From positions 56,758 through 120,757 of the forward strand of contig CACIJG010000003.1 in NCBI GenBank assembly GCA_902586885.1: 64,000 nucleotides of DNA. Reading direction: 5' to 3'. Below the pieces are notes generated by a model that saw only the letters and a program-made list of their open reading frames with translations, was not told where the DNA came from and did not search any database. This DNA comes from an uncultured Alphaproteobacteria bacterium (GTDB lineage: Bacteria; Pseudomonadota; Alphaproteobacteria; Rhodobacterales; Rhodobacteraceae). This document shows positions 1-64,000 of this stretch, piece by piece. The position numbers were made by a program, and so were the translations under genes. Positions within the stretch are counted from its first letter, which is position 1, and each line of letters starts with the position of its first letter.

Positions 1-412
1 TAAGCAGTCATTAAAATTAGATTTTTTGCACTGTTCTGCTAAACGTGCATTAATTTCAATCTCTTTTTTTGATAATGAGGGAAATACCAGATAAGTGAAG
101 GTATGCGCTATTTTATATCCCGAATTTTTGGCAATAGTAAGCCATAAAAATGCTGTCTTTGGTCTGTAATAAAGACTTTCAGGTTCTGACAAAACTGCAC
201 CTAGATAAAAGGCGCCTTGGGCATCACCATTCAGTGCTCTGGCACAAGCAATCTTCACCAATCGATCGTCATCATGGCGAGCATAGAGATATTCTAACTG
301 ATCCATACGAGCATCTTTAAAATCATGTGCTCTTCCTACAGAACTCAAAAAAAGCAATAAAAGAAAGATTAAGACGAGAAAATAAGAGATGGAAAATGGT
401 TTATTACTCATC
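1..412 (-). CDS. Partial secreted Sel1/TPR-like repeat protein (C-terminus runs off the window)
   Basis: Translating the complement of 412->1 gives an open frame MSNKPFSISYFLVLIFLLLLFLSSVGRAHDFKDARMDQLEYLYARHDDDRLVKIACARALNGDAQGAFYLGAVLSEPESLYYRPKTAFLWLTIAKNSGYK...; signal peptide plus Sel1-like 'A.NGDAQGAFYLG..' pattern. Confidence 0.6.
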
Positions 413-625
413 TTCTGATGTCCTCTTTGGGAAAGATATTTTTTTTAAACTGGTTTCCAACTGAACATTAACTTCTCCCGAGAGATATCTTCCCCAGGCA
501 ATTATAAGTAAGTTGGTGATGGTATCAGTTCGTTTAAGAGACTCTTTTTCAAGAGACCTAAGAAAAAATTCTGGTATCCAAATAGGCACATAAATTGGCT
601 GTTTCTTATTATTTTTTTCACTCAT
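404..625 (-). CDS. Small hypothetical protein, 73 aa
   Basis: ORF in the minus-strand block; slightly overlaps the downstream Sel1-like start. Confidence 0.5.
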   Translation of the reverse strand: MSEKNNKKQPIYVPIWIPEFFLRSLEKESLKRTDTITNLLIIAWGRYLSGEVNVQLETSLKKISFPKRTSEDE

Positions 626-659
626 TTTTTCTCCGTATTTGCTTAAAATTAAATTTCAT

Positions 660-1847
660 TTAACCTATTGAGGCTTGGACATCTTTTTCAATTAATCCTA
701 TTTCTTCTTCTATAAGCTTAAAATCACCAGGCTCACCCTGAGATTCCAGAACGCCAAGGAAACCCATGACCACACTCTCCTGATCATCTAACTGCTGCTC
801 GCGATTGGCCCATATTTTTTTCATATAAGCCTTCTCAAGATGGAGTTGTTCTCGAATTTTTTTATGTTGTTCAAAGAGCTTTTTTAATTGTCTTGCAAAA
901 TTTTCAGATTTAAAAAACTCGTATACCCGTACTGCTTTTTCGTTCTTGTTTTCACCAATTTTATTAAGTCGATATTCGCCTAAAATTCGTGTTCTCAAAA
1001 TTACTAAAACAGCCCTAAGATCATTAAATCCAACAATAAAAATTCCCTTATGAATGAAATCAAATTGCTCTTTGGGAAGCGTATATGAGACAATTACACC
1101 TAAAGCGACACTGTTATCATGCATGTCACCCTCAAGCTTATTAACCCAAGATTTTTGAAAGGAACCTGTTGTAGTTTTAACTTCTATAAGAATATTACCA
1201 ATTATATTTTGGTTATAAGCTACACCTTGTAAGAAATCAGCTCCTCTTTGTCCCTTCTTAAATTGAGTTACTTTATCCCATGGAAAAAATTTTTTTATTA
1301 AATCATGTATATAATTTTGCCCTATCTCACCTTGGACTTCCTGAGACATTGATTTTGACTCTAATTGGAGCTTCGCTATTTTGTTCCTAAGGTTCTTATT
1401 ATCTTCACGCTCCTTGTTTAACTCTAAGTTGCTCTCTAGCTTTCCTTTATCATCATTGGCTTTAAACTCTTCTTTGAATTTCTGAAGGTGCTCGTCAGAC
1501 TCTTTTTTTAATATTGGTAAAAGTTCTTTCCTGATTTCTGCTTTCATTTTTTTTCTCGTAGACTTTTTTTGGCGAAGCTTTTTTTGAAGTGCGAGAATGG
1601 TTTGCTCACTCTCTGAGTTTTCGTCCAATAAGTCTGAAACAGTTTTTCTTCCAGCCTCTTTTCCCTGCTTTATACCCTTCTGAAGTGCTTTAAGTTCTCT
1701 ACTCTCAGTATCGCTCTCCATCTCTGATAGCTTTTTCTCAAACTCAATTCGCGTGTCTGCCAATTGTGACTCTGCCTCGGCAAAAATAGGATTGGTAAAT
1801 TGATGCTGACAGTTAGGACATTTGATAGACTTGTGATCGTGTTCCAT
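660..1847 (-). CDS. DUF2130-like protein: zinc-binding N-terminus (CPNC), long coiled coil, PD-(D/E)XK-like nuclease domain
   Basis: IKCPNCQHQF N-terminus; coiled coil; 'FPWDKVTQFKKGQRGADFLQGV...GNILIEVKTTTGSFQKSWVNKLEGDM...ALGVIVSYTLP' resembles DUF2130 (GAD...E.K core). Confidence 0.75.
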   Translation of the reverse strand: MEHDHKSIKCPNCQHQFTNPIFAEAESQLADTRIEFEKKLSEMESDTESRELKALQKGIKQGKEAGRKTVSDLLDENSESEQTILALQKKLRQKKSTRKKMKAEIRKELLPILKKESDEHLQKFKEEFKANDDKGKLESNLELNKEREDNKNLRNKIAKLQLESKSMSQEVQGEIGQNYIHDLIKKFFPWDKVTQFKKGQRGADFLQGVAYNQNIIGNILIEVKTTTGSFQKSWVNKLEGDMHDNSVALGVIVSYTLPKEQFDFIHKGIFIVGFNDLRAVLVILRTRILGEYRLNKIGENKNEKAVRVYEFFKSENFARQLKKLFEQHKKIREQLHLEKAYMKKIWANREQQLDDQESVVMGFLGVLESQGEPGDFKLIEEEIGLIEKDVQASIG

Positions 1848-1894
1848 ATGTAATTCCTCTATTGAAAATTTGTCGGTAGCTAGAGCCCTTTTTG

Positions 1895-3052
1895 TTATGG
1901 GCTCTTGCTATATTTTTTTATTAATGTTGCTAAAGCTGTCATTCCCTCTGGAGGAATCTGCTGCACAATTTTTATAAGGTTTGGATTTCCTGAATAAAGA
2001 ATGTCGCTTTTCATCGATTGGAAAAGTTTCGAGCCCTCGATGGCATCCTTATCGGAGATATCAATTCCCCTACATATTACGCCGTGCCTCCAAGCATTTT
2101 TATAATCGACTTGAAATGAGGTGGTTTGTAAAGTTCCACAATTAGCACAAATAATAGATTTCTGAGGCATAAGGCTGGAGCACTTTGAGCAACTTTTGTA
2201 ATTAACTTTTGCTGAAGAAGGAAATACAGTTCCGCAAAATGAACAGTTTTTGTCAGACATTGCGCATTGCTGATGACAAGAAGGACATTTTTTTGTTGAT
2301 GGAGCTCTAGTAATTTTGGGTGGCACATGGGCCATTTCTTCCTCAATTCGCCGAGCATACTTCTGAAATATCTCTAGCATCGGCATTAAAAAATATGCCC
2401 TTGTAATGTCATCCTTATCGATCATTCTGACTACACGGCCCAAAGCCTGTCTGAAGTACAATTCAGTTTTTGAGTGCGGCATATAAATGCAACAAGCTAA
2501 AAGGGGAATATCAACTCCCTCGGAAACCATGTTGGGACTGATAATCCATTTTTTATTTGAATTTCTGAACCTGCCTATCAATTTGTCTGCGTTTGGAAGA
2601 CTACTGTTGCAATTAATAGGCTTTTCACCTGTCAGCAAATGTACCAATTCAGTTGCATAATTAGCAAAAAAAATAGATGGGACGACCCAAAGACCTTTTG
2701 CATTTGGTATGTCGTAACGTATTTTTGTGAGCTCAGCATCAGCCTGTTGAAACATAGCTGCATGATATGAATACAAATCAGGTTTTCCAAACTTGTCAAA
2801 GTTTGGTGTATATGCCAAATTCTCGTAATCTATCGATTTTTTAATCGATTTATTTATGAGCCCTTTTAGGGCCTTGGGTATTTTGGGGTTTTTTCCTCCC
2901 TCAACTATGACCCTACTTTTGCCAATATCAACTTCAAATTTTGAGGTAAAAACATCAAAAGTTGTGGCTCTACAGGACTCTCCAATAGCGTCTCCATATG
3001 TATGTTGAAAAACGCCAGCGCTAGGATGGTTAATAGCATTTGTTGCAATCAT
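1895..3052 (-). CDS. SF2 helicase C-terminal half with zinc-ribbon repeats
   Basis: Helicase motifs 'WIISPNMVSEGVDIPLLACCIYMPHSKTELYFRQALGRVVR' (V/VI); CPSC..CSFC, CSKC..CANC pairs; start overlaps the stop of the upstream HNH/helicase ORF (TAATG). Confidence 0.75.
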   Translation of the reverse strand: MIATNAINHPSAGVFQHTYGDAIGESCRATTFDVFTSKFEVDIGKSRVIVEGGKNPKIPKALKGLINKSIKKSIDYENLAYTPNFDKFGKPDLYSYHAAMFQQADAELTKIRYDIPNAKGLWVVPSIFFANYATELVHLLTGEKPINCNSSLPNADKLIGRFRNSNKKWIISPNMVSEGVDIPLLACCIYMPHSKTELYFRQALGRVVRMIDKDDITRAYFLMPMLEIFQKYARRIEEEMAHVPPKITRAPSTKKCPSCHQQCAMSDKNCSFCGTVFPSSAKVNYKSCSKCSSLMPQKSIICANCGTLQTTSFQVDYKNAWRHGVICRGIDISDKDAIEGSKLFQSMKSDILYSGNPNLIKIVQQIPPEGMTALATLIKKYSKSP

Positions 3053-3831
3053 TATAATGTAGCTCCCTTCTCATTAAAATGTAACCAGACAGTCTCATTT
3101 CCATCAGATCGAACTGGTGTTCCTGTCAAAATTAGAATTCGCTTTGTATCTCTAAAGGCATTATCTGCACTTTTCCCCCAAGCAGCCTCCTTAGCTGCAT
3201 GATGATGCTCATCACAAACAAGAAGTACATTATGTTTTTGGCAGACTTTCTGAAAAGCCTCCTTAAGATTTTGTATTGAGCTCCAGGTACAACAGAGATC
3301 AATTCCAAAATCCTCAATATCACAGTCTGATCCAGTTACTTTTGTCATTGGCCGACCAGTAATTCTAGTAAACTGCGCAGCGCTTTGATTAGCTATTTCG
3401 TTGCGTGGCATAACCTTGATAACCCTATCGATCTCTCCCCTATCAATAAGTGCTTGCGCCATAAAACTAGCTAGTGCTGTTTTGCCCGACCCAGGCGCTG
3501 TGTTAACCACGAATATTTTATTCTCAGGCTTGTTATCAGCAGAATACCAGTCAAGGCCTTGTCTTAGGCATTTCTCCTGCCACTCTCTCATTTTAATTTT
3601 TGGTGCTTTTGTTTGCTTCATATATGTAGATGCTCCCTTTTTAATGTTGCAAGACTCACATAAGGCTTGTCCGTTCATAAGTGTTGTTTTTCCCCCTTTA
3701 GAGAAAGGATGAATATGATCAGCGTGAAATGATCCCAACAAAGGCTTCGAGCAGATCTCGCATTGATTTCCTGCTAAAATCCTAAGGATCTTCCTGGATC
3801 GCTGTGAAAATCTCCTAGTCATTTTCATCAA
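3052..3831 (-). CDS. HNH endonuclease domain fused to SF2 helicase N-terminal half
   Basis: HNH: 'CEICSKPLLGSFHADHIHPFSKGGKTTLMNGQALCESCNIKKG'; Walker A 'NTAPGSGKTALA'; motif II 'VCDEHHHA'; motif III 'LTGTPVRSDG'. Confidence 0.8.
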   Translation of the reverse strand: MMKMTRRFSQRSRKILRILAGNQCEICSKPLLGSFHADHIHPFSKGGKTTLMNGQALCESCNIKKGASTYMKQTKAPKIKMREWQEKCLRQGLDWYSADNKPENKIFVVNTAPGSGKTALASFMAQALIDRGEIDRVIKVMPRNEIANQSAAQFTRITGRPMTKVTGSDCDIEDFGIDLCCTWSSIQNLKEAFQKVCQKHNVLLVCDEHHHAAKEAAWGKSADNAFRDTKRILILTGTPVRSDGNETVWLHFNEKGATL

Positions 3832-4114
3832 AGTAGTATTCAGTTACCTTTAAACTGTTTATTGGAAGTTCAGATGGGGGTGTACATTGAGTAGTCCTGT
3901 TGATCCGTTGAAGAGCTCTAGCCATCGGAACTTCACGAGATTTAATAACAAACGCTTTTTTTCTAAGCCTCGAAATTTCAACAGTTAAATTTCTCACTCC
4001 TAATAGAAGTTGAGCTTCTAAGTAAGTTATGGGCTGCCCTGAAAAGAGATGTTCATGCAGAGCATTAACACCACTATATCTAATTGCGTTGTTCTCAGAT
4101 TCCTGAGTTTCCAT
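3815..4114 (-). CDS. Small helix-turn-helix protein (phage-type HTH, HTH_39-like)
   Basis: 'PITYLEAQLLLGVRNLTVEISRLRKKAFVIKSREVP' resembles HTH domains of phage replication/regulatory proteins. Confidence 0.5.
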   Translation of the reverse strand: METQESENNAIRYSGVNALHEHLFSGQPITYLEAQLLLGVRNLTVEISRLRKKAFVIKSREVPMARALQRINRTTQCTPPSELPINSLKVTEYYFDEND

Positions 4115-4128
4115 ATTGTTTCTCCTAT

Positions 4129-4455
4129 TTAATGATTAATTAAGCGATTTATACGGTCTGACACAGCGACATCATTAAATCCATCCGCGTTGTCATCTCG
4201 ACAATGTTCCCTGCACAAAGACCAGGGTTTGTTGGTGATTACGTCGTATACATTTCGACTGTGATAACCGCCTCTAAAAGGGTTATCTTTAATGATCGAT
4301 CTAGAAATTTTTCCATGATGCGCTTCAATTATTCCGTTAGCTGCATCAATTAACTCTAGCTCATCGAATGTATCAGAAAATTGCTCTATCAATACATTCA
4401 ACACGCTATAAAAGAGTTTAGCTTGGTTTGAACGAAAACCGTTACTGAAAATCAT
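4129..4455 (-). CDS. Hypothetical protein, 108 aa
   Basis: Co-directional ORF with plausible RBS (aggagaaac upstream of ATG). Confidence 0.5.
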   Translation of the reverse strand: MIFSNGFRSNQAKLFYSVLNVLIEQFSDTFDELELIDAANGIIEAHHGKISRSIIKDNPFRGGYHSRNVYDVITNKPWSLCREHCRDDNADGFNDVAVSDRINRLINH

Positions 4456-4548
4456 TTGTTTCTCCTTTAGAATTGGCTCCTTCTTTTCAATAAATGTCCA
4501 AACTAAAGGGTTTTATATTTCTAGCTCATTCTCATCCTTCTTACTAAC

Positions 4549-4842
4549 TTAATGATATCTATTACTCTCTTCAGAATCTGATGAAAGCTGCTCTTCTAGT
4601 TCACAACCAACTCTTTTGTCACACGCATAAAGAAATGCAGAAAGAATAATTTGCATTCCCATTAAGGGAATTTTTTTATTTTGATCCAAAGCAATTGAGG
4701 AAGCAACATAGGCTAAGCCAAAGCAAATTCTTGAATAGTCTCCTTTGGACTCCCTAATAAGGTAATTTGTTTGGTCTAAAATTTGGTCGACATATTTAAA
4801 GCCAAAACTTTTATCGCGTGGATCATCTTGTCTGTTATTCAA
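4549..4842 (-). CDS. Hypothetical protein, 97 aa; first gene of the minus-strand block
   Basis: Co-directional ORF, GGAGGAATG at start, downstream of a consensus-like promoter. Confidence 0.5.
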   Translation of the reverse strand: MNNRQDDPRDKSFGFKYVDQILDQTNYLIRESKGDYSRICFGLAYVASSIALDQNKKIPLMGMQIILSAFLYACDKRVGCELEEQLSSDSEESNRYH

Positions 4843-4880
4843 TCATTCCTCCAAAAGGGTAAATCGTTGCTTACAGGGGT

Positions 4881-4908
4881 TATATAATATACCGATGTAG
4901 CATGTCAA
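4881..4908 (-). promoter_or_regulatory. Putative sigma70-type promoter for the minus-strand block
   Basis: Minus strand reads TTGACA-16 nt-TATATA (TTGACATGCTACATCGGTATATTATATA), about 40 nt before the ORF start at 4842. Confidence 0.5.
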
Positions 4909-5070
4909 CACCTATGGGTAAACTTTTTTTCAATTCATGAATTATTCGCTCACTTTTTTTAATTTAAAAATTTTTTATTCAATTTTTTCAATAGTTTATA
5001 ATAAATTGACTTTTTTTAATATTTGAGCTATTTTTTTCACACAAGAGTAATTTTGCAAGGATTTTTTACT

Positions 5071-6531
5071 ATGGATGAAAAAAAAATACTAGTTAGCTGG
5101 ATTGGAGAAAAAGACATAGATGTCATGAGGGTGATAAATAATGGTCAGGAAGAGGAGAGATCGAGCTCCCTCGCCGCTCTAGCAGAAAATCAATCTTATA
5201 AGTTCAAGAAAATTATACTTGTTCAAAACTATCGAGAGGGGGAAAAAAACAAAGAAGATACGATTAAGGAAGTGGAAGAGTACGTCACGTTCCTTAAAGA
5301 GAGGTCGACTAGCAAGAACTTGGAAATAATATCCGAGACAGTCTTATTAGAAAATCCTGTCGACATGGAAAAACTCCAGGTTATTGGCTCAAAAATTTTA
5401 ATAGATCACTGTGAAACTGATGCCACTATATATTATAACATGAGCTCAGGTACATGGGCCATGCGTTGGATGTGGTTTTTTATGTCTGAAACAGGACGTT
5501 TCCATGGAACTTTGCTTCAGGGCTCACCAGAGGCTGGGATTAAGAAGGTTACTGTTCCTTATGAACTAAGTGGAATGTATTTATTTCAAAATCAGGCAAC
5601 TAGGGAAAAAGAAAAGTTAATACATAGTTTATTTGAACCTAGACTAGAACAATCATTAGTATCTCAGAAGTTAAAAAGGTTAATTTTTAAAGCCTCGAGG
5701 GCTGCATCAACTGATTACCCTGTTTTTATACTTGCTGAAAGAGGTTGCTATTCAGACAAATTGGCAAGAGGCATTCATCAGAGTTCTACAAGAGGCAAAG
5801 AAGATAAAGTAATGCATTCTGCTGACTGTTTTTATCATTCTGCGGAAAACAATACAATTTCAGAAATTCTTTCAAGGTCTGAAGGCAGCACCATTCTTTT
5901 GGAAAATATCGACCATTTAAGTAGAATTAATCAGGAAAAATTAATCGAGAGGTTTGAGTCTCAGAACTCATTAGAGTTTCCTCGATTGATTGTGTCATCT
6001 ACCAAAACATTTGAGGATATAAAAAATCAAAGTTCTTTAAGTCCAAAGTTTGTCGATCTGGTCACACGTGTGGTTTTAAAAATACCACCTTTGAGAGATA
6101 GAGAAGAAGATCTGAAAAAGATAATTAACTATCGTTTTGATCGCCTTTGTAAGGACCAAAAAAGCTCTCTTACTCTTTCTAACGAGGCAAAAGAACAATT
6201 GATAAAACATCAATGGCCTGGAAATGACGTTGAACTAGAGAAAGCTCTTACACAACTTATACTCTTCACTGAAGGGGATACGGTAAATTATTATGACGTT
6301 GCAGAAACCCTTTTTGAATTACCAGAGATTAATACGACCACTAGTGATATGCAGGTTGAGATAAGTGAAAATTTTCGGTTAAAAGAGCATCTGGATAAAA
6401 TAGCCAAAAGATATATAATCACAGCTATGTCTGAAACTAACAGAAATAAAAGTGAAGCAGCAAAAAGACTAGGTGTATCCAGCCAGCAAACGTTAGGAAA
6501 ATGGATAAAACGACTTGGCATAGGAGGTTAG
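5071..6531 (+). CDS. RtcR-like regulator: N-terminal CARF-type domain + degenerate sigma54-activator AAA+ domain + C-terminal Fis-type HTH
   Basis: 'ATIYYNMSSGTWAMRWMWFFMSETGRFHGTLLQGSPEAGIKKVTVPYEL' is RtcR/CARF-like; AAA-like 'PVFILAERGCYSDKLARGIH', 'GSTILLENIDHLSRINQEKLIERFE', 'IPPLRDREEDL'; HTH 'NRNKSEAAKRLGVSSQQTLGKWIKRLGI'. Start moved from 5023 to ATG 5071, after AAGGA. Confidence 0.75.
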   Translation: MDEKKILVSWIGEKDIDVMRVINNGQEEERSSSLAALAENQSYKFKKIILVQNYREGEKNKEDTIKEVEEYVTFLKERSTSKNLEIISETVLLENPVDMEKLQVIGSKILIDHCETDATIYYNMSSGTWAMRWMWFFMSETGRFHGTLLQGSPEAGIKKVTVPYELSGMYLFQNQATREKEKLIHSLFEPRLEQSLVSQKLKRLIFKASRAASTDYPVFILAERGCYSDKLARGIHQSSTRGKEDKVMHSADCFYHSAENNTISEILSRSEGSTILLENIDHLSRINQEKLIERFESQNSLEFPRLIVSSTKTFEDIKNQSSLSPKFVDLVTRVVLKIPPLRDREEDLKKIINYRFDRLCKDQKSSLTLSNEAKEQLIKHQWPGNDVELEKALTQLILFTEGDTVNYYDVAETLFELPEINTTTSDMQVEISENFRLKEHLDKIAKRYIITAMSETNRNKSEAAKRLGVSSQQTLGKWIKRLGIGG

Positions 6532-6535
6532 CGAA

Positions 6536-9310
6536 ATGTTTCACGAATTTGGCATTGAAAATTTTAAGTCATGGAAAGATAAACACTACATTTCGATTAA
6601 TGATATTTCTCTTCTATTTGGAAAAAATAGCTCTGGTAAAAGCTCTATCCTTCAGGCCTTAATGTTACTTAAAGCTAGCAGCAAAATCTTTGATCCTTTT
6701 AATGACAGTTTGAAAAAAATGAGGAGAGCAACTCCAAAGGCACCGATAAATAAATTAACTTTTGCGAACACAATAAGAGATTTCGGGAGTATTGACGATA
6801 TTATCCACAAGAATTCTCAGAAAATTGATGGAATTCAGACATTTTCTTTCCGCATAAAACCGAAAGAATTTACTCGTGCTTCCGTTGATCACCTAATTAA
6901 AAGTGGTGCAATTAATATCGATAGCTCTTATGCCAACACAAAATATGACTTGAGAACCAAATATGAATTATTTGTAAAAAAAGCAAATCTACTCATTCCC
7001 AAAGATTGTAAATTCATTGAGATTTGCCTCATATTTAATAAAGCCGTTCTCCAAAATATTGATATCTGTTTTGATAAGGAGAGTATCGCAAGACTTAAAG
7101 TATCAAATGGCTATTTTGAAAATGTAGAGCTAACCACCAATCCGAAAATTTGGAAAGATTTTTTGGGCGTGACAGGAAGCGATAATGAAGTCCATTCTAA
7201 TTCCATAAAAAATATAGAAGAACTTAATGAAAAATCGAGTGAATCTTTGAGCTCGCATAAGGACAGAATATTCGATCTTATTCATAAATTTGGAGATAAA
7301 CCGTTATTTTTAAAGAGACCATTTAGTGATATAATAGCGTTAGACTCTGGAGCACCAAATTTTTTTGAAAGTGCAAAAAATGAATTCCAAAAGATAGAAT
7401 ATGCTATTAACGACAAATCCACTCTTGCGATCCATATTGATGATTTCGTAAAGAATTTGCTAACTGATTTGGGCGGAGTAAGTGAGAGAGATATTGTAAC
7501 CTTAACCTCCATAAAAAAATTGAATGAAAAATTCCATTCATTGTTCAACGGATCTACTGGAGACTTAGCCAATGATGAGGATTTGGAATACGATCTTCTT
7601 TACCCAAGCGTGCATCTAAAGCAAGCAGTTGGCAGGCTAATCAAACTACTCTCAAGTTCAGACTGGAAGAGAGCAAGGTTTATCCATGCCAGAAAAATGG
7701 CATCGCAGAGCGGTGCAAAAAATAGAAAAGAATATTTAGCATGGATCAGAAAAGCACAAAAAGATTATTCATATAATTCTTTGGACGTATTTTCTGCTTC
7801 TCTCAATCCAAAAGAAGAATTCGGCGATTTATTTAAAACCTGGACCCTTTTTTTAGGTCCCTGGGGAGGTGAGTTTCCAGACAAATATGTACACCATGAA
7901 CCGTTTTCAAAAGGAAACCCTCGAGAAGGAAAGTTCCTTTTAGATGTCCTATCTGACGAGAGATTAGAAGAACTAAATTCTTACTATTATGAGGAAGCAA
8001 GGCAGATTATTCAAGCCGCAGTGAGGCTTTGTCACCATGTTGGGACCTATATTTCAAGCTTGGAGAAATTAGAAGAAATTTCTTTTGAAAATAAAATTTT
8101 TCTAGAAACTCACAAAACGATATCTATTGAAAAATTTCTGGAAACATTGAAGCAAGTAAGCTTTAGAAACTGCAATTTTCTTTCTCCAGTACAAAACAAA
8201 CCCCTTGTAAGGTCTATTACAACTACCCAATTCCTAGACTATAACAAGCGTATAGGTCTATACGATCTTTCAGACGATAGCGTGATGCATCTTTACACTG
8301 ATCTCTATGCAACATCCACAAATAGAAACGATCAGAATTCAAGAGATATAAATGTTTTTTATCTCCTGACATATGCTATTACTTATTTATCAGAAGGTCT
8401 GGAGTCTTTAGAAATTCTTGGGCCTCACAGACCTCCACCACAGCGTTATATAAGAGGAGACTCTACAGTCGGAAATAACGCCTATCTATCGATTCTCAAC
8501 AACGAGAACAAAGCTAGACCAGAACAAATTAATCTTATGAATGATGCCTTACATTTGTTAGAAATACCCTACAGCTTAAGTAAAAAGAACGATGGGGAAG
8601 ATAATATCTATGAGGAGATAAAACTCCTAGACAAAAATAATATGGAAGTATCTATATTAGATGTTGGATACGGTATTTCTCAAATTCTCCCTGTAATAAT
8701 CACAGCTTTCACTCAGAGAAATAAGACCATCTTGATAGAGCAACCCGAGCTCCATTTACATCCCAAACTTCAAGCTAATTTAGCTGATATTTTTGCTATA
8801 TCTACCCTCTCAAATAAAAATAAGTTTCTTTTGGAAACACATTCCGAGCATCTTTTACTTAGATTTATGAGACGCAGAAGAGAAAACTTCGAGGATGACT
8901 TAATCAAGAAAGGCATAGACCCTAGCATGCTTTTCCTGCCTTCTGAAGAGGAAATGGAAGAAAAACTGACGCCTGAAGTCGAAAGCAAGAAACCCAATAA
9001 AAAGAAACTAAAGCTAAAACAAATGGAAAAAGGTCATATGTTTTTCAGAGATGATAAAGAAACTGGGGTAGATTCAGATGGTCAAATTTGGGAAGACTTT
9101 CAAGGACCCACATTCTTCCAAGATCCTGACTTTTATAATAACCTTTATACTTTGGTGAACGAAAATAAAATTAGTGTCACTGCAATATCAATAAATTCCC
9201 ACCTAGCCACTTCATCCGTTTCACTAATACAATTGACCAACGAGGGTAACTACATAGGAGAGTGGCCTGATGGTTTTTTTCCAGAAAGACATGAAGAGCT
9301 AGATATTTAA
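6536..9310 (+). CDS. SMC/ABC-like AAA ATPase (AAA_15/AAA_21 type) with DUF3696-like C-terminus, 924 aa
   Basis: Walker A 'LLFGKNSSGKSSILQALMLL'; signature-like 'ILDVGYGISQILPVI'; Walker B 'TILIEQPELHLHPKLQANLADIF'; 'LLETHSEHLLLRFMRR'; C-terminal 'GNYIGEWPDGFFPERHEEL' as in DUF3696. Confidence 0.85.
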   Translation: MFHEFGIENFKSWKDKHYISINDISLLFGKNSSGKSSILQALMLLKASSKIFDPFNDSLKKMRRATPKAPINKLTFANTIRDFGSIDDIIHKNSQKIDGIQTFSFRIKPKEFTRASVDHLIKSGAINIDSSYANTKYDLRTKYELFVKKANLLIPKDCKFIEICLIFNKAVLQNIDICFDKESIARLKVSNGYFENVELTTNPKIWKDFLGVTGSDNEVHSNSIKNIEELNEKSSESLSSHKDRIFDLIHKFGDKPLFLKRPFSDIIALDSGAPNFFESAKNEFQKIEYAINDKSTLAIHIDDFVKNLLTDLGGVSERDIVTLTSIKKLNEKFHSLFNGSTGDLANDEDLEYDLLYPSVHLKQAVGRLIKLLSSSDWKRARFIHARKMASQSGAKNRKEYLAWIRKAQKDYSYNSLDVFSASLNPKEEFGDLFKTWTLFLGPWGGEFPDKYVHHEPFSKGNPREGKFLLDVLSDERLEELNSYYYEEARQIIQAAVRLCHHVGTYISSLEKLEEISFENKIFLETHKTISIEKFLETLKQVSFRNCNFLSPVQNKPLVRSITTTQFLDYNKRIGLYDLSDDSVMHLYTDLYATSTNRNDQNSRDINVFYLLTYAITYLSEGLESLEILGPHRPPPQRYIRGDSTVGNNAYLSILNNENKARPEQINLMNDALHLLEIPYSLSKKNDGEDNIYEEIKLLDKNNMEVSILDVGYGISQILPVIITAFTQRNKTILIEQPELHLHPKLQANLADIFAISTLSNKNKFLLETHSEHLLLRFMRRRRENFEDDLIKKGIDPSMLFLPSEEEMEEKLTPEVESKKPNKKKLKLKQMEKGHMFFRDDKETGVDSDGQIWEDFQGPTFFQDPDFYNNLYTLVNENKISVTAISINSHLATSSVSLIQLTNEGNYIGEWPDGFFPERHEELDI

Positions 9311-9311
9311 G

Positions 9312-10388
9312 ATGAGGAATCTTTTTGAGTATATTTTTGTTGATCCACTAGCTATTTGGGATTATCCAGATTTATTAAAGCAAACTTCAATTCGTTATGG
9401 ATTTATTCTTGTAAATGAGCGCACACAAACAATTGACGAACAAATTGAAGAACTCGTTCCAATAAATGATGAAAATAGGTGGAAGTTAGATCGTATTCGA
9501 TATCTCTTAACAGGGTTAAGAGCTAATGACGCCGTGGTGAACCCAAATTTTTATTCTATTAAGACCATGAACGAAATATCAAACAAAGACATTAGACCTA
9601 AATTTCTTCAAGATACAGACGCATGGGCTCAGGAGGTAAAGGTACCATATTTATGTATTGTTTCAGAAGAAAATACTGGCCAGAAAGTTGCAGATCCACG
9701 TCTGGGTTTTCATTTAGACCCTTTGCAATTTCAAAAAATAGATTGTCAGGGAAAAGATATGAAGCTTGAACACGACAGTCGTGCCACGGCCAAAATATTG
9801 TCAAGAATTTTACAGCCTCAAATTTTTAATCGTTGTGTACATCAGATTGATATTGTTGATTACCAGGTTCAAACTATTGGAATTCCGCCTTTTAAAAGGC
9901 TTTACAACTATTTATCAACCATTGAGGAAATGTCTTACAGTCTGTACGAAAAATATTTTAATAATAGGCCACAGCCTTCCACTCCAATGAAGATAAACAT
10001 ATTTTTTAGGAACGATAAAGATTTGGATCTTATTGAATTCGCAAAAAATTGGGATGATCATATAAAAAAAATACCTCGTTTTTCGAAATTGAATGGGAAA
10101 TTAGAAATTCAGTTTTTTTGCTTAAGTTACAAAGACGATGGTAGAAAAATCAATGTCATACACGACCGCTGGTGTTTTTCTAAATCTTTTTTGCTTGGAA
10201 CTCAGATTGGCATTTGTTCAAAACCAGGCGGAGTAGTTCATCAAAAAGGACGGATAAAATGGAAATTGATACCAACAGAAGAAAACAAAAGATTACCCGA
10301 CCAAGAAGACTATTTAGAACTAATACAAAAATGGTTTTGTAAAAACTCAACTGAATACAATACAAAACATTTAACTAGAATATATTAG
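9312..10388 (+). CDS. Uncharacterised protein, 358 aa, with C-terminal HDR motif (possible PLD-like fold)
   Basis: 1-nt gap after the ATPase; 'INVIHDRWCFSKSFLLGTQIGICSKPGG' resembles H-D-R signatures of some PLD-like domains. Confidence 0.7.
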   Translation: MRNLFEYIFVDPLAIWDYPDLLKQTSIRYGFILVNERTQTIDEQIEELVPINDENRWKLDRIRYLLTGLRANDAVVNPNFYSIKTMNEISNKDIRPKFLQDTDAWAQEVKVPYLCIVSEENTGQKVADPRLGFHLDPLQFQKIDCQGKDMKLEHDSRATAKILSRILQPQIFNRCVHQIDIVDYQVQTIGIPPFKRLYNYLSTIEEMSYSLYEKYFNNRPQPSTPMKINIFFRNDKDLDLIEFAKNWDDHIKKIPRFSKLNGKLEIQFFCLSYKDDGRKINVIHDRWCFSKSFLLGTQIGICSKPGGVVHQKGRIKWKLIPTEENKRLPDQEDYLELIQKWFCKNSTEYNTKHLTRIY

Positions 10389-10428
10389 CAAAGTAATTTT
10401 AATATTTAGTTAGAGTGATAAAGAAGAT

Positions 10429-11184
10429 ATGTGCATTGATTATAACAAAGTAGATCTGAAGAAAATCGAAAAGGAATTACAACGGTGGGTAAGTAGCTTG
10501 TACAGCAAAAACAGTTTTGGAAAAAATGAACCATTATCAAAGCATCTGAAGAAATTTCCAAAATCTATAACTGGAATAAATCTTCAAAGCATTAAAACTA
10601 GACACGGACAATTCATTGAAAAAAGTTTTGCTGAGTGGGTAAGATGTATCCCTGGATGGGGTTCATTTCTTAGACCAGTTGTTAATTTCCAAAACGGAAA
10701 CGTAAAAGAGATAGATAACATTTCATTTAATACTAAGACTGGAAAACTTCTGATATTTGAATTAAAGCGAAATTATGATACCTACTATTTTCATACCCAA
10801 GGCTATGGACAAAATTTCTATGATCGGCTCTATGACTATAAATTAAATGAGCCCTCAATCATTAGGTATGTTGAAAGAAACACTTCTCAAACGGTAACAA
10901 GTTGTGAAATCTTGTTAGTTAATGTTTATGGCGAAAGAGATAATTGGAATTCCAAGCAGGTAATACCAAAACCTGACTTTCATCCAAGGATAGTTCTGGG
11001 GTCTGAGTTAGGAGAAATATTCGGAGAATGCCTTAATAGATTTTTAGCTGAACTTGATGAAGCTATGATGACAATTACATTGGAAAAATACTGCAAGAGT
11101 ATGCAAATCGAATATAAGACTGAGGGCAGCGATAATAAACTTAAAGAATCACTATTAGCTATGAATACAAATCGTGATAGATAG
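10429..11184 (+). CDS. PD-(D/E)XK-like nuclease, 251 aa
   Basis: 'RHGQFIEKSFAEWVR' then 'KEIDNISFNTKTGKLLIFELKRNYD' (E...D-x14-E-x-K arrangement of restriction-endonuclease-like folds). Confidence 0.7.
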   Translation: MCIDYNKVDLKKIEKELQRWVSSLYSKNSFGKNEPLSKHLKKFPKSITGINLQSIKTRHGQFIEKSFAEWVRCIPGWGSFLRPVVNFQNGNVKEIDNISFNTKTGKLLIFELKRNYDTYYFHTQGYGQNFYDRLYDYKLNEPSIIRYVERNTSQTVTSCEILLVNVYGERDNWNSKQVIPKPDFHPRIVLGSELGEIFGECLNRFLAELDEAMMTITLEKYCKSMQIEYKTEGSDNKLKESLLAMNTNRDR

Positions 11185-11195
11185 GAAAATAAATT

Positions 11196-11543
11196 ATGAC
11201 ACAAAGAAAATCTGTTATTCCAACCCTTGAGGAACTTAGAGAAGAATTAGAAAAATTAGAAGCGAAGTATTGTGACTTGACTTGGTATGGGAGAGGACGT
11301 GAGAGAAAAGGAGAAGCTCTTAAAAAGGTTGCAGAAATTGAGGCAAATTACCCTACTGAGGTAGAACAAATTAACTCAGAAGAGCATGATTACGCGTGGG
11401 GCTTTAATCGTGGTTGTATGGCAGCATTTAGATTTGTATTAACGGCATTAGATGAACGAGGCGAAATCGATGATAACGGAAAGATCGATTATTGGGGTGG
11501 CCTTAATGAGGCACGAAAAATATTCCCTGAGTTAGACACTTAG
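11196..11543 (+). CDS. Small acidic hypothetical protein, 115 aa, last gene of the plus-strand operon
   Basis: 11-nt gap after the nuclease; good RBS (aggaaaataaattATG). Confidence 0.6.
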   Translation: MTQRKSVIPTLEELREELEKLEAKYCDLTWYGRGRERKGEALKKVAEIEANYPTEVEQINSEEHDYAWGFNRGCMAAFRFVLTALDERGEIDDNGKIDYWGGLNEARKIFPELDT

Positions 11544-11752
11544 ACATTAAATCTTATAAATGTGTAGATTGCCTTGTGGAATAAAGCAAACTGTGATAAC
11601 TTTTTATCATTAAAAACAGTGACTTAGGGTGTAGACAGGAGGACACCTCCTCCGCCATCAAGTTCCACAAAATCATTTTTAAACATTTAAAAAAGCTAAT
11701 ATTGCTTTAATGTTTGTTCTGTAGATAAAGTTTGATATTAAAAAGGTTAAAA

Positions 11753-12349
11753 ATGACAAAAAAGATTGTTGAAATGTACTGGGATATAGGAAGTACAAAC
11801 GCTTATTTTGCTCTCCACTTAATCAAACCAATTTTGGAAAGAACAGACAGCGATCTTATATTACATCCATATAATTTGGGTTTTGCATTTAGAGCTAGGA
11901 ATTATGTTCTGATGGAAGAGCCCTCAATAAAGATTGAAAATCGCAAAGTAGATTTAGCGAGATGGACAAAAAAATATAGCTTAGATTTCAAGTTTCCCAG
12001 TGAGTTTCCGATAAAAACAAGTAGAACACTTCGAGGAGCTTTAGCAATGCGAGAATTCAACCTTGAAATACCTTTTATTGAAGCAATTTTTTCTGAGTAT
12101 TGGGAAAAAGATAATTCTAGCATTCAGAACTATGATGGAATGGCCCCCATAGTAACCCGACTTGGCATAAATCCGAATGAATTCCAAGATTTATGCGAAA
12201 GTGATAAAATCCGTAAATCATTAATAGACATCACTAATGAAGGCATAAAACGGGGGGTGTTTGGTGTTCCATCCATATTTGTTGGAACCGAAATGTTTTG
12301 GGGGAAGGATAGGATGGAATTTGTTGAAGATGAATTGATGAGGAGGTAA
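11753..12349 (+). CDS. DsbA-family / 2-hydroxychromene-2-carboxylate isomerase-like (GST kappa) protein
   Basis: 'VEMYWDIGSTNAYFA' N-terminus and 'GIKRGVFGVPSIFVGTEMFWGKDRMEFVEDEL' C-terminus typical of HCCA isomerases. Confidence 0.8.
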   Translation: MTKKIVEMYWDIGSTNAYFALHLIKPILERTDSDLILHPYNLGFAFRARNYVLMEEPSIKIENRKVDLARWTKKYSLDFKFPSEFPIKTSRTLRGALAMREFNLEIPFIEAIFSEYWEKDNSSIQNYDGMAPIVTRLGINPNEFQDLCESDKIRKSLIDITNEGIKRGVFGVPSIFVGTEMFWGKDRMEFVEDELMRR

Positions 12350-12376
12350 ACCTTTTTATAAAAAATCTTTAAAGAT

Positions 12377-13048
12377 TTAATTTTCAATTGCCAATGTAGC
12401 GACATGTTCTATATGAACCTCAGCACAATCAATAACTTTAAAGGACACTTCTTGGTGTTCAAATGCTAAAAACAGGTCAGTACCTCCAAGTACTACTGCC
12501 TCTGCCCCTCGATCTATTAATTTTTTGGAGGCATCAATAAGTGTTTGAGAAATTTTTCTATTTGTTTTTCCATAAGTTGCAAGATCGACATAACTTTTGT
12601 GAACTTCTTCAAATTCATCCCCTTCTGGCGTTAACCAGTCTACTACCGAAGTCACATTATAAATTTTTGTATCCATAGCCTTATTAGTGCCGATTAATCC
12701 CAAAGACTTCCCACTATATTCATCTAAATGTGATTTAAGAGGGGTCATTACATCAACAATAGGCAAGGGACTTTTGGGCAAAAACTCTGCCAAGCAAAAA
12801 CTCCCACCTATAGAAGGAAGGACCACGAAGTCCGCACCCACTTTTTGTAGTCTGTTCGACAATTCTACATAAATGTCAGATTGTTTTTCTTTTTCATTAT
12901 TAGCAAAGTTTTTTAAAAATGTCGGCATGTCACAATGAACTACAGTTAATTCAAGCGGAGACATATTCTCCTTCGTGATCTCGAACAAACGTTGGTAATA
13001 AAGAAACGTTACCGCTGGACCAATGCCGCCTATTAAACCTATATGCAC
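12377..13048 (-). CDS. Aspartate/glutamate racemase family protein
   Basis: 'MHIGLIGGIGPAVTFLYYQRL', 'GADFVVLPSIG', 'GAEAVVLGGTDL'. Confidence 0.8.
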   Translation of the reverse strand: MHIGLIGGIGPAVTFLYYQRLFEITKENMSPLELTVVHCDMPTFLKNFANNEKEKQSDIYVELSNRLQKVGADFVVLPSIGGSFCLAEFLPKSPLPIVDVMTPLKSHLDEYSGKSLGLIGTNKAMDTKIYNVTSVVDWLTPEGDEFEEVHKSYVDLATYGKTNRKISQTLIDASKKLIDRGAEAVVLGGTDLFLAFEHQEVSFKVIDCAEVHIEHVATLAIEN

Positions 13049-13105
13049 CTTGTCTCTCCCTATTAGTTAAATAACCCGATCACTGTTTCGTAAGCATCGG
13101 AGACT

Positions 13106-13807
13106 CTACCAGGGTATTTCATTACCATCATAATTTAAAAATTGGCCAGTGTTTTTAATATCTGTTTTCTCAATTACGCTCATCATACCATTTATACTTT
13201 CATCAACTGAGATTAGAGCATTAGGTCCACCCATATCAGTTCTGACCCAGCCTGGATGAAGGGAGATAACTGTTATCCCTAACTCCTTCAAATCTATTGA
13301 AAGAGATTTTACCACTTGATTAAGTGCGGTTTTAGAAGAGCGATATATATATCTCCCTCCTCCACTATTATCCTCTATCGAACCTACTCGTGAACTAAGG
13401 AAATAAATTTTCTTATCAAAACCTTTCTTAACATTATCAATTATTGATTGAGTAATTAAAAGAGGAGCAATTAAATTTACTTTTAGAACCTCCAACCAAG
13501 GTTCTGCTGATACTGCGTTAAAATTCTGTGCAGAGCTTCCCATCATTCCTGCATTATTTATAAAAATATCCACTGGTTTATCTGACAATAAATTAGATAA
13601 AGTATTTTCTGAGTTTTCTTCTAGTAAGTCTAGCTCAAGGATCTCAAGATTGTCAGGGTGCTTTTCTTTACATGCCAAAAGTTCTTTCGATCCAGCTATA
13701 TTTCTAGTTGTGCACAAAACATTTACATTTTTGTCTAAAAACTTTTTCACAAATCCAAGCCCTAAGCCTTTGTTTGCACCAGTTATAAGAACATTTGTCA
13801 TAATCAC
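13106..13807 (-). CDS. Short-chain dehydrogenase/reductase
   Basis: 'NVLITGANKGLGLGF', 'FINNAGMMG', 'YIYRSSKTALNQ'. Confidence 0.85.
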   Translation of the reverse strand: MIMTNVLITGANKGLGLGFVKKFLDKNVNVLCTTRNIAGSKELLACKEKHPDNLEILELDLLEENSENTLSNLLSDKPVDIFINNAGMMGSSAQNFNAVSAEPWLEVLKVNLIAPLLITQSIIDNVKKGFDKKIYFLSSRVGSIEDNSGGGRYIYRSSKTALNQVVKSLSIDLKELGITVISLHPGWVRTDMGGPNALISVDESINGMMSVIEKTDIKNTGQFLNYDGNEIPW

Positions 13808-13855
13808 ATCCTTCTAAATATACGTTAACAGATTATTCACAAAATTGGGAAATAC

Positions 13856-15457
13856 TCATGTGTTTGGTTTCTGAATCCAAATATAGCTATCTGCTTCTTT
13901 TGTGGAGATAACATTGAGAGGCTCACAATCTTTTTTTGCCTCATCAGGTTGCAGCCCAACCCATTTTCTTACTTCACCAGATCTAAAGCAGAATTCACTG
14001 TTATGGTAAGGACATAAGATTGTCCCTTCTTCAGTAATTTGTCCAATCTCCAATGGCAAGTTCATATGAGGACATATATTCTCAATTGCAAATAATCCCT
14101 CCTGATTAATTAACAGAATTTCTTTACCATCATATTCAAATTTTTTCTTTTCTCCCTTATCTAACTCGCTTATTGGTAATGTTCTTATCCAAAGATCTCC
14201 ATCGATCTCTTTTTCCTGAACAACGGAATGATCAATCAAACTATTGGAATCTATAGAGCTAACTTCATGTAATGTAATAAGATTGCTAGATCCTCTCAAT
14301 TTTAGCCTAACGAAATTTCTTACTTCAACGTTATCCTTAATCCTTTCATAGGCGACATCTGAGATAAGGAGTCGAGTTCCAGCATCTTTATTTATTGCCT
14401 CTATTCGACTTGCAATGTTAACTGTGTCCCCGATAACCGTAAACTTTTTATCTTCACCAGACCCCACTGAGCCTAGTATTACTTCTCCAAAATGCACTCC
14501 TATTCTCATATCAAAATCTCTGCCGTAGGCTTTCAAGAGATACTCCTTAAATTCATCCATTGCTTCTAACATTTCTACAGCTGCATTTGCTGCTCGCAAG
14601 GTTTGCTGCCTTGAGTCTTTAAGGCCAAAAATTGCTAAAATAGCATCACCAATATAATTATTTACTTCTCCACCATTTCTAATGATGACATCTCGCATTA
14701 TTGAAAAATATCGGTTTAGTATAAAAATTACATCATATGCGGCAAGTGCCTCAGAAAAAGGGGTAAAGCCCCTAATATCGCTGAACATGATAGAGAGATT
14801 CCTAATAGTTCCTACTGACTCAAGTTTTGTATTAGCTAACTGATTAGAGTTACCCAAATCTCTCTTATCTAAAAGTAGTCTTCTGTAAGAAACAGGTCCA
14901 TTGATTGTAGTCTGACAGGCCAGTCTAATGTTTTCAGGAAAAGATAATTTTTTTGCTAGTTTCTGCTCAAGCTCAGTTCTTGATGAACAATTTTCCAACC
15001 CGTCAGTTATCTCCACTCTACATGTAGAGCATTTTCCAGTGCCCCCACAAGCACTCAGGTGTGCTACATTGTTTCTTAGAGATGCCGTTAGGATTGTCTC
15101 GTTTACAGCGATATCAATTTTCTTGCTATCTGGTTCAACTCTGGCAGAAAAACTGTTTACTTCTTTTTCTTTAAACTCAAGACTGTTATGACTACCATCA
15201 CAAAAAGGTTGGTTTTTGGTTCGCTTGCAAGTACAGAAAAATTTAGTTTCATTTTTGTCTGCGGTATATTTTAGGGGCTGGAACTCCGAACCAACATGAC
15301 TTCCATCACAAAAAGGTTGGTTTTTGCTTTTTCCACAGCTACACCAAAAGTAATTTTCGCCCTCCTCAACATCATGAGCAATCGGTTTATATTTTTCCAT
15401 ATCAAATTTACCTAAAATACCTAGCCTATGTTTTGAAAAATAATCAAATTGACTCAA
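13856..15457 (-). CDS. Multi-Fe-S adenylate cyclase: CDGSH x2 + 2Fe-2S ferredoxin + class III cyclase + Rieske domain
   Basis: 'CSCGKSKNQPFCDGSH' and 'CTCKRTKNQPFCDGSH'; 'LSACGGTGKCSTCRVEI...LACQ'; cyclase 'SIMFSDIRGFTPFSEAL...NNYIGDAILAIFG...VIGDTVNIASRIEA'; Rieske 'CPHMNLPLEIGQI...CPYHNSEF'. Confidence 0.9.
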   Translation of the reverse strand: MSQFDYFSKHRLGILGKFDMEKYKPIAHDVEEGENYFWCSCGKSKNQPFCDGSHVGSEFQPLKYTADKNETKFFCTCKRTKNQPFCDGSHNSLEFKEKEVNSFSARVEPDSKKIDIAVNETILTASLRNNVAHLSACGGTGKCSTCRVEITDGLENCSSRTELEQKLAKKLSFPENIRLACQTTINGPVSYRRLLLDKRDLGNSNQLANTKLESVGTIRNLSIMFSDIRGFTPFSEALAAYDVIFILNRYFSIMRDVIIRNGGEVNNYIGDAILAIFGLKDSRQQTLRAANAAVEMLEAMDEFKEYLLKAYGRDFDMRIGVHFGEVILGSVGSGEDKKFTVIGDTVNIASRIEAINKDAGTRLLISDVAYERIKDNVEVRNFVRLKLRGSSNLITLHEVSSIDSNSLIDHSVVQEKEIDGDLWIRTLPISELDKGEKKKFEYDGKEILLINQEGLFAIENICPHMNLPLEIGQITEEGTILCPYHNSEFCFRSGEVRKWVGLQPDEAKKDCEPLNVISTKEADSYIWIQKPNT

Positions 15458-15576
15458 TTGTCAAAGAAGCAATTTAAATTCCTATGGGAATAGTCAAATA
15501 ATTTTAATTTTTGTATATCTAAACTAAACTGGTAAACACTTGATTTGATTTTTAAACTCCAGATTGTTAGTGTCTA

Positions 15577-16449
15577 ATGGTGATAAACATCTTAAAACTT
15601 TTGTCTCTAGCTGGTCTATGCCTGATTTTTTTGAGCTACGGAACTGAAGCCCACATGCATGCTGGCTTTAAGGGTGGTTTCAATGAATTTGCTAAAAATC
15701 AAGGTTACTCAGATTTCTCTGAATATCTAGAAAAAAAAGAATTGTGTGCTAAGGCGTTAAATAAGGCTTTTTTAGATGTAAGCAAAAAACAAAATGCTCA
15801 TATAGTCGAAGTAGATCCTCCTAAAGGCTATCACTGGATGAAAGTTGGTCAATCATATGAGCTCATGGAAAATGGATATTATGGGTATACTGAGCACAGA
15901 AATTCAAGCCTAACTGCTAGTATAAGCTTATTTGGCAAAAGTAACTCAAAAGATAAAAAAGATAATAATTCTAGTGAGAAAGTTGATGAAACAACAAAGT
16001 TTCTTGATGTAGATCCTCCAACGGGTTACCACTGGATGAAAGTAAGCAATGTCTATGAATTAATGAAAAATCCTGCTTCTGGTTACTTTCCTCACAAAAA
16101 TTCCAGCTTAGTAGCATCTTTTAGACTTTTTTCCCCAAAGAATTCTTCAAAAAAACAATCGGAGGAGAAAAAGATATCAAAGACTTATGGTTACAAAATA
16201 AAAGATGAAAATTTATCAAAAGAGGTTTCCAATTTGCTTGAAGACAAGCTTTGGTCTAATAAATATCAAGACATCGAAACTGCCATTAAAAAAGTTAACA
16301 AAAAATATTGGTCAAGAAATAATTGTAACTTTTCTATGTTTATAGAAAAAGAAACTTTCACACGATTTTTAGAGAGTATTATAATGAATAACGAACCACC
16401 CAAGAAAAATCAAAAAAAGAAACCAGTCTATAAAAAATATGGTTATTAA
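15577..16449 (+). CDS. Secreted protein with two tandem copies of a ~48-aa 'VDPPxGYHWMKV' repeat
   Basis: Signal peptide 'MVINILKLLSLAGLCLIFLSYGTEA'; internal repeat (see repeat features). Confidence 0.75.
   Translation: MVINILKLLSLAGLCLIFLSYGTEAHMHAGFKGGFNEFAKNQGYSDFSEYLEKKELCAKALNKAFLDVSKKQNAHIVEVDPPKGYHWMKVGQSYELMENGYYGYTEHRNSSLTASISLFGKSNSKDKKDNNSSEKVDETTKFLDVDPPTGYHWMKVSNVYELMKNPASGYFPHKNSSLVASFRLFSPKNSSKKQSEEKKISKTYGYKIKDENLSKEVSNLLEDKLWSNKYQDIETAIKKVNKKYWSRNNCNFSMFIEKETFTRFLESIIMNNEPPKKNQKKKPVYKKYGY
15811..15954 (+). repeat. Protein-coding repeat unit 1 (VDPPKGYHWMKVGQSYELMENGYYGYTEHRNSSLTASISLFGKSNSK)
   Basis: Aligned by eye to unit 2. Confidence 0.8.
16009..16152 (+). repeat. Protein-coding repeat unit 2 (VDPPTGYHWMKVSNVYELMKNPASGYFPHKNSSLVASFRLFSPKNSSK)
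   Basis: Aligned by eye to unit 1. Confidence 0.8.
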
Positions 16450-16450
16450 A

Positions 16451-18145
16451 TTAGTTAATCTGAATTTCTGATGCTCGCTCCATAAACAACGCATCCATTT
16501 CATCTTCTTTTCCTCTTATTTTTGTTTTCAAAATAGAAAAGTTTTTTTGATTTATTCTTGCAAGATCAGCTAATTTTTTGGATATCATTATTTCACAAGA
16601 GTGCTCTTTCGTTAATTGCTCTAACCTGCTTGCGATGTTTACACTATCTCCTATTGCAGTTTCTGAACTGGACTGACCAAATCCCATTTTCCCCAGGATA
16701 ACGGTTCCAGCGTGAACTCCTATCCCAATTTTAAGATCCTCATCAAGTTCGCTTTTAAGCTCTTCATTTAACAACTTGAGGCTCTTTGAAATGTTCCTTG
16801 AGGCTACCAGCGCATTCTTGCAGTTTTCATTCATATTGTTACTGATGTCAAAAATTGCCATAACACCATCTCCAATAAACTTGTCTACCCTGCCACCATT
16901 ATCTTCTATACTCTCGACCACAAACTTAAAATATTTGTTTAAAATGTAAACTACATCATAAGGTAATTTTGTTTCAGACATTCTTGTAAAGCCTCTAATA
17001 TCTGTAAACAAAATAACGGCTTCTACTTCGACGCCACTTAAACTTCTTTGAGTACCCAATTGTATTTGAGACTTTGTTTCTTTATTTAAGCTTAAAAGAG
17101 GCATTATCTTGATGTCACTTTCAGGACGAAGTTGGCATGCCAACCTAACATTTTTGTCAAAACCTAATCTCTTAATAACCTTGCTTTCTATCTGGTTGGG
17201 TTGAGGTAATTTATTTAAATCTGAAAGCACTCTAACTCTACAGGTAGTACACCGTCCTCTTCCCCCACAAACGTGCTCATGAGTAATCCCAGCCTGTTGG
17301 CTGGTTTCTAGTATCGATGTACCTTTCGATACAAATGATCTCATGCCATCCAGATAATCTACTCTAATAGTTTTTTGAGATCGCAACCAGAAATACCTAA
17401 GCAAATAGAAACAAAGGATAGCACCAACTATAGCCGGGTAGAGTAGAAATTGAAGTTTATCACTTATTTCCAAAATAAGTTTACCTGTTGCTTCCTTGTA
17501 ATTGGATTTAGCCAAGGTCTCTAAAACAAATGAAGGGTCCCTATCTGACTTGTCTAATGCTTTCATTCCAGCCGACACATATCCAATTATGGCTAGAGAC
17601 GGTATAATCCAGTAAATCGAAAAAAAGACCCTCTTATATCTAATATAAAAACTCCTGAACTCTAATAAACCGTGGATACCAATAACTCCATGGATCCACA
17701 CCAAAATTAGCATAAGGATAAGAAATATTACTCCTGTAAAATCGAAAACCCATGTGCTGACCACCATAAATGAATAGCTATCAATAAGGCCCTCCCATCG
17801 GGAACCATATAAAGTAATGCTTAGATGCCCAGCTAGAAAAAATGGTATTAAAACAGCAGAAATATTTCGTATCCACTCCTTAGCTGTCAACTTTATGTTC
17901 TTTCTGCGCGCTAAAGCATATATGCCTAATAAGAGATGTATAGCGAGAGCTGAGTATAAAATTATTGAGACGAAATAATTTCGCCAGAAAGTTAGAAAAA
18001 AAGATCGTCCATACTCCATAGCATCTATCGAAATTATTCCTAGAGAGTGATTAGACAGATGCGTAACCACATAGAAAAACAGAAAACTACCGGACACTAT
18101 GCGTAGGTATCTAATAATTAAATTTAAATCCATACTCTCAATCAA
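16451..18145 (-). CDS. Membrane-anchored ferredoxin-adenylate cyclase (multi-TM + 2Fe-2S + class III cyclase)
   Basis: Several hydrophobic N-terminal segments; 'EHVCGGRGRCTTCRVRV...LACQLRP'; 'VILFTDIRGFTRMSETKLPYD...VDKFIGDGVMAIFD...AIGDSVNIASRLEQ'. Confidence 0.9.
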   Translation of the reverse strand: MIESMDLNLIIRYLRIVSGSFLFFYVVTHLSNHSLGIISIDAMEYGRSFFLTFWRNYFVSIILYSALAIHLLLGIYALARRKNIKLTAKEWIRNISAVLIPFFLAGHLSITLYGSRWEGLIDSYSFMVVSTWVFDFTGVIFLILMLILVWIHGVIGIHGLLEFRSFYIRYKRVFFSIYWIIPSLAIIGYVSAGMKALDKSDRDPSFVLETLAKSNYKEATGKLILEISDKLQFLLYPAIVGAILCFYLLRYFWLRSQKTIRVDYLDGMRSFVSKGTSILETSQQAGITHEHVCGGRGRCTTCRVRVLSDLNKLPQPNQIESKVIKRLGFDKNVRLACQLRPESDIKIMPLLSLNKETKSQIQLGTQRSLSGVEVEAVILFTDIRGFTRMSETKLPYDVVYILNKYFKFVVESIEDNGGRVDKFIGDGVMAIFDISNNMNENCKNALVASRNISKSLKLLNEELKSELDEDLKIGIGVHAGTVILGKMGFGQSSSETAIGDSVNIASRLEQLTKEHSCEIMISKKLADLARINQKNFSILKTKIRGKEDEMDALFMERASEIQIN

Positions 18146-18245
18146 TCTTCTGCTTTAATTACAATCAATCTTTTCTTAAAGTATTTTAGGTAAATAAATA
18201 GCTTTGAATACTCTTTTCAGATAAATAACCTAATTTAAATTTTGT

Positions 18246-19040
18246 TCATCCCTTACTTTTAGCCAGTGCCTTTTCTAAATAATCAAGCATAACATTCCTG
18301 AATTCCATCTTTTGAGAGAGACCTTTAAGATGTGAAAAAGAGTTTGGAAATTCATCTTCAAATTTCTGAGAAATTAATTCGTACCCCTGCTCGTTGATCA
18401 CATTTCTACGATCTCTCTCCCGCAAGAATTGAGCTAGTTCACAAACAAAAGATATATCAGCTATAGTTAATTTATTTCCTACAATAAATTTACTTTGGGA
18501 AAGAGCTTTTTCGATGCCATCTAGATAAAATAAATAAGCTGATTTCATTCGTTCATATAAGTATTTGTTCAATGAGTTTATTTCGAGAGCATAAACTTGA
18601 AACTCTCTTGCAAAAACAAGATTTGCATCAAGGAAACTATCTATTCGGGATTGTATAAAAGCATCATTATCTCCATAAAGAGAACTATTTTTTGAGGCTC
18701 GAGCCACTGCCCGCATAATGCTGTTAGACTCAAATATTCCTATAGATCCATCTGAGTTAAAACCTGCAGGTACAGTTCCAAAAGGATGCTTTTCAAGAAA
18801 TTTATCTGTTTTATAAAGATTTCCTTTAAAACCCCTTTTACCTTCACGTTTATGAGTATCCATCGAACCAATATTTGAAGAATTTATTTCTCGAGCGTCA
18901 AAATCCCACAACCAATTTGCTAAATTTTTTGGTTTGTCTCCAACAACCTTTATTTTTACATTACCCAGCTTAGCTGTGATCAGTGATTTCCAAACTCTGG
19001 GGTTAGGTAAATAAGAAAATATTCGTATTTCTTCCGTCAT
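18246..19040 (-). CDS. Glutathione S-transferase-like protein
   Basis: 'KHPFGTVPAGFNSDGSIGIFESNSIMRAVA', 'KFIVGNKLTIADISFVCEL'. Confidence 0.8.
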   Translation of the reverse strand: MTEEIRIFSYLPNPRVWKSLITAKLGNVKIKVVGDKPKNLANWLWDFDAREINSSNIGSMDTHKREGKRGFKGNLYKTDKFLEKHPFGTVPAGFNSDGSIGIFESNSIMRAVARASKNSSLYGDNDAFIQSRIDSFLDANLVFAREFQVYALEINSLNKYLYERMKSAYLFYLDGIEKALSQSKFIVGNKLTIADISFVCELAQFLRERDRRNVINEQGYELISQKFEDEFPNSFSHLKGLSQKMEFRNVMLDYLEKALAKSKG

Positions 19041-19157
19041 ATGTTGGATACCCTTTTTATAGAGCGCCTGCTTATATTAAAGATCTAAAAAAAAATTAGT
19101 GTCAGATTAATGGATAGTCTAAGTTAATTACTGGTATTTTTACTATTTCCTTCAAAT

Positions 19158-20711
19158 TTAGTTTTTACTCATTCTAGAACGTACAGAATCCCTTATCTCC
19201 TTTCGAAGTATCTTTCCGTAATTACTCTTGGGAAGAGAGCCAACAAACTCTACTGATCGTATCCTACGATCAGTAGGCAACCTTTCTCGTGACCAATCAA
19301 TTATTGCATCTGCCGTAACGATAGAATCCGGTTTACGCACAGCGACTAAATGAACCGTTTCTCCCCAAAGCTTATCAGGAATTCCGATAATACACGCCTC
19401 TTCAATTTCCTTGTTCTCATATATTACTTCTTCTATCTGCCTTGGGTAAACATTATTCCCACCCGTAACAATCATATCTTTCTTACGATCTGTTATATAG
19501 ACAAAGCCATCACTATCAATCTCTCCAATGTCTCCGGTACGTTGCCAGCTTCCTTCTCGAATTTCAGTCGTCGCTTCCTCATTATTGAGGTAGCCCAGCA
19601 TAACATTTCCACCCTTAGTAACTATCTCCCCGGTTTGTCCTGGCAGCAATAAATCTCCTTCATCATTCATAATATCAACATCAGCAAAGGTTATCGCTCT
19701 TCCACAAGAATGCAACAACCTAGAATTGTCTGACTTTAAAGCATCTATATGATCTTGAGGTTGAAGAACAGTAAATCCAACAGGCGCTTCCCATTGGCCA
19801 TAAAGCTGTCCTAAAACAGGTCCAAACGTCTCCAATGCTTCTTCCAACCTATCTACAGGAAAAGAAGCTCCTCCATAAAGCATTGAATGAAAGTTCAGAT
19901 TTTCCCTTGAATTTTTTTTCATATGTTGCATCAGCAATTGTATCATTGTTGGAGCCATAAAGCTTGAGGTGATATTTCTATTAATACAAATTTCTGCAAC
20001 CCGCTCTGGGTTAAATTGGTGAAGAATTTTTAACCGGGCACCACGTGCAAAGTGGGGCATAACTAAGGACCCAGTCGCATGTGTAATGGGAGCACATAAA
20101 AGACTTACATCATCCGGAGCTATTCTAGGGTTTACATCCATCAAATGTGTTGAAATAATATGAACCCAATTACTATGAGTTAACATCACGCCTTTTGGAC
20201 GCCCTGTTGTTCCAGAAGTAAAATAAATAGAATGAACATCTGATGAAACAGGCACTTTATTTGGACTTTTACTTTTTGCCTTATCTAAAAGCTCTTCATA
20301 ATTTAATGCCCATGCGGTTTTTCCGCCAACACAAATAAATAGTTTTACGTATTCAAGTTGGTCTCGCATAATAGAAACATGTTCAAGCATTTTTTCTTCG
20401 AATATCAATGCCTTGGCTGATGCAAAGTTTAAGCAATACTCGTGATCTTCTCGGGATCCCCGTGCGTTCAGCATAGTTCGAATGAACCCAAACCTTGCAG
20501 CTGCTGCATCAAACTCAACAAGCTCTATAGAATTGTTTGTTAGGCATGCTATTGTTTCTCCGGGCATTAGACCACATGCTAGTAAAGCCTGCCCAAATTT
20601 GTCTACTCTATTAATGAAATCCTTATATGAAAATGATCTTGTATCATCTTCCAATGCTATGCGGTCGGCATATTTTCTTGTTGCATTATCAAGAAGTAAA
20701 GTTATTGACAT
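19158..20711 (-). CDS. AMP-dependent acyl-CoA synthetase/ligase
   Basis: 'SIYFTSGTTGRPKGVMLTH', 'YGQWEAP', 'RTGDIGEIDSDGFVYITDRKKDMIVTGG', 'PKSNYGKILRKEIR'. Confidence 0.92.
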   Translation of the reverse strand: MSITLLLDNATRKYADRIALEDDTRSFSYKDFINRVDKFGQALLACGLMPGETIACLTNNSIELVEFDAAAARFGFIRTMLNARGSREDHEYCLNFASAKALIFEEKMLEHVSIMRDQLEYVKLFICVGGKTAWALNYEELLDKAKSKSPNKVPVSSDVHSIYFTSGTTGRPKGVMLTHSNWVHIISTHLMDVNPRIAPDDVSLLCAPITHATGSLVMPHFARGARLKILHQFNPERVAEICINRNITSSFMAPTMIQLLMQHMKKNSRENLNFHSMLYGGASFPVDRLEEALETFGPVLGQLYGQWEAPVGFTVLQPQDHIDALKSDNSRLLHSCGRAITFADVDIMNDEGDLLLPGQTGEIVTKGGNVMLGYLNNEEATTEIREGSWQRTGDIGEIDSDGFVYITDRKKDMIVTGGNNVYPRQIEEVIYENKEIEEACIIGIPDKLWGETVHLVAVRKPDSIVTADAIIDWSRERLPTDRRIRSVEFVGSLPKSNYGKILRKEIRDSVRSRMSKN

Positions 20712-20716
20712 CTAAA

Positions 20717-21520
20717 CTAATCTTCAGACTTACGACCCTGCCAAACGGGATCGCGTTTCTCTAGAAATGCCTTAATTCCCTCCTTCGCATCATTGTGAAG
20801 CATATTTCTTGCTACAAGCTCCCCAGTATACTCATATGCATTCGCCGTGTTCATTTCCATCTGTCTGTAAAGGGCATTTTTCCCAAGAGCCAGAGTATAT
20901 CCAGACTTTGATGCGATGCCATCTGCTAACTGCTTTACCTCACTTTCAAGAGAATCTGCTCTAGCCACTTGATTAATAAGACCAATCCGGAAGGCAAAAT
21001 CAGCATCATGTAATTCACCTCCAGCTAACATTTGCATTACATGTTTCTTGCCAACAGCACGGCTAATCCCTACCATCGGAGTTAAACACCAAAGCCCTAT
21101 GTTTACCCCAGGGGTAGCAAACCTAGCTTGCTCACTAGCTACTGCAAGGTCGCAGGTCGCAACAAGTTGGCAACCAGCAGCGGTAGCTATTCCTTCCACG
21201 CTTGCTATGACAATTTGTGGCTGTCTTGATATGGCTTGCATCATGGCACTACATTCGGAGGAAACATTACTGTAGAACTCTGCATCCTTGTTGGAATCAA
21301 ATTCTTTTAAATTGTGTCCAGCACAAAAAATACGCCCACCAGCCCCTCCAATAACAATAACATTTATGTCCGAATTATCGGCCAGCTCATTGAGACTATT
21401 ATGAAGTTCGGAAATCATTGCCCGTGAGAGACTATTTCCTGACTCAGGGCGATTTAATGTTAGATAAAAAACTGCTCCATCTTGGCGTTTTTTAATAAGG
21501 TCTTCTTTATCTTCATTCAT
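20717..21520 (-). CDS. Enoyl-CoA hydratase/isomerase family
   Basis: 'FYLTLNRPESGNSLSRAMI', 'GGAGGRIFCAGHNLKEF', 'GIATAAGCQLVATCDLAVA'. Confidence 0.92.
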   Translation of the reverse strand: MNEDKEDLIKKRQDGAVFYLTLNRPESGNSLSRAMISELHNSLNELADNSDINVIVIGGAGGRIFCAGHNLKEFDSNKDAEFYSNVSSECSAMMQAISRQPQIVIASVEGIATAAGCQLVATCDLAVASEQARFATPGVNIGLWCLTPMVGISRAVGKKHVMQMLAGGELHDADFAFRIGLINQVARADSLESEVKQLADGIASKSGYTLALGKNALYRQMEMNTANAYEYTGELVARNMLHNDAKEGIKAFLEKRDPVWQGRKSED

Positions 21521-21629
21521 TTTTATCTCCTACTTTCCTCCTAGCTATTTCACTCTGTTTTATTTTTTTACATGAATAGTCTTAAATCACTCTCGTCTGA
21601 TTCAAGAGGTTTTTGTAAAAAATTCATTG

Positions 21630-23126
21630 TTATTTATCTCCAAACTTTTTTAGATTTAAAGGCGTTTTAGGAATAGATATTGTTTTTTCCTCTGTGTAAA
21701 ACTGTTCACACGAATATCCACCTTCTCTTCCCACTCCTGAGTTGTGATAACCTCCGAATGGAGCTCTTAATTCTCGCATCATCGGGGTGTTCACCCAAAC
21801 TACCCCGGACCGCATAGACTCAGATACATTTAAAATAGTTGGCATGTGGTCTGACCATACATATGATACAAGACCAAATTCAGTATCGTTAGCTATACTG
21901 ATAGCCTCTTCTTCTGATTTAAAGGAAATAAAACTAGCAAATGGACCAAAAATCTCTTCCTGACATACCCTACTGTTATTTGAACTAGCCATAACAGCGG
22001 TTGGCTCAATAAAGTAACCATCTTTTTGTTCCGCCAACCTCTTTCCTCCTACCAAAAGTTTATCTCCATCTTTTTGGACACCTTCAGCAAAAGACAAAAT
22101 TCTTTCCATATGTTGCTTTGAAGCGATAGGGCCTATCTCCGTCTCGTTATGAAGTGGATCACCTACTACAATCTTTTTGGTGCGTTGAACAAATTCTTCA
22201 ACGAATTGATCAAAGATTTTTTCCTCAACAAGAATTCGCGAGCCAGCAAGACATTGTTGTCCATTGTTTGAGAAAATTCCGATGAGTGCTCCATCAAGGG
22301 CTCTCTGATAATCAGCTGAGGCAAAAACTATATTTGCAGATTTACCTCCCAACTCCATGGTGCAAGGCGTAAGTTGCTTCCCTGCATCCATCATAACCTG
22401 GCGACCGGTAACTGTACCACCGGTAAAACTAATTCTATCAACGCCAGGATTACTCACTAAGCTTGAACCGGTAACTGGCCCTCGACCATTAACCAAATTC
22501 AAAACCCCTTCAGGCAAAACATCTTTGAGTAAGTTTGCCAATTTTATCAAAGAGAACGGGGTTTGCTCTGATGGTTTTAAAATTGCACAATTTCCAAAGG
22601 CAATTGCTGCGGCAATCTTCATTGTTGCCAACGCCATTGGCGCATTCCATGGAGCTATCAAACCCACTACACCAGCTGGCTCTCTATTTACCAGTGTAAG
22701 ATAGCCATCTGTATTATCATAACGTTCTCCGTGGGCTTGACTAATGTATTGTGCAAAAAATCGAAAGTTATAAGCAGCCCGTTGAATGTGAAATCCTTTG
22801 ATTTCTCTCAAAATAAGACCGGTACCTAAACATTCTAGAAGAGCCAGTTCATCAATATTATCGAGAATAACCTGTCTACAAGATTCTAAAATCTCTATTC
22901 TTTTTTCAACAGATAACTTTGCCCACGATGTTGTATCGAAAGTTTTGCGGGCAGAGGCTATTGCTTTTTCTACATCATCCGCAGTATCCTCTACTAGAAC
23001 CGAAACCTGTTTGCCATTTCCAGGGTAAAAAACTGGAACTTCTATACCTGACCCATGATTTTCTTTATTGTCAATCCAACCTTTAACTATACTTGGTGGC
23101 TCAATTGGGTTTTCAAAAATTTTCAT
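21630..23126 (-). CDS. Aldehyde dehydrogenase
   Basis: 'GLIAPWNAPMALATMKIAAAIAFGNCAILKPSEQTP', 'MELGGKSANIVFA', 'NNGQQCLAGSRILV'. Confidence 0.93.
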   Translation of the reverse strand: MKIFENPIEPPSIVKGWIDNKENHGSGIEVPVFYPGNGKQVSVLVEDTADDVEKAIASARKTFDTTSWAKLSVEKRIEILESCRQVILDNIDELALLECLGTGLILREIKGFHIQRAAYNFRFFAQYISQAHGERYDNTDGYLTLVNREPAGVVGLIAPWNAPMALATMKIAAAIAFGNCAILKPSEQTPFSLIKLANLLKDVLPEGVLNLVNGRGPVTGSSLVSNPGVDRISFTGGTVTGRQVMMDAGKQLTPCTMELGGKSANIVFASADYQRALDGALIGIFSNNGQQCLAGSRILVEEKIFDQFVEEFVQRTKKIVVGDPLHNETEIGPIASKQHMERILSFAEGVQKDGDKLLVGGKRLAEQKDGYFIEPTAVMASSNNSRVCQEEIFGPFASFISFKSEEEAISIANDTEFGLVSYVWSDHMPTILNVSESMRSGVVWVNTPMMRELRAPFGGYHNSGVGREGGYSCEQFYTEEKTISIPKTPLNLKKFGDK

Positions 23127-23215
23127 TTTAACGGCAATCCTTTCGTTTTTGTGTTCTAGTCTAAATTGGTTATCTCAGAAAAATTTTTTTATCTGCATTT
23201 TTTTCTTGCTGTAAT

Positions 23216-23962
23216 TTAATGGTCTTTAAATAAAGGACCATGCCCCTCAAACTGTTCTTTAAAACCTCTGGATCTAAGAGCATGCCAATAAGTTGCTGCA
23301 TTTATTGGTATCATTGGTTTTTTTATTTCCTCTGACATTTCGTTACACACCTCTATCATAGATAAGTTCGTTCCAACCTGTACAAAAGCATCTATGCTTT
23401 CATCGTTCATTTCCAATACATGCTGTCTCAGTTCATCTGGTTGAACATGAGCTATAGCTACAGGGCTAAGGCATTTCAAACCACGAAACTTTTTTACTAC
23501 AAATCCACAGTCTTCAAAAAACAGTGTCACATTTTTATCCGAAATAGGCCAATATGGGGAAATAACTGCAATCCGCTTTACGTCATACAAATTGAGAGCT
23601 GCTTCACAAGCAAAAGACCCTGCTGATACATCTAAACCACAATGTTTTGAAAGTTCTCCCATTCGCTCTTCTGACTGTTTTCTACCTCCCCAAAACATCA
23701 ATGCGGACATTCCCATAATCAAATGATCTGGTTCACACGTCATGCATCTGTCAACTGCTTCATATAAAGTTGCGCCTATAGCCTCCACTAAATCTTCAAA
23801 CTCCTTGTCACTTCTGACTTTCATATTTGGAATATGAATCCTGCCATAATGATTAGTAATTCCTCTTATTCGAAGACTATCCATATCTGGTTGAACAATT
23901 GTGTTTGTTGATGGCGCTACCACAGCAAACTTACACCTCCAACCGAGTGCATCCTTTGACAT
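23216..23962 (-). CDS. Maleate isomerase / arylmalonate decarboxylase-like (Asp/Glu racemase superfamily)
   Basis: 'VAPSTNTIVQPDMDSLRIRGITNHYGRIHI', 'RIAVISPYWPISDKNVTLFFEDCGF', 'AFVQVGTNLSMIEV'. Confidence 0.75.
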   Translation of the reverse strand: MSKDALGWRCKFAVVAPSTNTIVQPDMDSLRIRGITNHYGRIHIPNMKVRSDKEFEDLVEAIGATLYEAVDRCMTCEPDHLIMGMSALMFWGGRKQSEERMGELSKHCGLDVSAGSFACEAALNLYDVKRIAVISPYWPISDKNVTLFFEDCGFVVKKFRGLKCLSPVAIAHVQPDELRQHVLEMNDESIDAFVQVGTNLSMIEVCNEMSEEIKKPMIPINAATYWHALRSRGFKEQFEGHGPLFKDH

Positions 23963-24119
23963 GAAGACCTCTTTTCTTAATTAAAGCATGAAAGTTTCAA
24001 GTAACAGTCTAGTGTTAAAGGCAGATCTGGACAAGGGTTTTATTAATGAGTAAATTTAAGTTTAAGTAGCTCAAAATTATACTTTGAACCTTTAGTTTAG
24101 CAAGAATTGGAGACCATAA

Positions 24120-24977
24120 GTGGCTGACTCGAAACTTAGAAGAGCAATTGATTCCGGTGAAACATTAGTTGCACCTGGAGTGTATGATATGATTTCTGCG
24201 ACAATAGCCGAAAAGGTTGGTTTTCCAGCTGTTTTTGTAGGTGGCTATGGTGTTTCAGCCTCTCATTTAGGTGTGCCAGATGTTGGTATAATGACTTTTA
24301 CAGATATTTTGGAGCGTGTTCGAACGTTTTCAGCAATTCTAACTAAACCAATAATTGTGGATGCAGACACTGGTTACGGTGGATTGGTCAATTTAAGGCA
24401 CGCTGTAAGAAGCTATGAAAAAGCAGGCGTTGCTGCCATCCAAATTGAAGATCAAATATTTCCAAAACGTTGCGGCCATGCCAAAGGTGTAGAAGTTTGT
24501 GACATTCAAGAGATGTTAAAAAGAATTGGTGTAGCGACAGAGAGTAGAAATAGTGAGAATTTTCTTATAATAGCCCGAACAGACAGTCGGCTAGAGTTAG
24601 GTTTAGAAGAAGCCATAAAAAGAGCAGAAGCGTACTCGGAAGCAGGAGCTGATTTGATTTTTGTAGAATCCCCTCAGACAGTCGATGAAATGAAGATACT
24701 TAAACAATCTATAAAAACCCCTTTGGTATTTAAAATGGTACCTGATGGAAATTTGAGTGATCTAAGTTCAAAAGTACTTACTGATTTGGGCTTTAGTATT
24801 TTGATTTATCCAACCTTGGGTTTTCTTTCAGCGGCAAATGCTATTCAACAAGCTTTCAATGAATTTAAGACAACTGGGTTAGTCAAGAAACAAACTATGC
24901 AGCGCTTCGACGAATTTAGTAATATGATCGGATTTGAAGAGATTTATTCATTTGAGGATCGCTGGGATGATCAGTAA
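24120..24977 (+). CDS. Isocitrate lyase / PEP mutase family protein
   Basis: 'APGVYDMISATIAEKVGFPAVFVGGYG', 'IVDADTGYGG', 'QIEDQIFPKRCGHAKG', 'IIARTDSR'; GTG start. Confidence 0.9.
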   Translation: MADSKLRRAIDSGETLVAPGVYDMISATIAEKVGFPAVFVGGYGVSASHLGVPDVGIMTFTDILERVRTFSAILTKPIIVDADTGYGGLVNLRHAVRSYEKAGVAAIQIEDQIFPKRCGHAKGVEVCDIQEMLKRIGVATESRNSENFLIIARTDSRLELGLEEAIKRAEAYSEAGADLIFVESPQTVDEMKILKQSIKTPLVFKMVPDGNLSDLSSKVLTDLGFSILIYPTLGFLSAANAIQQAFNEFKTTGLVKKQTMQRFDEFSNMIGFEEIYSFEDRWDDQ

Positions 24978-24993
24978 ATAAGGAGTTATAAAT

Positions 24994-25899
24994 ATGCATT
25001 ATGATTTTGTGCCGATTCCAAATCGGAAACCTTTAAAATGGCCAAACGGAAAAAGAATGGCAGTTATATTGACTACCAACTTAGAGTATTGGGAGCCTAC
25101 CAAGAATACTGACCGCGTGATCTATCCTGGAGGACCTGGGATAGTTGGAGGAACTCTTGCTGGAAACATTTATGATAACCCAAATTGGACTTGGCGAGAA
25201 TATGGTCACAGGGTAGGAGTTTGGAGAATATTTAAATTGTTTGAAGAGGCAGGAATACCTACTTCTTGTACAATAAACGGGATGATGGCAATAGAGCGCC
25301 GGGAAGTAGTTGATTATGCCGTCAATAAAGGATATGAGATAGTAGCTCACAATTACGAGCAGAGTGAGCTACTCACTGATTTCCAAGATGATGAAGAAGC
25401 AGAGAGATCAGTAATACGTAAAACTTTAGAAATTTATAAACAGGTTGTTGGTAGAGATGCGAAAGGATGGCTTTCATCTTCATTAAGATCCACTCCAAAT
25501 ACAATAGATTTAATTGCTGAAGAAGGCCTTACGTTTTTTTGTGATCTACTAAATGATGATCAACCATATCTTGTAAAAACTAGATCAGGAAAAGATATAG
25601 TCTCAGTTCCCTATAGTTCAGAGGTTAATGATTTTACGGTGTTTATGCGCCAAGGCAAAGATGTCGAAGGCGCTTTTTCTGTATTCAAGGAACAATTTGA
25701 TTGGCTATATGAAGAAAGCCGTGAAAGCGGTCGTCATATGAATATCGGTCTTCATCCTCATGTCATTGGTCAACCTTTCCGAATTCGTTCACTTCAAGAA
25801 TTTCTAAAATATCTAAAGAGCTTTGAAGACATTTGGTTTCCTACAAGGGAGGAATTAGCAAATTGGTACATGGAAAATCACAAGAGCCACATACCATGA
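24994..25899 (+). CDS. Polysaccharide deacetylase-family hydrolase (PuuE/allantoinase-like)
   Basis: 'WPNGKRMAVILTTNLEYW', 'YGHRVGVWRIFKLFEEAGIPTSCTINGMM', 'HPHVIGQPFRIRSLQEFL'. Confidence 0.8.
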   Translation: MHYDFVPIPNRKPLKWPNGKRMAVILTTNLEYWEPTKNTDRVIYPGGPGIVGGTLAGNIYDNPNWTWREYGHRVGVWRIFKLFEEAGIPTSCTINGMMAIERREVVDYAVNKGYEIVAHNYEQSELLTDFQDDEEAERSVIRKTLEIYKQVVGRDAKGWLSSSLRSTPNTIDLIAEEGLTFFCDLLNDDQPYLVKTRSGKDIVSVPYSSEVNDFTVFMRQGKDVEGAFSVFKEQFDWLYEESRESGRHMNIGLHPHVIGQPFRIRSLQEFLKYLKSFEDIWFPTREELANWYMENHKSHIP

Positions 25900-25910
25900 T
25901 TTTTACCTCA

Positions 25911-27185
25911 TTAGTCTACCTTCTCTAACTCTCTTAGAGAGGTGATCATAGCTGACCTCATAACATATTCTTTATGTTTCACTTTATTCGCGACAATGCC
26001 TTGTAATTCAGCATGATAAGCTGACCTCTGATCAGCATCTGTAGCATTAAGAATTGCCCTGTTTCTAAGAGCCTGTGCCTGTACTGTTTCTATAGCTACT
26101 TTTCGTCTTTGCCGCTCATACCGACCCATGGTTTCTAAAGGTGCTCCGTGCCATACCTTTGCTAACTTTTCAACCAAATTAACTGCGTCATGAATGCCTC
26201 CGTTCATTCCCATGCCTCCCAAAGGATTATTAATGTGAGCGGCATCACCTGCAAGAAAAATTCTTCCTTTGATATATTTGTCAGCGACACGCTCATGTAC
26301 TTTATAAGCAGTCTTATGAACTACATCATAAGGTTCTGATGAAGGCACAACAGCCTGCAATCTTTTTTCAACATTTTTAGGATCCATTATAAAATCCTCA
26401 GAGTGCTCGGGGTTTGTCGGTAGCAATACCCGCCATAAGCTTAGTGTTCTTAATAAGACTAACCACTCTGTGGGATCAGAGATATAAGCAATATTGGCCA
26501 AATCAGGTATCGCATTTTCGTATCTAAAGTTTGTGGATAGAACAAGAAATATTTCTGGTATTGTCAATCCCTCAAATTCAGACCCAATTGCTTTTCTTAC
26601 AACGGAGCGAGCGCCATCTGAACCAATCAAAAACCTACCTTCAAATTTTTCTCTGCTTCCATCTTCGTTTATTACAGAGACCCAAACGGAATCCTCTTTT
26701 TGTCCGACAGTCTCTGCCTTGGTTTTTGTAATTAATTCACCATCCGGATGGTTATCTATAAATTCCCGCAATGCGTTAGTAAGTTTCCATTGCTCACACT
26801 GAAGCCTGAATGGAAACCCCGTCTCACCCTCTAGAAGGCCTACATCAAATGTAGCGATTACACCTTTTTTTCTATCCCTAAATTGCCAGTTTTTACAAAC
26901 AAGTCCTTGATCAACAAGTTTTTTGGCAATGCCCAATTTATCTAGGAAATCTAGTGTTGGGGGATGAAATGTAGATGCTCTTAAATCTTGTGCCAGGTCA
27001 GCAGTTGCTTCAATTAGTTTTACCGGTATTCCTTGTGAAATAAGAGAAGCGGTGGCCACAAGTCCTACTGGTCCGGCACCAACCACAAGTACCGCCTCAC
27101 TATCATTACTCATAAAGTCTCTTTCCTTTTTAAATAATAATTCTAATAAAATTAGCTCTTGTACAATTTGAAAAAATTTTGTCAA
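25911..27185 (-). CDS. FAD-dependent aromatic monooxygenase-like protein
   Basis: 'VLVVGAGPVGLVATASLISQGIPVKLIEA', 'FLIGSDGARSVVRKAIG', 'GRIFLAGDAAHINNPLGGMGMNGGIHDAVNL'; likely internal start MSNDSEAVLVVGAG. Confidence 0.88.
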   Translation of the reverse strand: MTKFFQIVQELILLELLFKKERDFMSNDSEAVLVVGAGPVGLVATASLISQGIPVKLIEATADLAQDLRASTFHPPTLDFLDKLGIAKKLVDQGLVCKNWQFRDRKKGVIATFDVGLLEGETGFPFRLQCEQWKLTNALREFIDNHPDGELITKTKAETVGQKEDSVWVSVINEDGSREKFEGRFLIGSDGARSVVRKAIGSEFEGLTIPEIFLVLSTNFRYENAIPDLANIAYISDPTEWLVLLRTLSLWRVLLPTNPEHSEDFIMDPKNVEKRLQAVVPSSEPYDVVHKTAYKVHERVADKYIKGRIFLAGDAAHINNPLGGMGMNGGIHDAVNLVEKLAKVWHGAPLETMGRYERQRRKVAIETVQAQALRNRAILNATDADQRSAYHAELQGIVANKVKHKEYVMRSAMITSLRELEKVD

Positions 27186-27193
27186 CTTACAAT

Positions 27194-28120
27194 ATGTTAT
27201 TTGAACAAGTGCTTCAACAAATTATAAACGGCTTAATGCTTGGAAGCATCTACATCAGTGTTGCAGTCGCATTCACTTTAGCAATTGGAATCCTGAATTT
27301 CTTAAATTTTACTATACCTGCTCTTTATATGCTAGCGGGAATGGTAGGATGGTCATTATCTCAATATGGGGTCCCTTTTGGTCTTAGTGGGCCTATAAAC
27401 TGGGCTTTTGCACTATTTATAGGGATAATTTGCGCAATCTTAGCTTCTTTATTAGTTGAAAGATTTACTTACAGGTATTTTAAAATGAAGCATGGAGATG
27501 CCACTGAACATGCAATACCTCTGGTTTCATCTCTTGGATTTTTGTTGATTTTTGAATATATAATTTTGATTGCGCATGGCTCTGATACCCGTGGATTCTC
27601 AACAGCTTTCTCCAACTTAGATTGGAGAATAGGTGGATTCATAATATCAATCCCTCAATTGTTAAGTCTTGTGTTTTCAATTCTTATAGTCGCTGGGCTA
27701 TCAGTTTTATTAAAGAGATCAAAGGTTGGACGTGCATTAAGAGCTATAGCTGAAAACCCAGATGCAGCAACTATAATGGGAATTGATGTAGACAGAATTG
27801 TACCCATTGTATTTATACTTATCGGATTTCTTTGTGGTATATCTGCAGCAATTTTTGCAATAAATTACCATGAGGTAAGCCCATATATGGGTGATCACGT
27901 GGGCACAAAAGCGATAGCCGCTATGGTAATAGGAGGATTGGGCTCTGTTTGGGGCGCTATAGCAGGGGGGCTAATCGTTGGTTTAAGTGAAACTTTGTCA
28001 ATATACTTTTTTGGAGCTTCATCCGCTCAGATTACGGTTTGGGGATTACTTCTTGTACTACTAGTCTTTAGACCAACTGGCCTATTTGGCCACAACGCTA
28101 TCGGAAAAGGTAAGTTTTAA
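27194..28120 (+). CDS. Branched-chain amino acid-type ABC transporter permease (LivH-like)
   Basis: 'QIINGLMLGSIYISVAVAFTLAIGILNFLNF', 'MGIDVDRIVPIVFILIGFLCGISAAIFA'; start set to ATG 27194. Confidence 0.9.
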   Translation: MLFEQVLQQIINGLMLGSIYISVAVAFTLAIGILNFLNFTIPALYMLAGMVGWSLSQYGVPFGLSGPINWAFALFIGIICAILASLLVERFTYRYFKMKHGDATEHAIPLVSSLGFLLIFEYIILIAHGSDTRGFSTAFSNLDWRIGGFIISIPQLLSLVFSILIVAGLSVLLKRSKVGRALRAIAENPDAATIMGIDVDRIVPIVFILIGFLCGISAAIFAINYHEVSPYMGDHVGTKAIAAMVIGGLGSVWGAIAGGLIVGLSETLSIYFFGASSAQITVWGLLLVLLVFRPTGLFGHNAIGKGKF

Positions 28121-28968
28121 TGAGTGGCTACCTCTCAGGTGTATTAGCTATTCTGGGCATTAATATTATTTTTGCTTATTCAATTTATATAACAGCTGCC
28201 ACCGGACAACTAAATCTTGGAGGTGCAGGCTTTCAAGCTATAGGCGCATATGCTTGTGCTCTACTATCAAATGAATTGGGATTACCAATTTATTTAACTT
28301 TAGTTTTTTCAGCTATTTTGGGTGGAGCAATAAGTTTTTTGATTGCTTTTCCTGTCCTCCGAACAAAGGGTGTTTATATGGTCTTGGCTACATTTGCTAT
28401 TGCAGAAATTGTTGCAGGCATAATCTTGAATACGGATTACTTAGGTGGCCCAACGGGTATGATAGTTAACGCATATATTGAAACTGAAGTTGTTTTGGTA
28501 GTCGCAGTTATAATAGTAATTTTAGGGTTCTATATAATGTCTACCCGAATAGGTCTAGCCATGCGAGCTGTTCACGATGATGAAGCGGTAGCTGATTTAA
28601 TGGGAGTTGATAAAAGAGCAATACAAGTCGGTGCCTTTACAATTGGAGGAGCAATAGCTGGTCTATCAGGTGGTCTATATGCTCTCTATTTCGGCTTTAT
28701 TGAAGCTCAGTATTTTAATGCCAACATATCAATTTTTGTCCTTCTTTATGTCTTAATCGGAGGTACTCAGACGGCTTGGGGTCCTCTTGTAGGAGCTTCT
28801 TTTTTTACATTAATCCCTGAAGCATTAAGAATAGGTGATGACTGGAGATTCTTTATTTTCGGAGTAATAATAGTGATTATGATGATTTTTCGACCTGAAG
28901 GAATTGTTACAAGAGACGCACTGGAGCGTGTTTGGCGTCAACTTTTTTCAGGAAAACGGAATGTCTGA
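28120..28968 (+). CDS. Branched-chain amino acid-type ABC transporter permease (LivM-like)
   Basis: 'YITAATGQLNLGGAGFQAIGAYACALL', 'GRLGLAMRAVHDDEAVADLMGVD'-like region, 'FRPEGIV'. Confidence 0.9.
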   Translation: MSGYLSGVLAILGINIIFAYSIYITAATGQLNLGGAGFQAIGAYACALLSNELGLPIYLTLVFSAILGGAISFLIAFPVLRTKGVYMVLATFAIAEIVAGIILNTDYLGGPTGMIVNAYIETEVVLVVAVIIVILGFYIMSTRIGLAMRAVHDDEAVADLMGVDKRAIQVGAFTIGGAIAGLSGGLYALYFGFIEAQYFNANISIFVLLYVLIGGTQTAWGPLVGASFFTLIPEALRIGDDWRFFIFGVIIVIMMIFRPEGIVTRDALERVWRQLFSGKRNV

Positions 28969-29737
28969 CCCCATACTCAGATTGGAAGATATTTCAAAGA
29001 GCTTTGGCGGGGTGAGAGTGTTGGAGAAAGTGTCTTTTGACGTTGAAAGAGGCGCTCGCCATGCTCTAATTGGACCAAACGGAGCTGGGAAAACCACGTT
29101 ATTTAATGTTATTTCTGGAATTCATGATCCTGAACAGGGTAAAGTTTTGCTGGAAGGAAAAGACCTAAAAGGAATTCCTTCGCGAAAAAGAATAAAGAAA
29201 GGTTTATCCAGAAGCTTTCAGAATATCCGCTTGATGCCACATTTATCAGTTCTAGAAAATGTAATGCTAGGACAACACAGCAGGTTTCAATTTTTAGATA
29301 TGGTCAAGCCTTTGAATTTTTCAGCAAAATCTACAGGAAAGGCTGAAGCCATTGAAACCTTAAATAGTTTTGGCATAGATCTTTATGAAGGACAAACAGT
29401 CTCAAGCCTCCCTTACGGTATTCGCAAAAAGATAGAAGTAGTAAGGGCTCTAATGTCGGAACCCCAACTTTTATTACTAGACGAACCCGCTGCCGGCTTA
29501 AATACTGCAGAAACCAACACTCTTAGAGATCTTTTAAAAGAAGTTAGTAACCGTGGCATCACATTATTGCTAGTTGACCATGATATGCCGTTTGTTAACA
29601 GTCTCTGCGAGCAAGTGTCAGTAATGAATTTTGGACAATTAATATATGATGGTCCTATTTCTGATTTAAAAAAAGATGAAAAAGTTCTAGAGGCATATCT
29701 CGGAATGGATGAAAAATCTGAGAGGTCGAATGCTTAA
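28961..29737 (+). CDS. Liv-type ABC transporter ATPase (LivG-like)
   Basis: 'ALIGPNGAGKTTLFNVISG', 'RSFQNIRLMPHLSVLENVMLG', 'LLLLDEPAAGLN'; likely start MSDPILRLED at 28961. Confidence 0.92.
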   Translation: MSDPILRLEDISKSFGGVRVLEKVSFDVERGARHALIGPNGAGKTTLFNVISGIHDPEQGKVLLEGKDLKGIPSRKRIKKGLSRSFQNIRLMPHLSVLENVMLGQHSRFQFLDMVKPLNFSAKSTGKAEAIETLNSFGIDLYEGQTVSSLPYGIRKKIEVVRALMSEPQLLLLDEPAAGLNTAETNTLRDLLKEVSNRGITLLLVDHDMPFVNSLCEQVSVMNFGQLIYDGPISDLKKDEKVLEAYLGMDEKSERSNA

Positions 29738-30437
29738 GGTAGAAAATATGGACATCAGGTATGGAGCAATTCACGCTCTAAAAAATGTTTCAATATCAGT
29801 TGGGGAGTCAGAAATAGTTACTGTGGTTGGCTCAAATGGAGCCGGTAAATCTTCCCTTTTGAGAGCACTCGCAGGAACGGTAAAACCCTCAAGCGGTAAA
29901 ATATCCTTCAGGGGCGAAAAGATAAATAGTTTCTCTGCCCCTTTTAGAGTCAAATCGGGGTTAACTTTAGTCCCTGAGGGTCGACAAATTTTTGTTAGCA
30001 TGAGTGTAGAAGAAAACCTATTGTTAGGTGCACATAGCCAAACTGGACCAGAGGTAAAGTCATCAATAGAATCAATTTTTGATAGATTTGGTAACTTAGC
30101 CAGCCGACGTCATCAATTAGCTTCCGTACTATCTGGAGGCGAACAGCAGATGCTTGCAATTGGTAGAGCTATGGTTGCCAAACCAAAACTTATGATGTTG
30201 GATGAGCCGTCATTAGGCCTATCTCCGATTTTAGTTGAACAATTATTTGAGCTCATAAAAGAGTTACATAACCAAGGGATCTCAATATTGCTTGTAGAGC
30301 AGAATACCAAACTAGCATTAAAAACTGCGCAAAGAGGATATGTTCTTGAATTAGGCTCTGTTCGACAAGAAGGTACGGTTGATGAGCTCGCTGCCGACAA
30401 ACTTTTAGCAGAAGCTTATCTTGGTGAAAGCGTTTAA
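29730..30437 (+). CDS. Liv-type ABC transporter ATPase (LivF-like)
   Basis: 'TVVGSNGAGKSSLLRALAG', 'LVPEGRQIFVSMSVEENLLLGA', 'LSGGEQQMLAIGRAM'; likely start MLKVENMDI. Confidence 0.92.
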   Translation: MLKVENMDIRYGAIHALKNVSISVGESEIVTVVGSNGAGKSSLLRALAGTVKPSSGKISFRGEKINSFSAPFRVKSGLTLVPEGRQIFVSMSVEENLLLGAHSQTGPEVKSSIESIFDRFGNLASRRHQLASVLSGGEQQMLAIGRAMVAKPKLMMLDEPSLGLSPILVEQLFELIKELHNQGISILLVEQNTKLALKTAQRGYVLELGSVRQEGTVDELAADKLLAEAYLGESV

Positions 30438-30476
30438 TTGAGGTATGATGACTGGATAATTAAAGGAGGAGAGAAA

Positions 30477-31652
30477 ATGAATAAACTTAAACCTATTATT
30501 TGGGGCGCCTTAGCTCTAATTCTATCAGTTTCTGGAGGTATATCCGATACCTTAAAAATTGGTCATATTGCTGGAAAAACAGGCTGGTTAAAAGGGCCTG
30601 CTTTATCCGCTACTGTCGCGGTTGACATGGCTGTAAAGGAAATAAATGCCGCTGGTGGTGTAAATGGGAAAATGCTTGAAATAATTGAGTTTGATAGTGG
30701 ATCAGATCCAAAACAGGCGGCTCTCGCAGCAAAAACTCTTGTTCAAGACCACGATGTCCTTGCAATCGTTGGACCTTTTTCATCTGGTGAAGCAAAAGTA
30801 GCATTTAATGTGGCAGAAAGAGAGAAGATTGTAATGATGTCCAATGCTTCATCTGCACCTGGCTTAACCGATGGGAAAGAATGGGCATGGAGAATAACTG
30901 AAGATGAGGGAAAACAATTTGCAAGATTGCTTACGACATTTAAAAAGATGGATGTTCCCAGAAGCTCAGTGGATATTGTCTATGTTTCTGATGAGGCAAT
31001 CTCTGCAGTGGTGGGGACAAAACTCTATCCCTTCTTATTGAAAAAGTTTGGTATAAAGCATGGAAAACCCGTAGCTATTACATATAAAAGCTTCGATCTA
31101 GCTCCCCAAATTGCTCCAATTGTTGCCAACAATCCAGATATGGTGGCTGTAGCAGGATTACCTGAGAATGCATCAAAGACCATCAGAGAACTGAAGCGTC
31201 AGGGCTACAAAGGGAGAATGATTGGTAGTCAGATATTCGCGGATCCCAACATATTAGAACTTTTTGGTGATTTAGCTGAAGGCACTACATTCATGGCTGG
31301 ATTTCATGCAGATTCCTCTCCGAAAGCTAAGGCTTTTAATGAGAAATTTGTTAGGGAAACAAAAGCCGCAGGTATCAAGAAACTTGGAGCTCATCACTCA
31401 GATGCTCAATCATACGATGCCATTTATTTATATGCGAAAGTTATGAAAGAGCAAAACGTCACTGGCTCTAAGAGTAATGTTGCAGCAGAAAGATTGGCTA
31501 TAAAAGAAGGTCTCAAAACCGTCAGTTTCTCTGGAATACTCGGTGATAATTTATGCTTTTCAGGAAATGATGCGGAGCTTCCAGGATATGTGATCCAGAT
31601 AAAAGATAAGAAATGGACACTTATGGACAGCCACGCTCCTGATCCTTGCTAA
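30477..31652 (+). CDS. ABC transporter substrate-binding protein (LivK/Peripla_BP_6-like)
   Basis: 'ATVAVDMAVKEINAAGGVNGKMLEIIEFDSGSDPKQAALAAKTLVQDHDVLAIVGPFSSGEA'; signal peptide; start MNKLKP after aggagag. Confidence 0.92.
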   Translation: MNKLKPIIWGALALILSVSGGISDTLKIGHIAGKTGWLKGPALSATVAVDMAVKEINAAGGVNGKMLEIIEFDSGSDPKQAALAAKTLVQDHDVLAIVGPFSSGEAKVAFNVAEREKIVMMSNASSAPGLTDGKEWAWRITEDEGKQFARLLTTFKKMDVPRSSVDIVYVSDEAISAVVGTKLYPFLLKKFGIKHGKPVAITYKSFDLAPQIAPIVANNPDMVAVAGLPENASKTIRELKRQGYKGRMIGSQIFADPNILELFGDLAEGTTFMAGFHADSSPKAKAFNEKFVRETKAAGIKKLGAHHSDAQSYDAIYLYAKVMKEQNVTGSKSNVAAERLAIKEGLKTVSFSGILGDNLCFSGNDAELPGYVIQIKDKKWTLMDSHAPDPC

Positions 31653-31681
31653 ATAATATTTGAATTAAATTAGAAAATTAT

Positions 31682-31712
31682 AAATGCGCCATTTTTGGCG
31701 CATTTATTTTAT
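31682..31712 (+). terminator. Rho-independent terminator after the Liv operon
   Basis: AAATGCGCC-ATTTTT-GGCGCATTT followed by ATTTTATT. Confidence 0.8.
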
Positions 31713-31775
31713 TGACTAGAAGCCTCCAAAGTTAACCTGCTTTGGGCAGTTTAAGGGATTTCAGGAATTGTAGAT

Positions 31776-32501
31776 ATGAAGAATTTAGTTTTAGTAGGGG
31801 GCGCTGGCGGTATTGGTCGATCACTAGCGAGTAGAGCTCTTGATGATGGTTGGGACGTAACGGTAATGGATCTAGAGAAATCTCTGTCGAAACATCCTCC
31901 TGCCAAAGGTATTAAATCCAGAAAAATTGACTTAACAGACGCCCCCAGCATTGATAATGCGTTCTCAGGCTTCAAACAACTAACTGGGTTAGTTAATCTT
32001 GCTGGATATATGCAGGGTTTAAATTCGATTGAAGAAACAACAAATAAAGACTTCGATGAAGTCATAGACTTAAATTTAAAAGGTGCCTTTCTTGTTGCAA
32101 AGCAAGCCTTACCTCTTCTCAGAGTTAAGGGCGGCTCAATGGTTAATGTTGTATCAGGTCTGGCATCCAATGTCAGACCCAAATATGGTGCCTATGGCAT
32201 ATCAAAGGCAGGATTAATCAACCTTACAAAAACTTTAGCTCTAGAAGAGGCACCAAAGGTAAGAGTAAATGCTGTAGGTCCTTCGGCGGTAGATACTGCA
32301 TTCCTTAGAGGAGGCACGGGACGTTCAGACGAAAATGAGCCCATATCTTTGAATATAGAGAATTACGTGAAAATTACTCCCTTGGCGAGAATGGCGGTTC
32401 CTGAAGATATAGTAGGCCCAATAATGTTTTTATTGGGTTCAGATAGTAGCTTTATGACAGGACAAACTCTCTGGGTTAATGGTGGAGGTTACATGCCATG
32501 A
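31776..32501 (+). CDS. Short-chain dehydrogenase/reductase
   Basis: 'NLVLVGGAGGIGRSLASRAL', 'YGAYGISKAGLINLTKTLALE', 'GQTLWVNGGGYMP'. Confidence 0.9.
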   Translation: MKNLVLVGGAGGIGRSLASRALDDGWDVTVMDLEKSLSKHPPAKGIKSRKIDLTDAPSIDNAFSGFKQLTGLVNLAGYMQGLNSIEETTNKDFDEVIDLNLKGAFLVAKQALPLLRVKGGSMVNVVSGLASNVRPKYGAYGISKAGLINLTKTLALEEAPKVRVNAVGPSAVDTAFLRGGTGRSDENEPISLNIENYVKITPLARMAVPEDIVGPIMFLLGSDSSFMTGQTLWVNGGGYMP

Positions 32502-33313
32502 ACTCTAACAATTCAATTAAAGGTCGCACTGTTATTATTACTGGGGGGAATAGAGGTTTGGGCAGAGAGATGGCACTAAATCTTGCGAAAGCTGGTGTGA
32601 AATTATGCATAACAGCTTCAAAAAATGGAAAAGCTTATGAAGAAACCTCTAATGAATTGATTGCCATACTCGGAAAAGATAACTTTCTAGGAAAAGTTGT
32701 AGATGTTTCTGATAGTAAGGGTATGGAAAGATTAACTCATGATTGTATTGAGAAATTTTCGAAAATTGATGTTCTTGTGAATAATGCAGCGAGAGGCATG
32801 CGGCTTATATCAGAAACCTTTAATACCGTCCCTACAAAATTCTGGGAATCGGATACTGAGGCCTGGTCACAGATAATTGACTCCAATATAAAGGGACCTT
32901 TTATAGCTGCCAAGTATGTAGTGCCACATATGATTAAAAATAAATTTGGAAAGATAATTAATATTTCTACTTCTTCCCAAACTATGATTAGAAAGGGCTA
33001 TTCTCCCTACGGACCATCTAAGGCTTTTCTCGAGGCTACATCTAGAAGCTGGGCAACTGATTTAGAGGGTACAGGCGTTGACGTGAATGTTCTATTACCC
33101 GGCGGTGCTACAGATACAGACTTACTTCCTCCCTCAAAAAACAAAAAAGGAGCTGATGGAAACTTATTACCTCCTTCTGTAATGAATCAGGCTATACTTT
33201 GGCTTGTTTCCGATGAGTCTAACGGAGTTACAGGAGGTAGATTCATCGGTCGCTTCTGGGACGATTTAGATGCTAGGAATGACCACAAGTTACAAAATCC
33301 TCAAATAATGTGA
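32498..33313 (+). CDS. Short-chain dehydrogenase/reductase
   Basis: 'TVIITGGNRGLGREMAL', 'VLVNNAARGM', 'YSPYGPSKAFLEA'; 4-nt overlap with upstream ORF. Confidence 0.9.
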   Translation: MNSNNSIKGRTVIITGGNRGLGREMALNLAKAGVKLCITASKNGKAYEETSNELIAILGKDNFLGKVVDVSDSKGMERLTHDCIEKFSKIDVLVNNAARGMRLISETFNTVPTKFWESDTEAWSQIIDSNIKGPFIAAKYVVPHMIKNKFGKIINISTSSQTMIRKGYSPYGPSKAFLEATSRSWATDLEGTGVDVNVLLPGGATDTDLLPPSKNKKGADGNLLPPSVMNQAILWLVSDESNGVTGGRFIGRFWDDLDARNDHKLQNPQIM

Positions 33314-34170
33314 GTCAAGTTATGAGCAATTTAACGCTTGGAGATTTATCAATAACGGGACTAACCGATATTAAGTCATTTACCATACCTGCAAAAACTC
33401 TCTTTCCTGACTTTAATGACTCTCTAGTTAAAAGTTTAGAGCCATCCGAACAATTAATCGTATCAAAAGGCTTAATAAATCTTACAATCAGATCATGGTT
33501 ACTTCGACAATCTGGTCAAAATATTTTGATCGACAGCTGTGTAGGAGCAGATAAAGATAGGCCTAACCATCCTAATTGGCATAAAAGAGATGGGGTTGAA
33601 TGGCTTGAGGCCCTTGATAAGGAAGGACTGAAACCTGAAGATATAGATATAGTTATGTGCACACATTTACATGCGGATCACGTTGGTTGGAATACAAAAT
33701 TAGAAAATGGTTCGTGGGTGCCAACATTTAAAAACGCCCAATATGTCTGTGGTCGCCATGAATACAATTATTGGTCAGATACTTATAAAGAAACTGACAA
33801 GCATGGAGCTTACGAGGATAGTGTGTTGCCCATTGTTCAAAAAGGTCAGATGCAATTTGTTGACGATGGATGGGAATTAGCAAAAGGACTAGAAGCTCGA
33901 TTAAGCCCGGGTCACACTCCGGGCCATTTATGTTTAAAAAGTAACCAAGGAGCTCTCTTTTGTGGAGATGTTATTCATTCTCCACTCCAGTTGAGTTTCC
34001 CAGAGCTATCTAGTGCTTTTTGTGAAGACCCTGTCTTGGCTCGAAAGACGAGAGAAAAAATATTAACAGAGACTTCTGACACTGGCAGCTATTTGATCCC
34101 TGCTCACTTTGCAGATCCAGGATGGACAAAAATAAAAAAAGTTGGATCTAGATACAAACAAATAGTTTAG
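33310..34170 (+). CDS. Metallo-beta-lactamase-fold hydrolase
   Basis: 'VMCTHLHADHVGWNTKLENGSW', 'LSPGHTPGHLCLKSNQGALFCGDVIHSPLQL'. Confidence 0.9.
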   Translation: MSQVMSNLTLGDLSITGLTDIKSFTIPAKTLFPDFNDSLVKSLEPSEQLIVSKGLINLTIRSWLLRQSGQNILIDSCVGADKDRPNHPNWHKRDGVEWLEALDKEGLKPEDIDIVMCTHLHADHVGWNTKLENGSWVPTFKNAQYVCGRHEYNYWSDTYKETDKHGAYEDSVLPIVQKGQMQFVDDGWELAKGLEARLSPGHTPGHLCLKSNQGALFCGDVIHSPLQLSFPELSSAFCEDPVLARKTREKILTETSDTGSYLIPAHFADPGWTKIKKVGSRYKQIV

Positions 34171-34251
34171 TTAAAAAAATTAAATTTTGATTGAAGAAAA
34201 TTTTAGATTAATTTCTTCATTGTGTAATATTTTAAAAACTTTAATTCATTA

Positions 34252-34893
34252 TTAGCTATTTTTCACCTTTATAAGATCTATAGCCTCCTCAGTCGTAATT
34301 AGGTCTGCATACTTTGCACTCATATCGAATAAATTGGCTTCGTGCGGCTCTACTGCTCTGTCCCCTACTGCATCTGACACTACAAGAGTAACAAAATCAC
34401 TTGAAATACTATCGATACAGGTCGCTCTTATACAACCTGAAGTTGTCACTCCTGTTATCAAGAGAGTATCAACTCCTTTTTGCTTCAATATATTTTCCAA
34501 ATCAGTTTTGAAAAATGCACTAGGAAATTGCTTCGTAATTATGATATCGGTATTTATCGTCTTCAGATCATCATGAATTTTCTGTGTATCTTTTCCTTCG
34601 TCAAAACATGATAAAGCAGGCACCTTTTTATAGAAAGTCCCTCCATCCTCTCCACCGTTCTTGTATTTTACCTCTGTGAAAACTATTGGGACAGCAGTAT
34701 AATTTCTGCAAGCCGATAAAAGCTTAACTGAATTGTCTAAAGCGATTTGACAACCCTCTCCCCCAAAAAGCGGGCTCTCCTGGTCAAAATAAGCGTTTGC
34801 AAAATCAACGAAAACTACGGCTAGTTTTTCACCATATTTTTGTGGACTATGATACTTAGCTTTTGAATAATTTTCTTCCAAGTCTTTAGTCAT
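34252..34893 (-). CDS. Isochorismatase-family cysteine hydrolase (N-carbamoylsarcosine amidase-like)
   Basis: 'LAVVFVDFANAYFD', 'ITKQFPSAFFKTDLENILKQKGVDTLLITGVTTSGCIRATCIDSIS'. Confidence 0.88.
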   Translation of the reverse strand: MTKDLEENYSKAKYHSPQKYGEKLAVVFVDFANAYFDQESPLFGGEGCQIALDNSVKLLSACRNYTAVPIVFTEVKYKNGGEDGGTFYKKVPALSCFDEGKDTQKIHDDLKTINTDIIITKQFPSAFFKTDLENILKQKGVDTLLITGVTTSGCIRATCIDSISSDFVTLVVSDAVGDRAVEPHEANLFDMSAKYADLITTEEAIDLIKVKNS

Positions 34894-34928
34894 TTTATCT
34901 TTTCCCTTTTTTTATTTTATTTTATCTG

Positions 34929-36143
34929 TTAAATAACCCCTGCTTTTTTTAAAGCACTCATCTCATCCTCTGTTCTTTTTAATATATCCAAAAAGACATA
35001 ATTATTATGCTCACCTAATTTTGGGCCCACTTGACGAACTTCACCTGGGTTTCTTGATAATTTAGGGGCAACATTTTGCATTTTTATAAGACCAAATTCA
35101 GGATGTTCAATGTCTATAATAGCTTCTCTCGCTTTAAAGTGAGGGTCTTCAATCATATCCCTCGCCTTGTATATTAAACCAGCAGGTATACCATTCTCAT
35201 TACACAATGTTTCAACTTCTTTGAGACTTTTTGTTTTGGTCCAATTATTTATTAAATCGTCTAATTCCTGCTGATTTTTCCCCCTTGCACTATGGGTACT
35301 ATATCTCTCATCTGAGGATAATTCTGGTCTATCCATAACTTTGCACAGCCGAGAAAAAACGCCATCTTGATTTGCTGCGATTAAGATCATCTGCTGATCG
35401 GAGGTTTCAAAAATATTTGAAGGAGCTACATTTGGAATTATTGGTCCTGTACGCTCTCGGGTATACCCTGCAACATGATGCTCCGTTACCAAGCTTTCCA
35501 TCATGTTAAGAACTGACTCATAGATTGCGCTGTCAACTACCTGACCTTTTCCTGTTCTTTCTCTAGCATGAACTGCCATTAAAGCTCCCATACATGCATG
35601 CATTGCTGCAAGTTCATCACCAATAGAAATACCCATTCTGCTAGGTTGAGTGCTAGGATCTCCACTAACATATCTTAGACCACCCATAGCTTCCCCTATT
35701 GCGCCAAAACCAGCTCTTTTTGAATAAGGGCCCGTTTGTCCGTAACCAGAAACTCTGACCATAATCAAACGAGGATTTATTTCACTCAAGATCTCATAAC
35801 TCATATTCCATCTTTCTAAAGTACCAGGTCTGAAGTTTTCAATTAAAATATCTGCATTTTTTACTAGTTCTTTGATAATTTTTTGACCTTCTTCAACTCT
35901 GAGATTAACGGTTATCGATTTCTTATTTCTTGCCACCACAGGCCACCATAGAGATTTTCCATGAGGTTTTTCTCTTCCCCATTGTCTCATCGGGTCACCT
36001 ATTTCTGGAGGTTCTACCTTTATAACTTCGGCTCCAAAGTCACCCAATAATTGACCACAAAAAGGTCCTGCCAGTAACTGACCCATTTCTATTACCCTTA
36101 AGTCCGATAACGCACCCTTTTTCATGTTATTCATTTGCAACAA
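34929..36143 (-). CDS. CaiB/BaiF family III CoA-transferase
   Basis: 'LSDLRVIEMGQLLAGPFCGQLLGDFGAEVIKVEPPEIGDPMRQWG', 'NKKSITVNLRVEEGQKIIKELVKNADILIENFRPGTLERW'. Confidence 0.93.
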   Translation of the reverse strand: MLQMNNMKKGALSDLRVIEMGQLLAGPFCGQLLGDFGAEVIKVEPPEIGDPMRQWGREKPHGKSLWWPVVARNKKSITVNLRVEEGQKIIKELVKNADILIENFRPGTLERWNMSYEILSEINPRLIMVRVSGYGQTGPYSKRAGFGAIGEAMGGLRYVSGDPSTQPSRMGISIGDELAAMHACMGALMAVHARERTGKGQVVDSAIYESVLNMMESLVTEHHVAGYTRERTGPIIPNVAPSNIFETSDQQMILIAANQDGVFSRLCKVMDRPELSSDERYSTHSARGKNQQELDDLINNWTKTKSLKEVETLCNENGIPAGLIYKARDMIEDPHFKAREAIIDIEHPEFGLIKMQNVAPKLSRNPGEVRQVGPKLGEHNNYVFLDILKRTEDEMSALKKAGVI

Positions 36144-36254
36144 CTTTCTTTTTGACTTTACATTTTTTTTTCTGTTCTAATAGACCACGTTTATTTTAGG
36201 CAAGTCAATTTTTTATGCATTCAAAAATTTATATAAAAAAGGAAATTTATTTAG

Positions 36255-37172
36255 ATGGAAGAATTTGTTCAAATTGTTGAAGTCTCTCCAAGAGATGGAA
36301 TACAAAATGAAAAAAAAATCTTAACTACAGAGCAAAAACTAGAACTGATTCAAAGAGCAATTGATGCTGGTTTCAAACAAATTGAAGTTACAAGTTTTGT
36401 TAACCCTAAAAAAGTGCCCCAAATGTATGATACTGATCAGGTAATCAAACAGTTGTCTAACAAAGAGGATAAAAATCTAAAATTTATTGGACTTGTACTT
36501 AACGAAAAGGGGTTTAGAAGAGCACTAAACAGTGGTTTGGATGTCGCAAATTACGTGATAGTGGCAAGTGATACTTTCAGTATTAGAAATCAGGGAGCAC
36601 CTACTTCAGAAAACTTAAAAATTTTAGCCCGGGTTTTTGACTCAGCAGATAATAAAATCGAGATAGCCACTACCATCGGCGCTAGTTTCGGGTGTCCTTT
36701 TGAAGGAGAAATGTCAGTGGATAGACTTCTTTCAATCGTAGAAAGTATCGCGAAAATTGGCTTAAAAGAAATTTGTTTAGCTGATACCATCGGCGTAGCT
36801 ACACCTAAAGATGTAAAAACAAAATTGAGAGCCATCTATAATTCTTTTCCGCATTTAAAAGTAAAACTGCACTTGCACAATACTCGAAATACGGGAATAG
36901 CCAATGCTTGGACCGGAATTGAGGAAGGCGTGGTCGGTTTAGAGTCAAGCTTTGGTGGCTCAGGGGGATGCCCTTTTGCCCCAAAAGCCACAGGAAATAT
37001 TCCAACTGAAGATCTGGTATATATGCTAGATCGATCCGGCGTTAAAACGGGAATCTCTTTATCAAAGTCAGTAGAAACCGCAAAATGGTTAGAAAAACAA
37101 TTGGAAAAGACGCTTCCAGGCTTTGTAAAAACCACAGACAAATTCCCCCCAGAAAATAGTCTCCATAGCTAG
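36255..37172 (+). CDS. Hydroxymethylglutaryl-CoA lyase-like aldolase
   Basis: '[50 protein letters not shown]', '[28 protein letters not shown]'. Confidence 0.92.
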
Positions 37173-37192
37173 AACTAAATGAAAGGTATTCA

Positions 37193-37897
37193 ATGACAAT
37201 TCACATAGGAGCAAAAAAAAATGACATTGCAAAAACGGTTCTTATGCCAGGAGATCCTTTAAGAGCAAAGTGGGCGGCAGATAAATTTTTGAATAATGTT
37301 CAACAAGTTAATGCAGTTAGAGGTATGCTAGGATTTACCGGAAAATGGAAAAAAAATAAAGTTACTTTCCAAGGTTCAGGAATGGGAATGCCTTCTCTTT
37401 CTATTTATGTTAATGAATTGATACAAACCTATAAGGTAAAAACTCTTATTCGCATAGGATCTGCAGGGGCTATGCAAAAAAGGGTAAAAATCAGAGATAT
37501 AATATTAGCTATGACGGCATCTAGTCTTTCAACACCGTCTTCAAGTATATTTAGGGAAATAAATTTTGCGCCAGTGGCTGATTTTGGTTTGCTGAATAAA
37601 GCATATAAAGCCTCCAAGAAGAAAAAACAAACCACTCATGTAGGTGGAATTTACTCATCAGATACATTTTACGATGAACGAAAAGATCTCACCAAAGAAA
37701 TGATCAGACATGATGTTCTTGCAGTAGAAATGGAAACTGCAGAACTTTACAATCTAGCCTTGAGATATAAATGCAGAGCCTTGTCAGTTCTTACGATAAG
37801 TGATCATCTTTTAACAGGAAAGGCTCTGAGCTCAAAAGATCGTGAAACTAGCTTTGGAGAAATGGTGGAAATAGCCCTTGAAGCCGCTTTTACTTAA
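37193..37897 (+). CDS. deoD: Purine nucleoside phosphorylase, DeoD type
   Basis: '[33 protein letters not shown]', '[17 protein letters not shown]', '[15 protein letters not shown]'. Confidence 0.9.
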
Positions 37898-37916
37898 TAT
37901 TACAAATTTCTAGCCT

Positions 37917-39518
37917 ATGGAATTCGACTATATAATTGTCGGCGCAGGTTCTTCAGGGTGCGTATTGGCTAATAGACTTAGTTCTAATAAAAAAGTGAGC
38001 GTTGCTGTAATAGAAGCAGGTGGTAAAGATTCCTCACCTTGGATACATATTCCGATAGGTTATTTTCGTACAATTAACAACCCTTCAGTGAATTGGATGT
38101 ATAAAACGGAAAAAGATCCTGGTCTGAATAACCGATCAATCAATTGGCCAAGAGGGAAAACATTAGGGGGAACTAGTTCGATTAACGGACTACTTTACGT
38201 ACGAGGCCAACAACAGGACTATGACGGTTGGGCTCAAAGAGGTAACTCTGGCTGGTCGTGGAAAGAAGTACTCCCTTATTTCAAGAAATCTGAAAACTGG
38301 AAAGGACCTCATTCTATTCATAGAGGTTCCTCAGGTCCATTAAAGATAAATCAACCAGACGTCACTTGGCCAATAGTTAATGCTTGGGTCGAGGCTGCTC
38401 AGAAGGAAGGGTTTAGTTATAATGATGACTATAATTCTGGAGATCAAGAGGGTGTCGGATTTTTTCAGCAAACTGCTGATAGAGGATTACGCTGCAGCAC
38501 TTCAAAAGCCTACCTTAAACCAATTAGACAACGAAAAAATCTAAAACTTTTTACTCATACACTGGTAAAAAAAATCATTCTTAAGGACAGAAAAGCAATA
38601 GGTGTTTTGACAGAAAAGGGTTCAACCGAAAAGTATTTATTGGCAAAAAAAGAAATAATTTTGAGTGCCGGGTCAATCGGCTCTCCACAGCTTCTGATGG
38701 TCTCTGGCATTGGAAATGCGAAAGAACTTAAGCAACATGGAATAGATGTCAAAATTGACCTGAAAGGGGTAGGAAAAAACTTACAAGATCATTTACAGGC
38801 ACGGCCGGTGTATAAAGTCAAAGTACCAACAATCAACACAAAAACTAGAGGTATATGGAACCTAATCTCTATTGCAACTCAATACGCTTTTAGACGCTCA
38901 GGGCCAATGACTTTGGCAGCCAGTCTTGGTACAGCTTTTTTAAAATCTCGACCGGAGTTATCAAACCCAGATATCCAATTTCATATTCAACCACTGAGTG
39001 CAGATGATCCGACAATTGAACTGCACAACTTCGATGCTTTTACAGCCTCTGTTTTGCAATTACGACCACAAAGTACTGGAGAAATTTTGCTAAAATCGTC
39101 AAATATTCGAGATTACCCAGCTATCCACCCTAATTATCTTTCCGACCCTGTTGATCAAAAAACTATTGTTGAAGGGATTAGGATCGCACGCCGAATTTGC
39201 CGCCAATCACCCATTTCAGAAATGATAAAATCAGAATATGCTCCAGGTCCAGAGGTTAAAGATGAGGATTATCAAAACCTTTTAAATTGGGCAAGAGAGA
39301 CCTCTACTACCATTTATCATCCAACCGGAACATGCAAAATGGGTAAAGACTCTATGGCAGTTGTCGATCATAATTTAAATGTGAGGGGTATAAAAAATCT
39401 TCGTGTAGTAGATTGTTCAATTATGCCGCAAATTATCTCTGGTAATACTAATGGACCTGCAATTATGATTGGAGAAAAAGCATCCGATATGATAATTAAA
39501 AATGAAAAGCTCACTTGA
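37917..39518 (+). CDS. GMC-family FAD oxidoreductase (choline dehydrogenase-like)
   Basis: 'DYIIVGAGSSGCVLANRLS', 'RGKTLGGTSSINGLLYVRG', 'HPTGTCKMGKDSMAVVDHNLNVRGIKNLRVVDCSIMP'. Confidence 0.93.
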   Translation: MEFDYIIVGAGSSGCVLANRLSSNKKVSVAVIEAGGKDSSPWIHIPIGYFRTINNPSVNWMYKTEKDPGLNNRSINWPRGKTLGGTSSINGLLYVRGQQQDYDGWAQRGNSGWSWKEVLPYFKKSENWKGPHSIHRGSSGPLKINQPDVTWPIVNAWVEAAQKEGFSYNDDYNSGDQEGVGFFQQTADRGLRCSTSKAYLKPIRQRKNLKLFTHTLVKKIILKDRKAIGVLTEKGSTEKYLLAKKEIILSAGSIGSPQLLMVSGIGNAKELKQHGIDVKIDLKGVGKNLQDHLQARPVYKVKVPTINTKTRGIWNLISIATQYAFRRSGPMTLAASLGTAFLKSRPELSNPDIQFHIQPLSADDPTIELHNFDAFTASVLQLRPQSTGEILLKSSNIRDYPAIHPNYLSDPVDQKTIVEGIRIARRICRQSPISEMIKSEYAPGPEVKDEDYQNLLNWARETSTTIYHPTGTCKMGKDSMAVVDHNLNVRGIKNLRVVDCSIMPQIISGNTNGPAIMIGEKASDMIIKNEKLT

Positions 39519-39576
39519 GCATTCAATTGATAGGTACTTTATTTATAAAGTCTTAAATAGCAGAAAATAAGGCGTT

Positions 39577-40557
39577 ATGGTTATGGAAGAAACAGAAATA
39601 AAAACTAAAGTAGCTATAATAGGGTTGGGCATTATGGGCCGGCGAATGCTTAAACATATGCGGCTACACCCCAATTTTCAGCCTGATTTTTTGTGGGATC
39701 CGAATAAAGAAGCTTGCGAACAGGCATCCAATGACGATCCTAACTCAAAAATCATGGAAAATGCTACCGACGCAATGCAGGCAGCAAATTTAGTTTATTT
39801 AGCATGTCCGCCTTTAGTAAGAAAACCATACGCTATAGAGGCCGCTAGGTTGGGCAAAGCTTTGTTTTTAGAAAAACCGTTAGGTGTTAGTATAGAGGAA
39901 AGTAAAGATTTGGTTTTTGAGCTTAGCAATTATGACATACCGGTGGCTGTGAATTTTACTCAAGCTGCAGGTGTTCCTTTAACTGATTTGCTGGAATCAA
40001 AAAAAAAAGGAGCTTTAGGAGATATTTTAGGTGTAGATATAGTGGTCACCTATCCTTTTTGGCCTAGGGAATGGCAGAAAGAGGCAGACTGGCTTAGGTA
40101 TAAGGAAGAAGGAGGCATGACTAGAGAAGTAATATCTCACTTCTTATTTTTTTCAGAAAGAGTTTTAGGGGCCTTAAAGCTAATATGGGCAAAAACAAAC
40201 TATCCTGAAAACAACTCCTTATGTGAAACAGATGTTTTGGCAAGGCTAGAGTCTGATAACGGATGCCATGTAAATATTTTAGCCAGTGTCGGAGGCGTGC
40301 AACCAGACCGACAAGAGCTGACTGTAAAAGGCTCTAAAAGGAGTCGCCGTATATCAGAATTCTATAAAGACTCTGAAAGTTTAGGGACTGAGTTCTTACC
40401 TCTCAGAGAGGAACCAATCGATCCACGCGCTGACAGTTTAAAGGGACAACTTGATGATTTATCTCTTAATATTAGAGGTCTACCAAACAGGCTTGCAACA
40501 ATTGAAGAAGCTTTTAGAGTTCAGGTTCTTGTCGAAAATATATTGTCCAAAAGTTAA
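39577..40557 (+). CDS. Gfo/Idh/MocA-family oxidoreductase
   Basis: 'KVAIIGLGIMGRRMLKHM', 'GKALFLEKPLGVSIEESKDLV', 'GGMTREVISHFLFF'. Confidence 0.85.
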   Translation: MVMEETEIKTKVAIIGLGIMGRRMLKHMRLHPNFQPDFLWDPNKEACEQASNDDPNSKIMENATDAMQAANLVYLACPPLVRKPYAIEAARLGKALFLEKPLGVSIEESKDLVFELSNYDIPVAVNFTQAAGVPLTDLLESKKKGALGDILGVDIVVTYPFWPREWQKEADWLRYKEEGGMTREVISHFLFFSERVLGALKLIWAKTNYPENNSLCETDVLARLESDNGCHVNILASVGGVQPDRQELTVKGSKRSRRISEFYKDSESLGTEFLPLREEPIDPRADSLKGQLDDLSLNIRGLPNRLATIEEAFRVQVLVENILSKS

Positions 40558-40592
40558 AAGATTTTACTTTCCTGGAAGCCAGTAATTTATCT

Positions 40593-41804
40593 TTAGTCGT
40601 GTATTCTTATAAAGAATGTAAAAATTAGGGACAGTACAAGACATACGAAAAATATTATGACTAATTGTAATGGTGAATTAGATATTGATAAAAAATATCC
40701 TGTTAAAAATGCTAACAGGCCTCCAATTGAAATCTGGATTGTTGACCCCAAACCCGAAGCCGTTCCTGCGAGTTTTGGGTTTACCGACACAATACCAGCC
40801 GCTGCATTTGGTAAAGTCAATCCCTGACCAAGTCCAACAAAAAACATTGGACCAAACAAACCAAGAGCCCCTAAATTAAATAAGCTTAGTGTACAAAATT
40901 GCATTAATGGTCCAATTAGGGCTATAAAACACCCCCATATCATCATTTTTTTTGTACCAAATCTAATTGTAAATCTTCCAGTTAGATAATTACCCAATAG
41001 AAAACCTATTCCAGGAATTGCAAAAAAATACCCTTGGGTGGAAGGACTAATCTTAAAATAGATGTCTGAAATTATTGGTGCTCCTGTTAAAAAGCAAAAA
41101 TAACAGGCAGTGGTAAACCCTAGAATTAAGGCATAAAACCAAAACTGTTTATTACTGAAGAGGTTGGAATATCCCTTCACTTGGGCAAATAACGATACTT
41201 GTTTTTCTTTTATTGTCTCGCTTTGGTCAAACCAAATTAACAGCAGGGCAATCATGCCCAAAAAGTACATAAATCGGAGAGTAATTTGCCAGTGAAAATG
41301 CTCTTCTATTAAACCGCCGATAGCTGGCCCTAACATAGGCATAATGGTCATTGACATAGTCACGTAACCTATCATTGATGCTGCATGCTCCATAGGCACT
41401 ATGTCTCTAACAATTGCTCTACCTATAACGAATCCTGCCGCTACTGAGGCTTGTAAAATCCTGAAAAATAGAAACACATAAAAGTTAGTCGTTATTTCGC
41501 ACAAGACTGTAGAAAAAGTAAAAATTAAAAAAGCAATCAACATCGTTGGCTTCCTCCCAATTCTATCAGAAACGGGACCTATCAAAAGCTGAAAGAATGC
41601 AAGTGCCACAAAATATCCAGATACGAAGATTTGCATTACTGAATAATCGACATTAAACTCCCGCGCCATACTAGGCAAACTGGGCAGAAAAATACTCATA
41701 TTCATGGCAGAAATACCCGCGAGAATTCCCAAGGTTATAATATGAGGTGGCGTTTTATTATCCAAAAAACGACTTTGAATATAATATTTATTTTCACTTA
41801 ACAA
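40593..41804 (-). CDS. MFS transporter, Bcr/CflA-like drug efflux
   Basis: 12-TM pattern, 'FLPSLPSMAREFNVDYSVMQIFVSGYFVALAFFQLLIGPVSDRIGRKPTML'. Confidence 0.88.
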   Translation of the reverse strand: MLSENKYYIQSRFLDNKTPPHIITLGILAGISAMNMSIFLPSLPSMAREFNVDYSVMQIFVSGYFVALAFFQLLIGPVSDRIGRKPTMLIAFLIFTFSTVLCEITTNFYVFLFFRILQASVAAGFVIGRAIVRDIVPMEHAASMIGYVTMSMTIMPMLGPAIGGLIEEHFHWQITLRFMYFLGMIALLLIWFDQSETIKEKQVSLFAQVKGYSNLFSNKQFWFYALILGFTTACYFCFLTGAPIISDIYFKISPSTQGYFFAIPGIGFLLGNYLTGRFTIRFGTKKMMIWGCFIALIGPLMQFCTLSLFNLGALGLFGPMFFVGLGQGLTLPNAAAGIVSVNPKLAGTASGLGSTIQISIGGLLAFLTGYFLSISNSPLQLVIIFFVCLVLSLIFTFFIRIHD

Positions 41805-41943
41805 TGGATTGCTGCTCTTTTATTTATACTCAGGGATTAGTTTAATTTTTCAACTTTGTAAACCTAATTAAAAATTGTTTTCAGCTTATTTGGATTATGT
41901 GATTAAATTTTAAATCGAATATTTAACTATTTAAAATTTTGGC

Positions 41944-42612
41944 ATGGGAAAATACGGACAAATCTTTTGCATCAAAATCTTTATATTCAATTTAGTATTT
42001 TGCTGTCTTCCAGTTTTTGGGCAGATATTGGTCACAGACGGAGATACCATCCGATATAAAGGAGCAAAAATTCGTTTAGAGGGAATTGATGCCCCAGAAA
42101 TAAACCAACAATGTAAAACAAAAAATAAATTCTGGAATTGCGGGGAGCAAGCCTCAAATTCTCTAAAGAACTTGATTGAAAATAAGCCCAATAAAAAGTT
42201 CAATTGTGATAGAAATTCAACAGACAAATATGGACGTCAATTAAGTACTTGTTTTTTTGAAGAAATAAATATCAACAAGTGGATGGTAGAAAATGGTTGG
42301 GCGTTGGCCTACCGTTATTACTCAAGTCAATATATTGAAAGCGAAAATAAAGCTCGTCTATTGAAAAGGGGAATGTGGCAAGGAGATTTTATTTATCCCT
42401 GGAATTGGCGCAAAGGAAAACGCTTAATTGGAAGTCAGAACACTCAAAGGTGTCGAATAAAAGGAAATATTTCATCAAAAGGAGAAAAAATTTATCATAC
42501 TCCGGAAGGGATGGATTATTTAAAAACCAAAGTCAGTGAACAAAAAGGAGAAAAATGGTTTTGCTCTGAAACTGACGCTTTGGCAAACGGATGGAGAAAA
42601 TCCAGACGGTAA
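41944..42612 (+). CDS. Secreted thermonuclease (SNase)-family protein
   Basis: 'VTDGDTIRYKGAKIRLEGIDAPEINQQCK', 'CDRNSTDKYGRQLSTCFF', 'GWALAYRYYSSQYIESENKARLLKRGMWQGDF'. Confidence 0.9.
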   Translation: MGKYGQIFCIKIFIFNLVFCCLPVFGQILVTDGDTIRYKGAKIRLEGIDAPEINQQCKTKNKFWNCGEQASNSLKNLIENKPNKKFNCDRNSTDKYGRQLSTCFFEEININKWMVENGWALAYRYYSSQYIESENKARLLKRGMWQGDFIYPWNWRKGKRLIGSQNTQRCRIKGNISSKGEKIYHTPEGMDYLKTKVSEQKGEKWFCSETDALANGWRKSRR

Positions 42613-42641
42613 GAATTATATTTATTGAGAGAAAATGCTAG

Positions 42642-42980
42642 ATGAAAAAAAGAAATCGCATTAAATTGAAAACTCTTATCAAAGAGAAACTGGATCAGTT
42701 AGTTCAAGAAGATGCTTTAGGACATGGATCGCAAGCGATTGTAGAGTTAGACCAACAATCTGTAGGTCGTCTTTCTAGAATGGATGCTCTTCAATCTCAA
42801 GCTATGGCTAAAGCACAAAAACAAAGAAGACAAGGAGTTAGACAATCTTTGGAGTTAGCTTTGCAGCGATTAGATACAGATGAGTTTGGTTATTGTGAAC
42901 ATTGCGGCGAAATAATTGACTTAAATAGATTAATGGCTAATCCAATTATAAGGAAATGTATTTCCTGTATGAAACTTTAA
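42642..42980 (+). CDS. TraR/DksA-family zinc finger protein
   Basis: 'ALQRLDTDEFGYCEHCGEIIDLNRLMANPIIRKCISCM'. Confidence 0.9.
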   Translation: MKKRNRIKLKTLIKEKLDQLVQEDALGHGSQAIVELDQQSVGRLSRMDALQSQAMAKAQKQRRQGVRQSLELALQRLDTDEFGYCEHCGEIIDLNRLMANPIIRKCISCMKL

Positions 42981-43049
42981 TAACCAAATAAGTTAGGATG
43001 TTTCTAGGAGTAAGAATAGTTTCGCTTATCATTAACTTGAGGACCTAAA

Positions 43050-43433
43050 ATGAATAATAAGCAAACCAACTTAAAGGCCTCATGTCACTGTGGATCAATT
43101 CAATTGGATATATTTCTTTCAAATGGCATAGAAAAGATAACAAGATGTAATTGCTCTATTTGTAGTAAAGGAAAGGGTTTTGGTATGATTTGCGTTCCAA
43201 TAGAAGATGTAAATATTGTTTCAGGTGATGAATCAATAACAGAATATATTTTTAATACCGCCACCGCTCCTCACTTTTTCTGTATCATATGTGGCATACA
43301 TACACACCATAAAAGTAGAGCAACGCCAGATAAATTATGTGTAAATGTTGCTTGTATTGATGGAATTAATATAGAAGATTATAATAATCAGATTATTTCT
43401 TTTGATGGTATTAATCATCCACGAGATCTTTAA
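43050..43433 (+). CDS. GFA (glutathione-dependent formaldehyde-activating)-family zinc protein
   Basis: 'ASCHCGSIQLDI', 'RCNCSICSKGKGFGM', 'HFFCIICGIHTHHKSRATP'. Confidence 0.85.
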   Translation: MNNKQTNLKASCHCGSIQLDIFLSNGIEKITRCNCSICSKGKGFGMICVPIEDVNIVSGDESITEYIFNTATAPHFFCIICGIHTHHKSRATPDKLCVNVACIDGINIEDYNNQIISFDGINHPRDL

Positions 43434-43476
43434 TAATTTCGATCTTGAATCATAGGGAAGGAAAAATGTTTTGGGT

Positions 43477-44514
43477 ATGAGCAACATAGGTGGAAAAAAC
43501 TCTATTATATGCGATCTTCGAAGTGACACCTTCACATCTCCTGATGAAGGTATGCGCAGAGCTATGGCAGAAGCAATCGTAGGTGATGATGTTTACGGCG
43601 AGGACCCAACAGTTAATTCTCTTGAAAACAGATTGGCAGAAATGCTTGGGAAAGAGGGTGCTATTTTTTTTCCTTCAGGCACTCAAAGTAATCTTTCAGC
43701 ACTCATGGCTCATTGTGGCCGTGGTGATGAGATAATTGTTGGTAAAAATTATCATGTTAATTGGGATGAAGCGTCAGGAGCTTCAGTGCTAGCCGGTATT
43801 TCTCTTTGGCCAGTCCAAACTCAAGAAGACGGTTCTATTTCACCAGAAACAATTTTAGAATCAATCAAAGAGGATGATGCACATTTTGCTCGAAGCCGTT
43901 TACTGTCTCTTGAGAATACGGTTGGAGGGAAAGCTATACCAATTGAAACCATTCGAAAATCGGCTCAGACAGCGTGGAACTCAAATCTCTCAGTTCATCT
44001 AGATGGAGCTCGTTTTTTTAATGCCGTATCAGAATTGGAGTGCACTCCAAAAGAGCTTGCCGATTGCGCTGATAGCGTTTCGGTTTGTCTTTCAAAAGGG
44101 CTTGGTACTCCAGTAGGAACAGTATTAGTGGGATCAGAAAAATTTATATATTCAGCACGCCGAAATCGTAAAATACTGGGCGGGTCAATGCGGCAGGTGG
44201 GGATTATTGCCGCTGCCGGACACTATGCCCTGGAAAATAATATCTCAAGGCTTTCAGAGGATCATAAACGAGCATCTGAATTTGCCTCAGCCTTGCGGAG
44301 TTTGAATGCAGGAATAGTGGAAACAGGGACAAATATGGTATTTTTTACTCCTAACGATAATGAAACAAATGAATTAAGATCGTATATGGAAAAACAGGGG
44401 GTAAAGATTGGGGATCAGTCGCCTTCAATACGTATGGTACTGCACCGAGATATTACCGACCAAGGTATGGAGTTGGCCATAAATGGCTTTAAGAATTTTT
44501 ATCAAAATGGATAG
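43477..44514 (+). CDS. Low-specificity L-threonine aldolase-like protein
   Basis: 'DLRSDTFTSPDEGMRRAMAEAIVGDDVYGEDPTVNSLENRLAEMLGKEGAIFFPSGTQSNLSALMAHCGRGDEIIVG'. Confidence 0.92.
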   Translation: MSNIGGKNSIICDLRSDTFTSPDEGMRRAMAEAIVGDDVYGEDPTVNSLENRLAEMLGKEGAIFFPSGTQSNLSALMAHCGRGDEIIVGKNYHVNWDEASGASVLAGISLWPVQTQEDGSISPETILESIKEDDAHFARSRLLSLENTVGGKAIPIETIRKSAQTAWNSNLSVHLDGARFFNAVSELECTPKELADCADSVSVCLSKGLGTPVGTVLVGSEKFIYSARRNRKILGGSMRQVGIIAAAGHYALENNISRLSEDHKRASEFASALRSLNAGIVETGTNMVFFTPNDNETNELRSYMEKQGVKIGDQSPSIRMVLHRDITDQGMELAINGFKNFYQNG

Positions 44515-44555
44515 ATGCTCGTTAAAAAAGTAAATTTTTTAAGATAAGTAATTTA

Positions 44556-44753
44556 ATGCGTAGAGGTCGAAGAAAAAGAATAGATTGGGATAGCATAGAG
44601 TCTCCCTGTGTAAGAATATGTAAGTTGGAGGATGGCATTTGCATTGGATGCGGCAGGACACAAGATGAAATAAGGGAATGGGTAATTCTCACAGATGAAG
44701 AAAGAAATGTAATCATGCAAAGACTAAAAGACCCTGTACCTAGACTTAAATAA
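44556..44753 (+). CDS. DUF1289-like small Cys-rich protein
   Basis: 'ESPCVRICKLEDGICIGCGRTQDEIREWVILTDEERNVIMQRL'. Confidence 0.88.
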   Translation: MRRGRRKRIDWDSIESPCVRICKLEDGICIGCGRTQDEIREWVILTDEERNVIMQRLKDPVPRLK

Positions 44754-44904
44754 AAGATCCAAAAAAGAGATAATAACGTAACAAAAAAAACAAAGACTTA
44801 AATATTCAAAAAATTTCGGGAGTAATGCGATATATAAAAGTTTTTGTTTTGAACTTTAGAAAATCTGTCTAATATTCAAGAAACAATTAATAAAGGGGGT
44901 ATCC

Positions 44905-45258
44905 ATGGATCCAAACACTAGATCAAATATACAAACGAATACTTTTTATCAATTTCAGATTGTCACTCTTCTAACAACGCTTACTCAATTGACTACAATG
45001 ATGGCAATTGTATTCGGAGATCTGTCTGGAAAAGAAAATGTAGTAGCTGCAACTGTTATCATAATGACACTGTTAGGTGCATTTGGGATTATCAGAACTA
45101 TGACAAACCTAAAGTGCATAATTGATGAGATGGACGACAAAACAGCTAAAACAGCTTACGGTAAAGAAATTCAATCGATTCCTATTGGGGTGTTAAAATT
45201 TGTTTTTGCCGGCTTTTTTGTAATTATAGCCATTGTCCAACTCACGGCAATTTACTAG
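44905..45258 (+). CDS. Small membrane protein, ~3 TM, unknown function
   Basis: Hydrophobic segments, RBS (aaagggggt), followed by a terminator. Confidence 0.6.
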   Translation: MDPNTRSNIQTNTFYQFQIVTLLTTLTQLTTMMAIVFGDLSGKENVVAATVIIMTLLGAFGIIRTMTNLKCIIDEMDDKTAKTAYGKEIQSIPIGVLKFVFAGFFVIIAIVQLTAIY

Positions 45259-45279
45259 TTTTTGAAAAAAGAGTATGGA

Positions 45280-45309
45280 GGAGCAGGCTGATGCTTGCTC
45301 CTTTTTTTA
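45280..45309 (+). terminator. Rho-independent terminator
   Basis: GGAGCAGGC-TGAT-GCTTGCTCC hairpin followed by TTTTTTT. Confidence 0.8.
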
Positions 45310-45340
45310 ACTGCATTAAGCTATTCAGGAATACTTCTAA

Positions 45341-46297
45341 TTATTTTTTCTTAAATTTTTCGAACAAAAAACGTGAAACCATGAGATCTATGTGACCACC
45401 TCCACCATTTTTAAAAACGGTAACAGCTTCTTTTCCTTCGCGACCGACTTTACCTGAACACAAGTCATATAAGCTACCTTTTATTCTTTTAGCACTAAAG
45501 TTTTTATTCTGGATGGGAAAAAAAAGATCACCAGTTTGTTCTTCTGTTGTTAAGCGACAATCTACAAAAACTTGCGAAGTAGATATCAAGGCATCGTCAC
45601 TTTCTCGCATGTTAGGAGTAAAAGACCCTACAAGGTCCACATGAGTACCCTCACTAATCCATTCAGCTAAGACCAATGGTTCTCTAGACATAGTTGCAGT
45701 GCAAATCAAGTTAGCATCTGCCACAGCTGAAGGAAGATCTTTAACAACTCTTGTTTTTATTCCCTCTGCTTTTAAAGTTTCTTGAAGTTTTTGCGCTCTT
45801 AACCCAGAACGATTCCAAATATTTATTTTTTCTAAGTCAAATTGCTGATTATATGCACGAATTAAGTCGCCAGCGACAACTCCAGCTCCTAACACTAATA
45901 ATTTAGAAGCATCTGGTAAAGCAAGTAATTTTGCACCGAGAATTGAGTCTGCAGCAGTTTTCAAACGCGTAACAATAACGTTATCTATAATTGCCTCAAT
46001 AGCGCCAGTTTTATCACTGAATAACATAGCTCCGCCATGAATACTGGGTAGTTTCTTGGCTGGATTATCAGGATACACAGATGCTGTCTTGGTTAACATT
46101 CCTAACCCCTTAATTCTTGCAGATCGCGTTAGCCAAGAACAGCCATCTTCTTCCAAAAGAATATCTCCTAGCTTTGGTTTGGCAAGTAAATGACCATTGG
46201 CTATAGCATTTGCTGCCTCTAGCCAAGGAATTGCTTTATCAAAATCAGACATTTTAATAGTAACAAAATCATTATTAGAATTTATATCACTGGTCAT
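45341..46297 (-). CDS. Ornithine cyclodeaminase / mu-crystallin family
   Basis: 'HGGAMLFSDKTGAIEAIIDNVIVTRLKTAADSILGAKLLALPDASKLLVLGAGVVAGDLIRAY'. Confidence 0.88.
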   Translation of the reverse strand: MTSDINSNNDFVTIKMSDFDKAIPWLEAANAIANGHLLAKPKLGDILLEEDGCSWLTRSARIKGLGMLTKTASVYPDNPAKKLPSIHGGAMLFSDKTGAIEAIIDNVIVTRLKTAADSILGAKLLALPDASKLLVLGAGVVAGDLIRAYNQQFDLEKINIWNRSGLRAQKLQETLKAEGIKTRVVKDLPSAVADANLICTATMSREPLVLAEWISEGTHVDLVGSFTPNMRESDDALISTSQVFVDCRLTTEEQTGDLFFPIQNKNFSAKRIKGSLYDLCSGKVGREGKEAVTVFKNGGGGHIDLMVSRFLFEKFKKK

Positions 46298-48330
46298 TAC
46301 AAAACTCTTAACAATCTGTTAGCATCAAAAATAGCTGCATGCGTATTTCGAGACTCTACTGCATCACCGATCCGGAAAAGTTGAAAATTTCCGGTACCAC
46401 GAGATTCTATCTGAGGCTCACAATTGATTAAAGCATCATAATTGACTGAACCCAAATTTGACGATTTTGGTTTTAATTCAAAATATAAATCATCTAACGG
46501 AGTAGTACCATGATTAACTACAACTTGGTCAACCTCCCTATCTAATTCTATTTCCTTATAGTCTGAACCTATGGTTGCTCGAAGTGCATTTCCTAATGAT
46601 TTGACTGATTTAAGTCGATAAGTCACCGTGAAAGTGACTTTTTCACCCTGCAATGATCTCATATAAGGCGCTAGATTTAGCCCCATCACCTCAGGAGCAA
46701 AACTACGATCAGGTGTCATAATTTCAAGGATAGATCCACTTTCTACTAATTTTTCAGAAGCCTGCATTGCGACATGATCACCCGCATCATCAAAAAGAAG
46801 TACGCGGTTTCCAGGCTTTGCATCCCCTGTAAGAATATCCCAAGCAGACACTACAAGTTCCTGACCAGTCTCGAGTACGTCGGTTCTAGGGAGTCCGCCC
46901 GTTGCAATTATTACCACTTCAGGGTCCAATGCGGCAATGTCTTTTTCTTCAGCAAAGGTATTAAATTTAAACTCTACGTCAAGCCCAGAACATTGGTCCA
47001 TTCTCCAATCAATAATACCAATCATTTCAGCTTTTCTGGGACTTTGTGCTGTTAATCGGACCTGTCCACCTGGTCGATCTGCTGCTTCAAATACCGTAAC
47101 TTTGTGACCACGCTCACCAGCAACTCTTGCCGCTTCCAGTCCAGCAGGACCTGCACCAACAATTACGACTCTACGAGTGTCTTTTGAAGGCTCTATGTTA
47201 TGAGGCAATTCCTTTTCCCGTCCAGTTGAAGGATTATGTATGCAAAGAGCCGGAGTACCTTGATAAATCCTGTCTAGGCAGTAAGTAGCTCCAACACATG
47301 GGCGAATATCATCTTCTCTACCTTCCCTAATCTTGTTCACTATGTGAGGATCTGCAATATGCGCACGGGTCATTCCTACCATATCAAGTTGACCAGAAGA
47401 AACTGCATATCGAGCTGTAGCCACATCAGGGATTCGTGCCCCATGAAAGGTGGGCAAACCTACTTCTGAACGAATCCGACCTGCTAAATCTAGGTGAGGA
47501 GCAGAGCGCATACCTTGTAAAGGAATAACTCTGGTTAAGGCTGCATCTGTATGAACCTGACCTCTTATAATGTTAACAAAATCAACCAATCCAGACTTTT
47601 TAAAACGCCTTGCGATCTCGACTCCTTCTTCAACCGTAATCCCTCCTTTTGTGCCCTCGTCAGCTGTATATCGCATGCCCAAAAGAAAATTATCTCCTAC
47701 TCGATCGCGACAAGCACCTAAAACTTCCATTGAAAAACGCATTCTATTTTCTAGCGAACCTCCATACGGTGATTTTAAAGCGTTGGTTAATGGACTCATG
47801 AATTGGTCAAGAAGGTGACCGTAACATTCAAACTCCACCCCATCTAAATTTGCTTCCTTCATTCTTTCAGCTGCATCTGCATAATCTTTGACAATCCGAT
47901 TTATATCCCATTCCTCTATGACCTTTGGGAAAGCCCGATGCGCTGGTTCCCTAAATGGCCCTGGAGCGACTACCGGCAACCAATCTCCATTATCCCAGCG
48001 GGTACGCCTTCCAAGGTGCGTTAGTTGAATCATTACTGCAGCACCGGCTTCATGACAGTCATCAGCTAATTTCTTCATCCATGGCACCACCTCATCCTTC
48101 CAACAGAGAATATTATTAAACGCAGGGGGGCTATCACGGGAAACTGCAGCAGACCCAGCTGTCATAGTTAAAGCAATACCTGCCTTGGCACGTTCTAAAT
48201 GATAAAGTCTATAACGGTCCTTGGGCAACCCATCCTCTGGATAGGCAGGCTCATGACTTGTAGTCATAATTCTGTTTCTAAGTGTCAGGTGTTTTAATTT
48301 GTAAGGTTGTAGCAGAGGATCTTTTTTCAA
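46297..48330 (-). CDS. FMN/FAD/4Fe-4S old-yellow-enzyme-family oxidoreductase (2,4-dienoyl-CoA reductase / TMA dehydrogenase-like)
   Basis: 'LQPYKLKHLTLRNRIMTTSHEPAY', 'MIQLTHLGRRT', 'CVGATYCLDRIYQGTPALCIHNPSTGRE', 'RVVIVGAGPAGLEAARVAGERGHKVTVFEA'. Confidence 0.92.
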   Translation of the reverse strand: MKKDPLLQPYKLKHLTLRNRIMTTSHEPAYPEDGLPKDRYRLYHLERAKAGIALTMTAGSAAVSRDSPPAFNNILCWKDEVVPWMKKLADDCHEAGAAVMIQLTHLGRRTRWDNGDWLPVVAPGPFREPAHRAFPKVIEEWDINRIVKDYADAAERMKEANLDGVEFECYGHLLDQFMSPLTNALKSPYGGSLENRMRFSMEVLGACRDRVGDNFLLGMRYTADEGTKGGITVEEGVEIARRFKKSGLVDFVNIIRGQVHTDAALTRVIPLQGMRSAPHLDLAGRIRSEVGLPTFHGARIPDVATARYAVSSGQLDMVGMTRAHIADPHIVNKIREGREDDIRPCVGATYCLDRIYQGTPALCIHNPSTGREKELPHNIEPSKDTRRVVIVGAGPAGLEAARVAGERGHKVTVFEAADRPGGQVRLTAQSPRKAEMIGIIDWRMDQCSGLDVEFKFNTFAEEKDIAALDPEVVIIATGGLPRTDVLETGQELVVSAWDILTGDAKPGNRVLLFDDAGDHVAMQASEKLVESGSILEIMTPDRSFAPEVMGLNLAPYMRSLQGEKVTFTVTYRLKSVKSLGNALRATIGSDYKEIELDREVDQVVVNHGTTPLDDLYFELKPKSSNLGSVNYDALINCEPQIESRGTGNFQLFRIGDAVESRNTHAAIFDANRLLRVL

Positions 48331-48507
48331 TTTTAAAATTTCCTTCTTCTGTCTACGAGCAAGGGTAGTAAAAAGTCATACTGTCATTATATAGTATATT
48401 ATAACAAAATCATATCACCTTGCTTATAAAAATATATTCTCGTAATCTTCTTTATAGTAACAATTTAAGGAAAACTACTTCTCTTAAATTTATGGAAGAA
48501 TAATAGG

Positions 48508-49407
48508 ATGAAGAAACACTCAGATGAAATGCCTCAAATTGGGTTTGGAACCTATTTGATACCAGATAATGAGGCTCAAGAGATTGTAACCGCTGCGATT
48601 AAGACTGGATATAGGCATATAGATACTGCAGAGGGATATGGAAATGAAAGTGGTATAGGTAGTGCTTTAAAGAATGCTTTTTCCGGTCTTAATCTAAAAA
48701 GAGATAATATATTTATAACAAGCAAGCTGTTTCCTGGAAATCCTCAATGGCATCGGGAACCAAAAAATTATAATGAGTGTATTAAAGCCTGTGATAATAG
48801 CCTCAACCGCTTAGGTTTAGACTATTTGGATTGTTATCTTATCCATGCTCCTTTTTGTACAAAACATCGTTTAGAGCAATGGAGCGCCTTAGTTGACCTT
48901 AAAAAAGATGGCAAACTAAAATCTATTGGTGTATCCAACTACAGCGAGAAGCATATTGAAGAGATTATAAGTGCAGGACTAGAGCTTCCTGAAGTAAATC
49001 AGATTGAACTGCACCCTTGGTGTCAAAAAACAGAGTTAGTTTCATTCCTTGAACAAAAAAGTATAAAAATTGTAGCATACAGCTCACTAGTACCACTAGA
49101 TACTTGGCGCGAGAAACCAAACCAGGATAGTGCCAAATCTGAAAAAATGAAAAAAGATGGAGGAGATGAGAAATCCTTTTTTAAAGAATTATCAAAAAAA
49201 TATAATGTGACTGAAGCTCAGATATTATTAAAATGGGGACTCCAGAAAGGTTTTGTTATCTTACCAAAATCTTCTGATCCAAAAAGAATAAAAGAGAATT
49301 TCGAATTAAATTTCGATATTGATAAGTCCGACATGGACATGATTTTGGGTATGGAAAGAGGAGATGGAGTAGCTTGGCCAGGTGGAGATCCTTGTAACGC
49401 AGAGTAG
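48508..49407 (+). CDS. Aldo/keto reductase
   Basis: 'IGFGTYLIPDNEAQEIVTAAIKTGYRHIDTAEGYGNE', 'LDYLDCYLIHAPF', 'VILPKSSDPKRIKENF'. Confidence 0.92.
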   Translation: MKKHSDEMPQIGFGTYLIPDNEAQEIVTAAIKTGYRHIDTAEGYGNESGIGSALKNAFSGLNLKRDNIFITSKLFPGNPQWHREPKNYNECIKACDNSLNRLGLDYLDCYLIHAPFCTKHRLEQWSALVDLKKDGKLKSIGVSNYSEKHIEEIISAGLELPEVNQIELHPWCQKTELVSFLEQKSIKIVAYSSLVPLDTWREKPNQDSAKSEKMKKDGGDEKSFFKELSKKYNVTEAQILLKWGLQKGFVILPKSSDPKRIKENFELNFDIDKSDMDMILGMERGDGVAWPGGDPCNAE

Positions 49408-49554
49408 CCAATTTTTGGCCATTTAGCCTTTTTTTGTTTTTTCTAATTTTTAGATTTTTGACTTTTATTGTTATTTTCACTTGCCTTTTTATTTTTTTGG
49501 AAGTACTCCCTTGCCAAAAGAATAAACTAGCCCTTCAACTTATTGGAAAATATA

Positions 49555-51372
49555 ATGGAATTAAGAAATATTGCCATAATAGCTCATGTTGACCACGGAA
49601 AAACTACCTTAGTAGATGAACTTCTTAAACAATCAGGCGAATTCAGAGATAATCAGAATACTGTTGAAAGGGCAATGGACAGCAATGATTTGGAGAGAGA
49701 AAGAGGTATTACTATTCTCGCGAAGGCCACTTCTGTAGTCTGGAATAATGTTAGATTTAATATAGTAGATACACCCGGCCATGCTGACTTCGGTGGAGAA
49801 GTTGAACGCATTTTATCAATGGTTGATGGAGTGGTCCTGCTGGTTGATGCCGCAGAAGGACCAATGCCCCAAACAAAATTTGTAACATCTAAGGCATTGG
49901 CTTTAGGATTGAAGCCAATAGTAGTGTTAAACAAAGTTGATAAGCAGGACGCCGAACCCGACCGATCACTAAATGAAGTTTTTGATCTTTTTGCAAATTT
50001 GGGAGCAAATGATGATCAATTAGACTTTCCAGTATTATATGCATCAGGAAGATCTGGTTGGGCGGATGACTCTTTGGAAGGTCCTAGAAAAAACTTAGAC
50101 GCTTTATTCAAATTAATTGAGACTCATGTACCAACACCAATACAGACAAAAAAAAAGCAAGAACCTTTTAAAATGCTCGCCACTACACTAAGTGGCGATA
50201 ATTTTTTAGGTAGGCTACTAACAGGGCGAGTTGAAACAGGAACGCTTAAAACAGGTCAAAGTATAAAAGCTATAAATAGAGATGGTGAGCTCGTCGAAAC
50301 TTTCCGTGTAAATAAGATATTAGCTTTTAGAGGTTTACAACAACAGCCGATAGACGTTGCAGAAGCTGGGGATATCGTCTCAATAGCTGGAATGAGTAAA
50401 GCAACGGTAGCCGATACTATAGCTGATACAACGGTTACAGAAGCTATCCCCGCTCAACCGATAGACCCTCCTACTATAACAGTAACCTTTGGAATTAATG
50501 ACAGCCCCTTAGCTGGTAGAGATGGAAAAAAGGTCCAAGGCAGAGTTATAAGAGATCGTCTTTTAAAGGAATGCGAAAGCAACGTCGCTATAAAAGTAGC
50601 TGACACTCCAGGTGGTGAGGCTTTTGATGTATCCGGAAGAGGTGAACTTCAAATGGGAGTTCTCATAGAAAATATGCGTAGAGAGGGATTTGAGTTATCT
50701 ATTTCTCGACCGAGAGTAATATATCGTGACGTTGATGGAGTAAAAAACGAGCCAGTTGAAGAGGTAACAATTGACGTTGATGATGAATATTCAGGGGTAG
50801 TAATTGAAAAGCTCTCTTTAAGAAAAGGTGAGATGGTCGAATTAAAAACTTCTGGTCTTGGCAAGACACGGATCGTCTCTTTGGTGCCGTCTCGAGGTCT
50901 TATTGGCTATCACAGTGAATTCATGACCGATACAAGAGGTACAGGCATACTAAACCGGGTTTTTCATTCTTGGGAACCATATAAAGGATCAATATCTGGA
51001 AGACGGCAAGGAGTTTTAATATCTATGGAAAATGGTAGTTCTGTAGCGTATGCCATTTTTAATTTAGAGGATCGCGGGAAGTTTTTCATAGGTGCTGGAG
51101 AAGATGTATATGAGGGAATGATTATTGGGGAACATAATCGTGACAATGATTTAGAAGTTAATCCCTTAAAAGGAAAAAAATTAACTAACGTTAGAGCTTC
51201 AGGAACTGACGAAGCGGTTAGACTAACTACACCTACTATACTAAGTCTTGAGCAATCTATCGCTTATATAGATGATGATGAACTTGTTGAAGTTACTCCA
51301 AGTAAAATCAGGCTAAGAAAGCGAATATTAGGTTCAGTTGATAGGAAAAGAAGTCAAAAAATCGCAAGTTAA
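49555..51372 (+). CDS. typA: Ribosome-associated GTPase TypA/BipA
   Basis: 'ELRNIAIIAHVDHGKTTLVDELLKQSG', 'MDSNDLERERGITILAKATSV', 'VDTPGHADFGGEVERILSMVDGVVLLVDAAEGPMPQTKFV'; start set to ATG 49555. Confidence 0.97.
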   Translation: MELRNIAIIAHVDHGKTTLVDELLKQSGEFRDNQNTVERAMDSNDLERERGITILAKATSVVWNNVRFNIVDTPGHADFGGEVERILSMVDGVVLLVDAAEGPMPQTKFVTSKALALGLKPIVVLNKVDKQDAEPDRSLNEVFDLFANLGANDDQLDFPVLYASGRSGWADDSLEGPRKNLDALFKLIETHVPTPIQTKKKQEPFKMLATTLSGDNFLGRLLTGRVETGTLKTGQSIKAINRDGELVETFRVNKILAFRGLQQQPIDVAEAGDIVSIAGMSKATVADTIADTTVTEAIPAQPIDPPTITVTFGINDSPLAGRDGKKVQGRVIRDRLLKECESNVAIKVADTPGGEAFDVSGRGELQMGVLIENMRREGFELSISRPRVIYRDVDGVKNEPVEEVTIDVDDEYSGVVIEKLSLRKGEMVELKTSGLGKTRIVSLVPSRGLIGYHSEFMTDTRGTGILNRVFHSWEPYKGSISGRRQGVLISMENGSSVAYAIFNLEDRGKFFIGAGEDVYEGMIIGEHNRDNDLEVNPLKGKKLTNVRASGTDEAVRLTTPTILSLEQSIAYIDDDELVEVTPSKIRLRKRILGSVDRKRSQKIAS

Positions 51373-51437
51373 GTTATTCTTATACCTGCTTTTGCTAACC
51401 TCGACACGGGAAGAAATAACCCAATATGGAAGACTAA

Positions 51438-52616
51438 ATGCGTTTGACTTTGATTGTATTGGCCTTAGCGTATGTGCTGTCACAATTTTTTCGTGCGTTT
51501 CTTGCCGTATTGGCAACCCCATTACAGACAGACATTGGAGCAAGTGCTTCAGAGCTTTCAGAAGCCTCTGGGTATTGGTTTTTAGCCTTTGCGTTGATGC
51601 AACTTCCTGTCGGCTGGGCCCTTGATACATTGGGTCCAAAACGAACAACAGCAGTGCTAATGGCATTTGGAGCTGGGGGAGGCTCAATAGTTTTTTCGAT
51701 CGCCAACGATCCTTGGCAAATTCAATTGGCTATGGCAATGATAGGAATAGGCTGTTCACCTGTCTTGATGGCCTCATTATACATCATTGGACGAAGCTTT
51801 CCCCCTACTTCATTTGCGACAATTGGAGCATTTATTCTAGGGATAGGTTCGCTAGGAAATATTGGAGCAGCCTATCCAATGACTTTTCTTGTCGAAATGT
51901 TTGGTTGGCGCGAGTCCATTGGCATGATTGGTAGCATAACAATCTCTGTTGCATTAGTATGCTATATTGTAGTTAAGGACCCACCAAAAATAACCAACTC
52001 GGAAAAGGGTAGTATTCTTACTTTACTTCGTATGAGAGCTATTTGGTTCATTTTGCCACTAGTTTTAGTTAACTATGCCGCATCTGGAGGTTTGCGAGGT
52101 TTTTGGATTGGGCCTTATTTCACTGATATTTTTGATGCCACCGCAGCTCAAGTGGGTACAGTGACTACTGTAATGGCTATTGCAATGATTGCTGGTAATT
52201 TCTTTTATGGTCCACTTGACCGGATATTTGGTACTCGAAAATGGGTAATATTCTGTGGTAACTTTACCGGCGCCTCATTATGTCTTTTACTCTATTTATT
52301 TGGTGGCACTGGGTTTTGGACAACAGCAACAATAATTGCTGGGATTGGTTTCTTCGGCGCTTCATTTCCTGTTTTAATAGCACATGGCCGTAGTTTTTTT
52401 CCTGACCATTTAATGGGTCGTGGTGTGACGTTGATGAATCTTTTTGGAATGGGTGGAGTTGGTTTGATGCAAAACTTTTCGGCTAGAATCTATAACGCTA
52501 AGTTAGTTGAGGCTACAGCCCCTATTAATGCATATAACGCTATATTTTTGGTTTTTTGTGTTTCTATATTAATTGGATTGACTATTTATCTATTTTCTGA
52601 GGATCGAACCAACTAA
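51438..52616 (+). CDS. MFS transporter
   Basis: 12-TM pattern, 'ALMQLPVGWALDTLGPKRTTAVLMAFGAGGG'. Confidence 0.85.
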   Translation: MRLTLIVLALAYVLSQFFRAFLAVLATPLQTDIGASASELSEASGYWFLAFALMQLPVGWALDTLGPKRTTAVLMAFGAGGGSIVFSIANDPWQIQLAMAMIGIGCSPVLMASLYIIGRSFPPTSFATIGAFILGIGSLGNIGAAYPMTFLVEMFGWRESIGMIGSITISVALVCYIVVKDPPKITNSEKGSILTLLRMRAIWFILPLVLVNYAASGGLRGFWIGPYFTDIFDATAAQVGTVTTVMAIAMIAGNFFYGPLDRIFGTRKWVIFCGNFTGASLCLLLYLFGGTGFWTTATIIAGIGFFGASFPVLIAHGRSFFPDHLMGRGVTLMNLFGMGGVGLMQNFSARIYNAKLVEATAPINAYNAIFLVFCVSILIGLTIYLFSEDRTN

Positions 52617-52732
52617 GCTGGGATTTATTTGAAAGTTTATTTTTTGCTCAAGGAAGTCTGCGATGAGTCATACCATATTGTTTAATCCAAATAAATATTC
52701 TAAAATTGATTGAAATTGTAAGGGAGATAGCA

Positions 52733-53023
52733 ATGCCAAAAGGATATTTTGTTAGCGCACACAGAAGAGAGGCCGATCCAGAAAAGAGAGCAGCGTATTT
52801 AAAGCTTGCCGGCCCAGCTTTGCAAAAATATGAAGGAAAAATGCTGGCAAGTACTAATAAAATTAAAGTTTTTGAAAACGGGATGGCTCAACAAACAGTT
52901 ATTATTGAGTTTGAAACATACCAGAAGGCGGTTGATTTCATAGAGAGTGAAGAGTATCAAAATGCATTGAAGGCATTAGATGGTGGAGCTGACCGAGACT
53001 GTCGGGTATTTGAAGGCGTTTAG
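52733..53023 (+). CDS. DUF1330 family protein
   Basis: 'KGYFVSAHRREADPEKRAAYLKLAGPALQKYEGKMLAST...VIIEFETYQKAVDFIESEEYQNAL'; start at ATG 52733 after agggag. Confidence 0.9.
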   Translation: MPKGYFVSAHRREADPEKRAAYLKLAGPALQKYEGKMLASTNKIKVFENGMAQQTVIIEFETYQKAVDFIESEEYQNALKALDGGADRDCRVFEGV

Positions 53024-53034
53024 GTAGTCATAGG

Positions 53035-54597
53035 ATGTACCCTGGAGCTTATGTAAAACAAAATCCTTCTAAAGCAGCTTTTATTATGGCCTCAACAGGA
53101 GAAGAAGTTTCTTATCAGGTTTTTGATGAAAGGTCCAATCAACTTGCTCACTACCTAAGGTATGAAGGATTAAAAAAAAATGATCATTACTCTGTTTTTA
53201 TGGAGAACAATAACAGATATCTTGAGTCTAACTCAGCGGGAGAGCGAGCGGGGCTCTATTGCACTTGTATCAATTCATATTTAAAGACTCAGGAATTATC
53301 ATATATATTGATTAATTCAGATACACAGATCTTAATTACTTCAAAAGCCAAGCTCGATATAGTAAAAGAAGCTGCAAAAAACTGTAGTCTACTAAAGAGA
53401 ATATTGGTAGTAGGGGCAGATAATGATGAACTGCCTAAAAATTTTCTAGATTATGAAAAGGCCGTTTTAGATTTTCCTACAACACCGATTGAAGATGAAA
53501 GTCTTGGTACCTCAATGCTCTATTCATCAGGAACAACTGGCAGACCAAAAGGTATTTTACGCCCGCTACCTGATCAAAGACCTGATGAGCCATTACCAAT
53601 AATGAAATTTCTTTCCACTTTATGGAATTACAGGGAGGATATGATTTATCTTTCGCCTGCGCCACTATACCACTCAGCGCCTCTTTTCGCTAATAACTTT
53701 GCCATAAGAGCAGGAGCGACAACCATCATAATGGAAAAATTTGACCCATTGGAGTTTCTTAGATTAATAGAAAAATATGCTGTTACTGACTCACAAATGG
53801 TTCCAACTATGTTCAACCGAATTCTTAAGCTATCTGATGAAGAGAGGCAAAAATATGATCTTTCTTCTTTGAAACACGTAATTCATGCGGCAGCTCCTTG
53901 TCCCGTACAAGTCAAGCGTCAGATGATTGAATGGTGGGGACCAATTATTAATGAATATTATGGCGCTACCGAAGCTTTCGGTTTCGCGTATTGCGATACA
54001 AGAGAATGGTTGGAGCATCCGGGAACAGTAGGAAAAATAATGATAGGTGAGCTGTCAATTCTTGATGATGAAATGAATGAGGTCCCTACTGGAGAATCAG
54101 GAACACTCTGGTTTAAGCCAGCATCTGAGTTTAAATACCATAAAGAGCCAGAAAAAACGGCTGAGGCTTATTCAAAAGATAAAAGTTTAACTACCGTTGG
54201 AGATGTTGGTTATTTAGACCAGGACGGCTTCCTTCATTTAACGGATAGAAAAGCATTTATGATAATATCGGGAGGTGTAAATATATATCCTCAAGAATGT
54301 GAAGACCTTCTCATATCACACCCAAAGGTATATGATGCTGCAGTATTTGGCGTGCCAAATGAAGATCTGGGTGAAGAAGTAAAAGCAGTGGTTCAACCTA
54401 TTGATGGGCTTTATGATGATAAGAATTTAACTAACGAATTACTCGATTATTTGAATGACCATCTTTCACGACAAAAAGTACCTCGTTCGATTGATTTTGT
54501 ATCAGAGTTACCTAGACTCCCGACTGGTAAATTGTATAAGCGACTTCTCAAAGATAAATATTGGAAAAGTGGAAAAAGCAAGATTATTCAAGAATAA
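53035..54597 (+). CDS. Acyl-CoA synthetase (tandem copy 1)
   Basis: 'TSMLYSSGTTGRPKGILRPLP', 'YYGATEAFGFAYC', 'TDRKAFMIISGGVNIYPQECEDLL', 'RLPTGKLYKRLLKDKYW'. Confidence 0.92.
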   Translation: MYPGAYVKQNPSKAAFIMASTGEEVSYQVFDERSNQLAHYLRYEGLKKNDHYSVFMENNNRYLESNSAGERAGLYCTCINSYLKTQELSYILINSDTQILITSKAKLDIVKEAAKNCSLLKRILVVGADNDELPKNFLDYEKAVLDFPTTPIEDESLGTSMLYSSGTTGRPKGILRPLPDQRPDEPLPIMKFLSTLWNYREDMIYLSPAPLYHSAPLFANNFAIRAGATTIIMEKFDPLEFLRLIEKYAVTDSQMVPTMFNRILKLSDEERQKYDLSSLKHVIHAAAPCPVQVKRQMIEWWGPIINEYYGATEAFGFAYCDTREWLEHPGTVGKIMIGELSILDDEMNEVPTGESGTLWFKPASEFKYHKEPEKTAEAYSKDKSLTTVGDVGYLDQDGFLHLTDRKAFMIISGGVNIYPQECEDLLISHPKVYDAAVFGVPNEDLGEEVKAVVQPIDGLYDDKNLTNELLDYLNDHLSRQKVPRSIDFVSELPRLPTGKLYKRLLKDKYWKSGKSKIIQE

Positions 54598-54621
54598 TTA
54601 ATATTTAAAATAGGAATTAGA

Positions 54622-56184
54622 ATGTATCCCGGGAACCAAGCTAAAAAATACTCCAAACGGCCTGCCTTTATAATGGCTTCAACTGGAGAAGAAGTTCTTT
54701 ACGAAGAATTCGAACAAAGAGCTAATAAATTAGCTCACTATTTAAGATCAGTAGGTCTTTCTTTTCAAGACCATTATTCCGTATTTATGGAAAATAATAA
54801 TAGACATCTTGAAACCAGTGCTGCAGGAGAGAGAGCTGGCTTATACTATACCTGTATTAACTCTTATCTTACCTCTGAGGAAGTTGCCTATCTTATTGAT
54901 AACTCTGAGTCAAAAGTTCTTATAACCTCAATTTCTAGATTAGATGTTGCTATGGAGGCAGTTAAAAATTGTCCAAAAGTTATAAGTGTTTTGGTGGTGG
55001 GCGCTGAAAACAAGCAATTGCCTGAAGGAATGCATGATTATCTGGAAACGGTATCAAAATTTCCAGGAACCCCGATTTCAGACGAAACGCTTGGTACTTC
55101 GATGCTTTATTCATCAGGAACTACCGGAAGACCAAAAGGAATATCTAGACCGCTACCGATCCAACCTCCTGACCAACCTCTACCTATATTGACTTTCTTA
55201 TCTGACCTTTGGAGTTTTAATGAAGATATGGTGTATTTATCTCCAGCGCCTCTATATCACTCAGCTCCTCAAGCCGCAGCTAATTTTGCAATCAGAAAAG
55301 GTGCTACGACTATTATAATGGAGAAATTTGATCCTCTTGAATTTCTACGCTTGGTTGAGAAATACAAAGTTACGCATTCTCAATTAGTACCTACCATGTT
55401 TAATAGAATGCTGAAACTCACAGAAACCGAAAAAAATAAATATGATTTATCATCCCACAAATATGCAATTCATGGCGCAGCACCTTGTCCTGAAATTACC
55501 AAACGTCAAATGATAGATTGGTGGGGACCTATTATTTATGAGTATTACGGTGCTACAGAGGCTTTTGGATTTGCCTACTGTAATACTGAAGAATGGCTTA
55601 AACACCCAGGTACAGTGGGCAAAATAATGATAGGTGAGTTATCAGTTCTAAATGAAGAAATGAGTGAGCTACCTCAAGGTGAACCAGGGACACTTTGGTT
55701 TAAACCAGCTTCAGAATTCAAATATCATAATGATCCCCAAAAAACCGCAGAAGCTTTTTCTGAAGATGGAACCCTGACAACGGTTGGGGACGTTGGCTAT
55801 ACTGACAGTGATGGCTTTCTGTATTTGACAGATAGACAAGCTTTTATGATTATCTCAGGCGGAGTAAATATCTATCCACAAGAATGTGAAGATCTACTCA
55901 TTCCTCACCCAAAAGTATCTGATGCAGCTGTTTTTGGAGTTCCAAATGAAGACCTTGGAGAGGAAGTAAAAGCAGTGGTTCAGCCAGTGGAAGGCGTTGA
56001 AGGAAATGAAGAATTAACCGCTGAGCTGTTAGCCTATTTATCAAAGTATCTAGCTCGACAAAAAGTACCGAGGTCCATAGATTATACTAAAGAACTACCT
56101 AGGTTGCCAACGGGAAAGCTCTATAAGAGACTATTGAGAGACAAATATTGGGGTGTTGGGAAAAGCAGAATTATTAAAGAATAG
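54622..56184 (+). CDS. Acyl-CoA synthetase (tandem copy 2)
   Basis: Same length (520 aa) and aligned along its whole length with copy 1. Confidence 0.92.
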   Translation: MYPGNQAKKYSKRPAFIMASTGEEVLYEEFEQRANKLAHYLRSVGLSFQDHYSVFMENNNRHLETSAAGERAGLYYTCINSYLTSEEVAYLIDNSESKVLITSISRLDVAMEAVKNCPKVISVLVVGAENKQLPEGMHDYLETVSKFPGTPISDETLGTSMLYSSGTTGRPKGISRPLPIQPPDQPLPILTFLSDLWSFNEDMVYLSPAPLYHSAPQAAANFAIRKGATTIIMEKFDPLEFLRLVEKYKVTHSQLVPTMFNRMLKLTETEKNKYDLSSHKYAIHGAAPCPEITKRQMIDWWGPIIYEYYGATEAFGFAYCNTEEWLKHPGTVGKIMIGELSVLNEEMSELPQGEPGTLWFKPASEFKYHNDPQKTAEAFSEDGTLTTVGDVGYTDSDGFLYLTDRQAFMIISGGVNIYPQECEDLLIPHPKVSDAAVFGVPNEDLGEEVKAVVQPVEGVEGNEELTAELLAYLSKYLARQKVPRSIDYTKELPRLPTGKLYKRLLRDKYWGVGKSRIIKE

Positions 56185-56187
56185 AAG

Positions 56188-57579
56188 ATGAAAAAAGCTT
56201 TAGAGACCCAAAAAGAAACCTTTATAAGAAATGGCCCTCCAAATTATAAATTAAGGATTGATAGATTACGTCGTTGTGTTGCACTCATCAAAACTTATGA
56301 AACAAAAATCATTGATGCACTTAATCAAGATTTTCAAAATAGATCTATACATGAAATAAAAATTTCCGAAATCGATCAAAATATTAGGAATTTGTTATTT
56401 ACCATAAAGAACCTAAAGAGATGGATGCGTCCCCAAAAAAGAATGTCATCTCTAGGAACTGGCTTACTGGGAGCCAGGGCACTTATGACACCTACTCCCC
56501 TTGGATCGGTAGGAATTATCGCGCCTTGGAATTTCCCTGTAGCAATGGTATTTTATCCAGCGGCCTCAATTCTAGCAGCAGGTAATAGTATTATGGCTAA
56601 ACCCTCTGAAATAACTCCAAGTACTAGCTCGCTCATCAAGGAGGCGGTAGACAGGTATTTTGACGTTTCTGAATTTGCAGTTATCCTTGGAGGTCCAGAA
56701 ACTGGAAAAGAGTTTTCAAGTTTGCCACACGACCATCTTCTTTACACAGGAAGTGGTAAGGTAGCAAAGAAGGTATTAGAGGTTACATCAAAAAATTTGA
56801 CTCCTACTACGCTAGAGCTTGGTGGGAAAAGCCCTACTATTATATCTGACAATGCAAATCTGACTCTGGTAGCCAAAAGAGTTTTATTTTCCAAAACACT
56901 CAACGCAGGACAAATCTGCTTGTCCCCAGATTATATTTTTCTTAAAAAAGGGCTTGAAAACAAGTTTGTCTCAGAACTAAAAAAAACCTTCTCAAAATTT
57001 TATAATAATAATTCTAATGACTATACTTCTATGGTGAACGGAACCCATTATAACAGAATAATGTCTTACCTTGATGATGCTGTAAAAAAGGGTGCCACTG
57101 TAACAAGCCTAGGCGATTTAGACTCAAAGGAAAGAAATACAATATCAACAAAGTTGATTTTTGGTGTAAACGATACCATGGAAGTGATGAAAAATGAGAT
57201 TTTTGGACCTCTGCTTCCTATAATGCTCTACGAAAATCTATCTGAGGTTACAGACTACATTAACAAGCATGATCATCCTTTGGGTTTATATTTTTTTGGG
57301 AAAAATAAATCTCAACAAAATTATATAATCAATAATACTAGATCGGGTGGAGTTACTATTAATGATACGATGTTTCATTTACTTCAATCTCGACTTCCTT
57401 TTGGTGGTGTTGGTCATTCTGGGTATGGATATTATCATGGTTATGAAGGCTTTCTTAACTTTTCTAATCTTAGAGCAATCTACTATCAGACATACTCAGA
57501 TTCTATACTCTCATTAATAAGACCGCCTAGAGGTAAATTATTTAATCTACTTTCAAAGGTAATGAAAAGACTGGGTTGA
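56188..57579 (+). CDS. Aldehyde dehydrogenase, coniferyl-aldehyde dehydrogenase-like
   Basis: 'PLGSVGIIAPWNFPVAMVFYPAASILAAGNSIMAKPSEITP', 'LELGGKSPTIIS', 'NAGQICLSPDYIFL'. Confidence 0.9.
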   Translation: MKKALETQKETFIRNGPPNYKLRIDRLRRCVALIKTYETKIIDALNQDFQNRSIHEIKISEIDQNIRNLLFTIKNLKRWMRPQKRMSSLGTGLLGARALMTPTPLGSVGIIAPWNFPVAMVFYPAASILAAGNSIMAKPSEITPSTSSLIKEAVDRYFDVSEFAVILGGPETGKEFSSLPHDHLLYTGSGKVAKKVLEVTSKNLTPTTLELGGKSPTIISDNANLTLVAKRVLFSKTLNAGQICLSPDYIFLKKGLENKFVSELKKTFSKFYNNNSNDYTSMVNGTHYNRIMSYLDDAVKKGATVTSLGDLDSKERNTISTKLIFGVNDTMEVMKNEIFGPLLPIMLYENLSEVTDYINKHDHPLGLYFFGKNKSQQNYIINNTRSGGVTINDTMFHLLQSRLPFGGVGHSGYGYYHGYEGFLNFSNLRAIYYQTYSDSILSLIRPPRGKLFNLLSKVMKRLG

Positions 57580-57616
57580 AATTCTCAAATGCTTTTTCTA
57601 GAGAACTTAAATATGC

Positions 57617-58018
57617 TCAAGTTGATCTTTGAGCAATAACTTCTACCTCCACTAAAAATTCAGGCTTTGTGAACCCTGAAACAATTAATAATGTGGACGC
57701 TGGCTTTATGGGTATATCTGCAAAAAAGCTATCCCTAACTCCCATATATTCCGAAAAGTGATCTCTTTTTGTCAAAAATGCACTAACTCGGAGAACATGA
57801 GTCAAATCTAATTCTACATCTTTAAGTATTTCTTGAATATTTTCGAAACAAAGGTTCGTCTGTTCCAATAAAGATTTCGGAATTTTGCCATTTTTGTAAA
57901 TCCCCAATTGTCCAGACGTCACTAAAAGTCCAGATTTAGGATTAAAAATCCCGTGAGAATAATTTCCAAACGGATTATGTATTGTTTCAGGATTTATGGA
58001 ATGTCTTTCATCAGTCAA
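57617..58018 (-). CDS. RidA/YjgF family protein
   Basis: 'GNYSHGIFNPKSGLLVTSGQLG', 'NLCFENIQEILKDVELDLTHVLRVSAFLT', 'KPASTLLIVSGFTKPEFLVEVEVIA'. Confidence 0.9.
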   Translation of the reverse strand: MTDERHSINPETIHNPFGNYSHGIFNPKSGLLVTSGQLGIYKNGKIPKSLLEQTNLCFENIQEILKDVELDLTHVLRVSAFLTKRDHFSEYMGVRDSFFADIPIKPASTLLIVSGFTKPEFLVEVEVIAQRST

Positions 58019-58041
58019 TTATAAGATCTCCTGTTTACAAT

Positions 58042-58638
58042 TTAGTTTATTCTAGAAAAATATGTCTCTACTTTTTTAATAAACTTTTTCCTCTCATAAA
58101 GAGTTGAATGGTTCATATCGTAAAGTTGGAGCCATTTAAGCTTGCACCTTTTATTAAATAAAATTTTATATCCCTTGAAAAGCATACTTTTTGCAGGGTT
58201 TCCTATTAACCAAAGCCACCATTTAGGTGAGCCAGAGGTAGTAATAACACAAAACCTCTTAATGTTCCTCAATTTACCTACAGCAATTCGTTTTTTACCC
58301 GGAGGAATTTGGAAGGCTACATCTGGCAGCCATACTCTCTCCAGCCAGCCCTTTAATAAGGCAGGTGGCCCATACATCCAAGTGGGAAAAACAAAAATCA
58401 ACGCCTCCGCCCATTCCAGATCTTTAACGTGCTGTTTGACATTGTTAATTATTTGCTGAGTATCATTTAAATAAACATTCCACTCATTTGTACTCAAAAT
58501 AGGATTAAACTCCATCTTGTACAGATCTAAAGATCTTACTTTATGGCCTGATTTCTTGAGTGTACTACAAATAATGTTGTAAAGGGCAGCGCTAAAGCTG
58601 TTTTCACTCGGGTGACAAAAAACAACTAAAAACCGCAC
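58042..58638 (-). CDS. Flavodoxin-like NAD(P)H oxidoreductase (NQO/KefF-like)
   Basis: 'MRFLVVFCHPSENSFSAALYNII', 'WAEALIFVFPTWMYGPPALLKGWLERVW'. Confidence 0.88.
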   Translation of the reverse strand: MRFLVVFCHPSENSFSAALYNIICSTLKKSGHKVRSLDLYKMEFNPILSTNEWNVYLNDTQQIINNVKQHVKDLEWAEALIFVFPTWMYGPPALLKGWLERVWLPDVAFQIPPGKKRIAVGKLRNIKRFCVITTSGSPKWWLWLIGNPAKSMLFKGYKILFNKRCKLKWLQLYDMNHSTLYERKKFIKKVETYFSRIN

Positions 58639-58654
58639 TGCCCAGTATCATCTA

Positions 58655-59659
58655 CTATTTCAGTTTCGCTTTAATATCAAGCCCATGACCTTTATTTACA
58701 AACTGATCTGTAGCTACCTTACTAATATCAACTGAACCCTCTTCGATTATTCCTGAATCAATAGCCAGTTTGTGAAAAGCCTTTACGCGATTCATGTCCA
58801 TGGCACCAATACCTTTGGTCAATGCATCTCCAACATCTATAATTCCAAGCTTCTCAAACTGTTTCATTTCTTTATCAAGCTTCTCCTTAGTCATCTCTGG
58901 ATTGTCCTTCATGATTAATGCATAAGCTGCAGCCCGATCTCCATAAAGGAAATTGTACCAACCTTCTATGGAGGCGTTAATAAATCGTTGAACCAAATCA
59001 GGATTATTTTTTACCATTTCTGATCTGGCCTCAATTGTAGTCGAATAGGTTGTCCAACCTTGATCGGCTAATAAAAAGGTCTTAGGCTTAGCTCCTGCTG
59101 CTGCGGCATATATAGGTTCTGCTGTTCCGTATGCTTGCTGGACCATCTTCTTGTCTTTGAGGAATTGAGCTATATTATAACCATACGGCTTGACCTGCTC
59201 ATCCTTAAAACCATGAGCATTAACCATCCACTTCCAGTAGCTGAATTGGCCATCCTTTGAGACAAGAATAGTAGGTGCATTTGTTAAGTCACTAAAATTA
59301 GAATAGCTTCCTTCATGAATTAACATTGCCTGAGGATCCTTTTGAAAAAAGGCCGCTACTACTGTAGTCGGAATACCATTTCTAACGTTGTCAAAAGAAA
59401 GCAGTAAATTTCCTGTCATTAAAAAGTCCAGCTTTTTTGCAATAAGCATTGGTCTATTATTCATTTGAGGCCCCCCCATCGAGATCTCAACATCCAAACC
59501 ATGTTTTTCATAAGTTCCGTCAGCGATAGCTTGATAAAAACCACCGTGACCACCCTGAGCTAACCAATTAGTGCCGAATACTATCTTGTCGGCTGCTTGT
59601 ACTATCTGAAAACTAAATAGCGCAAATGCAGTAAATACTGATAAAATAAGCTTTTTCAC
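58655..59659 (-). CDS. ABC transporter substrate-binding protein, NMT1/THI5-like
   Basis: 'KIVFGTNWLAQGGHGGFYQAIADGTYEKHGLDVEISMGGPQMNNRPMLIAKKLDF', signal peptide. Confidence 0.9.
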   Translation of the reverse strand: MKKLILSVFTAFALFSFQIVQAADKIVFGTNWLAQGGHGGFYQAIADGTYEKHGLDVEISMGGPQMNNRPMLIAKKLDFLMTGNLLLSFDNVRNGIPTTVVAAFFQKDPQAMLIHEGSYSNFSDLTNAPTILVSKDGQFSYWKWMVNAHGFKDEQVKPYGYNIAQFLKDKKMVQQAYGTAEPIYAAAAGAKPKTFLLADQGWTTYSTTIEARSEMVKNNPDLVQRFINASIEGWYNFLYGDRAAAYALIMKDNPEMTKEKLDKEMKQFEKLGIIDVGDALTKGIGAMDMNRVKAFHKLAIDSGIIEEGSVDISKVATDQFVNKGHGLDIKAKLK

Positions 59660-59687
59660 AATTTCCTCCTTTTGTTATTATAAATTA

Positions 59688-61052
59688 TTATTCTTTTGCC
59701 ATATCCATAGTCCAACCCCTGGTCTTGCCAGGGTTCATTATACCATAAGGATCAGCTTTCTTTTTAAAATCTATTTGATTTGAGTCAATTTCTTTCATAC
59801 CTCCATCTTCTATAGTATAAACATGAGGATCATAAATTGTACAGCCATCGTTATTCTCAAGTTCTTCAATCAGCTCGTACATTGCAGCACGACCTTTGCT
59901 CTTTACCAAAGGTAAAGCAAATATTTGTATGTGTCCACCCATGCGCGCCATCTCGTGATGCCAATAAATTTCTTCCCCATAACGCTCCATTTGCTTTAGA
60001 ACTAGGGTTGGGTCAAAAGGTTGAGGGTATGCAACTTGCAAATATGTCCAGCTTTTATCTACCTTCAGAGCCTGAAGAGTGGTATGGTTCCATCCAAATT
60101 CATAAGCAGGTTGTAAGTTATTTGACCTCAGATCTTGTTCCTTAAATGCAAAAGATATCTCTCCACCTTTTGAATCAACAAAATCTTTGAATTTATCAAA
60201 TTGCTCAGGAGCAACCATCGCGAACACAGCATCACGATTAGCAGGAAACCGTTCTCCTAATTTACGATAAAATTGTGCAAATCTTCGCTCAACAACAGTA
60301 AGTAAGTAACAGTCAAAGGCTTTCTCTTGAGCAGCTTGGGCGAATTCTAATGCTTTGTCATAGCCATTAAAAAGGGCTGCACAGTGAATCCAATCTCGTG
60401 CCTTTGATAAAGCGAGCTCCATTTCAAGTACTATCCCATTAGTCCCATAAGCGTGCTGAACTTTTTGAATATCATCATTATGTAGCTCTATGATTTTTGG
60501 CTCTGGTTCAACTGTAAGAACTTTTAAATAGGTTATATTTCCTGGGTCCCTGAGCATTCCGTTTCTTAATGAACCACATCCTCCTGAACCCCCCGCCAAG
60601 AATCCCCCTATAGTTGCGGTCAATCTCGTAGACGGATACATCAAAAGCTCTAAACCTCTTTCTCGAGCAGCGTCATCTAGTCTAGAAATCCTGATACCTG
60701 CCTCAGTTCGTACAGAATTATTTTTGAATTCTACTATTTTATCAAGTTTGGTTGTGATCATTATCACTCCGCCCTCAAGAGGCACACATTGACCATAATT
60801 GCCTGTACCACCTCCACGAAGCGTAAGAGGTATTTTTTGTTTAGCTACAGCTGCCGAGATCTTTTCTACTTCTTTTTGATTAGACGGGAGAACCACAATA
60901 TCGCCAACTTTATCATCAAGAACCTCTGATAATAATGGGCTATACCAGTAATAATCTTTAGATCTAGAGGCGACAAATTCTTTTTCATCATAAAAACGTA
61001 CCCCTTCTATGTCACTCTTGAATTCATCCCAATTAATATTTCTTTTACCCAT
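59688..61052 (-). CDS. FAD-linked oxidase (FAD_binding_4 family)
   Basis: 'VGDIVVLPSNQKEVEKISAAVAKQKIPLTLRGGGTGNYGQCVPLEGGVIMITTKLDKIVE'; 'DPYGIMNPGKTRGW'. Confidence 0.9.
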   Translation of the reverse strand: MGKRNINWDEFKSDIEGVRFYDEKEFVASRSKDYYWYSPLLSEVLDDKVGDIVVLPSNQKEVEKISAAVAKQKIPLTLRGGGTGNYGQCVPLEGGVIMITTKLDKIVEFKNNSVRTEAGIRISRLDDAARERGLELLMYPSTRLTATIGGFLAGGSGGCGSLRNGMLRDPGNITYLKVLTVEPEPKIIELHNDDIQKVQHAYGTNGIVLEMELALSKARDWIHCAALFNGYDKALEFAQAAQEKAFDCYLLTVVERRFAQFYRKLGERFPANRDAVFAMVAPEQFDKFKDFVDSKGGEISFAFKEQDLRSNNLQPAYEFGWNHTTLQALKVDKSWTYLQVAYPQPFDPTLVLKQMERYGEEIYWHHEMARMGGHIQIFALPLVKSKGRAAMYELIEELENNDGCTIYDPHVYTIEDGGMKEIDSNQIDFKKKADPYGIMNPGKTRGWTMDMAKE

Positions 61053-61101
61053 TCTGAAAAAGTTCTCCCTTAAGTTTTTTTTGCAGTTAAAGTGTTATAT
61101 A

Positions 61102-62262
61102 TTATCCTACAATTTTTCCCTTATGCCAAATCTCAAAGTTATATCCCGACCTTGATAGGAGTTGATCAAAGGAGTTAACATTAAACCTCAAAAAACTGGC
61201 CTCTTCACCTTCCCTAATATTGTTATCCCCACCCATCCAAGTTGCTGGCAATGAGGTAATACTATCAAACCACGTGCGTTCATCAAGCTGCGCAGCTAAT
61301 ACTGCGGTACTAAAAGCTTCTATTAAATTATGATTTCCAAATGGATAGAAAGCGTCTTGGCAATTATCTGAAGCTATCATTACTGAAACACCTGCTTTAT
61401 GCGCTTCGATTAAAGGAGCCAAACCCCGATACTTTGGTGTTTTATCCACAATGTTGTCTTGTAACCAAAGGTTTGTTGTCGGGAGGCAAGTTAAACCAAC
61501 CTCCTGATCTGCTGCCATTTTCAACAAGGTTTCAACACGTGAATTATCTCTTATTGAAAGGGAGCAAGCATGACTACACAAAACTCTGCTCTTTAAATTG
61601 AACTTTTCAGTAAAATCAAGGATATAATCAAATCCGTTAGCTTCTTTATCCAATCCCTCGTCGACGTGAAAATCTAATTCTAGATCACTTCTTTTTGCCC
61701 TCTCAAATACCGGTTTTAGTTTTTTGCTTAATTCCTCATTGCGATAAATAAAGCCACCTAATATAGCATTATCAGCCTTAACAATTTTTGCTAATTCATC
61801 GATCCGTTCAGCCAAAAGGTCTATGGGACATAAAGATGCAATCTGGATTTCTATTCTACCTTTCCATTCATTCCTAATATCTTTTAAAACTTCCCAGGCT
61901 TTAGGAGTTTCAGGTTTTATCCAGTCTACATGAGTTCTGATATATCCAGTGCCATTGCTCCATGCGCTATTTACAGCTTCTGTTGCTCTATTATATATAT
62001 CATCCTGTGTCCAAAGCTCTTTGTCCCTATTCATTAATTCTATAGCGTCAAAAAGCGTTCCTGCTCTTTCCTTTATTCTTTTTGCTGTCCCAGTCTTATC
62101 TAAATGAACATGGATATCCGCAAATCTTGGACTTAAAATTCCCCCTGTCCTTTTTGACGAGGTACTAATAGTTTTAAATTTTCCATTCTTAATATGAATA
62201 TCCCAAAAGCCTTTTTTACCAGGAATAATAACGCCTTCAAATCTGTAATCCTTGTTTTTCAA
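61102..62262 (-). CDS. Amidohydrolase, cytosine deaminase-like
   Basis: 'LSPRFADIHVHLDKTGT', 'DLELDFHVDEG', 'RVLCSHACSLS', 'VSVMIASDNCQDAFYPFGNHNLIEAF'. Confidence 0.88.
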   Translation of the reverse strand: MKNKDYRFEGVIIPGKKGFWDIHIKNGKFKTISTSSKRTGGILSPRFADIHVHLDKTGTAKRIKERAGTLFDAIELMNRDKELWTQDDIYNRATEAVNSAWSNGTGYIRTHVDWIKPETPKAWEVLKDIRNEWKGRIEIQIASLCPIDLLAERIDELAKIVKADNAILGGFIYRNEELSKKLKPVFERAKRSDLELDFHVDEGLDKEANGFDYILDFTEKFNLKSRVLCSHACSLSIRDNSRVETLLKMAADQEVGLTCLPTTNLWLQDNIVDKTPKYRGLAPLIEAHKAGVSVMIASDNCQDAFYPFGNHNLIEAFSTAVLAAQLDERTWFDSITSLPATWMGGDNNIREGEEASFLRFNVNSFDQLLSRSGYNFEIWHKGKIVG

Positions 62263-62275
62263 AGACCTGAATCCA

Positions 62276-63109
62276 CTATTTTCCCCTCTTTATCTCACTC
62301 TCATGCCAGTGCCCAAGAACAAGATGTGAGAGAAGGCTAGTAATCAAGAATATAGATATACCCAAAATTGAAACAAGAAATAAAGCTGCGAACATTCTTG
62401 GAATTTCAAACCTAAAACTAGATTCTAATATTCTAGAAGCGAGACCAGTGTTCTGACCCGCTGCTCCTGCTACAAATTCCGCGACAACAGCACCTATTAA
62501 GGATAATCCTCCAGCTATTTTTAGGGCTGCCATAAAATATGGAAGCGCGGTAGGAAACAGCAAATACCTAAATTTTTGCCAGGGCGTTGCTCCATAAAGA
62601 GAAAATAGGTCCCTTAAATTATGGTCGGCACTTCTTAGCCCTATCGCTGTATTTGAAAGAATTGGGAAAAAGGCAACAATCCAAGCACAAATTAGTAATG
62701 CTGCAAACGTACTATTAACATAGATCAATATTAATGGAGCTATTGCGATAATCGGTGTAACTTGAAGTACAACAGCAAATGGAAATAAACTCATCTCTAT
62801 TGTACGAGAAAGTGCAAATAACATTCCTAAAAATACTCCACCAACAATGGCTAAAATTAATGAGAGAAAAGTTAGCTTGATTGTAAAAAGCATCGCTCTA
62901 AACAAAGAAGGTCCATCAGCCCACAATGTTGCTGAAATCTTTGAAGGAGCTGGGATTAAATAGTGCGGCACTTCATAGTATCTGACTAAAAATTCCCAAA
63001 TTAAGATAGCGAATGATATAGCAAAGATCGGCATTATCCACTTAAGAATATTAGTCCAAAATTCTTCGTTATCTAACTTTCCCATTTCATTTCTTATTGT
63101 TTTTGCCAT
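62276..63109 (-). CDS. ABC transporter permease, SsuC/TauC-like
   Basis: Multi-TM, 'LFSLYGATPWQKFRYLLFPTALPYFMAALKIAGGLSLIGAVVAEFVAGAAGQNTGL'. Confidence 0.92.
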   Translation of the reverse strand: MAKTIRNEMGKLDNEEFWTNILKWIMPIFAISFAILIWEFLVRYYEVPHYLIPAPSKISATLWADGPSLFRAMLFTIKLTFLSLILAIVGGVFLGMLFALSRTIEMSLFPFAVVLQVTPIIAIAPLILIYVNSTFAALLICAWIVAFFPILSNTAIGLRSADHNLRDLFSLYGATPWQKFRYLLFPTALPYFMAALKIAGGLSLIGAVVAEFVAGAAGQNTGLASRILESSFRFEIPRMFAALFLVSILGISIFLITSLLSHLVLGHWHESEIKRGK

Positions 63110-63134
63110 TGATTATTACACAAATTCTTTTAAC

Positions 63135-63920
63135 TTAAATTTTTTCAACTGTATTCATTAAGCGTTTGCTTACAAAACGACAATTTTTTGCGTACTCGGT
63201 GGTTGTTCTATATGAATCCGTTCTAGGATAATTACCCTTTAAAGATATATCAGCAGTCACTCGGCCAGGCCGAGGAGCCATTACTATAACTCTGTTAGAA
63301 AGATAAACGGACTCAAAAACACTATGCGTGACAAAAATAACCGTGAGGTCCGAACTGTCCCAAAAATTTAAAACATCATTATTTAATCTAAATCGAGTCA
63401 TTTCATCTAATGCAGCGAATGGCTCATCCATTAATAATAGCTTTGGTTTCATTATTAGTGCTCTAGCAATGGAAACACGCATTTTCATACCACCAGATAA
63501 TTCTCTAGGGTAAGCTTTTCGGAAATCTTTCAAACCCACCTGAGAGAGAATTTGATCTATATCTTGGCGGACTTTGTTCCTATTTTTTCCTTTCAAACGT
63601 AACGGTAAAAATACATTATCCTCAACAGTAGCCCAAGGCATTAGAGTTGGATCCTGAAAAACAAAACCTATATCCGGTGTATCTCCGTCTCGATTGAAAT
63701 TATCTTTTTTGATTTCTATATAACCTGATGAAGGTCTCAATAAGCCAGATATCATCCGGAGAACAGTGCTTTTCCCACATCCTGAAGGCCCAAGGAAACT
63801 AACAAACTCACCTCTAAAAACATTAATATTCATTCCTTTCAAAGCTACTGTTCCATTTTCAAATGTTTTATTAACTTCTCTAAGCTCAATTATTGGTTCA
63901 GTTTCTGACATACAAGACAC
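63135..63920 (-). CDS. ABC transporter ATPase, SsuB/TauB-like
   Basis: 'FLGPSGCGKSTVLRMISGLLRPSSG', 'FQDPTLMPWATVEDNVFLPLRL', 'LSGGMKMRVSIARALIMKPKLLLMDEPFAALDEMTR'. Confidence 0.94.
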   Translation of the reverse strand: MSCMSETEPIIELREVNKTFENGTVALKGMNINVFRGEFVSFLGPSGCGKSTVLRMISGLLRPSSGYIEIKKDNFNRDGDTPDIGFVFQDPTLMPWATVEDNVFLPLRLKGKNRNKVRQDIDQILSQVGLKDFRKAYPRELSGGMKMRVSIARALIMKPKLLLMDEPFAALDEMTRFRLNNDVLNFWDSSDLTVIFVTHSVFESVYLSNRVIVMAPRPGRVTADISLKGNYPRTDSYRTTTEYAKNCRFVSKRLMNTVEKI

Positions 63921-64000
63921 CCTTAAAGTTAATAAGCCGTCTTATCTGAAATTAATGATGACGGCAAAGATTCTATTTCTTTGATAACTTTCAGAACCTT

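Follow-up and report, generated by a model that had tools for sequence, protein, structure and literature searches.

A CARF regulator with a degenerate sigma-54-type AAA+ domain heads a putative ATPase-nuclease defence cassette at the end of a probable tRNA-Ser island

Many bacteria lack sigma-54, the factor through which CARF regulators of the RtcR_PspF2 type are predicted to activate restriction operons. CARF-NtrC-HTH proteins are often linked to restriction-modification (R-M) systems and have been predicted to be sigma-54 dependent (Makarova et al. 2014; PMC4012209). In 2024, RtcR homologues were reported at the head of defence superoperons, with RNA ends carrying a 2′,3′-cyclic phosphate being proposed as the signal for RtcR-headed systems (PMC11090510). 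The NtrC proteins of R. capsulatus (Rhodobacterales) and Caulobacter are without the GAFTGA motif and act at sigma-70 promoters, and VspR acts at sigma-70 promoters without ATP (PMC10274813).

The window, which is the whole 64,000-nt stretch of Rhodobacteraceae DNA analysed here, contains five co-directional ORFs, all on the + strand and separated by gaps of 4, 1, 40 and 11 nt, that begin behind an AT-rich divergent intergenic region (Table 1). The original prediction, made from the letters of this DNA, had described these ORFs as a single operon encoding a CARF and Fis-HTH regulator, an SMC-like ATPase with a DUF3696-like tail, two proteins with nuclease-like motifs and a small acidic protein, and had proposed that they formed an undescribed system. 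The layout, the divergent region and the motifs were all recovered, including HDR in gene 3 and E...D...ExK in gene 4. The prediction had missed the loss of the AAA+ motifs in gene 1 and the att-like repeat at which the operon ends. Novelty stood only in part: no other instance of the exact five-gene set was found, but CARF-NtrC-HTH proteins at R-M and defence operons had already been published in 2014 and 2024. The CARF-led defence operon is known, while the combination of a sigma-54-decoupled regulator with an ATPase/PLD-like/PD-(D/E)XK cassette is new. As the exact gene set was seen only here, its status as a conserved unit, and so as a new system, is unsupported.

Table 1. Coordinates of the operon and of the features that border it in the window
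Feature	Coordinates	Strand	Basis
Divergent AT-rich intergenic region 5′ of gene 1	4843..5070	.	Sequence
Gene 1: CARF (aa 1-165) - degenerate sigma-54-type AAA+ (aa 195-418) - Fis-type HTH (aa 440-486) regulator, 486 aa	5071..6531	+	PADLOC, Pfam, motif alignment
Gene 2: SMC/ABC-type ATPase with DUF3696-like tail, 924 aa	6536..9310	+	Pfam, PADLOC, tblastn relatives annotated DUF3696
Gene 3: probable divergent PLD-like HxR nuclease, 358 aa	9312..10388	+	Position behind ATPase, family alignment, low-confidence model
Gene 4: PD-(D/E)XK-like nuclease, 251 aa	10429..11184	+	Homologue with shared motif residues
Gene 5: small acidic protein, 115 aa	11196..11543	+	ORF; without relatives found
Island right end, 16-nt repeat CACCTCCTCCGCCATC = tRNA-Ser(TGA) 3′ end	11644..11659	+	Repeat search

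Gene 1 shares with the RtcR_PspF2 regulators of R-M operons the domain order, the CARF and HTH motifs and the first-gene position, but differs in being without the Walker A, GAFTGA and Walker B motifs and in having no sigma-54 promoter before gene 2. The RtcR protein of the rtcBA RNA-repair operon has the CARF-AAA-HTH layout in common with gene 1 and possibly an RNA-end ligand, whereas it has kept the AAA+ motifs and is linked to rtcA and rtcB, neither of which is present in the window's operon. Deletion of the L1/GAFTGA loop and a predicted sigma-70 mode of action are common to gene 1 and the GAFTGA-less NtrC of Rhodobacterales and Caulobacter (PMC10274813); however, the sensor of the latter is a phospho-receiver and its ATP binding matters, while gene 1 has a CARF domain and no longer contains ATP-binding motifs. 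Septu, Gabija, PARIS and Menshen each combine an SMC/ABC-like ATPase with a nuclease-type gene, as does this operon, but no PtuB, GajB or AriB match and no whole-length match to any of these systems was detected here. In CoCoNuT superoperons (PMC11090510), a series of defence genes is likewise preceded at its 5′ end by a CARF regulator, an RtcR homologue, but these superoperons carry McrBC and coiled-coil HEPN genes, none of which is present in the window's operon. The original prediction had recognised no named system, and none was complete in PADLOC-DB 2.0.0: gene 2 matched only parts of several ATPase models (NsnB, AriA, GajA and PtuA), and genes 3 to 5 had no credible match in PADLOC, Pfam, NCBIfam or PHROGs. 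No Rfam match and no tRNA were detected in the window.

Gene 1 was assigned by PADLOC to RtcR_PspF2 (CARF_AAA_HTH, PDLC01995; E = 2.3e-65), and both the N-terminal CARF domain and the C-terminal Fis-type HTH of this family were present in PADLOC and in the regulator alignment; Pfam detected a sigma-54-type AAA lid and the Fis HTH. The match to NF038308 (RtcR) scored 70 bits, below the curated cut-off of 650. In the alignment, the HTH was intact, including the family-typical S-x-Q-T-L segment, while the Walker A position read AERGCYSD, the Walker B position read ILLENID and the GAFTGA loop was deleted. Judged by these motifs, the AAA+ domain is catalytically dead and is without the sigma-54-contacting loop. 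A first regular-expression count had produced about a dozen regulators without GAFTGA, and comparison of the aligned columns left only four: the loop or a close variant was kept in 80 of the 84 aligned regulators and was absent from gene 1, L068 (an alphaproteobacterial MAG), L070 (Defluviimonas) and L076 (Roseovarius). In L070 and L076, the loop is deleted and Walker A reads GEAGTEKE, with Walker B intact; in L068 and gene 1, Walker A and Walker B are also lost. By their motifs, the loop-less regulators form a graded series of loss. In a tree constructed from the CARF and HTH columns only, leaving out the AAA+ domain, one branch had the four loop-less regulators together on the same side (ultrafast bootstrap support of 73 and SH-aLRT of 90; recovered in 74% of bootstrap trees). 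Gene 1 itself had a long branch, of 2.6 changes per site. Two of the three loop-less relatives are 85% identical to each other in CARF. These four regulators are few and probably belong to one lineage.

Sigma-54 sites, defined as at least 10 of the 12 consensus bases, were sought from −30 to +120 around the regulator stop codon. Of the 85 conventional loci, 53 had such a site behind the regulator gene; none was detected in the 4 loop-less loci, the 89 internal control windows or the 88 upstream windows. No site was present upstream of gene 1 (best, 7/12) or at the junction of genes 1 and 2; as gene 2 starts only 4 nt after gene 1, there is no room for the sigma-54 promoter of the relatives. 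Sigma-70-like hexamers (TTGACT-17-TATTTT) at 5006-5034 are a candidate only, their number being at chance level (3 found, 2.8 expected), and an AAGGA Shine-Dalgarno sequence precedes gene 1 at 5057-5061. Palindromes in the 4843-5070 promoter region yielded no convincing candidate for an operator.

The presence of sigma-54 itself was assessed in the host genomes. RpoN (PF04552) was present in 51 of 52 tested hosts of conventional regulators and was not found in the three loop-less hosts outside the window (Defluviimonas, Roseovarius and the L068 MAG). It was also not found in the window's own MAG, which is 76% complete, and a missing contig may explain this absence; the proposal that the window's genome lacks sigma-54 is weakened by the presence of RpoN in 15 of 22 members of its genus. 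Among 108 near-complete genomes of the bacterial family, RpoN was found in only 37 and, therefore, its absence from two Rhodobacterales hosts is unsurprising by itself. We favour the reading that selection in a sigma-54-poor lineage produced a regulator able to do without this factor. The graded series of loss would then show a mobile defence module rewiring its control for sigma-54-less hosts, and the gene 1 type would be a small CARF switch, testable with ordinary promoters.

On this reading, gene 1 would have descended from CARF-type sigma-54 activators of restriction operons, with the AAA+ domain now serving as a dead scaffold. Its CARF domain may sense a product of infection, possibly RNA ends with a 2′,3′-cyclic phosphate by analogy to RtcR, and the most likely target of the Fis-type HTH is an operator 5′ of gene 1 itself. 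Gene 1 would act on sigma-70 RNA polymerase as a repressor or a non-hydrolytic activator, by which its own operon would be relieved or activated. An alternative is that gene 1 has ceased to regulate transcription and is a CARF-gated scaffold or relay through which the gene 2 ATPase is gated directly, comparable to the CARF effectors of type III CRISPR systems, and that the HTH is only a DNA tether. With both ATP-binding motifs lost, the chemistry of a classical activator is gone, and gene 1 is co-transcribed with the effectors and has no identified operator, all of which would suit such a role; however, an HTH intact down to the S-x-Q-T-L segment, and the position of the two loop-less relatives that keep Walker B (L070 and L076) at the head of an R-M operon, the place of a transcription regulator, make direct gating unlikely. 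Transcriptional control through sigma-70 RNA polymerase is retained as the preferred reading of gene 1.

Loci headed by related regulators were collected by using the CARF alignment to scan genomes from 84,980 species and taking the best 80 of 167 confirmed loci, to which the window, plasmid and viral loci were added. Classification by downstream genes gave 28 R-M loci, 20 R-M loci with an ATPase or PLD-like gene, 3 loci of kinase type and 35 others; ATPase/PLD loci without R-M numbered four, the window being one. A class-wide search with PDLC01995 was uninformative because the AAA+ part matches every sigma-54 activator. CARF-profile matches in 12 Rhodobacterales genomes were weak, had frames mostly of about 525 aa and are probably ordinary RtcR. 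On plasmids, relatives of gene 1 are found at the head of type I R-M operons in Pseudomonas luteola, Vitreoscilla, Vibrio and Azotobacter and of VWA-PP2C-kinase operons in Polaromonas and Rhodoferax. On an Aureispira plasmid (L065), a divergent CARF regulator of the sigma-54 type adjoins a type III-B cmr operon.

An ATPase gene and a PLD-like gene were co-directional and 3′ of the regulator in 16 of these best 80 genome loci, mostly with type I R-M (L070, L072, L076, L079, L086, L098, L100, L103, L106, L108, L109, L113, L114, L122, L140 and L143), and were also found behind the regulator on two plasmids (L059 and L064). Across the phylum, only 27 of 398 genomes had a similar ATPase at any position, and chance adjacency to CARF regulators is therefore negligible. 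This recurring order of regulator, ATPase and PLD-like gene, together with the common position of the regulator family at the head of type I R-M operons, bore out the placing of a single operon in a defence-like context. Co-occurrence at other loci extended to the regulator, the ATPase and the PLD-like partner but not to genes 4 and 5, neither of which recurred in other CARF-regulator loci. A second R-M-free form of the cassette was seen in L114 (14179-18843) and L098 (14614-19401), in which the CARF regulator, ATPase and PLD-like gene are followed by a protein of 1550-1600 aa, a helicase with an MTES_1575 nuclease in L114 and PDC-S37-like in L098. The Vibrio plasmid p337, which carries L064, contains a second ATPase pair (L032, 7014-9636) whose downstream partner was unrelated to the PLD-like family by phmmer.

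Gene 2 matched AAA_15/AAA_21 in Pfam (E of about 4e-17), with a Walker A motif, GKNSSGKSS, at 6620-6646 and a Walker B region at about 8727-8765. Its C-terminal tail, WPDGFFPERHEEL at 9257-9307, resembles relatives annotated as DUF3696 (tblastn); no DUF3696 match was listed for gene 2 in the Pfam search, and a search of the available literature on DUF3696 in defence gave nothing relevant. Gene 2 has each of the features used to recognise ATPases of this module, namely, Walker A, Walker B and a C-terminal WP[ND]GFFxERxEEL tail. The SMC-like ATPase would be the nucleic-acid-sensing, ATP-gated core and clamp of the cassette, and the PLD-like (H-x-R) gene 3 and PD-(D/E)XK-like gene 4 proteins would cut DNA.

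The partner family located directly behind these ATPases consists of proteins of about 300 aa with an E-Y-A-x-[DE]-P start, a [VI]D[PRS] strand and an LHNRYxLTDxGG segment, and has no model in Pfam or PADLOC-DB 2.0.0. In Foldseek, an AlphaFold model of the family (pLDDT 92) matched phospholipase D, SauUSI (a restriction enzyme of the PLD type) and the exonucleases PLD3 and PLD4. Many members contain HxR(x4)D, which, in the light of the model, we infer to be a K-to-R form of the HKD motif. The recurrence of this pair of ATPase and unmodelled PLD-like partner behind CARF regulators merits attention.

Gene 3 follows its ATPase gene directly and has a conserved D at 9858-9860 and an H-x-R at 10161-10169. 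It aligned end to end with the partner family and kept 8 of the 9 invariant columns (P, W, W, L, D, H, R, G), a count that leans towards agreement because the alignment includes gene 3 itself. The gene 3 motif, HDRWCFSK, has the form HxR(x4)K and resembles the HARYLFNK of the Azotobacter member. A profile score of 1.8 bits was marginal, ranking about 10th among about 437 unrelated ORFs of similar length, and hhalign against the family gave E values of 0.013 with 10 rows and 0.09, which is shuffle level, with 25 rows. A model generated with the family alignment had a pLDDT of 52, and its 18 best PDB matches were all PLD (E of about 0.01), a result that is not independent because family rows were included. 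Direct searches of 289 class genomes, 393 order genomes, plasmids, phages and viral contigs returned no homologue of gene 3 other than itself. The position, the motif order and the alignment-assisted, low-confidence model make it quite probable that gene 3 is a divergent member of the PLD-like partner family; a nuclease of the PLD superfamily is the most likely identity of the HDR protein.

Gene 4 fits, at the level of its residues, the PD-(D/E)XK motif series E...D...(D/E)xK, with E64, D96 (10714-10716), E111 (10759-10761) and K113 (10765-10767). Elsewhere in the bacterial family, one genome (L153) encodes a homologue (E = 7e-10) that shares E64, D96 and E111-x-K113 and immediately adjoins HmaC- and HmaB-type genes. 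No relatives were found in plasmids, and two distant ones were found in genomes of the same bacterial family. In L153 (1147-8133), the gene 4-like nuclease is directly behind Hma-type methylase and ATPase genes and is possibly an extra component of Hma systems. Gene 5 contains 25 D/E and 17 K/R residues, and no relatives were found in plasmids or phages.

The att-like repeat CACCTCCTCCGCCATC lies 100 bp after gene 5, and a second copy forms the 3′ end of tRNA-Ser(TGA) at C3:51988-52003 of the contig, 16,413 bp upstream and outside the window. A pattern search of the 1.8-Mb assembly, allowing one mismatch, detected CACCTCCTCCGCCATC nowhere but at these two sites. As the tRNA-Ser 3′ end is repeated just past gene 5, the operon is probably, on the evidence of the repeats, the last cargo of a 16.4-kb integrative island in tRNA-Ser. 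No integrase was recognised, and a DsbA-family gene is present beyond the right-end repeat. We consider it fairly probable that the operon is a self-contained, CARF-controlled defence cassette carried on this tRNA-Ser island. A wider reading is more tentative: a CARF lineage of Alphaproteobacteria may have escaped from sigma-54, losing first the loop and then the ATPase, such that ATP-independent switches control or gate mobile nuclease cassettes in sigma-54-less hosts, and the window would contain an unnamed ATPase, PLD-like and PD-(D/E)XK defence system.

SMC-like ATPases with nucleases are also found in repair, and the location on a tRNA-borne island means that the target may be other islands or plasmids; the cassette could act in DNA repair or recombination, or in contests among mobile elements, instead of in defence against phages. 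This is rather improbable given that the regulator family is repeatedly linked to R-M, kinase and type III-B CRISPR defence operons and that a relative of gene 4 adjoins Hma defence genes. Least probable is that gene 1 is a decaying pseudo-regulator of a constitutively expressed cassette, as its long branch and the loss of all catalytic motifs might suggest, since the 486-aa frame is fully open and tightly coupled, the CARF and HTH motifs are kept, and loop loss with intact frames in three relatives from other genomes, including the two with closely similar CARF domains, argues that the form persists. The favoured reading remains that of a CARF-controlled defence cassette.

The island also carries an HNH/ResIII helicase, a DUF2130 protein, a Cas4-like PD-(D/E)XK protein and an HD protein. 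The Cas4/PDDEXK_1-type nuclease is left of the window (L157, 5476-6315; C3:55476-56315), with no CRISPR genes seen adjoining. On the − strand of the window at 1895-3831, an ORF with HNH and ResIII helicase domains and an ORF with Helicase_C and zinc-ribbon domains overlap at 3052; together they resemble a single SF2 helicase that is read as two ORFs owing to a frame change or coupled translation. Two further − strand proteins (13856-15457 and 16451-18145) were seen by eye to fuse ferredoxin-like motifs to an adenylate/guanylate cyclase domain, the first also having CDGSH-like and Rieske-like motifs and the second an N-terminal membrane part, and this pairing of redox and cyclase modules is unusual.
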